IMG/VR virus record: IMGVR_UViG_3300042894_008609
Span: 1-44,308 of that record
DNA from: a virus
Length of the DNA stretch: 44,308 bases
Reading direction: 5' to 3' (one strand)
Of the stretch, positions 1 through 44,308 are shown in pieces. The notes beneath the pieces are model-generated. The model ran no database searches, was not told where the DNA came from, and was given only the letters and a program-made list of their open reading frames with translations. The translations under genes and the position numbers were made by a program. Every line of letters starts with the position of its first letter. Position 1 is the first letter of the stretch.

Positions 1-1161
1 CTATTTACTCGCTGTTTTCCCGAACGCGTTCAGCGCTGAAGTCGCGTCGGGGCCGATATGCGCGGGCTGGATGTAGTGGTTGCGGGTGACCATCTCGGAC
101 TTGTGGCCGAGCTGGTCGCGTGCGGCCTCAACACCGAGTTCGTTGCGCAGCAGGGTGGCTACAGCCTTGCGCAGTGCGCGCGGGCTGATCTCGGCGTACG
201 CGGTGCCGGCGAGGGCTTCGCGCCAGTTGCGGCGCAGGTTGTGTGGCCAGCGCAGTGTGCCGGTCGCCGAGGGGAACACCCACTCGCAGTACGACTCGAT
301 GCGGCGACGCAGTAGCACGTCGACGGCAAACTGTGGGAGCTTGAGCTCTCGACGTGAGGTCTCTGTCTTCGGATGCTCTTGGCGGAAGATCTTCCCGTCG
401 GCGCCGATCGCGACCGTGCCGCTGATGGTCACGGTCGCGGGAGTGCTGTCGAGGTCGACGTCGGCCCAGCGCAGCGCGAGCACCTCAGCGGTGCGGGCTC
501 CGGTGGCTGTATAGAGCGAGAAGATGTCTCCAAGGTCCGCTGCTCTCTTCGCTCCGCGCTTGTCCGGTGTCGCATCGTATGCGCGCATGAGCGCCTGCAT
601 TTCGCGTACGGCCGTGACGTCGGGCGCGACGATAGCTCGTTTCGTCTGGACAATGCGGCCTGCGTCGCGTACGGGGTTCGATCTGATCGCTCCGTGGCGG
701 ACGGCGATCGCGAATGTGTGCTGCAGGACGGTGCGCGCGGTCTTCGCTGTGCCGGGTCCGTGGTTCGCGGTGACGGCTTTGAGGAACCGGTCAACGCGGG
801 GGACTGTCGCCTCGCTCAGACGAACGCCGCCGAAGCCGTCGGCGACGATGGTGTCGATCACGGCCTTGTATCGCCGGAGAGATCCGATCGCGAGGGTCTG
901 CGTCTCGGGTTCGTCGAGCCACTTCTGCGCGGCCTGCTTGATCGTGGAGTCGCCAGTGAGGTCTTCGCCTGCGGGGGCCAGTCGATCGCGGATCGCGCGC
1001 TTCAGGTTACGCTCTGCCTCGGCCGGTGTTGTCCCCTGCCGCTGCATCTTCCGCGTGACACCATCGGAGTCACGGAAGTACGCGACCGCTGTCGGCTTGC
1101 CGCCCACTGTCGTACGGCGGATCTTGCCCCAGGTCTCGAGGTCGAGGGGTGGGCGTGCCAT
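1..1161 (-). CDS. int: Tyrosine integrase
   Basis: Site-specific recombinase that would integrate and excise the prophage. It is 386 aa from the ATG at 1161, whose A is shared with the stop of the upstream gene (TAATG); an ATG 27 nt further upstream would lie inside that gene. Residues 10-60 look like an arm-binding domain, about 72-170 are the SAM-like core-binding domain, and the catalytic domain follows: Arg223 in GARTAE, Lys265, box II SPRALRK with Arg331, His353 in LGHKS and Tyr363 in NHYI. The His that normally opens box II (HxxR) is Arg328 here. It is the last gene of the leftward repressor-protease-integrase operon. Its stop codon is the first base of the window, so attL should lie just outside. 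Confidence 0.95.
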   Translation of the reverse strand: MARPPLDLETWGKIRRTTVGGKPTAVAYFRDSDGVTRKMQRQGTTPAEAERNLKRAIRDRLAPAGEDLTGDSTIKQAAQKWLDEPETQTLAIGSLRRYKAVIDTIVADGFGGVRLSEATVPRVDRFLKAVTANHGPGTAKTARTVLQHTFAIAVRHGAIRSNPVRDAGRIVQTKRAIVAPDVTAVREMQALMRAYDATPDKRGAKRAADLGDIFSLYTATGARTAEVLALRWADVDLDSTPATVTISGTVAIGADGKIFRQEHPKTETSRRELKLPQFAVDVLLRRRIESYCEWVFPSATGTLRWPHNLRRNWREALAGTAYAEISPRALRKAVATLLRNELGVEAARDQLGHKSEMVTRNHYIQPAHIGPDATSALNAFGKTASK

Positions 1162-1616
1162 TAGGCGACCTGTTCTCGGTGGTCCCACTGTCCGGCGCCT
1201 TCGCGAGGCTTCACGTAGACGGTGTCGCCGATGCGTAGGAGGACACGTTGGTATGCCTCGACGATGCTGCGCACGACTCCGAGCTCATGCGCGACAGCGC
1301 CGGGGTGACCGTTGTAGATGAACTCCGCTCGCCGGTACGCGTCAAGGTCGATGAGGCGGAGAGCCGCCCATTCGTCCGCGCGGCGTTCCTGCTTGGCGTT
1401 GACAGGCCCGAACATGCTTGGCTCGTCTCCGAAGACCGCGTGTGCGCACTCGTGAGCGAGGACTGATAGGTGCAGTCGTTCGGTCATCCCAGGGCGTAGG
1501 CGAATGAGCCGGCGCTGGTGGATGTATTCGCCGTCCCGGTCGCGCTTCAGGGGAGCGCACTCGATGCTGACGCCGAGATCTTCCAGCACTTCGAGCAGCG
1601 TTGCTTCAGGGTGCAT
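1161..1616 (-). CDS. ImmA/IrrE-family metallopeptidase
   Basis: A 151-aa zinc metalloprotease of the ImmA/IrrE type. The HExxH motif is HECAH at residues 55-59, followed by QERRADEWAA around 76-85, which supplies the third ligand region. In ICEBs1 and related elements ImmA cleaves the immunity repressor during induction; the target here would be the adjacent repressor. The chosen ATG at 1616 lies 11 nt inside the repressor gene, so the two are probably translationally coupled; an in-frame ATG at 1688 would overlap the repressor much further. The stop shares one base with the integrase start. The zinc motif makes the family assignment firm; the repressor as substrate is inferred from gene order. 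Confidence 0.88.
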   Translation of the reverse strand: MHPEATLLEVLEDLGVSIECAPLKRDRDGEYIHQRRLIRLRPGMTERLHLSVLAHECAHAVFGDEPSMFGPVNAKQERRADEWAALRLIDLDAYRRAEFIYNGHPGAVAHELGVVRSIVEAYQRVLLRIGDTVYVKPREGAGQWDHREQVA

Positions 1617-1983
1617 CGGAGTCCTCTCCGCTGTCGGCGTCTCGTGGACGTGCGGCAGCGGGAACATCCTCGCGGGTACGTCCGACACGACGCCGCGGTT
1701 CCAGTTGAGTCACGGGTGCGATGTCCTGCTCAATGAGTGTGCCGACGGCTGCCTCGCGGAGGATGAGTTCTGCATCGCATCTGAGGGCGGTGGCCAGCAT
1801 CTCGATGTCATTCAGATCGAACGGACGATCTCCTCGCATGCGCGTGTGGAACGTGTTGGCAGGGATTCCGCTCGCTGTGATGAGCGCCGCCTTCGTGATG
1901 CCGAGTTCCTGGCGCCGTGCGTCGATGATCTCGTTGACGCGCCGTGCAAAAGAGAGCGCCGGGCCCTTCGGTTTTTGTCCCAT
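1606..1983 (-). CDS. Immunity repressor-like HTH protein
   Basis: A 125-aa protein with an N-terminal Cro/C1-type helix-turn-helix (about residues 11-75; LGITKAALITASGIPANTF is the helix-turn-helix core). The C-terminal 45 residues are Arg-, Asp- and Glu-rich and probably disordered. There is no LexA-like autoprotease domain, which fits inactivation by the downstream ImmA-type protease. The start at 1983 is preferred over the upstream ATG at 2055, because the intergenic promoter and operator region would otherwise be coding. No Shine-Dalgarno sequence precedes 1983 on this strand. A -10-like TACTCT ends 7 nt before the ATG, suggesting a leaderless message. The role as prophage repressor is inferred from position opposite the Cro-like gene. 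Confidence 0.8.
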   Translation of the reverse strand: MGQKPKGPALSFARRVNEIIDARRQELGITKAALITASGIPANTFHTRMRGDRPFDLNDIEMLATALRCDAELILREAAVGTLIEQDIAPVTQLEPRRRVGRTREDVPAAARPRDADSGEDSDAP

Positions 1984-1990
1984 GGAGGAG

Positions 1991-2020
1991 AGAGTACCGA
2001 TTTGGGGTAGGAAGTAACAA
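1991..2020 (-). promoter_or_regulatory. Putative leftward lysogenic promoter
   Basis: Read leftward, TTGTTA (2015-2020) and TACTCT (1991-1996) are separated by 18 bp, and the ATG of the repressor begins 7 nt after the -10. This places the transcription start at or next to the start codon, so the transcript would be leaderless. Prediction from motif and spacing only. Confidence 0.5.
1995..2009. promoter_or_regulatory. Putative operator O1
   Basis: The inverted repeat TACC-7-GGTA lies in the spacer of the leftward promoter. It resembles the CTAC/GTAG repeats at 2048 and 2087 but has one extra central base. Its position would let a bound repressor or Cro block the lysogenic promoter. Confidence 0.4.
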
Positions 2021-2037
2021 CTTTCTCCCGGAATGGG

Positions 2038-2066
2038 TTGCTGAACGCTACCCAAATAGGTAGTGT
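2038..2066 (+). promoter_or_regulatory. Putative rightward early promoter
   Basis: TTGCTG (2038-2043) and TAGTGT (2061-2066) are separated by 17 bp. The ATG at 2074 starts 7 nt after the -10, so this transcript also appears leaderless; no Shine-Dalgarno sequence is present. It would drive the long early operon that begins with the Cro-like gene. Confidence 0.5.
2048..2063. promoter_or_regulatory. Putative operator O2
   Basis: CTACCCAAATAGGTAG is a 16-bp inverted repeat with 5-bp perfect arms. It fills the -35/-10 spacer of the rightward promoter and touches its -10. A related half-site, CCCCAAAT, occurs on the opposite strand near 2001-2008. Confidence 0.5.
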
Positions 2067-2073
2067 TTCCGCC

Positions 2074-2328
2074 ATGACAGGAGCAACTACCGGATTGAGT
2101 AGCAGGGTCAGTCGTGCTGTTCGCGCTGAACTCGCTCGCCGCGGCAAGAGCGGGATGGATCTGATTCCCATCCTCGGCCTTGGCCGCAATGCCATCTACG
2201 ACCGTCTGAACGGCAAGACCGCGCTCGACGCCGTCGAGCTCGAGAAGATCCTCACCTTCCTTGGCATCAGCATTGACACGCTCCTCGCGTCGGCGGCGCT
2301 GGACTTCACGGATGCGGTGGCGTCATGA
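2074..2328 (+). CDS. Cro-like HTH regulator
   Basis: An 84-aa protein with a single helix-turn-helix domain (about residues 12-65; the recognition part is LGLGRNAIYDRLNG). It is the first gene of the rightward early operon and is divergent from the repressor, the usual place for a Cro-type lytic switch protein. The start is ATG 2074, since the upstream in-frame TTG at 2038 lies on the predicted -35. Its stop overlaps the next start as ATGA. The helix-turn-helix is clear; the Cro role comes from position. Confidence 0.78.
   Translation: MTGATTGLSSRVSRAVRAELARRGKSGMDLIPILGLGRNAIYDRLNGKTALDAVELEKILTFLGISIDTLLASAALDFTDAVAS
2087..2102. promoter_or_regulatory. Putative operator O3
   Basis: CTACCGGATTGAGTAG has CTAC/GTAG arms with the same 8-bp spacing as the repeat at 2048-2063. 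It lies inside the first codons of the Cro-like gene, just downstream of the predicted transcription start. Confidence 0.35.
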
Positions 2329-2567
2329 CCACAGAGGTGATCGTCGAGCGTCGTGGCCCGGTGCTGACTACGGCGCGAGCTGCGGAGTACATCGGTGTCT
2401 CCACGTCGACGCTGTACACGTTCGTCTCTCTGGATGCGCGTCGCCCTGAGGGTTCTCCTCGACGGGGGCCGAAGGCGTTCAAGCAGGGCAAGAAGAACGT
2501 GTTCTACCCCGCGGATCTGGATGCGTGGCTCGCGGAGCACGTCACTGACCCGGAGGCGCGGTCGTGA
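2325..2567 (+). CDS. Excisionase-like HTH protein
   Basis: An 80-aa MerR/excisionase-type winged-helix protein. LTTARAAEYIGVSTSTLYTFV (approximately residues 14-34) is the helix-turn-helix, followed by a wing and FYPADLDAWLAEH, which is typical of AlpA/excisionase-like proteins that bind att or operator DNA. It follows the Cro-like gene with an ATGA overlap. It could be the excision directionality factor or a second early regulator; a second protein of this fold is encoded at 18640. Confidence 0.7.
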   Translation: MTTEVIVERRGPVLTTARAAEYIGVSTSTLYTFVSLDARRPEGSPRRGPKAFKQGKKNVFYPADLDAWLAEHVTDPEARS

Positions 2568-2812
2568 TCGCCGTGGTGCTGGTCGTTGCCGGCTTCGTGC
2601 TGCTGGGTGTGGATGCGGTGGATCTGTCGTTCTGCGGGCTGTCGATCGTCGCGGTGGTGCTGATGGGTCTGGGCCTGTGGGTGGGTGGTGCGTTCGACCG
2701 TGCGGCGTGGTTCGGGGATGACGCGACGAACGCGTATTGCGCGCGGGTGGATCAGGAACTTGACCGTGCTGAACGGGTGCGGGTGGAAGCGATGAGGGAA
2801 GGACAGGACTGA
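2564..2812 (+). CDS. Small membrane protein, unknown function
   Basis: An 82-aa protein starting at GTG 2564, which overlaps the previous stop as GTGA. Two adjacent hydrophobic segments (about residues 2-20 and 25-44) predict a helical hairpin in the membrane. A soluble tail rich in Arg and Glu follows. The family is not recognised. Early phage membrane proteins of this size can act in superinfection exclusion, but nothing in the sequence shows that here. Confidence 0.7.
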   Translation: MIAVVLVVAGFVLLGVDAVDLSFCGLSIVAVVLMGLGLWVGGAFDRAAWFGDDATNAYCARVDQELDRAERVRVEAMREGQD

Positions 2813-3255
2813 TGTCTGGTGTGGCGGTGGAGGCTCGCCCGGTGATCACTCTCGAGGTGGCGCGGCATGTGCTCGCGTTCCTCGGGGACACGAACTATGG
2901 CCTGGATGGTGGGTTCTTCTTCAACCAGCTGATGCGGTTGATCGACGCGGGTGACGCGGTGAATCGGGAGAAGCTGCGGCAGGTGTTCCCGGTGGAGGTG
3001 CATGCGCTGTTGTCGGCTCGCCGGCTGGGTGTGGAGTTCTTGCGGGCGATCGTGAAGGCGGATCTGGATGCGCGTGAGCGTGGTCTGGACTTCGGTGCGG
3101 CGGTGAAGGACGCGACGCCTCTTATCCCGAGCACTCGTACGGTGCGCGCATTCTTCGTGCTCCACGCCGTGCAAACGCTCGGATGGTCGTGGGATGAAGC
3201 CAAGAGCGCCTTCGATGGATGGCACTCCGAACTCATCGCGGCGGTGCAATCGTGA
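2812..3255 (+). CDS. Hypothetical protein
   Basis: A 147-aa soluble protein that I do not recognise. It is predicted largely helical, with an aromatic stretch GGFFFNQL near residue 34 and a C-terminal WSWDEAKSAFDGW segment. The ATG shares one base with the preceding stop and the gene overlaps the next by 4 nt, so it is an integral member of the early operon. Confidence 0.7.
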   Translation: MSGVAVEARPVITLEVARHVLAFLGDTNYGLDGGFFFNQLMRLIDAGDAVNREKLRQVFPVEVHALLSARRLGVEFLRAIVKADLDARERGLDFGAAVKDATPLIPSTRTVRAFFVLHAVQTLGWSWDEAKSAFDGWHSELIAAVQS

Positions 3256-3674
3256 CCGCGGGGATCTGCCGGCACTGGATCGGCACGGACATGAATGGTC
3301 ACATCTGCGGTGCTGCCGTGAAGGCTCTGAACCTGTGTGCGAAGCACTACGAGCTCGCGAAGGCGAGAATGCAGCGTGAGCTCGATGCTCGTCAGGCGCG
3401 GCACGACCGTCAGGAGGCGGCGTGGCGTGAGCGTAACGCTCGGAAGGCGCCGGCGTGGCGTGCGCAGCTGGAGCAGGCGGAACGGGAGTACGCGCGGCGT
3501 ACCCAGTCTGTCGTCGCTGATCGTGCGGCTGTTGGTGGGGCGATGCACCCGTCGATCGTGCGTGCGCAGCGGTCGGTGCTGGCGGATTCGAACGTCGCTC
3601 GGGTGGTCGAGCTGGAAAGGATCATCGGCCGGCTGAAGTCTGCCCTGGCGCGCTTGAAGGGCGGGGCGTCATGA
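3252..3674 (+). CDS. Cys/His-containing coiled-coil protein
   Basis: A 140-aa protein started at GTG 3252 (GTGA overlap); an upstream in-frame ATG would overlap the previous gene more deeply. The first 35 residues hold a CRH...CG...CAKH pattern that could bind zinc. The remainder is highly charged and probably a long helix or coiled coil rich in Arg and Glu. The family is not recognised. Confidence 0.65.
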   Translation: MTAGICRHWIGTDMNGHICGAAVKALNLCAKHYELAKARMQRELDARQARHDRQEAAWRERNARKAPAWRAQLEQAEREYARRTQSVVADRAAVGGAMHPSIVRAQRSVLADSNVARVVELERIIGRLKSALARLKGGAS

Positions 3675-3877
3675 GCGCCCGCGTGGAGACTGTGACGCCG
3701 ACTGAGGCTGTCCCGGCGCCGTTCGATCCGTTCCCTGCTCGTCGTGCCGTGAGCGGTCCTGTAGTGGCGCTGGTGCGTGTGCCGGCTGCTGACCGTGTGC
3801 TGCGCCTGGTGGCGTCGGTGACCGGCGTGGGTGTGCTCGTGCTGGCTGTCCTCGGATGGGCGGTGATCTGGTCATGA
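3671..3877 (+). CDS. Small single-pass membrane protein
   Basis: A 68-aa protein with a Pro-rich N-terminus and one strong hydrophobic helix at about residues 47-67 (VASVTGVGVLVLAVLGWAV). It is coupled on both sides by 4-nt overlaps. Function unknown. Confidence 0.6.
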   Translation: MSARVETVTPTEAVPAPFDPFPARRAVSGPVVALVRVPAADRVLRLVASVTGVGVLVLAVLGWAVIWS

Positions 3878-4005
3878 CTGATCTGATCGTGCATTCGCGT
3901 CGTGGTGAAGCTGTCGTCCGGGTCAGCACTCCGGAGGAAGCGGAGAAGTATCAGCGCATCCTGAAGGGCGAGATCCGTCCCGTCGAGGGTGGTGAGCAGT
4001 CGTGA
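3874..4005 (+). CDS. 43-aa hypothetical protein
   Basis: A very small gene, framed by an ATGA overlap at its start and a GTGA overlap at its stop. The product is charged, with the pattern STPEEAEKYQRILKGEIRP. No domain is recognised. The two exact overlaps are the main evidence that it is translated. Confidence 0.6.
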   Translation: MTDLIVHSRRGEAVVRVSTPEEAEKYQRILKGEIRPVEGGEQS

Positions 4006-4544
4006 CTGGTCGCATCATCGGGATCGACTTCTCGACCAGTTCGACCGGGATCGCGATCTACGCATCGAACGGGTGGACGACGGTCACTGTGAAGTCGAAG
4101 GCGCCGCGCGCGGAGAGCGACAGCAACTTCTACGAGCGGATGCTGCAGCTGAACGGTGAGGTCCTGGCGGTCATCAACCCTGACGGTGACGACGTTATCG
4201 CCATGGAATCAACGTTCCGCGGTTCGGGGCGAGCGGAGGCGCGTCTGCACTACGCGTGGCATCGCCTTCGCGAGACGCTCGCACGCCACTACGACTGCCA
4301 GATCGCGTACGAGCTCGCTCCGTCGACGGTGAAGAAGCTCGCGACGGGGAACGGCGGCCGCGAGACGGGGAAACCCGAGGTTCTCGCTGCCGCACGGAAG
4401 TTGCTCGGACTGGACCTGGGCGCACGTGACGACGAGGCCGACGCGGCGTGGATCGCGGTCGGCGCATCGATTCTCGCCGGGACACCGGTGATTGACCTGC
4501 CTGCGGAACACATGCCGCCGGCTTTCACGAAGGGAAGCAAGTGA
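4002..4544 (+). CDS. RuvC-like Holliday junction resolvase
   Basis: A 180-aa RNase H-fold nuclease of the RuvC type, expected to cut branched DNA during recombination or before packaging. Acidic residues occur where the family has its metal ligands: Asp in IIGIDFSTSSTG near residue 9, Glu in VIAMEST near 69, and Asp residues in ARDDEADAAWIA near 142-146. The start is GTG 4002 (GTGA overlap). It is followed by the YqaJ and Bet genes, making a compact recombination module. Confidence 0.82.
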   Translation: MTGRIIGIDFSTSSTGIAIYASNGWTTVTVKSKAPRAESDSNFYERMLQLNGEVLAVINPDGDDVIAMESTFRGSGRAEARLHYAWHRLRETLARHYDCQIAYELAPSTVKKLATGNGGRETGKPEVLAAARKLLGLDLGARDDEADAAWIAVGASILAGTPVIDLPAEHMPPAFTKGSK

Positions 4545-4831
4545 TGGGGATTCAGCTTTCGGGACAGGTTCCCGCTGAGGAGTACAACGGCCTCGAAGCC
4601 ATGCACGACGTGCTGATGGAGGACGTCGTTGACGATGTGGTCGCGGTGGTGGTGTTCCGCCGCGCGAAGCGTGTCCTGCCGGACGACAAGGACGCGTACC
4701 CGATCCTGCGCATCGCGCGCGTCGAAGTGGTTTCGGGTGCCGGTGAGGACACCGCGCGTGAGCTGCTGGACAGCGCGTACAAGGTGCGCACCGGCAACGA
4801 GGCGCTCGACTTCCCCGAGGACGACGAATGA
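4544..4831 (+). CDS. Hypothetical protein in recombination module
   Basis: A 95-aa acidic protein. ATG 4544 is preferred over GTG 4541 because GGGAAG lies at a good distance upstream and the ATG shares one base with the preceding stop. The sequence alternates hydrophobic strands (VVDDVVAVVVFRRAKRV) and suggests a small beta-rich fold. The family is not recognised. It sits between the RuvC-like nuclease and the YqaJ exonuclease, so a part in recombination is likely but unproven. Confidence 0.65.
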   Translation: MGIQLSGQVPAEEYNGLEAMHDVLMEDVVDDVVAVVVFRRAKRVLPDDKDAYPILRIARVEVVSGAGEDTARELLDSAYKVRTGNEALDFPEDDE

Positions 4832-5847
4832 GCGCCGTTGTCGCGTCCGCTCTCGCTGATCTCGAAGCCCGCGCGGGAGCGTCCGACCAGGACCGTGACC
4901 GGTGGCTCGCGGAGCGGCGCGCCGGGATCACCGCGACGGAGGTTCGTGATCTCGCGCTCGGGAAGCTGCGCGCGCAGGACCTTATCGATCTGAAGCTCGG
5001 CCGGAAGGTCGACGACTTCACCGGCAACGCGTTCACGAAGTGGGGCAAGGACCGTGAGGTCGTGATCGCCGCGGATCTGCGGGGGGTGGGGATCGAGCCG
5101 GAGTCGCGCGTATTCCACCACCAGACCGACTCGCGTCACCTCGCATCCCCGGACGGGATCGGCGTGGGTTTCGACGAGGAGCTACTCGTCTCCGAGATCA
5201 AGACCTGCGGCCACGCGCTCCCGATCGGTTCCCCGGAGCTCTACGAGAAGGGGTACCTGCTGCAGGTGCAGTGGGTCATGCACGTGACCGGCGCGGTCCG
5301 GTGCCTGCTGGTCGTCGAGGAGCGCATCAGCGTCGCCGGCGGCTTCGCACCGGGCCCGCGATCCGCGGACTGGGTCGATCGGGACGAGCAGGTCATCGCG
5401 GGGCTCGTGGAGCTCGCTGACGGGTTCCTCGCGGAACTGGATGCGCAGCGTGAGAACGGGGCGCCGGTGATCGATGAGGTGGTGGACACGCACGCCGTGA
5501 ACTACCTGCGCGGTTTGGCGGCGGAGAAGGAGGGGCGTGCGCTGAAGGAGTCGGCGTACGCGGCTCTGATCGAGGCGGGCGTGTCGCAGGAGTCGCCGCT
5601 CGCGAGGGTGACGTTCACACCGTCGAAGGAGAAGCCGCCGGTCGAGGTGGTGGAGGTCGATGAGGAGACCGCGAAGCTCACGGCCCCGCAGGTGTGGGCG
5701 AAGGTCCAGGGTGCGCGGAAGCGTGCCGAGTTGGCGGAGGCGCAGTGGGCTGAGGTGCTCGCCACGCACACCACGAAGACGACACAGCCGGGCGGTTCGA
5801 CGCCGGCTCGGGTGACGGTCACGGCCGGGAAGGGGACGAAGAAGTGA
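4828..5847 (+). CDS. YqaJ-type recombination exonuclease
   Basis: A 339-aa protein with a YqaJ/lambda-exonuclease-like PD-(D/E)XK domain in the first 200 residues. Visible motifs are RRAGITATEV near residue 30, ASPDGIG (catalytic Asp near 111), EIKTCG (catalytic Glu and Lys near 127) and YLLQVQWVMHVTG near 147. This exonuclease resects double-strand ends and hands the single strand to the Bet annealase encoded next, with which it overlaps by 4 nt. The C-terminal third is charged, helical and less conserved. Confidence 0.88.
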   Translation: MSAVVASALADLEARAGASDQDRDRWLAERRAGITATEVRDLALGKLRAQDLIDLKLGRKVDDFTGNAFTKWGKDREVVIAADLRGVGIEPESRVFHHQTDSRHLASPDGIGVGFDEELLVSEIKTCGHALPIGSPELYEKGYLLQVQWVMHVTGAVRCLLVVEERISVAGGFAPGPRSADWVDRDEQVIAGLVELADGFLAELDAQRENGAPVIDEVVDTHAVNYLRGLAAEKEGRALKESAYAALIEAGVSQESPLARVTFTPSKEKPPVEVVEVDEETAKLTAPQVWAKVQGARKRAELAEAQWAEVLATHTTKTTQPGGSTPARVTVTAGKGTKK

Positions 5848-6830
5848 CGGCTCTCGCAACGCTGCCGAAGAGCAGCGACACGAGCACGTGGACGCCGGAA
5901 GAGCGGGCGCTCGTCGAAGCTGCCGGACTGGTGCACACGGATGCGCAGTCGGGGACGAAGACGCTCGCTGAGCGGCCGGTGGTCGCGGCGTTCCTTCAGC
6001 ACTGCGCCCGGACGGGTCTGGATCCGATCGCACGGCAGATCTACTCGATCGCGCGGAAGTCGAAGGGTCAGCTGAAGTGGCAGATCCAGATCAGCATCGA
6101 TGGTGCTCGGCTGGTCGCGGAGCGGACGGGGCAGTACGAGGGGCAGACGACGCCGGAGTTCACGGCTGATGGTGTGACGTGGACGCAGGTGTGGTTGAGC
6201 CCGGAGCCGCCGAAGGCTGCGCGGGTGGGTGTGTATCGTCGCGGGTTCCGTGAAGCGCTGTACGCGGTCGCGCTCTGGGATGCGTACGTGCAGACGAAGT
6301 ACACCGGCGAGGTCTCCGACATGTGGTCGAAGATGGGGCCGCTGATGCTCGCGAAGTGCGCGGAGATGCTCGCACTGAGGAAGGCGTTCCCACAGGACCT
6401 GTCCGGGCTGTACAGCGCGGAGGAGATGGATCAGGCATCCGCACCCACCCAGGCGGGGAACGCGCCGCAGGCAGACGCACACGGTCGCTCGCGGCAGGTT
6501 CAGGAGGCCGCTGCCCCGGCTGACGGGTTGGAGTATCGGCATCCGTCGAAGGATTGGCTGGTCGAGGCGCGTGCGTGCCGGTCGCGTCAGGAGTTGCGTC
6601 CGGTGTTCCAGGCATCCGGCGAGGCCGGGGATCTGAACGTTGCGGTGGTGAACCCGATCGCTGCGGAGGACGGACAGCCGGAGCACATCAGCCTGCAGCA
6701 GTACCTGTGGGGGCTGCGGAACATGCTCCCCGATGAGGCGCCGGCTGAGGATGTCGTCGATGCGGAGCTCGTGGATGAACCGGTGACGGAGTGGCCGACG
6801 GCGACGATCCCGAACGGGGACCGGTCGTGA
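5844..6830 (+). CDS. bet: Bet/RecT-type single-strand annealing protein
   Basis: A 328-aa annealase expected to bind resected single strands and drive recombination. The core at residues 40-200 shows family features: LDPIARQIYSIARKS, LKWQIQISIDGARLVAERTG and MWSKMGPLMLAKCAEMLALRKAFP. The tail (about 205-328) is Pro- and Ala-rich and variable. It starts at GTG 5844 overlapping the YqaJ gene, a common exonuclease-annealase pair. An SSB is encoded in the same operon at 11989. Confidence 0.9.
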   Translation: MTALATLPKSSDTSTWTPEERALVEAAGLVHTDAQSGTKTLAERPVVAAFLQHCARTGLDPIARQIYSIARKSKGQLKWQIQISIDGARLVAERTGQYEGQTTPEFTADGVTWTQVWLSPEPPKAARVGVYRRGFREALYAVALWDAYVQTKYTGEVSDMWSKMGPLMLAKCAEMLALRKAFPQDLSGLYSAEEMDQASAPTQAGNAPQADAHGRSRQVQEAAAPADGLEYRHPSKDWLVEARACRSRQELRPVFQASGEAGDLNVAVVNPIAAEDGQPEHISLQQYLWGLRNMLPDEAPAEDVVDAELVDEPVTEWPTATIPNGDRS

Positions 6831-7135
6831 GCGCCGCACACGTCCCACTGGTGCGGGATGAGCACGGTGCGATCCTCGGAATCGACTACCGCCGCACAGA
6901 CCTGTCGCCCATCAACGCGCCTGGGACTCTCTCGGTCGAGGCGGTCATGCCTGGTGACACGATCCGTGTCGGTCGTGTTGAGGAGGTCGTCCTGTCGAAG
7001 GCGGGGCACGTCGGTTCGATGGGTGTCCGGTGTCGCACCGCGGCGGGTGTGGTCGTGGAGCACGAGTACACGTCGGGCACGTACCTCGAGGTGATCGCGG
7101 TTGGCGCGTTCGACCCGGAGGAGCCGACGACATGA
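6827..7135 (+). CDS. Hypothetical protein
   Basis: A 102-aa protein starting at GTG 6827, overlapping the bet stop as GTGA. It is predicted mostly beta-stranded, with patterns such as VMPGDTIRVGRVEEVVLSKAG that suggest a small barrel. I do not recognise the family. Confidence 0.65.
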   Translation: MSAAHVPLVRDEHGAILGIDYRRTDLSPINAPGTLSVEAVMPGDTIRVGRVEEVVLSKAGHVGSMGVRCRTAAGVVVEHEYTSGTYLEVIAVGAFDPEEPTT

Positions 7136-7575
7136 GCCCTCTCGAGCGTTTCCTCGCCCGCCTCGGCATCGCCCCTTTCGACCTGAGCAACGAGCTGCAC
7201 AAGCTCCTCTGGGATGCGCTCAAGGACGCCGGCCATGAGCCGCAGATGGAGAAGCTCATCATCACTCGCGGTGTCTTGGCGAGGGCTCACCAGGATGCGG
7301 TGGCCGCAGTCGGGGTGGCTCGTTCGAAGTACGAGACGACGCTCAAGGAGCGGAAGCGCGCCCAGATCGAGGCGGGCCGGTCGGTGTCGGCCGCGACGGT
7401 GATAGCGGATGCGGATGCGCAGCCCCACCGGAACCAGATGCATGAGGCGGAAGCACTTTGGCGCGGGTTGAAGGAGCACCTGCGGACGGTGGACAAGGAC
7501 ATCGACAAGACCCGGTCGGATGCGGTGGATGCGCGTCAGATGCGATCGGTCGAGACATACGGCGGAGGTGCGTGA
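7132..7575 (+). CDS. Coiled-coil hypothetical protein
   Basis: A 147-aa protein, started at ATG 7132 in an ATGA overlap. After a hydrophobic first 30 residues it is almost all charged helix with heptad-like spacing (about 50-140). No enzymatic motif is seen. Function unknown. Confidence 0.65.
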   Translation: MSPLERFLARLGIAPFDLSNELHKLLWDALKDAGHEPQMEKLIITRGVLARAHQDAVAAVGVARSKYETTLKERKRAQIEAGRSVSAATVIADADAQPHRNQMHEAEALWRGLKEHLRTVDKDIDKTRSDAVDARQMRSVETYGGGA

Positions 7576-7955
7576 TGCCTGAACGGATTCAGCAGCGTCG
7601 CACGAAGGGTTGGCGGAAGCCGGAGAACACGGTCAGCGTCGCGAGACCGACGAAGTTCGGAAACCCCATAACGGTCGCGGCGGAGGACTGCGACGAGACC
7701 TACCCGGGGGGCGTCTGTCTCGTCGTTCGGAACACCGCGATCCGCAACCGAACGATCAGCCATGAGATCGACCTGCGGTCCGCGCGACAGTGCGCTGTCG
7801 ACGCCTTCCGCTCCGGCGTACTCAACGGCCTGTTCGGCTACGGCGTCGGCGAAGTCAGGGCCCGCCTCCGCGGGAAGAACCTCATGTGCTTCTGCCCCCT
7901 CGACCAGCCGTGCCACGCGGACGTGCTGCTCGAACTCGCGAACGGCGGTGCGTGA
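7575..7955 (+). CDS. DUF4326 protein
   Basis: A 126-aa protein matching the DUF4326 pattern: RRTKGWRKPENTVSVARPTKFGNP at the N-terminus and RGKNLMCFCPLDQPCHADVL near the C-terminus, with conserved Cys and His residues that may bind metal. The family is widespread in actinobacterial phages and its biochemical role is unknown to me. The start shares one base with the previous stop, as does its own stop with the next start. Confidence 0.8.
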   Translation: MPERIQQRRTKGWRKPENTVSVARPTKFGNPITVAAEDCDETYPGGVCLVVRNTAIRNRTISHEIDLRSARQCAVDAFRSGVLNGLFGYGVGEVRARLRGKNLMCFCPLDQPCHADVLLELANGGA

Positions 7956-8242
7956 TGTACGAGCCAGACATCGTCATTGGGAACGCGGTTCGCGCGGCAA
8001 GGCAACTGGCGGGGATGTCGCAGGCCGCTCTCGCGTCACGGGTGACCGAGATGGGCGTGAAGTGGTCGCAGCCAACCGTCGCCGCCATCGAGAAAGGTGA
8101 GCGCTCGTTGAAGTGGTCCGAGGGTGTTCTCCTGGCGGGCCTAATCCAGTTCGGCGCGGTGTGGGTGACGGATCCCACCATTACGGCAGACGCAGCGAAG
8201 TGGCGGCGCGTGTTGTCCGCAGCGATCGAGGCCGAATCATGA
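7955..8242 (+). CDS. Cro/C1-type HTH protein
   Basis: A 95-aa helix-turn-helix protein: VRAARQLAGMSQAALASRV followed by VKWSQPTVAAIEKGERSLKW is a typical XRE-family domain at residues 12-60. Being in the middle of the early operon, it may regulate later steps or host genes. The ATG shares one base with the DUF4326 stop. Confidence 0.78.
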   Translation: MYEPDIVIGNAVRAARQLAGMSQAALASRVTEMGVKWSQPTVAAIEKGERSLKWSEGVLLAGLIQFGAVWVTDPTITADAAKWRRVLSAAIEAES

Positions 8243-8419
8243 CCACAGTGATGGGCAACGTGACGCTCGAATGCGCAGCGCTCGTCTCCGGCTCGTACAC
8301 GGCAACTGGGGACTGGGTGCGGGCAGGTGGCTTTCGCGGCCACGGCAGACGGGTGGGTCGTTCGTCGGGATGGTGCGCTGTGCCCCCGCCACGCGCAGAT
8401 GATCGGAGCAGTCCGATGA
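8239..8419 (+). pseudogene. Frameshifted small zinc-finger gene (probable)
   Basis: Both ends follow the operon rule exactly: an ATGA overlap with the HTH gene at 8239 and an ATGA overlap with the methyltransferase start at 8416. The two ends are in different frames. The 5' frame starts MTTVMGNVTLECAA and runs open into the methyltransferase. The 3' frame, ending at the TGA 8417-8419, encodes a C-terminus (QVAFAATADGWVVRRDGALC then PRHA) like actinophage zinc fingers with a late CPxH. A one-base insertion between about 8310 and 8335, or a +1 frameshift, would join them. The alternative is that the 5' frame is a 59-residue N-terminal extension of the methyltransferase. Confidence 0.5.
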
Positions 8420-9225
8420 GCCTCTACTACGAAGACGAGTACGTGCAGCTCCACCACGGCGACTACCACGACGTCCTTCCGACGCTCTCGTCTGTCGCGC
8501 ACGTGATCTGTGACCCGCCGTACTCCGAGCATGTGCATGGCGCCGCCCGATCGCGGGTGATGTCGGCGAACGATCGTGGTGGTCGGTACGGGGCGGACCT
8601 CCGCAGGAACGTGGACCTCGGCTTCAAGCACCTGCAGGCGGACGACCGCGAGTTTCTGTCTGCTGAGTTCGCGCGGCTGGCCGATCGGTGGGTACTCGTG
8701 TTCAGCGATGTCGAGGGCGGTCATGCATGGCGGACCGATCTCGCAACGGCTGGTCTCGACTACGTCCGGACGGGCGCCTGGATCAAGCGGGGGAGCACGC
8801 CACAGTTCAGTGGGGACCGTCCCGCTACCGGTTTCGAGGCCGTGACGATCGCTCATCCGAAGGGGCGCAAGCGGTGGAACGGTGGGGGCGCTCATGCCGT
8901 CTGGGATGTTCCGATCGTCCTGAACCGGGCCCGCTCGGATAAGTCAGAGCGCGTACATCCCACGCAGAAGCCGTTGACGCTCATGCGGATGCTCGTCACG
9001 CAGTTCACGGACGAAGGCGAGGTCATCCTCGACCCCACCGCAGGCGGAGGGACGACCGGCGTTGCCGCGAAGATCGAGGGTCGCAAAGCGATCCTGATCG
9101 AGTCGCAGGAACAGCACTGCGAGGCCTCGGCGAAGCGACTGGCGGCAGTTGAGCCGCAGCTGATATTCGCCGCCGCGGCACCGCCGCAAGCGTTCGACTT
9201 CTCCGCACTGGAGGCGGACGCATGA
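8416..9225 (+). CDS. Site-specific DNA methyltransferase (amino-MTase)
   Basis: A 269-aa DNA adenine-N6 or cytosine-N4 methyltransferase. ICDPPYSEH near residue 34 is the catalytic DPPY motif and ILDPTAGGGTTGVAA near 205 is the AdoMet-binding motif, an order typical of class beta enzymes. HPTQKPLTLM near 182 precedes the latter. The enzyme probably protects phage DNA from host restriction; no cognate nuclease is adjacent apart from the general HNH protein next door. The ATG at 8416 is chosen because it makes an ATGA overlap with the end of the preceding frame; the reading frame is open upstream to 8239. Confidence 0.88.
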   Translation: MSLYYEDEYVQLHHGDYHDVLPTLSSVAHVICDPPYSEHVHGAARSRVMSANDRGGRYGADLRRNVDLGFKHLQADDREFLSAEFARLADRWVLVFSDVEGGHAWRTDLATAGLDYVRTGAWIKRGSTPQFSGDRPATGFEAVTIAHPKGRKRWNGGGAHAVWDVPIVLNRARSDKSERVHPTQKPLTLMRMLVTQFTDEGEVILDPTAGGGTTGVAAKIEGRKAILIESQEQHCEASAKRLAAVEPQLIFAAAAPPQAFDFSALEADA

Positions 9226-9620
9226 GCGCCGAGTTCACGCCGAAGCAGGTCCGGCACCTGTTCTTCGAACGGGAGGGGCAGCGGTGCTTCTACTGCCGGC
9301 GGCCCCTGTCGTTCACGCTCCGCGGTTCGATGCTCGCCGGCGGATGGTCGCTGCACCACCGGAAGGGCCGCGGCATGGGCGGCACCCGGGAACGGATGAC
9401 CTGCGCCCACGGGCTGATCCTCTGCGGCACCGGCACAACCGGATGCCACGGATGGGTGACGGAGCACCCCGACGAAGCATTCGCGCTCGGGCTCTGCACA
9501 CCGCGGAACGCGACAACGACAGAACTGCAGCCCGTCAACGTGCGGGTTCGAGACAAGGCGGGCCAGTGGTTCCTCCTCACGGAGAACGGCCGCGCCATCG
9601 AGGTAGAGGGGAGAGCCTGA
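9222..9620 (+). CDS. HNH endonuclease domain protein
   Basis: A 132-aa HNH-type protein. CFYCRRPL near residue 22 begins the zinc site, SLHHRKGRGMGG near 43 has the catalytic His, and TTGCHGWV near 72 has the late His. It may nick phage or host DNA. It follows the methyltransferase with an ATGA overlap; a restriction-modification pairing is possible but is not shown by the sequence. Confidence 0.82.
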   Translation: MSAEFTPKQVRHLFFEREGQRCFYCRRPLSFTLRGSMLAGGWSLHHRKGRGMGGTRERMTCAHGLILCGTGTTGCHGWVTEHPDEAFALGLCTPRNATTTELQPVNVRVRDKAGQWFLLTENGRAIEVEGRA

Positions 9621-10396
9621 TGGGCATCACGCGAGGAAGGCTGTCGATCGACGAGCACTTCACCGCCGTGCCGAACGAGTGGGCGCGTGACGCGCGACTC
9701 TCGCGTCGAGCCAGGGGGTTGCTGGTCGAGGTGATGTCGCACAGCATCGGATGGCACATCACGATCCGCTCGCTCGCAGCAGCCGGGAAAGAAGGCAAGG
9801 ACTCCATCCAGACCGCGCTCAGCGAGCTGGTCGAGCACGGGTATGTGCGGCGCTCACAGGGACGTGCGGCGGCAGGCAAGTTCGGTGAGATCGAGTACGA
9901 GCTGTGCGATCCGCCAGCCGTGTCCGGTTTTTCCGGATCCGGTTCAGCCGTGTCCGGTTCAGCCGGATCCGGTGAATCCGCCACAAAGAAGAACATCAAG
10001 TCAGAAGACCATCCTGAAGAACACCATCAGGAAGATCTCTTGTCGGCGTTCGCCGACGAGATCGACGAGTTCGCCTCCAAGCTGGATCAGATCTGGACTA
10101 TCTGGCCGGTGTCACGACGCAGCACCCGGAAGGTCGTTCAGCAGTCGCTGAAGACCGCTTTGAAGGTCGCCGGCTGGAAGACCATCTTCGACGCCGCGTC
10201 TACTCACGCTCTCGTGTGGAGCACGTGGCCAGCATCTGAGCATCGCTTCATCCCGCTTCTGTCGACGTGGCTCAACAAGGAGCGGTGGACTGACGTCACT
10301 CCGCACCCGAGGGCTGGCCGCTTGACCGCTCTCGACATGGGTCGGGCGGCTGACGCTCTCCTCACCGAGCAGACACCGTTGCGAGCGCTGTCATGA
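9620..10396 (+). CDS. Winged-helix replication initiator-like protein
   Basis: A 258-aa protein. Residues 1-90 form a winged helix (LSRRARGLLVEVMSHSIGW, SIQTALSELVEHGYVRR) common in phage replisome organisers. A Gly/Ser linker of two 10-residue repeats (about 99-119) and an acidic stretch connect it to a helical C-terminal region (FIPLLSTWLNKERW near 220) resembling the end of DnaD-like or primosomal proteins. With the G39P-like and DnaB genes next, an origin-binding role in replication start is likely. The ATG shares one base with the HNH stop. Confidence 0.72.
   Translation: MGITRGRLSIDEHFTAVPNEWARDARLSRRARGLLVEVMSHSIGWHITIRSLAAAGKEGKDSIQTALSELVEHGYVRRSQGRAAAGKFGEIEYELCDPPAVSGFSGSGSAVSGSAGSGESATKKNIKSEDHPEEHHQEDLLSAFADEIDEFASKLDQIWTIWPVSRRSTRKVVQQSLKTALKVAGWKTIFDAASTHALVWSTWPASEHRFIPLLSTWLNKERWTDVTPHPRAGRLTALDMGRAADALLTEQTPLRALS
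9916..9975 (+). repeat. 30-bp tandem duplication in linker
   Basis: Two adjacent 30-bp copies (9916-9945 and 9946-9975) match at 25 of 30 positions. They are in frame and encode AVSGFSGSGS and AVSGSAGSGE, a flexible linker in the replication initiator-like protein. Confidence 0.75.
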
Positions 10397-10701
10397 TCGC
10401 CCGCGAAGCGAACATCCTGCTGCTGAAGATCAACACGCGGGACAAGTACCCCCGATGGAACACCGCCGAGGATCTCGCCTTCGCTGCACGCGAGTGGGCC
10501 GAAGACCTCGCCGATGTGACTCTCGACGATGCGCTCACAGCCATGCGTGAGCACTACGCCGCCTCAAGCGAGCGGATGACGATCGCCGACGTGATCGCTG
10601 GATGCCCGATCCGTGACTCATCGTGGGCGGGCAACGTGACCGAGCTTCGTCTCGCCCGGGAGACGGCGGCGCTGCCGCCTGGGGGTGATGACGTTGCCTG
10701 A
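10393..10701 (+). CDS. G39P-like helicase loader (putative)
   Basis: A 102-aa helical protein directly before the DnaB gene. The spacing of ILLLKINTRDKYPRWNT, AREWAEDLADVTLDDAL and REHYAASSERMTIADVIAG resembles the SPP1 G39P family, which loads and restrains the phage replicative helicase. The match is from pattern and position, so it is moderate. It starts at ATG 10393 (ATGA overlap) and overlaps the helicase start by 14 nt. Confidence 0.55.
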   Translation: MIAREANILLLKINTRDKYPRWNTAEDLAFAAREWAEDLADVTLDDALTAMREHYAASSERMTIADVIAGCPIRDSSWAGNVTELRLARETAALPPGGDDVA

Positions 10702-11992
10702 CGCTGAACGGTACGTGCTCGGCGCGATCATGCTGTCCCGCACAGCCCTCGATGAGGTGTCGGAGATTCTCACCGCGGGGGACATGTCGGTCCCGGCGCA
10801 CGAAACGATCTACACGGCGATCCGATCCCTCCACGACGCAGATCACCCGACGGACGTGGTCGCGGTCACGGATGAGCTGCTGCGTCGCGGTGAGCTCATG
10901 GGGAACCTGGATGCGGCATTCCTCCACACCCTCACGAGTGATGTGCCGACGTCGGCGAACGTCGCCTACTACGCGCAGATGGTGAAAGCCGCGTCGAAAC
11001 GGCGACGGGTTCGGGATGCGATCAGCAAGGCCGGCGCGGCCGCGAACGACGACACGATCACCGCGGATGATGCGCTCGAGATCGCCCGAGCAGCGTTCGA
11101 CGACGTCGACGCGGACACGTCCCGCGGTGTGGAGGCGATCGGCGACTGGTACCTCGACTTCCTCGGCAGCCTCGGTGAGAAACCGTCGTACACGCCGACG
11201 CCCTGGTACGACCTGAACCAGCTGATCTACGGGTTCCGTGACGGTGGCATGTACGTCGTCGCCGCTGACACCGGCAACGGGAAGACGATCGTCGCGTTGC
11301 AGATCGCCCGGGCGCTCGCCGCGGAACGTCCGGTGCTGTACGTGTCGCTCGAGATGGGGCGGGATGAGATCGCGGCCCGGTTGGCGGCGCAGACGGGGCA
11401 GGTGTTCCTCGGGTCGATCAACCGTCACCAGCTCGCCGATTCGGATTGGCGGGCGTTGAACGCACACCGGCAGGAGATCGAACGGCTCCCGTTGTCGATC
11501 GTCACGTCGGATGAGGTGTCGACGATCCCGCAGATCAAAGCGAAGGTCCGGGCGACCGCCAGAAGGTATCGGCGGAACCCGGTGGTCGTCGTCGACTACC
11601 TGCAGCTGCTGACGTCGCACATGCAGGTGGAGAACCGGCAGCAGGAGGTTGCCGGGTTCTCCCGGTCATTGAAGCTCGCCGCTCAGCAGTGGTCGGTGCC
11701 GGTGATCGCCTTGTCGCAGTTGCGGCGTGGTCAGGCAGGTCAGAAGAAGCAGGAACCGACCTTGCATGACCTTCGCGAGTCGGGACAGATCGCGAACGAT
11801 GCGGACGTGGTGCTGCTGCTGCACCGGAAGCCGGTGAAGGCGGCGGCGGACGAGTTGAAGGTCATCGTCGGGAAGAACCGGCAGGGCCAGACGGGGGAAG
11901 CGTCCCTGGTCTTTCAGGGGCAGTTCGCGCGGGTGCTGTCGAAGTACCAGGCGACCGAGCAGATCGATTTCGAACAGAGGAGCAGGGCATGA
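10688..11992 (+). CDS. DnaB-like replicative helicase
   Basis: A 434-aa hexameric helicase expected to unwind DNA at the phage fork. The N-terminal domain (1-110) has [20 protein letters not shown]. The RecA-like core carries Walker [15 protein letters not shown] near residue 196, [10 protein letters not shown], Walker [10 protein letters not shown] near 302 and a C-terminal [13 protein letters not shown] 10688 is used; GTG 10685 is also in frame. It overlaps the SSB gene as ATGA. Confidence 0.93.
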
Positions 11993-12447
11993 ACGACACC
12001 ACACTGACCATCGTCGGGAACCTCACCGCTGACCCGGAGTTGCGGTTCACGCAGAACGGGAAGGCCGTCGCGTCGGGCACGATCGCCGCGACGCCGCGGA
12101 CGTTCCACCGGCAGACGAACGAGTGGAAGGACGGGGAGGTGTTGTTCATGCGCTTCGCCGCCTGGGGTGAGTTCGCGGAGCACGTCGCCGGTTCGCTGAC
12201 GAAGGGTTCCCGTGTCATCGCGACCGGTCGGTTGAAGCAGCGTTCCTATCAGGACCGCGAGGGCAATAACCGGACCGCGATCGAGCTGGAGGTCGACGAG
12301 ATCGGCCCCTCGCTGCGGTATGCCACGGCTCAGGTCGCGCGTACTGGGCAGAGCGGTTTGGGGAGTGCGCAGGGCGTTCAGGGGCAGTCGTGGAACGCGG
12401 CGCCGGCTGCGGACGCGTGGGCTTCGCAGGACGGGCAGGAGTTCTGA
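11989..12447 (+). CDS. ssb: Single-stranded DNA-binding protein
   Basis: A 152-aa SSB with an N-terminal OB fold (residues 1-108: [50 protein letters not shown]). A Gly/Gln-rich linker and a short C-terminal tip ending DGQEF follow; the tip is less acidic than the bacterial DDDIPF. It coats single strands during replication and supports the Bet/YqaJ recombination system. Confidence 0.93.
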
Positions 12448-12659
12448 TGGCCGGGGAGAAGCGTCGTACGCAGGTGGACGCGATCGACGATCTGACGGCC
12501 GCGGTGCGGCTGCACACGGAGTTGGAGGTGCTCGCGCTGCCGGTTTCGGTGTTGAAGCACGACCAGCGGACGTACCAGAACCCCGCCACGCAGGCGGCGG
12601 TCGATGAGAAGAACGAGCGGCGTGCTGTGGTGCGCGCCGCACTCGGATGGGAGCACTGA
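12447..12659 (+). CDS. 70-aa hypothetical protein
   Basis: A small, charged, helical protein following ssb with a one-base TGATG overlap and ending in the same way. No domain is recognised. Confidence 0.65.
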   Translation: MAGEKRRTQVDAIDDLTAAVRLHTELEVLALPVSVLKHDQRTYQNPATQAAVDEKNERRAVVRAALGWEH

Positions 12660-12901
12660 TGAGCAAGAAGCCGTTGATGACCCGCCATGAAGCGCACGGG
12701 TGGTGGTCGTGTCTCGCCTCGATGTGGGGTGTCCTCTGGTTCGCGGTCCTCACCACTCTGACGGTGCCTGGACCGAACGCTCCCGCTTTACTCGGGGCAG
12801 TGCCGGTGATGGTTATTTCCCTCACCGGGGCGTTCTTCCTCGTGTGGCTGCTCCGCGTCACATACCTCGCCGGCAAGCGTGAGGGAGGGCAGGCGCTGTG
12901 A
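12659..12901 (+). CDS. Two-helix membrane protein
   Basis: An 80-aa protein with two hydrophobic segments at about residues 20-38 and 45-68, and a short basic C-terminus. ATG 12659 shares one base with the previous stop; an in-frame ATG 12 nt upstream is less likely. Function unknown. Confidence 0.65.
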   Translation: MSKKPLMTRHEAHGWWSCLASMWGVLWFAVLTTLTVPGPNAPALLGAVPVMVISLTGAFFLVWLLRVTYLAGKREGGQAL

Positions 12902-13146
12902 TCCTCCAGGAGCAGAGAACAGTCGACATCGCTGAGGCTGATTGGACCGACGACGGGATGGTCGAACTCCTCACCTTCCCCACCCCGGACGGGCATCGGA
13001 CGCACATGACCCCTGAGACGGCACGTGCGCTCGCTGAGCAGCTTCACAAGGCGGCGGGCGATGCGGATGCGGCGGCGAGGGATGCGGGCGTCCAGCGACG
13101 CGACAGGGCCGTACAGCACGGGTTCGATCAGGCGGTCGGATCATGA
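12898..13146 (+). CDS. Hypothetical protein
   Basis: An 82-aa protein from GTG 12898 (GTGA overlap). Strands around FPTPDGHRTHMTPETARALAEQLHKAA resemble small actinophage proteins that bind amino-acid-like or nucleic-acid ligands, but no family can be assigned with confidence. Confidence 0.6.
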   Translation: MILQEQRTVDIAEADWTDDGMVELLTFPTPDGHRTHMTPETARALAEQLHKAAGDADAAARDAGVQRRDRAVQHGFDQAVGS

Positions 13147-13379
13147 CCTTCCGAATGCCTCTCACTGCATCCGATCTCACGGTGATCGCGGAATCTCTCG
13201 AGCCCATCGAGACGATGGCAGCGATCGTCGACTCACCCGTGATCGGGCGCATCGAGGTCTACCGGCCGGGAACCCAGGATGTCATCGGGTACTTCGAACG
13301 AGCAGACGGTTTCGACGGGCCGGGTGAAGGCTGGATCGGATTCACCGCCGGCGACGGCATTCAGGCGGTCGAGTCATGA
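13143..13379 (+). CDS. Hypothetical protein
   Basis: A 78-aa acidic protein. It is flanked by exact 4-nt overlaps. Its sequence (IGRIEVYRPGTQDVIGYF) suggests beta strands. The family is not recognised. Confidence 0.6.
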   Translation: MTFRMPLTASDLTVIAESLEPIETMAAIVDSPVIGRIEVYRPGTQDVIGYFERADGFDGPGEGWIGFTAGDGIQAVES

Positions 13380-13651
13380 GCGCGGTCATCGTGTGGATGA
13401 AGCCGAACTGTCAGCAGTGCCGGATGGTGAAGCGTCGCCTCACCGACACAGGGGTCGAGTTCGAGGAACGCGACATCACCGCACCGGAGAACGCGAAGGA
13501 CCTCGCGCACTTCGTTGGCCTCGGCTACCGGTCCGCACCGATCACCGAGCTCGGTGACCTCGCGGTCCCCGGATTCGTTCCGGCGGAGATCGATCGGATC
13601 GTAGAGGCGTGGCGGGCGACCCAACGCCAGGAGCAGGAGGCCTCGAAGTGA
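13376..13651 (+). CDS. NrdH-like glutaredoxin
   Basis: A 91-aa thioredoxin-fold redoxin. The redox motif is CQQC at residues 12-15 after WMKPN, and SAPITELGDLAVPGFVPAEID near residue 58 supplies the cis-Pro region. NrdH reduces class Ib ribonucleotide reductase; no reductase is encoded in the window, so it would work with the host enzyme to raise dNTP supply during phage replication. The second Cys is followed by RM as in the family. Confidence 0.85.
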   Translation: MSAVIVWMKPNCQQCRMVKRRLTDTGVEFEERDITAPENAKDLAHFVGLGYRSAPITELGDLAVPGFVPAEIDRIVEAWRATQRQEQEASK

Positions 13652-13869
13652 GCGCCGGGCCGATCCGAGCGGAGCGTCAGGGCCACGTCGCACCTCGCGT
13701 CTCCGCGTCTGCGAAGGACCGGGTGTGCGCTCCCGGAACCGCTGCTCACGGGACTCTCGGGAAGTCGTACTGCGGCCGCTCCAAGGTGCCCACGTCGAAG
13801 TCATGGCTGACCGTCACGTGCTCCGACTGCAAGGCCGCGCGTCACACTGACGAGGAGGCCAAGGCATGA
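13648..13869 (+). CDS. Small Cys-rich protein, probable zinc ribbon
   Basis: A 73-aa protein from GTG 13648. Four Cys (RVCAPG, SYCGRS and TCSDC) may bind one zinc; the pattern resembles actinophage proteins of unknown function. The overlaps with both neighbours are 4 nt. Confidence 0.65.
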   Translation: MSAGPIRAERQGHVAPRVSASAKDRVCAPGTAAHGTLGKSYCGRSKVPTSKSWLTVTCSDCKAARHTDEEAKA

Positions 13870-14843
13870 GCGGCGCCGACCGTCTTGATGACGGCTTCCC
13901 ACACGGCACCACCCAGGGATACACCAACGGGTGCCGCGGCGGGTGGTGCCCCGCAGGCAACGAACACGGCCTGTCCTGCTCGCGTGCGAAGCAACTCTCC
14001 GCCGGGGACTACCAATACCAGCGCCTCGCGAAGCAAGGCCGCACACCATCCGAGATCGCGTTCGAACTCGGCCTCGCGCCGGAAACGCACGCCGCACCGC
14101 GGAAAGAGAGCGTCGTCCCGGGCGTGGATGACGAGGAGGTCATCGACCTCGAAGGGGATGAGGAACCCATGAAGATCAACACCAAGTCGACCAAGCCCGT
14201 GCCTATCCCGCCCACCGCGTCCGGCCGGACCAAAGCGGAACTCGCTGAGATCCGTCAGTGGGCGAAGGACAACGGTGTTGCGCACACCGTCACCGGGCGG
14301 ATGCCGCGCGCGACGATCGCCGCGTACGACGCCGCCCACGCACCCGCGCAAGCTCCAGCCGATGACAGACCCAAGCCCATGCCGCCCCGGAAGCTCCAGC
14401 CGATGAAGCCCGTCGAGCAGCCCGCCGCGCTCAAGGAGCCCGCCGCGCACGAACTGAGCAGTGTCGCTGAAGCGATCCAGGTCGCGATCGTCCACGGCGC
14501 CGTCGCCCCCGACATGGAGACCCGCGCGAAACTCTTCAACGAAGGGTGGGAAGCGGCAGAGGATTCGTACGGGCCCGTCGTCGACGATCTGGTCCGTGCG
14601 GAGGCGTCGCTCGAGTTCGTCCTGCAGAAGTGGGGTGAAGAGTCCCACCGTCGCCGCGCACAATCCGTGCTGCTCCGGTCGATGGCACGTCAGGTGATCC
14701 TCGCCGAGCAGGAACGCCGCGACGACGCTGAACTGCTCGCCGGGATGGATAAGGCTCTCGCGGAGGCGTACGAGAGGATCGCGCAGCTGACCGCCGAGCT
14801 CGCTGCTCGGCCTGAGCCGTGGTGGAAGCGGTTCGCATCATGA
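13866..14843 (+). CDS. Protein with Cys-rich N-terminus and Lsr2-type DNA-binding domain
   Basis: A 325-aa modular protein. Residues 12-45 hold HGTTQGYTNGCRGGWC and a later Cys, a zinc-knuckle-like pattern seen in many actinophage proteins. Residues about 120-160 resemble the C-terminal DNA-binding domain of Lsr2: KAELAEIRQWAKDNG, VTGRMPRATIAAYDAAH. A Pro-rich linker and a long charged helical region (about 195-315) end in PWWKRF. Lsr2 is the actinobacterial silencer of foreign AT-rich DNA. A phage protein with this domain but without the Lsr2 N-terminal oligomerisation domain could antagonise or redirect silencing; that role is inference. Confidence 0.7.
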   Translation: MSGADRLDDGFPHGTTQGYTNGCRGGWCPAGNEHGLSCSRAKQLSAGDYQYQRLAKQGRTPSEIAFELGLAPETHAAPRKESVVPGVDDEEVIDLEGDEEPMKINTKSTKPVPIPPTASGRTKAELAEIRQWAKDNGVAHTVTGRMPRATIAAYDAAHAPAQAPADDRPKPMPPRKLQPMKPVEQPAALKEPAAHELSSVAEAIQVAIVHGAVAPDMETRAKLFNEGWEAAEDSYGPVVDDLVRAEASLEFVLQKWGEESHRRRAQSVLLRSMARQVILAEQERRDDAELLAGMDKALAEAYERIAQLTAELAARPEPWWKRFAS

Positions 14844-16639
14844 CGGCGCCGATCGGACACCAGCGCCCCTCGGCGCCGTGGAATGGCCTGACCGTCACGG
14901 ACCTGTTCTGCGGCGCGGGCGGATCTTCTTCGGGCCTCGTGGAGGCGGGGTACAAGGTCGTCATCGCGGCGAATCACTGGGAGCTGGCGATCAAGTCGCA
15001 CCAGGCGAACCACCCCGAAACCGATCATGCGCAGGCCGATATCTCCCAGGTCGACCCCCGCTACTTCCCCCGCACTCACGTGCTGTGGGGCTCGCCGGAG
15101 TGCACGAACCATTCGATCGCGAAGGGTGTGAAGCGTCAGCGGATGCAGGATCAGGCTCTCTTCGAGCTCGACGGCACCCGCCCGCTGCCCGATGAGGCGG
15201 CGAACCGGTCTCGCGCGACGATGTGGGACATCCCTCGCTTCGCCGAGCACCACCGGTACATGGCGATCATCTTGGAGAACGTCGTCGACGCGTACCGGTG
15301 GGATCAGTTCCCCGCCTGGCAGATGGCTATGGAGGCTCTCGGCTACCGGATGCGATTCGTGTGGCTGAACAGCATGCACGCACAGGTCGGCGGCCTTCCC
15401 GCACCACAGTCCCGCGACCGCATGTACATCGTGATGTGGCGCTCCGACCTCGCCTCGAAGCGGAAGGCCGGGCCCGACGTCGCGAAGTGGACCCGCCCCC
15501 TCGCGTTCTGCCCCGAGCACGGCCAGATCAAGGCCGCGCAGGCGTTCAAGAAGGCCGAGCAGTGGGGCCGCTACCGCGCGCAGTACCTCTACCGATGCCC
15601 GGAGTGCTGGCAGGTCGTGGAGCCGGGCTGGCTGCCAGCGTCGTCGATCATCGACTGGTCGATCCCCGCACAGCGCATCGGCGACCGCGAGAAGCCGCTC
15701 GCGGAGAAGACGCGGGAGCGCATCCGACGCGGCATCGAACGGTACTGGTCACCGCTAGTAGTGAAGGCCGCGGGGAACACGTACGACGGCGTCACGACTG
15801 GATCCGGCTACCTGCGGGTGTCGGACATGCGGTCGCCGCTCCCGGTGCAGCTCGGCACGTCCGAGCACGGCGTCGCGGTCCCACCTCTCGTCGTGACCAA
15901 CAACCACGAGAATCGGGCGCGCGCCGTCGACGAACCTCTGCCGACAGCGACGACGGGCAACGCCCACGCGCTGCTCGTGAACCTCGTCTCGGGCGCGGAC
16001 GATTCCCGCTCGAAGCCGGTCTCCGAGGTGCTGCCGTCGATCGTCGCCGGCGGCACACATGCCTCGCTGCTGATCCCGGTCGAGGGACGGGAGGGGAAGA
16101 GCGCGCAGTCGAGCGGCGACCCGCTGCGCACGCAGTCGACGCGGAACGAGACGGGCCTGCTGGTGCCGTACTACTCGAACGGCGTCTCTCGCCCGACGTC
16201 GGAGCCGATGGGCACCGTGACGACCGTCGACAGCGCCGCACTGGTGGTTCCGTTGCGCAACCACGGGGTCGTGAAGCCGACCGATCAGCCGATCGACACG
16301 GTGAGCGCCGAGGGCAACCACCACGCGCTCCTCATGCGGAACAACCTCGGCGGCGCGGAGATGTCCACCCCCGTGCACGAGCCGATGCGCACCCTCACTA
16401 CGGGCGGCCACCAGTCGCTCCTCGAGCCGGGAGCGCCGATCAGTCTCGACGTCGACGACGCTGGCTTCCGGATGCTCGAACCCCACGAGATCCAGCTCGG
16501 CATGGGCTTCGCCGCCGACTATCTCCTGCTCGGCACGAAGCGCGACAAGGTCAAGCAGGCCGGCAACGCCGTCACGCCTCCGGCCGCGCGCGACCTCGGG
16601 CATGCCGTTGCCGAGTTTCTGCTGGAGGTGGCGGCATGA
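14840..16639 (+). CDS. C5-cytosine DNA methyltransferase (Dcm-like)
   Basis: A 599-aa cytosine-C5 methyltransferase. Motif I is TDLFCGAGGSSSGL near residue 22, motif IV GSPECTNHS (catalytic Cys) near 90, motif VI LENVVDAYRW near 150 and motif VIII PQSRDRMYIV near 193. Motifs IX-X appear at the end (RMLEPHEIQLGMGF, KQAGNAVTPPAARDLG). Between them, residues about 335-535 contain six or seven degenerate repeats in the target-recognition region. Normal enzymes of the class are shorter; the repeats explain the length. It probably modifies phage DNA against restriction. Confidence 0.9.
   Translation: MTAPIGHQRPSAPWNGLTVTDLFCGAGGSSSGLVEAGYKVVIAANHWELAIKSHQANHPETDHAQADISQVDPRYFPRTHVLWGSPECTNHSIAKGVKRQRMQDQALFELDGTRPLPDEAANRSRATMWDIPRFAEHHRYMAIILENVVDAYRWDQFPAWQMAMEALGYRMRFVWLNSMHAQVGGLPAPQSRDRMYIVMWRSDLASKRKAGPDVAKWTRPLAFCPEHGQIKAAQAFKKAEQWGRYRAQYLYRCPECWQVVEPGWLPASSIIDWSIPAQRIGDREKPLAEKTRERIRRGIERYWSPLVVKAAGNTYDGVTTGSGYLRVSDMRSPLPVQLGTSEHGVAVPPLVVTNNHENRARAVDEPLPTATTGNAHALLVNLVSGADDSRSKPVSEVLPSIVAGGTHASLLIPVEGREGKSAQSSGDPLRTQSTRNETGLLVPYYSNGVSRPTSEPMGTVTTVDSAALVVPLRNHGVVKPTDQPIDTVSAEGNHHALLMRNNLGGAEMSTPVHEPMRTLTTGGHQSLLEPGAPISLDVDDAGFRMLEPHEIQLGMGFAADYLLLGTKRDKVKQAGNAVTPPAARDLGHAVAEFLLEVAA
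15842..16430 (+). repeat. Degenerate repeats in methyltransferase target-recognition region
   Basis: Six or seven units of roughly 25-30 codons share a core of D/E-P-L/M-x-T followed by TTxxxHALL-like residues. Examples are DEPLPTATTGNAHALL, TSEPMGTVTTVDSAALV, TDQPIDTVSAEGNHHALL and VHEPMRTLTTGGHQSLL. The boundaries are approximate. Confidence 0.65.
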
Positions 16640-17448
16640 GCGTCCCGCTGAATGCGATCGACCCTGAAGCTGTTTCGCTGCGTGAACGTCGCCTCTTCGA
16701 GCACCATCTAGACCTGCTGGCTCCGGTAATGGATGCGATCGTCACCTCCACGGTCCCGAGCATCCGTGCGTCGGTGACGGACAAGGTGCTGGTGTCTGGT
16801 GGGGGACCGGTCGACAACATGACCGCGTTCCTGGCTGCGTTCGACCAGTCCAGTCAGGGTCGGGGGACGGATGCGGGTGGTGCCGCTCGGGATGCCGGCT
16901 TCCTATGGTGGGAGGTCATCGAGTACACCCGTGCGGTGACGGCCTGGCTGAACGTGAACATCGCCGCCCCGTACGCACCGGACTTGCCCCCCACGTGGAC
17001 GCACCGCGTCAACCCGGACCCGCTCACCGCCCGAGCGATCGCGATGACGACCGCGGGCTGGTTGATCGACCGGTGGCACCTCATCCAACCGATCACCGAA
17101 CTCGCACCGGCGATGGATGACCTGTTCACCGAGATCCGGCACATGCAAGGCCGGTACGGGGTCCACGCGAACCCGCGCCGCCCCCGTGCACGCTGCGCCA
17201 CCTGCGGAGCCCTCACCGTGGTCATCACGTGGGTGGATAACCCGAACGGCAGCGCGAAGCCCGTCAAGGCCGGGAAATGCCGCAACTGCGGTGAGACCTA
17301 CGCCGAAGCCCCTACGCCCGCCAGCAAGCCGCACACGACCGCCCATGCGGTCCTGTCAGCCGAGTGCGAACTACTCAACCACGACACGTGCATCAGCGTG
17401 CACTGCGAATGCCCTTGCGGGCATCCACCGAAGGAGGAAACCCCTTGA
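16636..17448 (+). CDS. Hypothetical zinc-ribbon protein
   Basis: A 270-aa protein. The N-terminal 170 residues are helical and Trp-rich without a recognised domain. CATCGALT at about 194 and CRNCGETY at about 220 form a two-knuckle zinc ribbon, and the tail has further Cys (CECPCGHPP). Ribbons of this type often bind DNA or RNA polymerase, but no function can be assigned. It is coupled to the methyltransferase by ATGA. Confidence 0.65.
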   Translation: MSVPLNAIDPEAVSLRERRLFEHHLDLLAPVMDAIVTSTVPSIRASVTDKVLVSGGGPVDNMTAFLAAFDQSSQGRGTDAGGAARDAGFLWWEVIEYTRAVTAWLNVNIAAPYAPDLPPTWTHRVNPDPLTARAIAMTTAGWLIDRWHLIQPITELAPAMDDLFTEIRHMQGRYGVHANPRRPRARCATCGALTVVITWVDNPNGSAKPVKAGKCRNCGETYAEAPTPASKPHTTAHAVLSAECELLNHDTCISVHCECPCGHPPKEETP

Positions 17449-17723
17449 ACACATGGAAACGTTCCGATGCCGCCGTTCTCGCCGAAGCCGCGATGAAGGC
17501 CGGGCTCGAACCAGACAACGCTCTCGATGCCCTGACGGTAGGTGCGCGCATCCTGGCCCACGGCTTCACCGACCACGAGGTCGACGGGATGATCCAGCGC
17601 CAATACCTGCAACGACTCGAAGATTCTGAGGCAGTGCGCGCTGGACGAGCATCTCTTGCGCAAACGATGCGCGTTATTGAGAGGTTCAGTAAGACACCCA
17701 ACCACGAGAACAGGAGTCTGTGA
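17445..17723 (+). CDS. Hypothetical protein (TTG start)
   Basis: A 92-aa helical protein. A strong AAGGAGG at 17431-17437 lies 7 nt before TTG 17445, and the TTG overlaps the previous stop as TTGA; both point to this start over in-frame codons upstream. No family is recognised. Confidence 0.65.
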   Translation: MNTWKRSDAAVLAEAAMKAGLEPDNALDALTVGARILAHGFTDHEVDGMIQRQYLQRLEDSEAVRAGRASLAQTMRVIERFSKTPNHENRSL

Positions 17724-18013
17724 TGTATCCGATCACGAGCTACAAGATCACGCCGAACCTCTTCGGGGTCACGCGGTGGATGGCGGAGATCGACGGCCAG
17801 CACTCGCGATTCGCACGCCGCGCCTACAGCCAGCGAGCAGCCGAAGCCAAGATCAGCCGCGACGAGAACCACCTCTACGAGCCTGGCGGTGTCACGTTCA
17901 TGCAGGGCGTATTCCTGCCGCTCACGATGCCGCTGCGACGGTGGCATGACCGCCTGTGTCGTCGCGCCGAGCTTCGGCGTCGCAAGGCTCACCGTTCGGG
18001 TGATCCGTCATGA
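17723..18013 (+). CDS. Hypothetical basic protein
   Basis: A 96-aa protein, rich in Arg toward the C-terminus. ATG 17723 shares one base with the preceding stop; GTG 17720 is also in frame. Function unknown. Confidence 0.6.
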   Translation: MYPITSYKITPNLFGVTRWMAEIDGQHSRFARRAYSQRAAEAKISRDENHLYEPGGVTFMQGVFLPLTMPLRRWHDRLCRRAELRRRKAHRSGDPS

Positions 18014-18357
18014 GCGACGATCGCGGGCGGGGGATCGGGATCGGTGCCCCGGGACTCGGGAAGCCTCTGCCGTCGCCTGACGCATCCTGCACCGCAAAGG
18101 TCACGATCATCCATACGTACACGGACGTCTGGCAGGGGTACACCGCCAGCGACGCGGCGAGCAACCGTGCCAAGCGGCTCAAGGAAGCCGGCGTGAAGGT
18201 CTCGCGCCACGGCAACACAGTGACGTGGACGGATGACCAGGGAGTGCGCACTGAGATCCAGTTCACCGACGATCCGGTTCAAGCGGATACGGGTTCCCTT
18301 GAATCCAGAAGCGTCCAGTCAAGTCCCGTGGACACAGATGAACGGGAGTCATCGTGA
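18010..18357 (+). CDS. Hypothetical protein
   Basis: A 115-aa protein with a Gly/Pro-rich N-terminus and a central beta-alpha pattern (KVTIIHTYTDVWQGYTASDAA, VKVSRHGNTVTW). The C-terminal 25 residues are polar. The family is not recognised. Confidence 0.6.
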   Translation: MSDDRGRGIGIGAPGLGKPLPSPDASCTAKVTIIHTYTDVWQGYTASDAASNRAKRLKEAGVKVSRHGNTVTWTDDQGVRTEIQFTDDPVQADTGSLESRSVQSSPVDTDERESS

Positions 18358-18455
18358 CTCGTCGAGCTCTCTCAAGGCACACCCGTCGAGGGGATACTCC
18401 GCGCGTTCACCCACGGGATCTTTCAACGACCCTCACAGAGGAAACCAACCGATGA
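18354..18455 (+). CDS. 33-aa basic micro-protein (possible)
   Basis: A very short gene from GTG 18354, with a GTGA overlap at its start and an ATGA overlap with the next gene. The peptide is Arg/Thr-rich with no domain. The only support is that it fills an otherwise empty link in the overlapping chain. Confidence 0.4.
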   Translation: MTRRALSRHTRRGDTPRVHPRDLSTTLTEETNR

Positions 18456-18634
18456 GCGGAGATCAGACCATGAGCGTCGAGAACGTCGAACGCTTCCATC
18501 GTCATCGCGCCGGCCTCGAACATCATCTGCTCCTCCGCGAGGAAGCACGACGCCGCGGCCTCGACATCCAAATGTGGCTCGAGCAGCCTTCCCGCGACAT
18601 CATCATCCGCTGGCGCCCCGCACCCTCCCTCTGA
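18452..18634 (+). CDS. 60-aa hypothetical protein
   Basis: A small helical protein rich in His, Arg and Glu (ERFHRHRAGLEHHLLLREEARRRG). The start at 18452 overlaps the upstream stop; a second in-frame ATG at 18470 is possible. Function unknown. Confidence 0.55.
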   Translation: MSGDQTMSVENVERFHRHRAGLEHHLLLREEARRRGLDIQMWLEQPSRDIIIRWRPAPSL

Positions 18635-18639
18635 CCGCC

Positions 18640-18903
18640 ATGACGACCCTGACCTACCGTGAGGCAGCCGCCAGAGTTGGACGCTCACCCCGAGCCGTCC
18701 GCTACTGGCGCGCCCGCGGCATGGTCATGACGTGGGAGGTCCGCGAAGGACAGAGGGTCCGCGTTGTCGAGGAAGCCGTACTGCTCGCGTGGTGGCGTCA
18801 ACGCCTCCAGAACTGGCCCCCACACCAATACCGTCTCCGCGCCCTCCAAGCCGCCGACGAAGCCGCACAGGACGCGACACGCCCGGAAATCGAACATCCT
18901 TGA
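18640..18903 (+). CDS. MerR/excisionase-type HTH protein
   Basis: An 87-aa protein with a winged helix: LTYREAAARVGRSPRAVRYWRARG, then a wing ending RVVEEAVLLAWW. It is the last gene of the early chain and the only one separated from its neighbour (5 nt). It may regulate the switch to the late genes or assist excision; a related fold is encoded at 2325. Confidence 0.72.
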   Translation: MTTLTYREAAARVGRSPRAVRYWRARGMVMTWEVREGQRVRVVEEAVLLAWWRQRLQNWPPHQYRLRALQAADEAAQDATRPEIEHP

Positions 18904-18942
18904 CGAAGAGTACTTGCATACCGCAATCTCAGAGTCGTACAC

Positions 18943-19104
18943 ATGTCGGCAACGACAACCGAAGGCCCCGCACAGTCGGGGCCTTTCCTGTACCCGCCAG
19001 TGGATGCGCGTCCACCGGCAGGGCCGGTCGGCAAACCCATCCCGCTCCTCATCCCGGGATGCATGCGCCAGACCGGCCCCACCTTCTCCCGGCACGCCGC
19101 CTGA
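18943..19104 (+). CDS. 53-aa reading frame (doubtful)
   Basis: ATG 18943 to TGA 19104 encodes a Pro-rich peptide (PPAGPVGKPIPLLIPGC). The second half has the high third-position GC of real genes here. No ribosome site precedes it and the terminator hairpin lies inside it, so it may be fortuitous. Confidence 0.2.
   Translation: MSATTTEGPAQSGPFLYPPVDARPPAGPVGKPIPLLIPGCMRQTGPTFSRHAA
18961..18986 (+). terminator. Rho-independent terminator after the early operon
   Basis: AAGGCCCCG and CGGGGCCTT form a perfect 9-bp stem (18962-18970 with 18977-18985) around a 6-nt loop. The T-tract is weak (TTTCC). It lies 60 bp after the last early gene. Confidence 0.7.
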
Positions 19105-19172
19105 CACGCGACGCACTGTCGGTGAACGCGGCACCCGTGCCGCAAATGACCCTCGGAACAGAACCCGGGGGA

Positions 19173-19224
19173 GCGAGCCGGGGCGGCCCCAGGTGGCCTC
19201 CACGCCGGGACCGCCCCCGCTCGC
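19173..19224. repeat. Long imperfect inverted repeat
   Basis: The 14-nt arms at 19173-19186 and 19211-19224 are complementary apart from one position, with a 24-nt loop. The repeat lies 15 bp before the start of the gene at 19240 and could fold over its leader. Confidence 0.6.
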
Positions 19225-19239
19225 ACAACGGAGCGCACC

Positions 19240-19458
19240 ATGGGAACACCACCTGTCGACGTCGTCGACCGTCCCCTGGTCGTCGAAGTCGCCGCTGACC
19301 GATGCGACGCGAAAGGCTGCGGAGCGCAAGCGTTCGTGTACGCCAAATACCGTGTCGGATCGATCGCCTTCTGCGGACACCATGGCACCGAGTACTTCAC
19401 CCGCCTCCAACAGACCGCGGTCGCTCTCATCGACCTTCGTCACCTGATCGGCTCATGA
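19240..19458 (+). CDS. DUF7455-like zinc-binding protein
   Basis: A 72-aa protein with the pattern ADRCDAKGCGAQAFVYAKY...FCGHHGTEYF, like the small actinobacterial DUF7455 family found next to sigma-factor genes and in phages. Cys and His residues probably hold zinc. It starts the cluster of very small Cys-rich proteins. Confidence 0.75.
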   Translation: MGTPPVDVVDRPLVVEVAADRCDAKGCGAQAFVYAKYRVGSIAFCGHHGTEYFTRLQQTAVALIDLRHLIGS

Positions 19459-19766
19459 TCCCCCGAGGGTGGCGGCTGATCGCCTGCCTGCTCGGCATCC
19501 ACGCCTGGACCCGCGTCATCGGCACTGCCACGTTCGCGCAGGCGTGCCGGCACTGCGGCTGGCCCCGCACACGATGGGAGCAACCCGGATGCCGAAGCGT
19601 TGGACGTGCGGTGACTGTGGAGCGTCCTACCCGGCGAGCACCTGGGCCTGCACTCGCCCGTTCGACGACTACCTCGCACTGCGCGGCGGGTCGATCCAAT
19701 CCGCCATCACCCGCGCAGTCGAGAAGGCCATCGCACCCATCGTGCAGAACGCGGAGAACCGCCTGA
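19455..19766 (+). CDS. Small CxxC protein with overlapping C-terminal extension
   Basis: The start at 19455 overlaps the previous stop as ATGA. The first 45 residues (LIACLLGIHAWTRV, then QACRHCGWPRTRWE) resemble the roughly 50-residue actinophage proteins with a basic CRHCG end. The frame then stays open to 19766, across most of the next gene (178-nt overlap), giving 103 aa with an Arg/Ala-rich tail. The natural stop may have been lost here. Confidence 0.5.
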   Translation: MIPRGWRLIACLLGIHAWTRVIGTATFAQACRHCGWPRTRWEQPGCRSVGRAVTVERPTRRAPGPALARSTTTSHCAAGRSNPPSPAQSRRPSHPSCRTRRTA

Positions 19767-19813
19767 GCCCGCGCCCCACCTGGACGCCCGCATACTTCGC
19801 GATCGCAGCCTGA
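19589..19813 (+). CDS. Small CxxC zinc protein
   Basis: A 74-aa protein beginning MPKRWTCGDCGASYP, with a third Cys at WAC; the rest is helical. An in-frame ATG at 19577 is the alternative start. Members of this type are common in actinophages without known function. Confidence 0.6.
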   Translation: MPKRWTCGDCGASYPASTWACTRPFDDYLALRGGSIQSAITRAVEKAIAPIVQNAENRLSPRPTWTPAYFAIAA

Positions 19814-19825
19814 CAGGAGCACACC

Positions 19826-20014
19826 GTGGCCGAGAACGTCACCCCGCTGCACCCACCACGGACGAACTTCTCCTGCCCGAAGTGCGGCAACGAGTGGTTC
19901 AACCTGCCAATACTCCTCGACGCTCAGTCGCGGACTGTCAGCGGTCACGTGCTCCGTGTCGAGTGCCGTGAATGCGAAACGGTGACCGACCTGTTCGAGA
20001 GCGCGATCCGGTGA
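19826..20014 (+). CDS. Zinc-ribbon protein
   Basis: A 62-aa protein from GTG 19826 with ACAGGAG upstream. CPKCGNEW and CRECETV, about 30 residues apart, form a four-Cys ribbon. It probably binds nucleic acid or protein; no specific role is evident. Confidence 0.65.
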   Translation: MAENVTPLHPPRTNFSCPKCGNEWFNLPILLDAQSRTVSGHVLRVECRECETVTDLFESAIR

Positions 20015-20175
20015 GCACCGCAGCTCGCAAGGCCCGCAAGCGCGCTGGCATCCCGTTCACCAAGCCCGCGAAGACCCCCACCTACACGTGGGCCGACAGC
20101 GTCGAGCATCGCGGCTTCGGGTTCACCTCTCGTGCGGAGATCCTCACCGGCATCATGATCCGGGGCACACGGTGA
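20011..20175 (+). CDS. 54-aa hypothetical protein
   Basis: A small basic protein from GTG 20011, overlapping the ribbon gene by 4 nt and the next gene by 4 nt. The N-terminus is Lys/Arg-rich (TAARKARKRAG). No domain is recognised. Confidence 0.5.
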   Translation: MSTAARKARKRAGIPFTKPAKTPTYTWADSVEHRGFGFTSRAEILTGIMIRGTR

Positions 20176-20276
20176 CCTGCCCGATCTGCGGCGCCCACCA
20201 TCTGATCCCCGGTGTCTGCTGCGACCCCGCCGTCGAAGACGACGAGCAGGACAGCATCATCCTCTCCATCGACTGA
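20172..20276 (+). CDS. 34-aa Cys-rich micro-protein
   Basis: GTG 20172 to TGA 20276. TCPICGAHH and GVCCDP supply four Cys and two His, enough for one zinc, followed by an acidic tail. The GTGA overlap with the upstream gene supports translation. Confidence 0.5.
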   Translation: MTCPICGAHHLIPGVCCDPAVEDDEQDSIILSID

Positions 20277-20286
20277 CGGAGGTGCC

Positions 20287-20571
20287 ATGTCGAACCGCAG
20301 CATCCGTGACGGCAAAGGCAAAGCCGCGTACAAGCGGAAGCGGAAAGCCCTCCTCCGCCGAGTCGTCGAGGAAGGCCTCACCTGCCACATCTGCGGCGGA
20401 CACATCGACACCACCCTCGACCGCCGAGACCCCATGTCGTTCACCGCCGACCACATCACCCCACTCGCACTCGGCGGACACCTCGTCCGCAACGAACTCC
20501 GCCCCGCCCACATGCGCTGCAACGCCCGCCGCGGCAACAACGCCGACACCGAGATCTGGGAAGCGTCATGA
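20287..20571 (+). CDS. HNH endonuclease near terminase
   Basis: A 94-aa HNH nuclease: TCHICGGHID, FTADHITPLALGG and RNELRPAHMRCNARRGN give the zinc Cys, catalytic His, Asn and second His. GGAGG lies 5 nt before ATG 20287. In cos-type phages such as HK97 an HNH protein beside the terminase is needed for cutting cos DNA; position suggests the same role here. Confidence 0.85.
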   Translation: MSNRSIRDGKGKAAYKRKRKALLRRVVEEGLTCHICGGHIDTTLDRRDPMSFTADHITPLALGGHLVRNELRPAHMRCNARRGNNADTEIWEAS

Positions 20572-20897
20572 CCCTCAGCCCATGGCAAGCAGCAGCGCCG
20601 AAGAACACCACCGACCTCGGCGGTGGCGTCGCCTACTCCTGGACGTGCGGAGCCTACGAGCGCGGCGACGAGACCCACGAGCACACGATCGAGTGCCTGT
20701 GGGTCTGGCACGACTGCCAGCAGATACTCGGCGTCGACTCGATCGCACCGGGCGCACGATTCGGCTGGCGCCCATCCGGTCACGCCGCGCACACCCTCGT
20801 ACAGATCGACCCGCTCACGATCACCGCGAGCGTCTACTGGCCCGACTGCTGCGGGATACACGGCTTCATCACAAACGGCTCCTACCAAGCCGTCTAA
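20568..20897 (+). CDS. DUF6527-like protein
   Basis: A 109-aa protein. The ending PLTITASVYWPDCCGIHGFITNG has the P(S/T)I-x-(S)V...CxxHxFI-x-(N/D)G layout of the DUF6527 family of small phage proteins. The function is unknown. It lies between the HNH nuclease and the terminase genes. Confidence 0.6.
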   Translation: MTLSPWQAAAPKNTTDLGGGVAYSWTCGAYERGDETHEHTIECLWVWHDCQQILGVDSIAPGARFGWRPSGHAAHTLVQIDPLTITASVYWPDCCGIHGFITNGSYQAV

Positions 20898-21028
20898 CCC
20901 ACCCGCCCAGAAAATCCAGCACACCGCGACCCACGGCCACCTCCCGCGCGGCGTGTCCCCTTTTCTCCCCGGGTTGATTCGAGTTTGTTTCGCATTCGCA
21001 TTGACCCTGGTCACGCATTGGAGGTCGT
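20898..21028. other. Pre-terminase intergenic region
   Basis: This 131-bp gap holds three CGCATT copies (20991-20996, 20997-21002 and 21014-21019) and an inverted repeat TGACC-CT-GGTCA (21002-21013), all just before the small terminase. It could hold a cos or terminase-binding site or the late promoter (a TTGATT at 20974-20979 has no good -10). No direct evidence favours one. Confidence 0.45.
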
Positions 21029-21478
21029 ATGCCTCGTCCTCCTGCGCCGTGTGGTACGGAGTCGGCGTATAAGCGGCACATGCGGAAGAAGGAGCCGGTG
21101 GATGCGGCTTGTCGGGTTGCGATGCAGCGTGCGGCGCGTGAGCGTGCTGGGCGTGACGAGGATGCAGCTGATCCGCGTCCGGTTGCTGTGTTGCCGGGCG
21201 GTTCGGTTGAGATGCCGGCGGCGCCGAAGGGTGATGTGGATGCTCGGGCTGAGTTGCTCGCGAACATGGCCCTCGTGAAGAAGGCGATGGAGGCGATCGC
21301 TGAGGTCGACCCGATGAAGATCGTGCAGTTGTCGAAGCGGCATTCGGAGTTGGTCGCGGAGCTCGTGAAGGTGAGCGGTGGGCCTCCGGATGGGCCGGAG
21401 CCGGGGGAGGCTGATCCGTTTGCCTTCCTTGGAAACGCTGCTCGGGGACCAGCGCCCGCGCCTCGAATCTCGTCCTGA
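21029..21478 (+). CDS. Terminase small subunit
   Basis: A 149-aa protein immediately before the large terminase, overlapping it. It has CGTESAYKRHMRKKEP with DAACRVAMQRAARER at residues 8-42, a Cys-containing motif frequent in actinophage small terminases and related DNA-binding proteins. A helical segment at about 75-115 follows. It would recognise the packaging site and feed the large subunit. GGAGG lies 5 nt before the ATG. Confidence 0.72.
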   Translation: MPRPPAPCGTESAYKRHMRKKEPVDAACRVAMQRAARERAGRDEDAADPRPVAVLPGGSVEMPAAPKGDVDARAELLANMALVKKAMEAIAEVDPMKIVQLSKRHSELVAELVKVSGGPPDGPEPGEADPFAFLGNAARGPAPAPRISS

Positions 21479-22979
21479 CGCTGTCGGGTCTTGGGGTGAG
21501 CTCGCGGTCGATTTCGCGTCGGCCGCGGGGATGAAGCTCGAGGACTGGCAGGAGTACGTCCTGTGGGCGTGGCATGACATCGACGAAGCGGGTCGGTGGG
21601 CCGCATCCGAGTGCGGTCTGCTGGTGTCACGCCAGAACGGCAAGAGCGAGGTTCTTGTCGCCTACGACCTGGCGCGCCTGTTCCTGTTCCCGCTGCCCGA
21701 CAAGCGCCGGCGGACGGTTCTTCACACTGCGCATGAGGTGAAGACCGCGACGGAGACGTTCGAGAAACTCGCGTCGATCATCGAAGCGAACGACCGGCTG
21801 ATGGGGCTGGTCGATCACATCTACACGGCGAACGGCAAGGAAGCCATCGTCCTGAAGAAGCGCCCCGGTCAGTTGCTCGGGGATCGGGTGCGTTTCGTGG
21901 CCCGGTCGAAGAAGTCTGGTCGTGGTTTCGCTGCGACGGACATCGTGTACGACGAGGCGCAGGAGCTTCCGGTCGCGGCGCGCAAAGCGTTGACCTACAC
22001 GCAGTCCACGATCCCCAACCGTCAGGAGCTGTACGTCGGAACCGTCCCTACGGAGGAGAACGACGGCGAGGTGTTCGAGGGTGTCCGCGACCGTGGGCGT
22101 CGTGGTGCGTCTCGTGTGACCTGGCAGGAGTGGTCTCCGGAGGGTGCGGAGGACCCGGAGCGTGCGAAGAAGATCGACGTGCACAGCCCGCAGGTGTGGC
22201 GTGAGTCGATCCCGGCTATGGGGTCGTGGATCGCTCCGGAGACGGTCGCTGAGCAGGTCGATCGTGCGACTGATCGTGACGAGCTGCTGCAGGAGCGGTT
22301 CGCTGTCTGGCCGAACCGTGCCGAGGTGAAAGCCGTCGTCTTGTCGGAGCTGAACCTCAAGCGGTGGGAGAAGACCGCGGGTAACTACCCGATCTTGGGT
22401 AAAGCTCCGAACACGGTCATCACGATCGCCGTGGCACGCGGTGGCGGGTCGGCTTCTGTCGGCGCCGGCCGTCGCGTGAAGGATGGCATCGCTGTCGAGC
22501 ACAAGAAGACCAAGAGCGGCACGATGTGGGTCGCCGGGTACGTGAAGGAACTGAAGGCCGAGCTTGGCGACGCGACGGTCGTTCTCGATGCGAAGAACGC
22601 GACCGCGATCCTGACCGCTCTCGCGAAGGCGGGCATTAAGTACCTGTCGATGAACATCGACGAGCTCGCCGCCGCGCACACGCAGTTCATCGAGCACGTG
22701 AACGCGAAGCTCGTCCCTCACCGTGACCAGCCCGAGGTGAGTGCGTCGCTGCAGTTCGCGAAGACCCGCACGTTCGTTCGTGGCACGGGGCAGACGTGGG
22801 ACCAATCAGACCCGCGGAAACCGATCACTCAGGCGCAGGTCGTCACGTGGGCCGTGTGGGGCGTACTGAAGGCCGAATCCAAGCCGAAGCGGGAAGTGCC
22901 CACCCCGCCTGCCCCGACCGTCGTTCGGCGTGCTGAGGGCGGCCGTCATGAGGAAGACCTGCGGACTATCCGCTTCTAG
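21420..22979 (+). CDS. terL: Terminase large subunit
   Basis: The 519-aa packaging motor. Walker A is VSRQNGKSE near residue 70, Walker B IVYDEAQEL near 180, and the C-terminal nuclease has Asp residues such as VVLDAKNAT. The start is set at TTG 21420, with GGGGGAGG about 9 nt upstream; it gives LPSLETLLGDQ, a common beginning in this family. It overlaps the small subunit by 59 nt. Start confidence is moderate, identity high. Confidence 0.9.
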   Translation: MPSLETLLGDQRPRLESRPDAVGSWGELAVDFASAAGMKLEDWQEYVLWAWHDIDEAGRWAASECGLLVSRQNGKSEVLVAYDLARLFLFPLPDKRRRTVLHTAHEVKTATETFEKLASIIEANDRLMGLVDHIYTANGKEAIVLKKRPGQLLGDRVRFVARSKKSGRGFAATDIVYDEAQELPVAARKALTYTQSTIPNRQELYVGTVPTEENDGEVFEGVRDRGRRGASRVTWQEWSPEGAEDPERAKKIDVHSPQVWRESIPAMGSWIAPETVAEQVDRATDRDELLQERFAVWPNRAEVKAVVLSELNLKRWEKTAGNYPILGKAPNTVITIAVARGGGSASVGAGRRVKDGIAVEHKKTKSGTMWVAGYVKELKAELGDATVVLDAKNATAILTALAKAGIKYLSMNIDELAAAHTQFIEHVNAKLVPHRDQPEVSASLQFAKTRTFVRGTGQTWDQSDPRKPITQAQVVTWAVWGVLKAESKPKREVPTPPAPTVVRRAEGGRHEEDLRTIRF

Positions 22980-22996
22980 ACCGAGGAGGTCCGCCG

Positions 22997-24283
22997 TTGC
23001 CCGAGATCGGATATCAGGCTGACCCGGGTCTCACCGGGTGGGCGTCGCTGCTGAACTGGATGACGGAGCGGAACCCGGATCTGCAGTGGCCGCAGTCGGT
23101 TGAGGTGTTCGACCGGATGCGTCGTGAGGATCCGCAGGTGAAGTCGGTGCTCCGCGCCGTGACGCTCCCGATCCTCCGCACCGACTGGGTGATCGACGGG
23201 TCCGGATGTCGTGACGTGGTCACGACACACATCGCCGATGATCTGGGACTGCCGGTGAAGGGGCAGCCGTTCGTCGCTCCGCTGCGGACGAAGGGTCGGT
23301 TCTCGTTCAAGGAGTTCCTGCGGCTCGCGTCGCTCGAGCTGGTGTACGGGCATTCGTTCTTCGAGCAGGTGTATGACGTTGATGAGCGTGGGCTTGCGCA
23401 CATCGGGAAGCTCGCGTGGCGGCCGCCGCGGACGATCTCGGAGATCGACGTCGCATCCGATGGTGGGCTGGTCGCGATCAAGCAGCAGGCGCTGAAGGAC
23501 GGCAAGGCCGTTGTGATCCCGGTGGATCGTCTCGTCGCGTTCGTGAATGAGCGTGAGGGTGCGAACTGGTTCGGGGAGTCGCTGCTGCGCGCCGCGTACA
23601 AGATGTTCGTCCTGAAGGACCGGGTGCTGCGCATTCAGGCGTTGACCGCTGAGCGCAACGGCCTCGGCCTGCCGGTGTACAAGGCGCCGCCGCTGCCGGA
23701 AAACGCGGTCGACTGGACGTTCGACCAGGCGTCGAAGTGGCTCGACGATCAGATCGAAGCGGGCAAGAAGCTCGCGACCGAAGCGCGCGCCGGGGATGCT
23801 GCCGGCGTCGGCCTCCCAAACGGTGCCGACTTCTCCTTCATGGGAGTCACGGGGAAGCTGCCCGACACGGACGCGCTGATCCGGTACTACGACGAGCAGA
23901 TCGCCGCGGGTGCGCTGCTGCACTTCCTCAGCCTCGGTGGCGACAACGCGACCGGTTCGTACGCGCTGGGGGAGACGTTCGCGACGTTCTTCACCGACTC
24001 GCTCAACGCGGTCGCGCAGCACCTCGCTGAGGTGATCCAGCAGCACGTCATCGAAGACCTCGTCGACGCGAACTGGGGCCCGTCTGAGCCGGCGCCGCGG
24101 ATCATCCCCGCGGTCATCGGTGAGACGCAGCCGATCACTGCTGACGCGTTGAAGGCGCTCGTCGACGCGAAGGTCATCTTCCCCGACGCCGCGCTCGAGG
24201 CGTGGACGCGCGCGAAGTACGGCATGCCGGTGAAGGATCCGGCGACATCAACCGCTCAACCGACACAGGGAGCTGCAGCATGA
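22997..24283 (+). CDS. Portal protein
   Basis: A 428-aa portal, probably of the DUF935/Mu gp29-like class, forming the dodecameric ring at the capsid vertex. Recognisable stretches are ASLELVYGHSFFEQVYDV, WFGESLLRAAYKMFVLKD and SYALGETFATFFTDSL. It starts at TTG 22997 with GGAGG at 22983-22987. The gene order terminase-portal-protease supports the call. Confidence 0.85.
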   Translation: MPEIGYQADPGLTGWASLLNWMTERNPDLQWPQSVEVFDRMRREDPQVKSVLRAVTLPILRTDWVIDGSGCRDVVTTHIADDLGLPVKGQPFVAPLRTKGRFSFKEFLRLASLELVYGHSFFEQVYDVDERGLAHIGKLAWRPPRTISEIDVASDGGLVAIKQQALKDGKAVVIPVDRLVAFVNEREGANWFGESLLRAAYKMFVLKDRVLRIQALTAERNGLGLPVYKAPPLPENAVDWTFDQASKWLDDQIEAGKKLATEARAGDAAGVGLPNGADFSFMGVTGKLPDTDALIRYYDEQIAAGALLHFLSLGGDNATGSYALGETFATFFTDSLNAVAQHLAEVIQQHVIEDLVDANWGPSEPAPRIIPAVIGETQPITADALKALVDAKVIFPDAALEAWTRAKYGMPVKDPATSTAQPTQGAAA

Positions 24284-25545
24284 CCACTGTTCGACCGACG
24301 CACCCTCTGGTGCAGGCCCGGCAGGAGCCGGATAAGGATCGTGCCGCACGCCGGTACTGGGGCGACATGGAGCCGCCGACGTCGAAGGCGGAGTTCTTCT
24401 CCGCGGTGACGACGCCGTCCGCATCTGGAACGGAGACCAACGCGACGATCCGCATGTACGGGCCGATCGACTCGTGCGGCGGATGGTGGGGTATCTCCAC
24501 CGAGGACGTCGCGCACGTCATCGACGCTCTGCCGCCGACGGTCGAGCAGATCGTACTCCGCATCAACAGCCCGGGTGGTGAGGTGTGGGAGGCGATGGCG
24601 ATCCTCAACATGCTCGCCGCGCACCCCGCCCGTGTGATCGCGGTCGTCGACGGTCTCGCCGCGTCGGCCGCTTCGTTCATCGCCGCGGGCTGTGAGGAGA
24701 CTGTCATGTCTCCCGGCAGTCAGATGATGATCCACTCGCCGTCCGCGATCGAGTGGGGCAACGCGGCCGACATGCGGAAGATGGCCGACTTCCTCGACAC
24801 CCTGCAGGCGTCGATGATCGAGGTCTACACCGACAAGGCCGGCGAGAAGGACTGGGCGTCGCTGCTCGCCGAAGAGACGTGGATGACCGCCGCGGACACC
24901 GTCGCGATGGGTCTCGCTGATCGGGTCGAGGTGGTCCCCGACGCGGGCCCCGCGATGACCGTCGGTGATGACACCGAGCCGGATCTGCTGCTCGTCGAAC
25001 CGTCCGATGCTGCCGCCGCCGAACTGGCACGCGCTCACGCTGCCGCTGCGCGCGCGACGGCACCCAAGCCCCCGAGCTCGTCCGAGCCGGGTATCCCCAT
25101 CCGAAAGGAGAACGTCGTGACGAACGACGCACCCCAGGCTGGTGTTCAGGAGCGGCTCGGCACGACCGAGACCGACACCCCGGAGGTCGCTGCGGCGGCT
25201 CCCGAGGTGACCCCGACCGCCACCGCACCCACCGCTGGCCTCCCGGAGGGCATCGTCGCGATCGACGCGAACGTGCTCGCCGAGCTGCGCAGCAACGCTG
25301 CCCGCGGCGCCGAGGCCCGCGCGGAGCAGGACAAGGCGCGCCGCGACGGCATCATCGCGACCGCCCTGCAGGAGGGCCGCATCAGCGCCGCCTCCCGCGA
25401 TCACTTCCGGGCGCTGCTCGAGAAGGACGAGGACGGCACCAGTGCGGTGCTCGCCACGCTCGCGAAGAACACCGTCCCCGTCGAGGAGCTCGGCCACCAG
25501 GCCGTCGCGTCCGACGACGCCTACCCCGCGCACTGGGCGCGCTGA
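24280..25545 (+). CDS. Head maturation protease with C-terminal scaffold domain
   Basis: A 421-aa fusion. Residues 35-230 are a ClpP-type serine protease: INSPGGEVWEAM, nucleophile Ser in GLAASAASFIAAG near residue 130, His in MMIHSPSA near 151. The C-terminal region (280-421) is Ala/Glu-rich and helical, like a scaffold that shapes the procapsid and is then degraded. An internal start at 25117 would make the scaffold alone. The gene overlaps the portal stop as ATGA. Confidence 0.88.
   Translation: MTTVRPTHPLVQARQEPDKDRAARRYWGDMEPPTSKAEFFSAVTTPSASGTETNATIRMYGPIDSCGGWWGISTEDVAHVIDALPPTVEQIVLRINSPGGEVWEAMAILNMLAAHPARVIAVVDGLAASAASFIAAGCEETVMSPGSQMMIHSPSAIEWGNAADMRKMADFLDTLQASMIEVYTDKAGEKDWASLLAEETWMTAADTVAMGLADRVEVVPDAGPAMTVGDDTEPDLLLVEPSDAAAAELARAHAAAARATAPKPPSSSEPGIPIRKENVVTNDAPQAGVQERLGTTETDTPEVAAAAPEVTPTATAPTAGLPEGIVAIDANVLAELRSNAARGAEARAEQDKARRDGIIATALQEGRISAASRDHFRALLEKDEDGTSAVLATLAKNTVPVEELGHQAVASDDAYPAHWAR
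25117..25545 (+). CDS. Nested scaffold protein (internal start)
   Basis: AAAGGAG (25104-25110) lies 6 nt before an in-frame GTG at 25117. This would produce the 142-aa C-terminal part of the protease gene (VTNDAPQAGVQERL onward), which has the length and composition of a scaffold. The arrangement resembles lambda C and Nu3. It is predicted from the ribosome site only. Confidence 0.6.
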   Translation: MTNDAPQAGVQERLGTTETDTPEVAAAAPEVTPTATAPTAGLPEGIVAIDANVLAELRSNAARGAEARAEQDKARRDGIIATALQEGRISAASRDHFRALLEKDEDGTSAVLATLAKNTVPVEELGHQAVASDDAYPAHWAR

Positions 25546-25559
25546 GAGGAGCCACCATC

Positions 25560-25946
25560 ATGGCAAACGAGTGCATCCCGGCGTACGAGCCGGGAACCCA
25601 TCTGACCGCGATCGTCGGCTCCGGCGGCGTCACGGGCAAGACCTTCGTCGACATCTCGGCGCCCCTGTCGGTGTCGGCCGGTACGCCGGCGACCGTCGTC
25701 ACCGCGACCGCGGCGGGCCTGTCCGTCGGTGTCGCCGTGCGTGACGCGGCCGCGGGCGCGAAGGTCCTCGTCTTCCGTTCCAAGGGTGCTGTGGTGCCCG
25801 TGACCGCGGGTGGGAACATCGCGGTCGGCGCGGAGGTCGAGATCGGTTCGAACGGGCGTGCCGTCACGCTCGCTTCTGGCAAGGCCCGTGGCCGCGCCTG
25901 GTCGGCCGGAACGTCCGGCAACGACGTCTTCATCGAGCTCTACTGA
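25560..25946 (+). CDS. Head decoration protein
   Basis: A 128-aa beta-rich, Gly/Ala/Val-rich protein between the protease and capsid genes, the usual position of the decoration protein; composition also fits the DUF2190-type capsid cement proteins. AGAGGAG precedes the ATG at 25560. Identification rests on position, size and composition. Confidence 0.7.
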   Translation: MANECIPAYEPGTHLTAIVGSGGVTGKTFVDISAPLSVSAGTPATVVTATAAGLSVGVAVRDAAAGAKVLVFRSKGAVVPVTAGGNIAVGAEVEIGSNGRAVTLASGKARGRAWSAGTSGNDVFIELY

Positions 25947-25963
25947 GAGAGGAGAGCACAACC

Positions 25964-26863
25964 ATGGCACAGAACGCTGCGGCGTACCCGCTCGCGGGCC
26001 CCACGGTCTCGGGCTCCACCATCACGGTGGAGACGATGCTGAACCAGCCGACTCGCATCACGCGGTACCTGTCGGATCTGACGCTCCGCAACTACATCAG
26101 CCCCCTGTTCTTCGCGAGCCCGGGTGGTGTTTCGGGTGGTGCGGTCATCTATGACCAGCTCACCCTGAACGACCTGTTCCCGACTCGGGATGTGCAGGAG
26201 GTCGCGCCGGGTGGCGAGTTCCCGCTCGTCACGTCGGACAACGGCACCCCGAGTGTCGCGGCGGTCGAGAAGCACGGTGGCAAGTTCTTCGTCACCGACG
26301 AGGCTCGTGACCGGAACGACGGTGGTGTGATCCAGCGTGAGGGCCGCAAGCTCCTCAACGCGATGGTCCGCCGTCAGGATGCGCGCGCGATCGCGATCGT
26401 CGATGCGGCGATCGCGGGCATCGGTTCGCAGACCGTCGTCGGCCTGAACTGGAACAACACGGTCACGGGTGGTTCCAGCCAGTCGAACGCGTCGGCGTGG
26501 CCGGCTGCGGACTTCGCGAAGGTGCAGCTGCTCGCGGATCAGCAGGAGCTGGGCGTCGAGATCAACACGTGGGTGCTGAACCCGGCGCAGTACGCGCAGC
26601 TGCGGCTCGTGTACGGCTCCGACTTCGAGGCCGTCGCCGCGTCCTACGGTCTCGCCTTCCAGCCGTCGAACCGTGTCGCCGCGGGTACGGCGTACGCGCT
26701 CGAGGCGGGTCAGCCCGGTGAGCAGCGGTTCGAGAAGCCCCTGTCGACCGAGACGTGGCGTGAGCCGGAGCGCCAGCGCACGTGGGTCCAGACCGACGCG
26801 CGCTTCGTTCAGTACGTCACGAACCCGTACTCGGTGTTCAAGGTGACGGGTCTGGCTGGCTGA
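25964..26863 (+). CDS. Major capsid protein
   Basis: A 299-aa HK97-fold capsid protein. It follows the scaffold and decoration genes with a strong AGAGGAG site. Features consistent with the fold are the N-terminal arm, GGEFPLVTSDNG, GGKFFVTDEARDRND (E-loop/spine region) and a C-terminal WVQTDARFVQYVTNPYSVFKVTG. The length is usual for actinophage capsids. Confidence 0.85.
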   Translation: MAQNAAAYPLAGPTVSGSTITVETMLNQPTRITRYLSDLTLRNYISPLFFASPGGVSGGAVIYDQLTLNDLFPTRDVQEVAPGGEFPLVTSDNGTPSVAAVEKHGGKFFVTDEARDRNDGGVIQREGRKLLNAMVRRQDARAIAIVDAAIAGIGSQTVVGLNWNNTVTGGSSQSNASAWPAADFAKVQLLADQQELGVEINTWVLNPAQYAQLRLVYGSDFEAVAASYGLAFQPSNRVAAGTAYALEAGQPGEQRFEKPLSTETWREPERQRTWVQTDARFVQYVTNPYSVFKVTGLAG

Positions 26864-27180
26864 TGGCGAAGCGGACGATCCGGGCGGGCATCGCGACCTA
26901 CCGGTCGGCCGATGGCCGTGAGGGCGCGTTCGGGTTCCTCGGCGACGAGGTCGACGTCCACAAGGACGACCTGGAGCGGTTCGACCGTTTCAACCCGGCG
27001 CCGCCGGAGGTCAACCAGGAGGAGATCGAGGAATCGGTCGAACTCCCCGCGGGCGACCCGACCGACGCGTGGTCGAACAAGGAGCTGGACGCGTACGCGG
27101 ACGCGCACGGCATCGACATCAAGACCGCGAAGAACAAGGCCGAGAAGCTCGCAGCGTTCGCCGCTGCGGCGTCGGCCTGA
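26863..27180 (+). CDS. Head protein with SAP/HeH-like C-terminus
   Basis: A 105-aa protein following the capsid gene with a one-base overlap. The C-terminal 35 residues (WSNKELDAYADAHGIDIKT, then KAEKLAAFAAA) resemble the HeH/SAP-like helix-extended-loop-helix seen in phage head-tail genes. The N-terminus is acidic and may be beta-stranded. Probable structural or connector role. Confidence 0.6.
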   Translation: MAKRTIRAGIATYRSADGREGAFGFLGDEVDVHKDDLERFDRFNPAPPEVNQEEIEESVELPAGDPTDAWSNKELDAYADAHGIDIKTAKNKAEKLAAFAAAASA

Positions 27181-27200
27181 TCTGAGAGGGGGCGGTGGGG

Positions 27201-27563
27201 TTGGCCATCACACCGGATGTCATCGGCACGGACGAGGATCTCGCCCGTGAGGTGCTGGCGGAGGCTCGTTCCATCGCCCCCTGCATCTTCACCCTCGACG
27301 AAACGTCGGAGGAGTGGAAGACGGCGGTGTCGATCCTGAAGCGGATCTACGCGGATGTCGAGGACCGCGGTTCGCGCATGGTGAAGTCGGAGCGTATCGG
27401 CTCGGCGGGTGTCGACTATGCGGATGTGGTGTCCGCGTTCGATGGGTCGCGTACGCGCGCTCTGCGGTCGCTGTGCGGCTCTACGGTGGCGTCTGGGCTC
27501 CCGGTGGGTTCGTTCCCGTTGGAGCGCCCCATCAGCCGCCTGTGGCCGGACCGGGGCTGCTGA
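27201..27563 (+). CDS. Head-tail connector (adaptor-like)
   Basis: A 120-aa protein at the position of the gp6/gp15-type adaptor. The N-terminal part is helical (DEDLAREVLAEARSIAP, EEWKTAVSILKRIYADVEDRG). TTG 27201 is chosen because GAGAGGGGG ends 8 nt before it; GTG 27195 is in frame but too close to that site. Confidence 0.6.
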   Translation: MAITPDVIGTDEDLAREVLAEARSIAPCIFTLDETSEEWKTAVSILKRIYADVEDRGSRMVKSERIGSAGVDYADVVSAFDGSRTRALRSLCGSTVASGLPVGSFPLERPISRLWPDRGC

Positions 27564-27982
27564 TGCACCGGATGCGTTTCCCGCACGGGCGGACCGTGTG
27601 GCGGTTGCGTGCTGGTCTCACGGATGACCCGTACTCGGGGGAGCAGGTGCCGGCGGACTGGGAGCACCCCATCCTCCTCGCGCTCCCGAAGTCCTTCATC
27701 GCGCAGACATCCACGGCGCTGCTGGCGACGGCGACGCGTGATCAGGCGTCAGAGTCGAAGTCGCTGTTCTGCGACGGAGCTCTCGACGTGCAGAAGGGTG
27801 ACCGGATCTTCGACGGCACCTTCACCCCGCCGCTGCCCGAATCGGCGACATCGATCCCTGCGGGGACGGTGTTCGTGGGTGCGACGTACCAGATCGATGG
27901 CATCCCGCCGGCCGCGGATACGAACCCCTTCACTCGGTTCACGCCGCCGCGGGAGATCCCGCTGACGCGTTACGTCGGCTGA
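27563..27982 (+). CDS. Head-tail stopper-like protein
   Basis: A 139-aa beta-rich protein; start and previous stop share one base. The C-terminal FVGATYQIDGIPPAADTNPFT, then TPPREIPL fits small head-closure proteins that dock to the adaptor. The call is from gene order and general sequence character. Confidence 0.6.
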   Translation: MHRMRFPHGRTVWRLRAGLTDDPYSGEQVPADWEHPILLALPKSFIAQTSTALLATATRDQASESKSLFCDGALDVQKGDRIFDGTFTPPLPESATSIPAGTVFVGATYQIDGIPPAADTNPFTRFTPPREIPLTRYVG

Positions 27983-27995
27983 GAGGCGGTGTCGC

Positions 27996-28289
27996 ATGGC
28001 TCGCAGCGGCGACACGAACATCGAGTTCAACGAGAACTTCTTCGCGACCGTTCTCCGCTCCCCGGAAGTGGAAGCACTCGTCGACGGTGTCGGCACGCGG
28101 ACGCAGCAGATCGCGAAAGCGAACGCACCCGTCGACTCCGGTGACTACCGCGACGGCATCGAGATTCAGCATCGCGAGTCGAAGTACCGCCGCGTCACGG
28201 AGGTCATCGGCACCGACCCGAAGACGCTGCTCATCGAGAGCAAGACCGGGAACCTCGCCCGGGCGTTGAAGGCGGCGAAGCAATCATGA
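27996..28289 (+). CDS. HK97 gp10-like tail component
   Basis: A 97-aa protein with VDGVGTRTQQIAKANAPVDSGDYRDGI, the hallmark of HK97-gp10-type neck/tail completion proteins. It overlaps the next gene by 4 nt. These proteins join the head-tail interface. Confidence 0.75.
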   Translation: MARSGDTNIEFNENFFATVLRSPEVEALVDGVGTRTQQIAKANAPVDSGDYRDGIEIQHRESKYRRVTEVIGTDPKTLLIESKTGNLARALKAAKQS

Positions 28290-28705
28290 TCGTGATGCCA
28301 CCGAACCTGACCTTGTGGCTAACCGGGTACGTGCGGTCGCGTGCGGCTGCTGACGGGCAGAACGTGACCGTCGCATCCCAGGAGCCCACCCCGCTGAGTT
28401 TGCCGCTCAGCAAGCCGCTCATCGTCATCCGCGACGACTCCGGTTCCCGTCTGGATTGGACGACGTTCGACCGTTCGATCGGTGCGTCGGTGATCGGTGG
28501 GTCGAAAGCGGCTCCGAAGCCGATCGACGACCTGGCTCTCTGGCTCGCCGGGGTCCTCTTCGACGATGCGCTCCCGCTCGTCACCGGCAGCCCGATTGCA
28601 TCGGTCGAGTGGGGCGGTTGTAACGGACCGTACGCGGTCGCTGAGTCGCTCGATGTCGCCCGCCGGTACATGACGGCTCAGTACACAGTCTCCGGCTCCT
28701 GGTGA
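28286..28705 (+). CDS. Tail terminator-like protein
   Basis: A 139-aa protein. The order (gp10-like, this gene, tail tube) and its alpha/beta pattern (PLIVIRDDSGSRLDWTTFDRS, IASVEWGGCNGPYAV) match the tail terminator, which caps the tube. No unique motif is known to me. Confidence 0.65.
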   Translation: MIVMPPNLTLWLTGYVRSRAAADGQNVTVASQEPTPLSLPLSKPLIVIRDDSGSRLDWTTFDRSIGASVIGGSKAAPKPIDDLALWLAGVLFDDALPLVTGSPIASVEWGGCNGPYAVAESLDVARRYMTAQYTVSGSW

Positions 28706-28808
28706 GCCGGTAACCCGATACCCCTGCGGTCCCGTCGGCGGTCGACGTGCCCGTTCACCCCTGGACCTGGCAACTGTGCCGGGTTCCTCTCATACGAAGG
28801 AGACCACT
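28706..28808. other. Leader of the major tail gene
   Basis: A 103-bp non-coding gap. A 7-bp hairpin CCGGCTC/GAGCCGG (28692-28710) spans the previous stop codon and has no T-tract. GAAGGAG precedes the next ATG. I see no clear promoter. Confidence 0.5.
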
Positions 28809-29654
28809 ATGACCGCAGACAGCATGGGGAACGATCTCGACGCCGTCAGCGTCCCCGTCACTGGCATCGTCGCGTACGCACCGCTCGACGCGGGGAACGT
28901 GATCGCGAAGAGCGCCCTCGGTGCGAACCCGCTCGTCATGCCCTCCGGCATGAAGAAGCTCGGCCTGGTCAAGCAGGACGGTGCGCCGGCGGAGACCCGC
29001 GACTCGGGCGACGCGATCGAGTTCTGGCAGAAGGGGTACTCGATCCCCGGCGAGGGCACCCGTTCGGTGAAGGTCACCCTCGCGGAGGATAACGCGGCGG
29101 TGATGGCGCTGACCGAGGGGAAGACCCCCGACGCGAACGGTGTCATCGAGGTCGCGTCGGGTATCCCCGGCAACCGGTTCATCCTCTTCGAGGAGATCCG
29201 TTACCGCGGCGGCCGTGCGCGTCGCCGTGAGGGTGTCGCGACGATCACGGCGATCGAACCCGGCCAGCAGACCCGCGGTGAGACGCCGGGCGTGGCAGTG
29301 ACGTTCATGTGGGCGGAGGATCCGCTGTTCAACAACGCACCCTTCTGGCAGTGGGGTCCCGCGATCCCCGGCGCGTCGGCGGCGAAGACGGGCTGGTCCG
29401 TCGCTGTCACCGGTTCCCCGACGGGTGGCACGTTCACGCTGATCGTGAACGGGTACGCGACCGCACCGATCGCGTACAACGCGGCCGCGGCGGACATCGC
29501 CACCGCGATCAACGCGCTCTCCGGCGTCACCGGCCTTTCCGGCGTGACGGTCACGGGGACGACGACCAAGACGGTCACGTTCCCGTCGGCGGCGACGCTG
29601 ACCGCTTCGAGCTCGCTCACGGGTGGCACCTCGCCCGATGTGACGGTCTCGTAA
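28809..29654 (+). CDS. Major tail tube protein with C-terminal domain
   Basis: A 281-aa tube subunit. AAGGAG lies 7 nt before ATG 28809. Residues 1-195 are the tube domain (GFAP-like insert ANPLVMPSGMKKLGLV; VAVTFMWAEDPLFNN). Residues about 197-281 are a separate Gly/Thr/Ala-rich beta domain (GGTFTLIVNGYATAPIAYNA, then DIATAINALSGVTG), a module common in surface-exposed tail decorations. Confidence 0.8.
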   Translation: MTADSMGNDLDAVSVPVTGIVAYAPLDAGNVIAKSALGANPLVMPSGMKKLGLVKQDGAPAETRDSGDAIEFWQKGYSIPGEGTRSVKVTLAEDNAAVMALTEGKTPDANGVIEVASGIPGNRFILFEEIRYRGGRARRREGVATITAIEPGQQTRGETPGVAVTFMWAEDPLFNNAPFWQWGPAIPGASAAKTGWSVAVTGSPTGGTFTLIVNGYATAPIAYNAAAADIATAINALSGVTGLSGVTVTGTTTKTVTFPSAATLTASSSLTGGTSPDVTVS

Positions 29655-29660
29655 CCGACG

Positions 29661-29695
29661 ACTGGCCGGGGTGCTATCGGGTCGCCCCGGCCAGT
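29661..29695 (+). terminator. Strong hairpin after the tail tube gene
   Basis: A perfect 11-bp stem (ACTGGCCGGGG with CCCCGGCCAGT) encloses a 13-nt loop; no T-tract follows. It may be a partial terminator or RNA stabiliser that keeps tube protein expression higher than that of the next genes. Confidence 0.55.
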
Positions 29696-29736
29696 CTCAC
29701 ACCCGAACCCGACAACCCGAGAAGGAGAACGCCATC

Positions 29737-30099
29737 ATGGCATCCACCACCACACCCGAGTACGACTTCGACAACTGGACCGAGGAAGACGAGGAGAAGG
29801 CGATCGCCGCTCTCGTCCCGAAGATCCAGCACATCATCGTCGAGAAGAACTTCATCGGCCGTTTCGAAGACGGCGCGATCGTGAAGCTCCCGCTGCACCT
29901 CAGCCTCGACGACATCGACACGCTCGCCGCAGCGACACCCGACCCGGTCGACCAGGTCAAGGCGCTGCTCGAGCGTATGGGTGGCAAGGAGTCGCTCGCC
30001 GACTTCACCCGTCACAACCTGACGGAGACGATCGCGATGGCGCAGAAGTTCTTCGACGTCTTCCAGCGCATCGCATCGGCCACACTCCCGGAATCCTGA
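29737..30099 (+). CDS. Tail assembly chaperone, short form
   Basis: A 120-aa acidic protein after the tube gene and before the tape measure, the usual place of the G-type chaperone. GAAGGAG precedes the ATG. A second frame, open across the stop, continues as the T-type part. Identification is from position and the overlapping frames. Confidence 0.75.
   Translation: MASTTTPEYDFDNWTEEDEEKAIAALVPKIQHIIVEKNFIGRFEDGAIVKLPLHLSLDDIDTLAAATPDPVDQVKALLERMGGKESLADFTRHNLTETIAMAQKFFDVFQRIASATLPES
30087..30093 (+). other. Candidate -1 frameshift site
   Basis: C CCG GAA, read in the frame of the short chaperone four codons before its stop, is the best X XXY YYZ-like heptamer I can find. Slippage of one base back would enter the downstream frame. 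The A-site match is imperfect, so the site is uncertain. Confidence 0.35.
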
Positions 30100-30440
30100 G
30101 CGTCGCCCAGTTCATCGGAGAGCACCGCGGATCCGTCGCACGCACTCTGCGTGAGACGTTCTCCGTGGGCCTCTCCGATCTGGGCGACGCTGTCACGTGG
30201 GGTGAGGTACGGATCCTCCTCCAGGAAGCCGCAGGAGACCCGTCAACAGCCTTAGGCGCCGAACTGGCGGGATGGTCCTACCCCGCCACCGTTCCGGCGC
30301 TCCTGACGCTCTCCGCACAGTTGGGGAAGCAGTCACGCGACGTCATGCCATGGGTGCTCGTGCTCCGCGGCGACCAAGCCACCCCCGAAGAGGTCGCAAC
30401 CGCGCTCGCGGAGATCGATTCGGGTCTCGTGTTCACCTGA
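30093..30440 (+). CDS. Tail assembly chaperone, frameshift extension
   Basis: This frame has no ATG, GTG or TTG start until GTG 30165, yet it encodes a sensible sequence before that (SVAQFIGEHRGSVARTLRETF), continuing to ALAEIDSGLVFT. It lies -1 relative to the short chaperone. Together they would give a G-T fusion of about 234 aa, as in lambda and many siphophages. A separate translation from 30165 is the alternative. Confidence 0.7.
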   Translation: MLSVAQFIGEHRGSVARTLRETFSVGLSDLGDAVTWGEVRILLQEAAGDPSTALGAELAGWSYPATVPALLTLSAQLGKQSRDVMPWVLVLRGDQATPEEVATALAEIDSGLVFT

Positions 30441-30456
30441 CCTCAAGGGGGTGCCC

Positions 30457-33333
30457 GTGTCCTCTCAGGTCGCCTCCGGGCACGTCGCGATCTTCCCGGT
30501 GATGACCGGGTTCAAGTCGAAGGTCACGAAGGACACGAAGGATGCCGGTGCGGCCGGTGCGAAGTCGTTCGAGGGGGGCTTCAAGGGTGTCGGCGCCCGC
30601 AGCGGCCGAGCGCTCGGCAAGGACCTGAAGTCCGCGCTGGATTCGTCCGCCGGAAACCTCGGTGCCGGCTCGATGAAGCGGCTCACGAGCGAGGTCGCGT
30701 CCGCGTCGTCAGCGCTCGCTCGCGTACGGCTGAAGCAGCAAGACGACGCTGGACGTGTCCGAGTCGCGGAGACGCGTCTAGCCGAGGCGGTCGCCAAGTC
30801 GGGCGCATCGTCGTCGCAGGCGGTGGCGGCCGAGGAGCGTCTCGCATCGGTGCGCCGCACGCACGCGACGACCACTGAAGCCGTCGCGGCGGCCACTACG
30901 CGGCTTAAGGCGGCTCAGGGCACTCTCGCGGCGGCGCAGAACGCTGGCACCGTGTCGACAACGCGTTTCTCGACAAGCCTTGCCAGCCTCGGGCGGACAG
31001 CTCAGAGCGGATTCCAGTCTGTCGTGAGCGCAGCGGGCAACGCCGCATCGGCTGTCGCGAATGCACTCGGGTCTGGCATCCGTAACGCCGCAACGGCCAC
31101 GGTGACCGCTGCCACGGGAGCGATTGCCATCGCGATCGCGTCCTCCATCGGTCCCGCGATCTCGCGAGTGGACACGCTCTCGAACTTCCCGCGGATGATG
31201 CAGAACCTCGGCTACTCGGCCGCTGATGCATCCACTCAGCTCTCGAGGATGTCGTCGAGCCTCATTGGACTGCCGACGTCGCTCGACGCGATGACCGGGA
31301 TGGTCACCAAACTGGCTCCTCTCACGGGTGGGCTCAGCGAGGCCACCGATCTGTCTCTCGCCCTCAACAACGCGCTTCTCGCAGGCGGGAAATCGACCGA
31401 GCTCCAGTCGAACGCTATGGAGCAGTACACGCAGATGCTGTCGAACGGCAAGGTCGACATGCAGGCGTGGAAGTCGATGGTCAACGCGATGCCCGGGCAG
31501 ATGAACCAGCTCGCGATCTCGCTCCTCGGCGCCGGGGCGAGCACCATGGACCTGTACAACGCGATGCAGGACGGGACCCTCTCGTTCTCGGACTTCAACC
31601 GTGCAGTCCTCGATCTGAACCGCACTGGCTTGCCGGGCTACGCGTCGTTCGCTGACCAGGCGAAGACCGCAACCGCTGGTATCGCAACCTCCGTCACCAA
31701 CCTGCGGACAGCGGTCACCCGCGGGCTCGCGAATCTCATCACCCCATTCGCCCCTCAGATCGTCGCGTTCTTCACAACGCTCGCAGGGCTGGTCGATCGG
31801 GTCACTGCGGTCCTCGTGCCCTTCGCTACCGCCGCAGCGAGCTCGCTAGACGGGCTTGCCTCCGGGATGAGCGGGATGGCCCCGCTGCTGGCGACCCTCG
31901 GGGCCGGATTCGCCGCGCTCGGCGCCGGCGGCCTGGCAGGCGTGCTCGCACGGATCCCTCTCCTGTCCGCAGCCATCCCCGGCCTCACCGGCGCGCTCGG
32001 GCTGCTGGGCGGCCCACTCGGCGTCGCGGCAGCCGCACTCGCAGGCTTCGCACTCTCCGGCGGGGACGTCTCAGGGCTGGTGTCCAGCATCACGGGCATC
32101 GTCGGCCAGGTGGTCGCGGCCCTCCCGGGCGTGATCAGTGCCGTCGCGACGGTCATCCCCGACATCGTGACGTCGATCCTGTCCCAGGTGCCGGCGCTGC
32201 TCGGCGCAGCTGTGCAGATCGTGAACAGCCTTGTCGCTGGGATCGTCACGGCGATCCCGTTGCTCGTCGACGGGGCGCTCGCGCTCATCACCGGTCTGGT
32301 GCAGGCCCTGATCACCAACCTGCCGATGATCATCGCCGGGGCGATCAAGCTCGTGATGGCGCTCATCCAAGGCATCATCACGGCGCTCCCGCTGCTGGTG
32401 ACCGCCGCGGTGCAGCTCGTGACTGGGCTGCTTACCGCGATCGTGAGTGCACTGCCCGTGATCATCGAGGGCGGCGTGCAGCTGCTCATGGCGGTCGTCA
32501 TGGGTATCGTGCAGGCACTCCCGATGCTGCTGCAGGCGGCGCTCGATCTCGTGATGGGGTTGCTGCAAGCGATCATCACCAACCTGCCGTTGATCATCGA
32601 CGCGGGTATCCAACTGCTGCTGTCCCTCGTGACCGGGTTGATTGGTGCGCTCCCGCAACTGATCACGGCAGCGATCGAGCTGGTCCTGCAGCTGCTGGCG
32701 GGGTTGCTGACGATGCTCCCGCAGCTGATCGAGGCGGGTATCACGCTCGTCGTCGCGCTGATCACGGGTCTCCTCAAGGCGATCCCGCAGATCATCGAGA
32801 TGCTCCCGCAGATCGTTGAGGCGATCTGGAACGGCCTCGCGAACGTCGACTGGCTCGGCCTGGGGGCGCAGATCATTCAGGGCATCATCGACGGATTCTT
32901 CTCGATGGTCGGCTCCGTCGGTGATGCGATCGGCTCCGTGCTCGGCGGCATCCTTGACTTCTTCCCGCACTCGCCGGCGAAGAAGGGACCGCTGGGTCCG
33001 TCCGGCTGGCGTCAGCTGCGCACGTCGGGTCTCGCGACGATGCACCAGTTCGCGGAGGGAGCGAAGGACGGCGCGCCGGCGTACGCGGACGCGCTGACCG
33101 CGGCTGCGGCGGCGGTCTCGTCGCGGGCGCAGGACGCTCTGGCCGTGGTGTCGACGCGGACGAGCGTGGACGCGACGTCGACGGCGGCGACCACTGCTGC
33201 CGCTCCGGCAGCGCCCGGGGTCGCCTTCTACGGCGACGTGCACACGCAGGACGTCGACGAGCTCGTCGATCGCATCGAGAAGAAGAAGCGTGCGGCGAAC
33301 TACGCGACCGGCGCGACTCGGAAGGTGGGGTGA
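30457..33333 (+). CDS. Tape measure protein
   Basis: The 958-aa ruler of the tail. AAGGGG ends 6 nt before GTG 30457; GTG 30451 abuts the site. The N-terminal 250 residues are charged coiled coil. Residues about 230-400 are the conserved tape-measure domain (PRMMQNLGYSAADASTQLSRM, MVNAMPGQMNQLAISLLG). A hydrophobic repeat region spans 573-792. The end has FPHSPAKKGPLGPSGWRQL. The length predicts a tail of roughly 140 nm if the usual 1.5 A per residue applies. Confidence 0.93.
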   Translation: MSSQVASGHVAIFPVMTGFKSKVTKDTKDAGAAGAKSFEGGFKGVGARSGRALGKDLKSALDSSAGNLGAGSMKRLTSEVASASSALARVRLKQQDDAGRVRVAETRLAEAVAKSGASSSQAVAAEERLASVRRTHATTTEAVAAATTRLKAAQGTLAAAQNAGTVSTTRFSTSLASLGRTAQSGFQSVVSAAGNAASAVANALGSGIRNAATATVTAATGAIAIAIASSIGPAISRVDTLSNFPRMMQNLGYSAADASTQLSRMSSSLIGLPTSLDAMTGMVTKLAPLTGGLSEATDLSLALNNALLAGGKSTELQSNAMEQYTQMLSNGKVDMQAWKSMVNAMPGQMNQLAISLLGAGASTMDLYNAMQDGTLSFSDFNRAVLDLNRTGLPGYASFADQAKTATAGIATSVTNLRTAVTRGLANLITPFAPQIVAFFTTLAGLVDRVTAVLVPFATAAASSLDGLASGMSGMAPLLATLGAGFAALGAGGLAGVLARIPLLSAAIPGLTGALGLLGGPLGVAAAALAGFALSGGDVSGLVSSITGIVGQVVAALPGVISAVATVIPDIVTSILSQVPALLGAAVQIVNSLVAGIVTAIPLLVDGALALITGLVQALITNLPMIIAGAIKLVMALIQGIITALPLLVTAAVQLVTGLLTAIVSALPVIIEGGVQLLMAVVMGIVQALPMLLQAALDLVMGLLQAIITNLPLIIDAGIQLLLSLVTGLIGALPQLITAAIELVLQLLAGLLTMLPQLIEAGITLVVALITGLLKAIPQIIEMLPQIVEAIWNGLANVDWLGLGAQIIQGIIDGFFSMVGSVGDAIGSVLGGILDFFPHSPAKKGPLGPSGWRQLRTSGLATMHQFAEGAKDGAPAYADALTAAAAAVSSRAQDALAVVSTRTSVDATSTAATTAAAPAAPGVAFYGDVHTQDVDELVDRIEKKKRAANYATGATRKVG
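32173..32832 (+). repeat. Ten 66-bp (22-residue) repeats in tape measure
   Basis: Ten consecutive 22-residue units match the pattern G-L/I-xx-A-L-P-x-L-I-xx-A-I-x-L-V-xx-L-L-x. Examples start GIVTAIPLLVDGALALI, GIITALPLLVTAAVQLV and GLIGALPQLITAAIELV. The spacing is exact at 66 bp with no gaps; the DNA is less conserved than the protein. Confidence 0.85.
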
Positions 33334-33336
33334 CGG

Positions 33337-34269
33337 ATGCCTCTCGTGCTCGCCACCCCACCGGTGAGTCCGCCGGCGGAGCCCTCGCAGTGGGGGACGG
33401 TCCGGATGGTGTGGATCGGCCCCGACGGGTCTCGTTGGGACCTCAACGACTGGCGTGCCGGCCTCCAGCTGGTCCGTGAGGGCGTGAAGGGTCTGCACTT
33501 CCCGAAGATCTCGAAGTCGAAGTCGGTGTCGCGGAGTGTTCCCGGCTTCCGACTCCGAGGCTTCCGAGCTGAATCGCGGGACGTGTTCTGGCCGCTGTAC
33601 GTGTACGGCGACGGGAGCGACGAGTGGCGGCGCATCTACGATGCGTTCTTCGCGACGATCACCCCGGACCGCCCGGGCACGTGGGAGGTGACTGCCGGAT
33701 TGACCACCCGTCGGCTTCAGCTGACGGGCGTGTTCGACGAGGAGTACAGCTTCACGCGCGACCCGCTGCGCAAGGGGTGGGCGATCATTCCTGTGTCGCT
33801 CGAGCCGGAGAACCCGTTCTGGATGGGCGACCCGGTTACGACTCCGGAGTTCGGCGGTGAGGAGCCGGTCGACTTCATTCCGGCCGACCTCGGAGACCCG
33901 GACTATCACCCGTCGCCGGCGGCATCATTCTCGGCCGCGACGATTCAGAATCCGGGGCACGTCGAGGCGTACCTGACGTGGACGGTGCGTGCACGAGAGC
34001 CTGTCGACGCCGGGGACGTGATTCTCGGCCTCGGCGGCGTCACTGCGCAGATCAACATCCCGATGGCCGCGGACGACGTCCTCGTCATCGACACCGATCC
34101 CCGCAATGTCGCCGCGCTGCTCAACGGCGTCGACGTCACCGCGCAGCTGGGGCTCGTGGAGTGGGCGCCGCTCCCGTCCGGTGTCGACGTGCCGCTTACC
34201 GTCATCGGGCCGGCGGCATCCGCGACAGTGCAGGCGTCGATGGTGCCGCTTTACTACACCGCGTTCTGA
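33337..34269 (+). CDS. Distal tail (Dit-like) protein
   Basis: A 310-aa protein directly after the tape measure. The N-terminal half (VWIGPDGSRWDLNDW, WPLYVYGDGSDEWRRIYDAFF) fits siphovirus tail-component proteins of the Dit type, which form the tail-tip hub. The C-terminal half is beta-rich (VILGLGGVTAQINIPMAAD). Confidence 0.75.
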   Translation: MPLVLATPPVSPPAEPSQWGTVRMVWIGPDGSRWDLNDWRAGLQLVREGVKGLHFPKISKSKSVSRSVPGFRLRGFRAESRDVFWPLYVYGDGSDEWRRIYDAFFATITPDRPGTWEVTAGLTTRRLQLTGVFDEEYSFTRDPLRKGWAIIPVSLEPENPFWMGDPVTTPEFGGEEPVDFIPADLGDPDYHPSPAASFSAATIQNPGHVEAYLTWTVRAREPVDAGDVILGLGGVTAQINIPMAADDVLVIDTDPRNVAALLNGVDVTAQLGLVEWAPLPSGVDVPLTVIGPAASATVQASMVPLYYTAF

Positions 34270-34287
34270 GCGCTCGGAGGTGATCGT

Positions 34288-35379
34288 GTGGACGGTGTCT
34301 CGTTCATCGTCTACGACAAGGCGGGCACGTTCGAGCGTCTGGTGGTGCCGAAGTCCTCGTCGACGACTCTGCTGCGCAACGGGATCAGCTTCAGTGAGCT
34401 GACGCTCGACAGCGATCACGTTGCGCTCGATGCGGCTACGGCGAAGGGTGCGCGGTGCGCGATGCGGTTCCGTGGCCGCGAGTGGCTTCGAGGGCGAGTG
34501 TCGTCGACGCCAGGGCACGGTCCCGACGGTGACACCGTCATCCGTGTCGAGGACGACGTCCGGAAGCTGTGGGCGTGGCTTGGTTGGCCGAAGCCATCCG
34601 CGGCGCTCAACGCGCAGACCGACGAGTACGCCCGATACAGCGGACCCGCCGAGACCGTCGTGAAGGCTGCGATCGCCGCGAACGTGGCGCGCCTCGGCGT
34701 GCCGTGGACGGTGACGCCCTCGCTAGGCCGCGGGCAGACGTCGAAGGCTGAGCTGCGATTCCACCCGCTCGGCGACAAGCTCATGCCCGTGCTCGACGCA
34801 GCAGGTCTGATCCTGGAGCTCGCGCACGACGGCCTGGCCGTCACGGTCGATGTGCGCGCGTCGCAGCTGGTGGCCGGGCTGCTCTCCGACCTCACCGGCA
34901 ACCTCGAGGCGTACTCGTGGACGAAGGAAGCCCCAACGTCGACACGGGTCATCGTGGGCGGCCGTGGTGAGGGCGTCGACCGGGAGTTCTACCGCAAGAT
35001 CAACGCCGCGACGGAGTCCGACTGGGGCGACATCATCGAGACGTTCGTCGACGCTCGGAACGCCGAGGTCGGCGGGTCCCTGGAGCCGGATGCTGACGAG
35101 GCTCTCGCTGAGGGACGGGCGACGGCTGGCGTCTCGATGGATCTCGTCGAGTCCGACAGGTTCCGCCTCGGCACCCACTTCCTCGTCGGCGATCGCGTGC
35201 GCGTCAAGGTCGGTCCGCTCGATCAGGAGGAACCGATCACGCAGGTCGTGATCGATGACACCCCGGACGGCGTCGTGGTGACGCCGAAGCTCGGCACCGC
35301 CGATGACGATCCCGACGTCCAGATCGGGAACCAGATCGCTGCGCTCGCGCGCGGCGCACGAGACGAGAAGAGGCGCTGA
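34288..35379 (+). CDS. Gp37-like minor tail protein
   Basis: A 363-aa protein from GTG 34288 with GGAGGTGAT 6 nt upstream. Its layout (VSFIVYDKAG at the start, SWTKEAPTSTRVIVGGRGEG in the middle, FLVGDRVRVKVG toward the end) resembles the ReqiPepy6 Gp37-like proteins of actinophages, which occupy the Tal-like baseplate position. Confidence 0.7.
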   Translation: MDGVSFIVYDKAGTFERLVVPKSSSTTLLRNGISFSELTLDSDHVALDAATAKGARCAMRFRGREWLRGRVSSTPGHGPDGDTVIRVEDDVRKLWAWLGWPKPSAALNAQTDEYARYSGPAETVVKAAIAANVARLGVPWTVTPSLGRGQTSKAELRFHPLGDKLMPVLDAAGLILELAHDGLAVTVDVRASQLVAGLLSDLTGNLEAYSWTKEAPTSTRVIVGGRGEGVDREFYRKINAATESDWGDIIETFVDARNAEVGGSLEPDADEALAEGRATAGVSMDLVESDRFRLGTHFLVGDRVRVKVGPLDQEEPITQVVIDDTPDGVVVTPKLGTADDDPDVQIGNQIAALARGARDEKRR

Positions 35380-36014
35380 TGGCGATCACATCGAAGGGTT
35401 ACGAGCGGGCGCTCACCTACGCCGAGCTCGGTGTATTGCTGCAGCACGCCGGCGCGCAGTACTCGGTCTTCAGTGCCGACTCGTTCGCCGCTTCCGTTGG
35501 CGTCGGTGACCGGGTCGTCTCACTGCAAGCGGGATCTGCGGCAGGCCAGGGAATCTTCGACACCTCCGATGCGCCCGTCCCGCTGATTGGCGCTCCGGTC
35601 ACGGCCGGTGATCGATGGGACCTGGTGGCGCTTCGGCGCGATTGGAGTGCGAAGACCACCACGCCCGTACTCCTACAGGGAACAGCGAGCTTCGCACTAC
35701 CAGCCGCGCGTGTTTCGAACCCAGGGGTACAGGATGATCAGCCGCTTTGGCTCATTCGGTTCTCTGCGGGCCAGGCCGCTGCGCAGGAGTTCATCGACCT
35801 CCGCGTGTGGCACGGCGACGGCGGGTGCTTCGCGAAGTCGCGGATGGTGCGCGACTTCCTGACCCGCATCGGCACCCGGATCTACATCACCGACCGCACC
35901 TACGTGCTGACGGTGAACAGCGCCGGTGTGCCGACGTGGGTGACGGACTCCGTCATCACCTCCACCACGGCACCGTCGCCGGCCGACGTGCCCTGGCTGC
36001 AGATCCCCGCCTGA
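35379..36014 (+). CDS. Minor tail protein
   Basis: A 211-aa protein that shares one base with the Gp37-like stop. It is beta-rich, has no transmembrane segment and resembles actinophage tail-tip proteins in position only. Cys residues are nearly absent. A structural role is likely. Confidence 0.65.
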   Translation: MAITSKGYERALTYAELGVLLQHAGAQYSVFSADSFAASVGVGDRVVSLQAGSAAGQGIFDTSDAPVPLIGAPVTAGDRWDLVALRRDWSAKTTTPVLLQGTASFALPAARVSNPGVQDDQPLWLIRFSAGQAAAQEFIDLRVWHGDGGCFAKSRMVRDFLTRIGTRIYITDRTYVLTVNSAGVPTWVTDSVITSTTAPSPADVPWLQIPA

Positions 36015-36027
36015 TCGGAGGCAACTG

Positions 36028-36786
36028 ATGGCATCCGGCCTGTTCTCCGGGGATTCCCGGTATCGCCTCGACCTCAGCACCGGCGTCAGTGGGACGACGA
36101 TCAATGCGTCGATCTCGGTCACCAAGACTGCGGGCGGCGGCTACTGGACGGGCGACGCGCAGTGGTGGCGGATCCGTATCTCCGGCGCGGATCAGGACGG
36201 CTACTGGACGTACGACTTCACCGGCGGCACACCGAAGACGATCGGCATCGCCACGCGCGGCCGCAACGTCGGTTACGGCACGTTCCTCGTCGAGTCGTGG
36301 GTCAACATGGACTCCGGCCTGGGGCAGGCGTACGCAGCCGAGTGGGTGACGATCACGAACCCTGCGACGGTGCCCTCAGCGCCGGCGACGCCGACCGTGT
36401 CGGGTATCGGTGTGACGAGCATGACGCTGAGCTGGTCGATCCCGCCGAACAACGGTGCGGCGATCGATCAGATGCTGCTCCGCCGCTACTCCACGGCGGA
36501 CGGCACCGGACCCTACGTCGACTACCCGAACGCCGGCGACGCGACCTCCCGCACGGTCACTGGCCTCACTCCCGGGACGCAGTACTCGTGGGCGGTGTAC
36601 GCCCATAACAGCGTCGGCTACTCGACTCGCTCGGGCGTCCGGGCAGCGCAGACCCTCGCCGCCGCCCGCGTACCGAAGGCGGGTGTCTACGTGCCGGCCT
36701 CGCAGGTTCAGGCGCCGAAGGCCGGCGCGTTCGTCGCCGCTCAGGTGAAGGCGCCGAAGAACGGCGTCTACGTCAGCACGATCTAG
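36028..36786 (+). CDS. Tail protein with fibronectin type III domain
   Basis: A 252-aa protein. Residues about 112-210 form an Fn3 domain (PSAPATPTVSGIGVTSMTLSW, VTGLTPGTQYSWAVYAHNSVG). The C-terminus has three copies of an APKAG/APKNG-V-x-V motif (VPKAGVYVP, APKAGAFVA, APKNGVYVS). Fn3 domains on tail tips often bind cell-surface sugars weakly. The N-terminal 110 residues are another beta domain. Confidence 0.78.
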   Translation: MASGLFSGDSRYRLDLSTGVSGTTINASISVTKTAGGGYWTGDAQWWRIRISGADQDGYWTYDFTGGTPKTIGIATRGRNVGYGTFLVESWVNMDSGLGQAYAAEWVTITNPATVPSAPATPTVSGIGVTSMTLSWSIPPNNGAAIDQMLLRRYSTADGTGPYVDYPNAGDATSRTVTGLTPGTQYSWAVYAHNSVGYSTRSGVRAAQTLAAARVPKAGVYVPASQVQAPKAGAFVAAQVKAPKNGVYVSTI

Positions 36787-36807
36787 CGGCTCCTGCCGCT
36801 CCACCCC

Positions 36808-36833
36808 AAGCCCTCGCCATCCGGTGAGGGCTT
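36808..36833 (+). terminator. Terminator after the tail operon
   Basis: AAGCCCTC (36808-36815) pairs with GAGGGCTT (36826-36833), and the stem extends inward with CC/GG. It lies 22 bp after the Fn3 protein stop and before the endolysin; the T-tract is short. Confidence 0.7.
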
Positions 36834-36861
36834 CATCGTTCCACGCCTGAGGAGGCACATC

Positions 36862-37494
36862 ATGAAGTTCTGGGAGTACGAAGTCACCTGCAATGCCGGA
36901 TGCCACGCACAGCGCGGCGTCGGCCCCGCCACCGACTACGGCGTGCCGTGGGGATCGCCCGTGCACGCGCCGTTCGCGGGCCGCGCCGAGGCGTACTGGA
37001 CGGACGAGGGCGGGTGGGGCATCCGGATCTACGGCAAGGACGAGATCTTCTGCGCACAGCACCTCGCTGAGAAGCCCGCCGAGGGCGATGTCGCATGGCG
37101 TCAGGTCGTCGCGAAGTCGGGCAACACGGGCTCCGCGACCACCGGACCGCACGTGCACGCCTACATCATCCTGCGTGCCAGCGGCAAGCGAGTGTCCTTC
37201 CAGTACTGGCTGGAGGACATCATCGGCGGGTCGACCAACAGCGACGGATCCTCTCCGAACCCGGCGCCCCAGCCTGCAGCGCAGTGGCACGACACCCCGA
37301 GCGACGACATCGAGTACTACTACTGGAAGTACGAGAACGCGCTCGCGGGCAACGTCGACACATCGCAGTACCTCGACGCCGGCCAGACGCTGAAGGTCGT
37401 GGAGAACCCGGGCACCGGTCCCGTGAAGGTCGTCTGCCGCGACGGCGACCAGGTGTGGGTCGGCACCCGGAACCACCCCGCATCGGTCCGATGA
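36862..37494 (+). CDS. Endolysin, M23 peptidase
   Basis: A 210-aa peptidoglycan endopeptidase. The zinc and catalytic residues of the M23/LytM fold are visible: His15 and Asp25 (ATDYGVPWG), His67 (CAQHL) and His97-x-His99 (GPHVHAY). Residues about 125-145 are a Pro/Ser linker and 150-210 a C-terminal cell-wall-binding-like segment (YYYWKYENALAG). No signal peptide is present, so export would need a holin. GAGGAGG precedes the ATG. Confidence 0.9.
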   Translation: MKFWEYEVTCNAGCHAQRGVGPATDYGVPWGSPVHAPFAGRAEAYWTDEGGWGIRIYGKDEIFCAQHLAEKPAEGDVAWRQVVAKSGNTGSATTGPHVHAYIILRASGKRVSFQYWLEDIIGGSTNSDGSSPNPAPQPAAQWHDTPSDDIEYYYWKYENALAGNVDTSQYLDAGQTLKVVENPGTGPVKVVCRDGDQVWVGTRNHPASVR

Positions 37495-37622
37495 CTCGCT
37501 ACGTCCAGGGGCCGCGCCACGCTCGGCGCGGCCCCTACCGCGGCATCCTGCTGCCGATGAGTCTGCTCGTCGCGGAGCTCGCGGTCCTCGTCGGCCTGAT
37601 CGTCTGGATGGTGTCGACGTGA
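37491..37622 (+). CDS. 43-aa single-pass membrane protein
   Basis: Starts in an ATGA overlap with the endolysin. A basic N-terminus (RYVQGPRHARRGPYRG) is followed by one transmembrane helix at about residues 20-40. It may be a small holin or pinholin-like accessory; the overlap supports translation. Confidence 0.65.
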   Translation: MTRYVQGPRHARRGPYRGILLPMSLLVAELAVLVGLIVWMVST

Positions 37623-38029
37623 TCCGTCAACTGTGGGGGCGCATCACCGAGCCCCGACACATGAAGGCCACCTACGCGGTGCTGTACGTGATCACGATCC
37701 TCACCGGCGTGGCGACGCTGCTGCTTCCGCCGACGTCCATCGCGGGGGAGCTCGGCCAGCCGCTGACGGTCATGTGGTCGGTGTTCTTCCTGCTGGGCGG
37801 CTTCGGGGGTCTGCTGACCGTGTTCCCCGGCTGGTGGTTCGCCGAACGGCTGTCGATCGTGCTCGTCTGGCTCGGCCTCGCGATCTACGGCCTCGTCGTC
37901 CTCGCGCTCCACTTCCAATCCTCCGGGTCACGCCTCACACAGCTCGGGATGATCCTCCTCGCCGCGGGTCTCGGGTACGTCCGGTGGTTGATGATCCGGA
38001 AGTACTCCTTCGAACCGCGAGCGGGGTGA
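37619..38029 (+). CDS. Four-helix membrane protein of the lysis module
   Basis: A 136-aa protein from GTG 37619 with four hydrophobic segments (about 18-40, 49-70, 78-98 and 106-125). It lies between the endolysin and the holin-like genes. It could be a holin or an actinophage membrane protein of the lysis cassette; no family name is certain. Confidence 0.65.
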   Translation: MIRQLWGRITEPRHMKATYAVLYVITILTGVATLLLPPTSIAGELGQPLTVMWSVFFLLGGFGGLLTVFPGWWFAERLSIVLVWLGLAIYGLVVLALHFQSSGSRLTQLGMILLAAGLGYVRWLMIRKYSFEPRAG

Positions 38030-38032
38030 CGC

Positions 38033-38335
38033 ATGGAGCAGACGCAACTCATCACCCTCATCCTCTCGTCCGGCGTCGTCGGCGGTGTGCTGATGAAGCT
38101 CCTCGACTGGGCGCGCGACGCACACGCTGGGCACCTGCAGAAGCGACGCGCCGAAGTCGACACTGCGATCGCGGAACGCGACAAGGCGCGCGCCGAAGCG
38201 AACTGGCTCGACCGGTGGGCCGATGTGCTCGAAGAGTCTCTCCGTGTCCACCGTCGGCAGATGATCGACGCCCCCTGCATCGATCCCGACGACCTGCCCA
38301 CTTACCCCTCCCGCCCTGACAAGGAGAAGCCATGA
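38033..38335 (+). CDS. Membrane-anchored coiled-coil lysis protein
   Basis: A 100-aa protein with an N-terminal transmembrane helix (residues 6-24) and a charged coiled coil (about 30-75), ending in a Pro-rich tail. The layout resembles actinophage membrane proteins of the lysis cassette and, loosely, an i-spanin. The role in lysis is by position. Confidence 0.6.
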   Translation: MEQTQLITLILSSGVVGGVLMKLLDWARDAHAGHLQKRRAEVDTAIAERDKARAEANWLDRWADVLEESLRVHRRQMIDAPCIDPDDLPTYPSRPDKEKP

Positions 38336-38856
38336 AGACCCTGTTCCGCGCCCTCGCTGGCGTCCTGATCGCTTTCGCAGCCGCCATGCTGATCGGCGCG
38401 CCCGCGTACGCCGCCGGGCCCGTCGTGGCGACGTCGGTGGCGTTTGCGTTCACCCTCGACCCGCTGACGGTCGTCCAGTTCGTGATCGCGTTCGTCCTGC
38501 CCGTCCTCGTCGGCCTCGTCACGACTCGCGTCACGTCCGGCGCGCGGAAGGCGTGGCTGCTCGCCGGTCTGACGCTCGTGAGTTCGGTGCTGTTCGAGCT
38601 CGCCCGCTCCCTGCAGGATGCCGGCACCTTCGACCTCGGCGTCGCGCTCGTCGCCGCACTGCCCGCATTCGTGGTGTCCGTCGCCGGCTACTACGGCCTG
38701 TGGAAGCCGACGGGCGTCGCGACCGCGGCGCAGAACGTCGGCACCATCCCCGTCGTGAACGCCGACGGCGCGACCGAGCGGATGACCCGCGCCGAGTACC
38801 GTCGCGCGATCGCCAGCGGAACGGCCGAGCAGAAGCCGGAGGAGGGGCGTGGCTGA
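38332..38856 (+). CDS. Holin-like protein
   Basis: A 174-aa protein. The first 28 residues read as a signal-like or first transmembrane segment ending APAYAA. Three more hydrophobic segments follow (about 45-66, 80-95 and 102-122), and the soluble tail is charged. AAGGAG lies 4 nt before the ATG. This is the best holin candidate, but membrane topology is predicted by eye. Confidence 0.65.
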   Translation: MKTLFRALAGVLIAFAAAMLIGAPAYAAGPVVATSVAFAFTLDPLTVVQFVIAFVLPVLVGLVTTRVTSGARKAWLLAGLTLVSSVLFELARSLQDAGTFDLGVALVAALPAFVVSVAGYYGLWKPTGVATAAQNVGTIPVVNADGATERMTRAEYRRAIASGTAEQKPEEGRG

Positions 38857-41056
38857 CCCGATCTACACCTCCGCCTCCCCGATCGCAGTCAACCCCGCCA
38901 ACGGAGAGCTGATCGGCGGGGCGACGTTCACGGTGCACGCGCCGGACGACACGTCCTTCTCGACCCCGCTCGCCGTCACCGACCCGAACACGGGCGTCGC
39001 GATCAACCCGCTCCGCTCCAACAGCAACGGCACCCTCCCGGCATTCAAGGTCGCCGGGGATCTCCCACGCGTGAAGCTGAAGTCCGGCGGGTTCGTCACC
39101 GAGCTCGTCTCCCTCGACGGGCTCGTCGCGGAGCAGATCACCAATGCGGGCCTGGACTCGGCGACGGTGTCCGCCGCGATCGCCGCCGCGGGTACCGCGA
39201 CGACGAAGGCCGGTGAGGCATCGACGTCGGCCGCTGCCGCTGCGGATGCGGCGACGCTCGCGACGCAGAAGGCTTCCGCCGTCGCCGAGGTCGTCGCGAC
39301 GAACGACGGCATCATGTCGAACGTTCTCGACACCCCGGGGACCGCGTTCGGAGGGAAGGTCGACCAGCGCATCGAGGATGGTGTCGCAGCCGTGGCCCCT
39401 TCGGTCTTGGCGGCCCAGCCCGCGATCGTCGCCGCTGCCGACGCTGCGGTAGTCGGTGCGATGGCGGGGCGCGATGTCGCCGCCGTGATGCCCGCCTCGG
39501 AAGAGACGGTGCTGTTCACCGTCGTCGACGAGAACGACCGCCGGTCCTGGTTGGAGTTCGGCCCCGATGGCGGTCCGACCGCCCACGCGGCGCAGAAGAT
39601 CACCGCCGCAGTGTCGGGTCCTGTCGGGGAGGCGGTGAGCACCACCCTCGGTCTGGTCTCTCAAAACCACGACATCACGGGCGTCGCCTTCGTGGTCGTC
39701 GACGAGAACGACCGCGTCACCGACCTTGAGGTCGGCACCGATGGGCACTTCACCCAGCGTGTGATCGATCTTCTGTCGGCACGACTGATCGTTCCCACGC
39801 CGGCTGATCCGATCCGTGCGGTACTCCCGAGCGCTCTGCGGCTGCTGCAGGGCCGCACGTACCGGCTGAACTACGCCGACATCATCGGCGCTCTCGCTGG
39901 CGACTACCGGCTGCGCATGACAGGACCGGCGAGCAACTCCGGGAACTTCGGCACGTACTGGCAGTACACGCCCACCGCGGCCGGCGCATGGAACCTGACG
40001 CTCACGGTCCTGGACCGTGCCGGCGCGACGGTCCTGACCGTCACGGTGCCGGTGACTGTGTACGCGCCGATCGCGTCCTCGCCGACGACACGTCTGCTGG
40101 CGATCGGCGATTCGATCACCCGACCCAACAAGTACAACTCGGTCGCCGCGGGCATGGTCGGTGCCGTCACGCGCGGCACCCGCACCTACGATGCCGGTGC
40201 GACGCGCGGTGAGGGTCGCGGTGGGTGGTCGCTGAACAACTACTTCACTTCGATCGGAAGCGCGGCCGCGGGTGACAGCCCGTTCCTGTTCCCGACGAGC
40301 GTGGCCGACGGGGCGAAGTTCTGGGGCAACACCGAGTTCTGGCGGAAGGTCGGCTACGTCTCGATGGCGTCGCTGCCGGCCAACGGTTACGACTTCGATG
40401 GGTTCCAGCGGATGGCGCGGGGGTGGACCGACTCTGGTCCGCTGCAGTTCGACGCGAACGGCTACCCCACGACGCCCGCAGAAGGTGACGTGGTGGTCGA
40501 TCCGACCAAGGCGGCCGGCAGCCAGTGGCTCCAGTACACCTCGGGATCGTGGGTGACGATCGCGACGCCGACGCTCGAGTTCTCGTTCTCGAAGTACATG
40601 CAGCGCTACGCTGCCGCCTTCGCGGACGGCGCACCGACGGCGATCAGTGTGATGCTCTCGACCAACGACTGGTTCGGCAGCCTCACGGATGCCGCCTGGG
40701 CCACGTGGGTGTCCCGGGTGCAGACGATGATCGCGTCGATTCGCGCGTGGAACGCGAACGTCCCGATCATCATCATCGCGGCACCGGTCGGCGGACCGGA
40801 TACGAACTGGGGTGGCGGGCAGACGGTCAACAAGGTCGACTTCGACGCGCGCATGCGTGACGTCGCAGCTCGGCAGATCGCCACGTTCGACACGTCCGCG
40901 ATGCGCACGAACAAGGTGCATTTCATCTCGTTCCTCGGATCGGTCGCGCCGGAGAACATGGCCGATCACGTCCACCCGAAAGACCCCGAGGGGCACGCAC
41001 AGTTCGCCCCGTGGCTGGCGGGCAAGCTCGCCCAGATCATCACCGAAGGAGCCTGA
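38849..41056 (+). CDS. Tail spike/fibre with SGNH esterase domain
   Basis: A 735-aa modular receptor-binding protein from GTG 38849 (GGAGG upstream). Residues 1-90 are the attachment domain, 100-155 an Ala-rich coil, then two copies of a VVDENDR-x-(S/T)-x-L-E-(F/V)-G motif near 222 and 282, an Ig-like region (about 335-415) and an SGNH hydrolase domain: Gly-Asp-Ser422 (AIGDSITRPN), Gly block GRGGWS, STND block near 605 and Asp706-x-x-His709. SGNH domains deacetylate surface polysaccharides or teichoic acids, which would remodel the host receptor. Confidence 0.85.
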   Translation: MADPIYTSASPIAVNPANGELIGGATFTVHAPDDTSFSTPLAVTDPNTGVAINPLRSNSNGTLPAFKVAGDLPRVKLKSGGFVTELVSLDGLVAEQITNAGLDSATVSAAIAAAGTATTKAGEASTSAAAAADAATLATQKASAVAEVVATNDGIMSNVLDTPGTAFGGKVDQRIEDGVAAVAPSVLAAQPAIVAAADAAVVGAMAGRDVAAVMPASEETVLFTVVDENDRRSWLEFGPDGGPTAHAAQKITAAVSGPVGEAVSTTLGLVSQNHDITGVAFVVVDENDRVTDLEVGTDGHFTQRVIDLLSARLIVPTPADPIRAVLPSALRLLQGRTYRLNYADIIGALAGDYRLRMTGPASNSGNFGTYWQYTPTAAGAWNLTLTVLDRAGATVLTVTVPVTVYAPIASSPTTRLLAIGDSITRPNKYNSVAAGMVGAVTRGTRTYDAGATRGEGRGGWSLNNYFTSIGSAAAGDSPFLFPTSVADGAKFWGNTEFWRKVGYVSMASLPANGYDFDGFQRMARGWTDSGPLQFDANGYPTTPAEGDVVVDPTKAAGSQWLQYTSGSWVTIATPTLEFSFSKYMQRYAAAFADGAPTAISVMLSTNDWFGSLTDAAWATWVSRVQTMIASIRAWNANVPIIIIAAPVGGPDTNWGGGQTVNKVDFDARMRDVAARQIATFDTSAMRTNKVHFISFLGSVAPENMADHVHPKDPEGHAQFAPWLAGKLAQIITEGA

Positions 41057-41058
41057 CC

Positions 41059-41931
41059 ATGGGCAAGAAGCTCATCATCCCCGGCATCACCATCGACCCG
41101 TCCGCGCCCGTGCTTCCCTCGATCGATCAGGCGATGCCCGCTGCTGGCACGCTCGTGTTCATCGAACCGGGCCATCCCTACAATCCCGCATCGGGCGTCG
41201 CGATCGGCTCGTACCTTCCGAACATCGCGATCAACCAGGCGCGCGCAGCGACCGGCATCGTCTCCACAGATGATGTCGCGTACAAGTCGCGGCTGATAGC
41301 GATGGGAGCCAACTCCGGCACGGTCGAGCGCTCCGCGAAGGGCGGCCTGCACCTCATCCCCGCAAAGACGAGCCCGGGCGGTCTCGCTCTGTCGTACTCG
41401 ACGAGCGACCGTCCGGCCGGAGAGGGGCTTCTCGCGACGTGGATCGACGGTCACAAAGCGGACTCGCTGTACGTCGCGTTCTGGGGGCGATGGACGCGCG
41501 CGCTCGGCGCACTGGTGGGTTCGGGGTACAGCCTGAGCGCGATGGGTGCGTCGAACTCGCTCGCCCAGTTCTTCGCCCGACAGGGCTCGACGGGAGAGCT
41601 GGCGTACCCGGTGGACTCGCGTCGCCTCGGAGTCATGGCCGAGAACGTCCAGAGCCCGACCCTCGCCCCGTTCTTCATCGACGCAGCGTTCGCGGCGCCG
41701 GCGGCGACGTCGATCCCCGCGACGTTCCGACCGTTCGCTCTGTCGCCGCACGCCAGCGACGCGAACAGCACGCCGGCGGCGGTCTTCTACGACTACATCG
41801 TGGAAGATCTGACGATCTCGGGACGCACCTACGCGCAGGCGCACGCGGCCTGGTTCGGGAAGTACACCCGCGAGGTGAAGACCGCCGGCGGCCGCTACTA
41901 CGGCGACACCACACCGACGACGCCCGCATGA
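41059..41931 (+). CDS. Minor tail/receptor-binding protein
   Basis: A 290-aa protein directly after the esterase gene (GAAGGAG upstream). The C-terminal 150 residues (ATWIDGHKADSLYVAFWGRWTRA, FYDYIVEDLTISGRTY) look like a beta-rich, trimeric head domain. No enzyme motif is seen. Probably part of the tail tip. Confidence 0.65.
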   Translation: MGKKLIIPGITIDPSAPVLPSIDQAMPAAGTLVFIEPGHPYNPASGVAIGSYLPNIAINQARAATGIVSTDDVAYKSRLIAMGANSGTVERSAKGGLHLIPAKTSPGGLALSYSTSDRPAGEGLLATWIDGHKADSLYVAFWGRWTRALGALVGSGYSLSAMGASNSLAQFFARQGSTGELAYPVDSRRLGVMAENVQSPTLAPFFIDAAFAAPAATSIPATFRPFALSPHASDANSTPAAVFYDYIVEDLTISGRTYAQAHAAWFGKYTREVKTAGGRYYGDTTPTTPA

Positions 41932-41944
41932 TGCGCGCATCGCC

Positions 41945-42784
41945 TCAGAGCTGATCGAGCCTCGACCAGAGCGGCTCGAGAACCCTCTCTTCGATGTCAT
42001 CCAGCGACTCGACGACATCGAAGAAGGTGTCTCGTTCTTCTCCGAAAGCTACTGCCACTCTCGCCATCAGGTGGAGCGTGCAGTTGTGCGCGGCGGGTCC
42101 GTCGACCAGTAGGTGGCGAAATGGTTCGATCGCGGCGGCCGGGAAGAGGGAGAACAGGTCTGTCCCCGGGGCGAGCAGCGGCCGTTGGCCCCGCAGATTG
42201 AGCGCCCTCCACAGGTCGTACAACTCGACCGTTGCGGTGCTGTGATTGATCACAGCCACCCCCATTCCACGCGCCACTGACACCGCCGGATGGCCAAGTC
42301 GATGTTTGTCGTATCGGGACCACCGCGCCACGAGCGCCAGCGGTGCATCGTGCGGATCAGTGACGAGATAGGGTTGGGCGGCATCGATGATCGCTCCGGC
42401 GTCGGGATCGATATCGCCGAGGGCGTGCTGCCTCAGTGCTTTCGTTTTGGGGGGACGGGGAAGGTAGCTCTCCTCCGTGACGGCAATTGGAAAGCTTCCA
42501 TGCCAGCGCTCGGGCGGAACTCCGCGGGCTTCGGCGAATAGAGCGACCGTGCGATCAAGCGCCTTCGCGAAGTTGCCCAGTGCATCGAACAGATCGAACT
42601 CGAACTCTGGATTGGGTGGCCTGACTTCGCTGATCGTCCAGCGGGATCGCGCGCCGAAAGCGCTAGGAATGAGTGAGGACTCGATGCCCAAGTCGGCATC
42701 CCAGGCATCCAGCTGCTCGCGTAGTAACGTGAGCTGTTTTCGAGCCCGTGCGACCAGAGCCCTTGCACGTTCCGATCGCCTCAT
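41945..42784 (-). CDS. DKHR-motif protein, unknown function
   Basis: A 279-aa leftward gene from ATG 42784. N-terminal Arg-rich helix, FDLFDALGNFAKALDRTVALF, then AIIDAAQPYLVTDPHDAPL with RWSRYDKHRLGHPAV, a signature I recall from helical bacterial proteins of unknown function sometimes linked to defence or HEPN-like folds. The stop lies 13 bp from the convergent tail gene with no terminator hairpin between. A TACCGT ends 6 nt before the ATG, so it may be leaderless. Composition looks less GC-rich than the phage genes. Likely a cargo gene. Confidence 0.7.
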   Translation of the reverse strand: MRRSERARALVARARKQLTLLREQLDAWDADLGIESSLIPSAFGARSRWTISEVRPPNPEFEFDLFDALGNFAKALDRTVALFAEARGVPPERWHGSFPIAVTEESYLPRPPKTKALRQHALGDIDPDAGAIIDAAQPYLVTDPHDAPLALVARWSRYDKHRLGHPAVSVARGMGVAVINHSTATVELYDLWRALNLRGQRPLLAPGTDLFSLFPAAAIEPFRHLLVDGPAAHNCTLHLMARVAVAFGEERDTFFDVVESLDDIEERVLEPLWSRLDQL

Positions 42785-42790
42785 GTTCAC

Positions 42791-42796
42791 ACGGTA
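42791..42796 (-). promoter_or_regulatory. Putative -10 of the DKHR gene
   Basis: Read leftward, TACCGT (within GGTACCGT) ends 6 nt before ATG 42784. The same GGTACCGT occurs upstream of the gene at 43571. No clear -35 is visible. Confidence 0.35.
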
Positions 42797-42810
42797 CCGG
42801 TCGACCAACC

Positions 42811-42846
42811 AGCCCCCCGGCTTCTCTTCGGAGAGGCCGGGGGCTT
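42811..42846 (+). terminator. Strong hairpin between divergent genes
   Basis: AGCCCCCCGGCTTCTC (42811-42826) and GAGAGGCCGGGGGCTT (42831-42846) pair around a TTCG loop with one bulge, followed by TTTCGTCTTT. Orientation favours stopping rightward transcription entering from the tail genes, antisense to the DKHR gene. Confidence 0.7.
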
Positions 42847-42889
42847 TCGTCTTTGCCGGAGCGCTCTGCTCGGCGATACGTTGATGACC

Positions 42890-43438
42890 ATGCCTGAAGG
42901 TCGACCAGCAATCCCCACAGCACTTCAACGCGAGCTGCTCGAAGAATCAGGTCATCGCTGCGCGATCCCCACCTGTCGGGTCCCGGGGCCGCTGCAGTTC
43001 GCGCACATCACCCCATGGTCGAAGGTGCAAGAGCACCGATTCGAGAACATGATCGTGCTGTGCAATAACGATCACTTCCGATTCGACAGTGGTCAGATCG
43101 CACACCAGTCGATGCGGGCGTACAAGACGAACCTCGCAGTCCTGAACGGCCGCTACTCAGATGTGGAGCGGCGATTGCTGGAGCATTTCACGGACGTCGG
43201 CCTGGACTCGTCGGTCGAGATCGACGAAGGCGAGTTCGTCACCCTGAGCCTCCGAAACCTGGTCCGTGATGGGCTCGTTGCTGCGGTTAGGCCGCCGCAA
43301 CCCGGAATAGTCGCGCGTCGACCGGACGGAACGATGAAGGCCCGCGGCGGGTGGGTGGTCTATACGCTCACGGCTCCGGGACGGGATTTCGTCACGCGGT
43401 GGATTGGTGCGGAGACTCTTCTGACGATCGAGCCCTGA
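42890..43438 (+). CDS. HNH endonuclease with winged-helix-like C-terminus
   Basis: A 182-aa protein. GHRCAIPTCR near residue 22, QFAHITPWSKV near 36 and FENMIVLCNNDHFRFD near 49 form an HNH zinc-nuclease site. The C-terminal 70 residues (SLRNLVRDGLVAAVRPP and GGWVVYTLTAPGRDFV) resemble a winged helix. ATG 42890 is preferred: GATACG at 42875 with TTTGCC 17 bp upstream would place transcription start there. In-frame TTG 42881 and ATG 42884 are alternatives. It is divergent from the DKHR gene. Stand-alone nucleases of this type occur as phage or defence genes. Confidence 0.78.
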   Translation: MPEGRPAIPTALQRELLEESGHRCAIPTCRVPGPLQFAHITPWSKVQEHRFENMIVLCNNDHFRFDSGQIAHQSMRAYKTNLAVLNGRYSDVERRLLEHFTDVGLDSSVEIDEGEFVTLSLRNLVRDGLVAAVRPPQPGIVARRPDGTMKARGGWVVYTLTAPGRDFVTRWIGAETLLTIEP

Positions 43439-43571
43439 TCAGCTCAGCCGCACGGTACAGCACTCCGGCGGCGGCGCTGGTGGGGAACTGCTCGTCGTAC
43501 GCGCGAGCCTCACGCTCGACGTCGACCGCGGCGGCCTCCCGGCCCGCGGCATACGCCTCAGCGATCGTCAT
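43392..43571 (-). CDS. 59-aa hypothetical protein
   Basis: A small helical, Ala/Glu-rich protein from ATG 43571 (GTG 43574 also in frame). Its end overlaps the convergent HNH gene by 47 nt. GGTACCGT lies 9 nt upstream, followed further up by tandem 20-bp repeats. The family is not recognised. Confidence 0.6.
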   Translation of the reverse strand: MTIAEAYAAGREAAAVDVEREARAYDEQFPTSAAAGVLYRAAELIRARSSEESPHQSTA

Positions 43572-43600
43572 CACATCTCAACGGTACCCAAACGGAACCA

Positions 43601-43640
43601 ACGAGACCAGACGGACACGAATGAGATCAGACGGACACGA
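43601..43640. repeat. Tandem 20-bp direct repeats
   Basis: Two adjacent 20-bp units, ACGAGACCAGACGGACACGA and ATGAGATCAGACGGACACGA, match at 18 of 20 positions. They lie 30 bp upstream of the leftward gene at 43571 and could bind a regulator. Confidence 0.7.
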
Positions 43641-43669
43641 CAAGACGCCATGATCCGGGCGGTCGCGGT

Positions 43670-43942
43670 TCACTGCCGCACGCTGAGCAGTCGCCACCCG
43701 TCGGGCACTTTGGCTTCGAGCTGGGGCATGGTGTCGGCTTCGATCTCGCGGATGCCGTCGCGGCGCTCGAACGTCCCCGTCGCTTTCAACGCGGTCGACC
43801 CGGCCAGCATGGCGACGGGCGCTTTCGTGAGCTCCCACCCGGCGGGGATCTGCGCGGTGAGCTTCTCGTGGACGTCGGCGAGGGAGTCGCCTTCGACGTC
43901 GATGGTGCGGGTCTCCACGGGGCGGATGAGGCCAGTCAGCAT
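43670..43942 (-). CDS. Hypothetical protein with internal duplication
   Basis: A 90-aa protein. Two copies of an alpha-beta pattern ending P-x-G-W-x-L are seen: DSLADVHEKLTAQIPAGWEL and DTMPQLEAKVPDGWRLL. Actinophages commonly encode single-copy proteins with this PxGWxLL ending; the function is unknown. It lies 9 nt after the gene at 43952, in the same orientation. Confidence 0.65.
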   Translation of the reverse strand: MLTGLIRPVETRTIDVEGDSLADVHEKLTAQIPAGWELTKAPVAMLAGSTALKATGTFERRDGIREIEADTMPQLEAKVPDGWRLLSVRQ

Positions 43943-43951
43943 GAGCCCAGC

Positions 43952-44308
43952 CTACGGTCGCACCATCGGCGCACCGTGCGAGCCGGCGTCGCGTCGCGCA
44001 CGCCCGTCCCCGACCCAGTCGACAGCGCTGGGGATCTCGAGGAGCGCCTTGCAGAGCGTGCGGGTGTGGTCGTCGCCGTAGAAGCCGACCCACGATCCGG
44101 CGACGCGGGCGAGGATGTCGGTTCGGTCGCCGGCGACGCGGCGGAGCTCGTCGACGACGGCCGCGGTATCCGTGGCGTATCGGTGCCGGCCGCAGATTGC
44201 GGAGAGGCGCACGTCGAGGGCGGTGTCGGGGTCGAGACCGGAGCGGGACATGCGGGGAGCGTAGAGCGTGCTGCGGACATCAGCCGCCGCGGATGCCGGG
44301 TAGCTCAT
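43952..44308 (-). CDS. Hypothetical protein at window edge
   Basis: A 118-aa protein if it starts at the last base of the window (ATG 44306-44308), or 99 aa from ATG 44251, which begins MSRSGLDPDTALDV and may be the true start. The core (VVDELRRVAGDRTDILARVAG, SWVGFYGDDHTRTLCKALL) is helical and has the look of a small actinophage protein. Function unknown. Confidence 0.6.
   Translation of the reverse strand: MSYPASAAADVRSTLYAPRMSRSGLDPDTALDVRLSAICGRHRYATDTAAVVDELRRVAGDRTDILARVAGSWVGFYGDDHTRTLCKALLEIPSAVDWVGDGRARRDAGSHGAPMVRP

Follow-up and report, generated by a model that had tools for sequence, protein, structure and literature searches.

Two accessory genes, one of them a divergent member of a DKHR protein family, in a probable cargo slot of a Microbacterium prophage

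The right end of a temperate Microbacterium phage very probably contains a cargo slot holding two separate genes, one encoding a DKHR-family protein and the other an HNH nuclease. The DNA analyzed here, referred to as the window, covers an entire IMG/VR virus record (44,308 bases), which may itself be a fragment. It is a temperate Microbacterium phage or prophage, with an integrase at its left end and a tape-measure region showing 71% identity to Microbacterium phage Min1 across the matched parts. The combined explanation that we favor, in which two separately acquired genes occupy a cargo slot and the DKHR protein protects the lysogen, has roughly an even chance of being correct.

The tail operon ends at position 41931 and is followed by the DKHR gene on the minus strand, a hairpin, the HNH gene on the plus strand, and the leftward right-end genes. 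The last late gene (41011–41931, plus strand), which matched PHROG 18370 (5e-23) and the minor tail protein PHROG 36751 (8e-6), is convergent with the DKHR gene (41945–42784, minus strand; an open reading frame of 279 aa), with a gap of 13 bp between them. The HNH gene (42890–43438, plus strand; 182 aa) is overlapped at its 3' end by a small right-end ORF (43392–43574, minus strand; 60 aa), called as an ORF alone and without a family found in Pfam or PHROG. Two backbone genes on the minus strand follow (43670–43942 and 43952–44308). The first-pass annotation had placed two divergent genes of foreign character between the tail genes and the right end, and both were found there; the GC content of the two-gene region is 62.2% versus 66.6%, in the lowest 0.1% among windows of the same size. 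Among other features of this end, a tail fiber-like protein (38849–41056) resembles GDSL/SGNH hydrolases in its C-terminal stretch (PF13472, 1.8e-5, below the cut-off). Within the 3' coding part of the DKHR gene, positions 41977–42034 give an opposite-strand self-match and contain an imperfect palindrome at 41988–42024, with 17-nt arms (88%) and a 3-nt loop.

The gene at 43952–44308, used as the query for finding related prophages, has relatives in four of them (L260–L263; 68–91% protein identity). The right-end genes, including the shared gene at 43670–43942, show 83–91% DNA identity in L260, L261 and L263, and 76% in L262. In the slot beside them, L260 encodes a 742-aa acyltransferase (PF01757, 4e-28), L262 a 413-aa acyltransferase (2e-36) and L263 a GDSL hydrolase (PF13472, 5e-20), and nothing was recognized in L261; these names come from Pfam profiles, and a PDB sequence search with the relatives' slot cargo returned nothing. 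Because the four prophages fill the same place differently or leave it empty, it behaves as a variable cargo (moron) slot, in agreement with the earlier suggestion of cargo. The acyltransferases and the hydrolase in these sister slots point to surface modification rather than intracellular defense. Cargo of this sort hints at a lysogenic conversion acting on the cell surface, which is another form of anti-phage protection.

Hairpins of the type AGCCCCCGGC..GCCGGGGGCT occur in the slots of L262 and L263 as well, with 94% identity over 31 nt in L262, suggesting that the hairpin of the window probably belongs to the phage backbone; the likeness to L262 could also reflect convergence of common GC-rich actinobacterial terminators. 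Since the DKHR gene lies on the tail side of this backbone-like hairpin and the HNH gene on the other side, the two genes were probably acquired separately. We propose that the moron slot, flanked by the tail operon and the right-end genes, would be marked by a late-operon terminator hairpin, with one accessory gene on each side.

The hairpin itself (42814–42843) has 13 pairs, a TTCG loop and a T-rich tail (fold z = -2.8), and is the top terminator-like site in the window, where four such sites were found versus 1.0 expected. It is terminator-like on the plus strand alone. A strong hairpin had been said to isolate both genes from late transcription; being unidirectional and placed between divergent genes, it is expected to shield the HNH gene, whereas the DKHR gene would be crossed by late transcripts in antisense, the hairpin lying beyond that gene. 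A leaderless-type promoter had also been attributed to the DKHR gene. The candidate -10 element TACCGT (42791–42796, minus strand) does precede the ATG by 6 nt, a spacing found before approximately 0.1–0.4% of start-like triplets in the window, but the sequence pattern search found no -35 box upstream. Given that the DKHR gene opposes the late genes and has this leaderless-type pattern of its own, it is probably expressed in the lysogen.

The start of the DKHR gene is most likely the ATG at 42784, which is preferred because a longer TTG-started ORF crosses the hairpin and because the N-terminus of the family fits this position. As a lone query, the encoded protein (P0001) gave empty or meaningless results in Pfam, PHROGs, NCBIfam, PADLOC and PDB, and no relatives among phages, plasmids, virus contigs, genome contigs or close-relative scans. 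The entry point to its family came from scanning approximately 100 HNH-family loci for "DKHR", which yielded a single neighbor protein, P0006, in a Kiloniellaceae MAG (L084); P0006 aligns with P0001 at 22% identity (E 6e-5). The family was then rebuilt stepwise from P0006 through phages, plasmids, genomes and virus contigs, the samples being draws from the database, and has the consensus KLxRAxxH...GDxxHNLRSALDxL...FPI...QPY...LxNxDKHR. Against a leave-one-out family profile, P0001 scored 86 bits over residues 5–269 (E 2.6e-24 in the ORF set), compared with at most 5.8 bits for 500 shuffles of its sequence.

The DKHR motif noted at first pass is real, occupying residues 159–162 of P0001 and conserved in its family, and the FPI, QP(Y) and DKH(R) motifs are all present. 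The motif GD..HNLRxALD is not intact: it reads FDALGNFAKALD, with D, N and LD kept and G, H and R lost, so that GNFA stands at the HNLR position. As the family is defined by its profile, this loss marks P0001, on sequence grounds, as a divergent member rather than a protein outside the family. The lack of HNLR suggests that the window copy may be altered or inactive; the GD..HNLRxALD and DKH(R) motifs would together form the working site of DKHR proteins, the first of them being degraded here.

The predicted structure of P0001 (pLDDT 71.7, pTM 0.71) found no counterpart in a PDB fold search (best E 0.8). Among viral models it found one good counterpart, 275 residues long like gp32 of Gordonia phage Samba. 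We considered HEPN since many HEPN proteins carry RN..H motifs; the moderate-confidence model gave no PDB fold match below E 0.8, and DKHRLGH contains R-x2-H only, versus Rx4-6H.

Members of the DKHR family were found in 23 of 296 Actinomycetota genomes sampled and in 27 of 300 Microbacteriaceae, corresponding to approximately 8–9% of the sampled Actinomycetota genomes, and many of them have no visible phage context. The family was also present in two of 190 genomes from the class of Kiloniellaceae and in 20 virus contigs. A set of 29 family sequences had no credible match in Pfam, no Pfam, PHROG or PADLOC model for the family was found, and a literature search for the DKHR motif returned nothing relevant; NCBIfam was searched with P0001 and P0002 only, and a recent NCBIfam model of canonical members is possible. 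As far as these searches reach, the DKHR family is large and undescribed, and the word "undescribed" in the first-pass annotation was right for this protein family. Two DKHR-family ORFs adjoin each other within single actinobacterial genomes (L158 and L139/L140), as tandem or split copies.

In phages, the DKHR gene is usually solitary. Its annotated relatives are gp32 of Gordonia phages ZiggyZoo and Samba, a hypothetical protein whose gene, like that of the window, adjoins tail genes on the opposite strand. Unlike P0001, gp32 keeps a canonical NLR motif (QNLRSCLD), and its gene is preceded by gp33, whereas that of the window is preceded by the HNH gene. In ZiggyZoo (gp33, L108:5440–5931) and in L112, a 163-aa helical-looking protein with the motif RNHVEH (HEPN-like RN..xH) is encoded directly upstream of gp32 on the same strand; ZiggyZoo gp33 had no Pfam or PHROG match.

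The HNH gene starts at ATG 42890 (MPEGRPAIP), matching its relatives. Its reading as an HNH nuclease with a winged-helix-like end proved sound. The Pfam models HNH_2 (PF13391; 28.9 bits, 1.1e-6) and HNH (PF01844; 22.2 bits, 1.6e-4) both matched above their cut-offs, the family alignment shows the catalytic residues H39, N53 and H62 to be conserved, and the predicted structure (pLDDT 87.6) gave weak Foldseek matches to HNH domains in its first half and to HxlR/MarR-type regulators in its second half, which supports a winged-helix C-terminus. The four zinc cysteines of the two knuckles, which are not universal among HNH proteins, are incomplete, the second knuckle reading CNND (C61D) and leaving three cysteines. 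Asp likewise stands for a zinc cysteine in Microbacterium locus L007:8001–8516 (CAND), and most relatives have CxxC. Similarity to known systems was limited: the IscB equivalog, consulted for an RNA-guided IscB or Cas9 identity, scored 22 bits against a cut-off of 175, the PADLOC systems PDC-M68 and Septu PtuB gave partial HNH-domain matches only (the best, at 1.8e-5, spanned 60 residues of a model with 253 positions), and matches in PHROG were weak and to phage HNH families of general role. McrA-type HNH endonucleases (ScoMcrA, 5zmm; EcoKMcrA, 6ghc) share the HNH domain, with weak profile and fold matches. Unlike them, the window protein has no modified-base or phosphorothioate reader domain, and its HNH domain is N-terminal with the winged helix after it. 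Through its winged helix the nuclease would attach to DNA and position the HNH domain there, and it would work without the DKHR protein.

Relatives of the HNH protein are approximately 165–190 aa long, with the same domain order, and occur in many bacterial phyla and in phages. Rough gene calls also placed HNH-family genes antisense between tail genes, near a tape-measure-sized gene, in L089, L091, L097, L011 and L057; such sites in several actinobacterial phages and prophages resemble a preferred moron site. Because our neighborhood gene calls were home-made and err antisense in GC-rich DNA, we based our conclusions on profile matches and annotated records. A statistic counting genes antiparallel to both neighbors was dropped as evidence, since the gene caller yields spurious antisense ORFs in such DNA.

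One may ask whether the two genes are simply selfish or neutral, the HNH protein acting as a free-standing endonuclease of the homing type and the DKHR protein serving a non-protective phage function. HNH morons do recur among phage structural genes, encoded on the opposite strand with no DKHR gene (L003, L004 and L005), and the general-role phage families that the protein weakly matches agree with such a role. However, the HNH family is also common outside recognized virus contigs and spread over many phyla, and a winged helix would be unusual for homing enzymes. The frequency of DKHR genes in actinobacterial genomes, often without phage context, makes a purely phage function unlikely as well, and we consider this explanation unlikely overall.

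Across 72 DKHR loci, an IS1595-family transposase was next to the DKHR gene, or one gene away, in 10 and a serine recombinase was near it in seven, with no other recurrent partner. In at least seven elements, inverted repeats and an exact 8-bp target duplication enclose the transposase and the DKHR gene: L084 6328–9244 (the Kiloniellaceae MAG; AAAACTTT), L111 3359–5867 (AATATAAT), L149 7534–9498 (TAACGCAA), L151 6445–8481 (ACATCGGT), L159 3554–5836 (TAGACCGC), L162 5934–8859 (CCCGATGT) and L173 6269–9045 (CATTATTT). The weakest of these repeats match at 12/16 in the first 16 bases (L149) and at 14/20 (L084); in controls, 0 of 132 intervals combined an exact duplication with repeats matching at 14/16 or better. 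IS1595-family elements produce 8-bp duplications (PMC12561309). The duplications and inverted repeats around transposase plus DKHR gene indicate that the DKHR family is genuine transposon cargo. The DKHR protein would thus be a solitary accessory protein carried by phages, IS1595-family transposons and plasmids. On a Paenarthrobacter conjugative plasmid (L110:4136–5651), a DKHR gene lies approximately 85 bp downstream of a recombinase gene, possibly another mobile unit.

The two genes of the window had been put forward as a pair, with co-occurrence elsewhere as the check. Among approximately 72 DKHR and 104 HNH loci, the two families adjoin only in the window and in L084, which does not bear out a system. 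A single two-component defense system, in which the DKHR protein senses or blocks an invader and the HNH protein cuts DNA, gains some weight from L084: its IS1595 transposon carries members of these two families and no other passengers (transposase-HNH-DKHR, with its exact 8-bp duplication), and chance adjacency of both families is rare by rough estimate. Unlike the window, the L084 element has a transposase and inverted repeats, its HNH protein is approximately 33% identical to that of the window, and its HNH and DKHR genes are in tandem, whereas those of the window are divergent. In the window, moreover, a hairpin of the related phages' slot type separates the genes, and the remaining DKHR transposons have no HNH gene of this family. 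We therefore regard one obligate system as very unlikely; the rare adjacency fits accessory genes that share their types of vehicle and may occasionally cooperate.

That IS1595 transposases and serine recombinases are the only recurrent neighbors could also mean that the DKHR protein has an accessory part in DNA mobility, regulating a transposase or recombinase. This is highly improbable, as most loci, including 29 of 29 Microbacteriaceae loci examined, have no nearby IS1595 transposase, and the DKHR gene of the window lies approximately 40 kb from the integrase. Although family members ride IS1595 elements and L084 holds both genes, it is just as improbable that the window pair remains from an earlier IS1595 transposon whose transposase and ends have disappeared, and we rejected the pair as IS1595 cargo: no transposase, terminal inverted repeats or 8-bp duplication was found in the window around the pair or either gene, the backbone-like hairpin stands between the genes, and P0001 is distant from the transposon members. 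An 18-nt inverted pair (41948/43428) framing both genes was no better than local chance pairs and had no duplication.

We favor the reading of a cargo slot with two separate accessory genes, and the neighbors of other DKHR genes bear on what the DKHR protein might do. A PADLOC scan (E ≤ 1e-10) of 102 genes neighboring family members outside Microbacteriaceae matched PD-T7-1 (2e-171), PD-T7-5, MzaA, SspH, AbiTii, PDC-S32 and PDC-S58, as well as mad3, mad8, a nicking enzyme and a few generic models. In a control set of 102 genes drawn at random from these genomes, there were six matches, none better than 3e-22. At E ≤ 1e-20 the counts were roughly 8–12 versus 2, where two models may match one protein and some models are generic, and this modest excess of known defense genes near DKHR relatives is suggestive only. 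In one genome (G055), a PD-T7-1 gene (31025–32368) lies approximately 0.7 kb from a DKHR match (29884–30363); work that selected functionally for anti-phage systems names PD-T7-1 (PMC9519451).

Prophage-expressed defense genes are established in actinophages, including Gordonia phages (PMC6426606). By genome context, the window resembles CarolAnn genes 43/44 and Sbash genes 30/31, which temperate actinophages likewise carry as accessory genes away from the structural operon, the Sbash genes having their own lysogenic promoter (PMC6426606). That cargo sits beside the repressor, whereas the slot of the window is beside the tail genes. The DKHR protein may be an intracellular anti-phage or exclusion factor, and lysogen protection is tentatively its likeliest function, at somewhat less than an even chance. 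Broader still, and in our view doubtful, is the possibility that DKHR proteins are widespread stand-alone effectors against phages or mobile elements, forming protective cargo of temperate phages, IS1595 transposons and plasmids, with the HNH-winged-helix nuclease as an occasional partner.

The object described here is prophage cargo, which is of a known kind, and its DKHR gene opens a large family with no Pfam, PHROGs or PADLOC model as searched. If the DKHR family does protect its hosts, a function would become assignable to many "hypothetical proteins". The slot, with its differing cargo in sister prophages, is a place to seek further lysogen-protection genes of Microbacterium phages.
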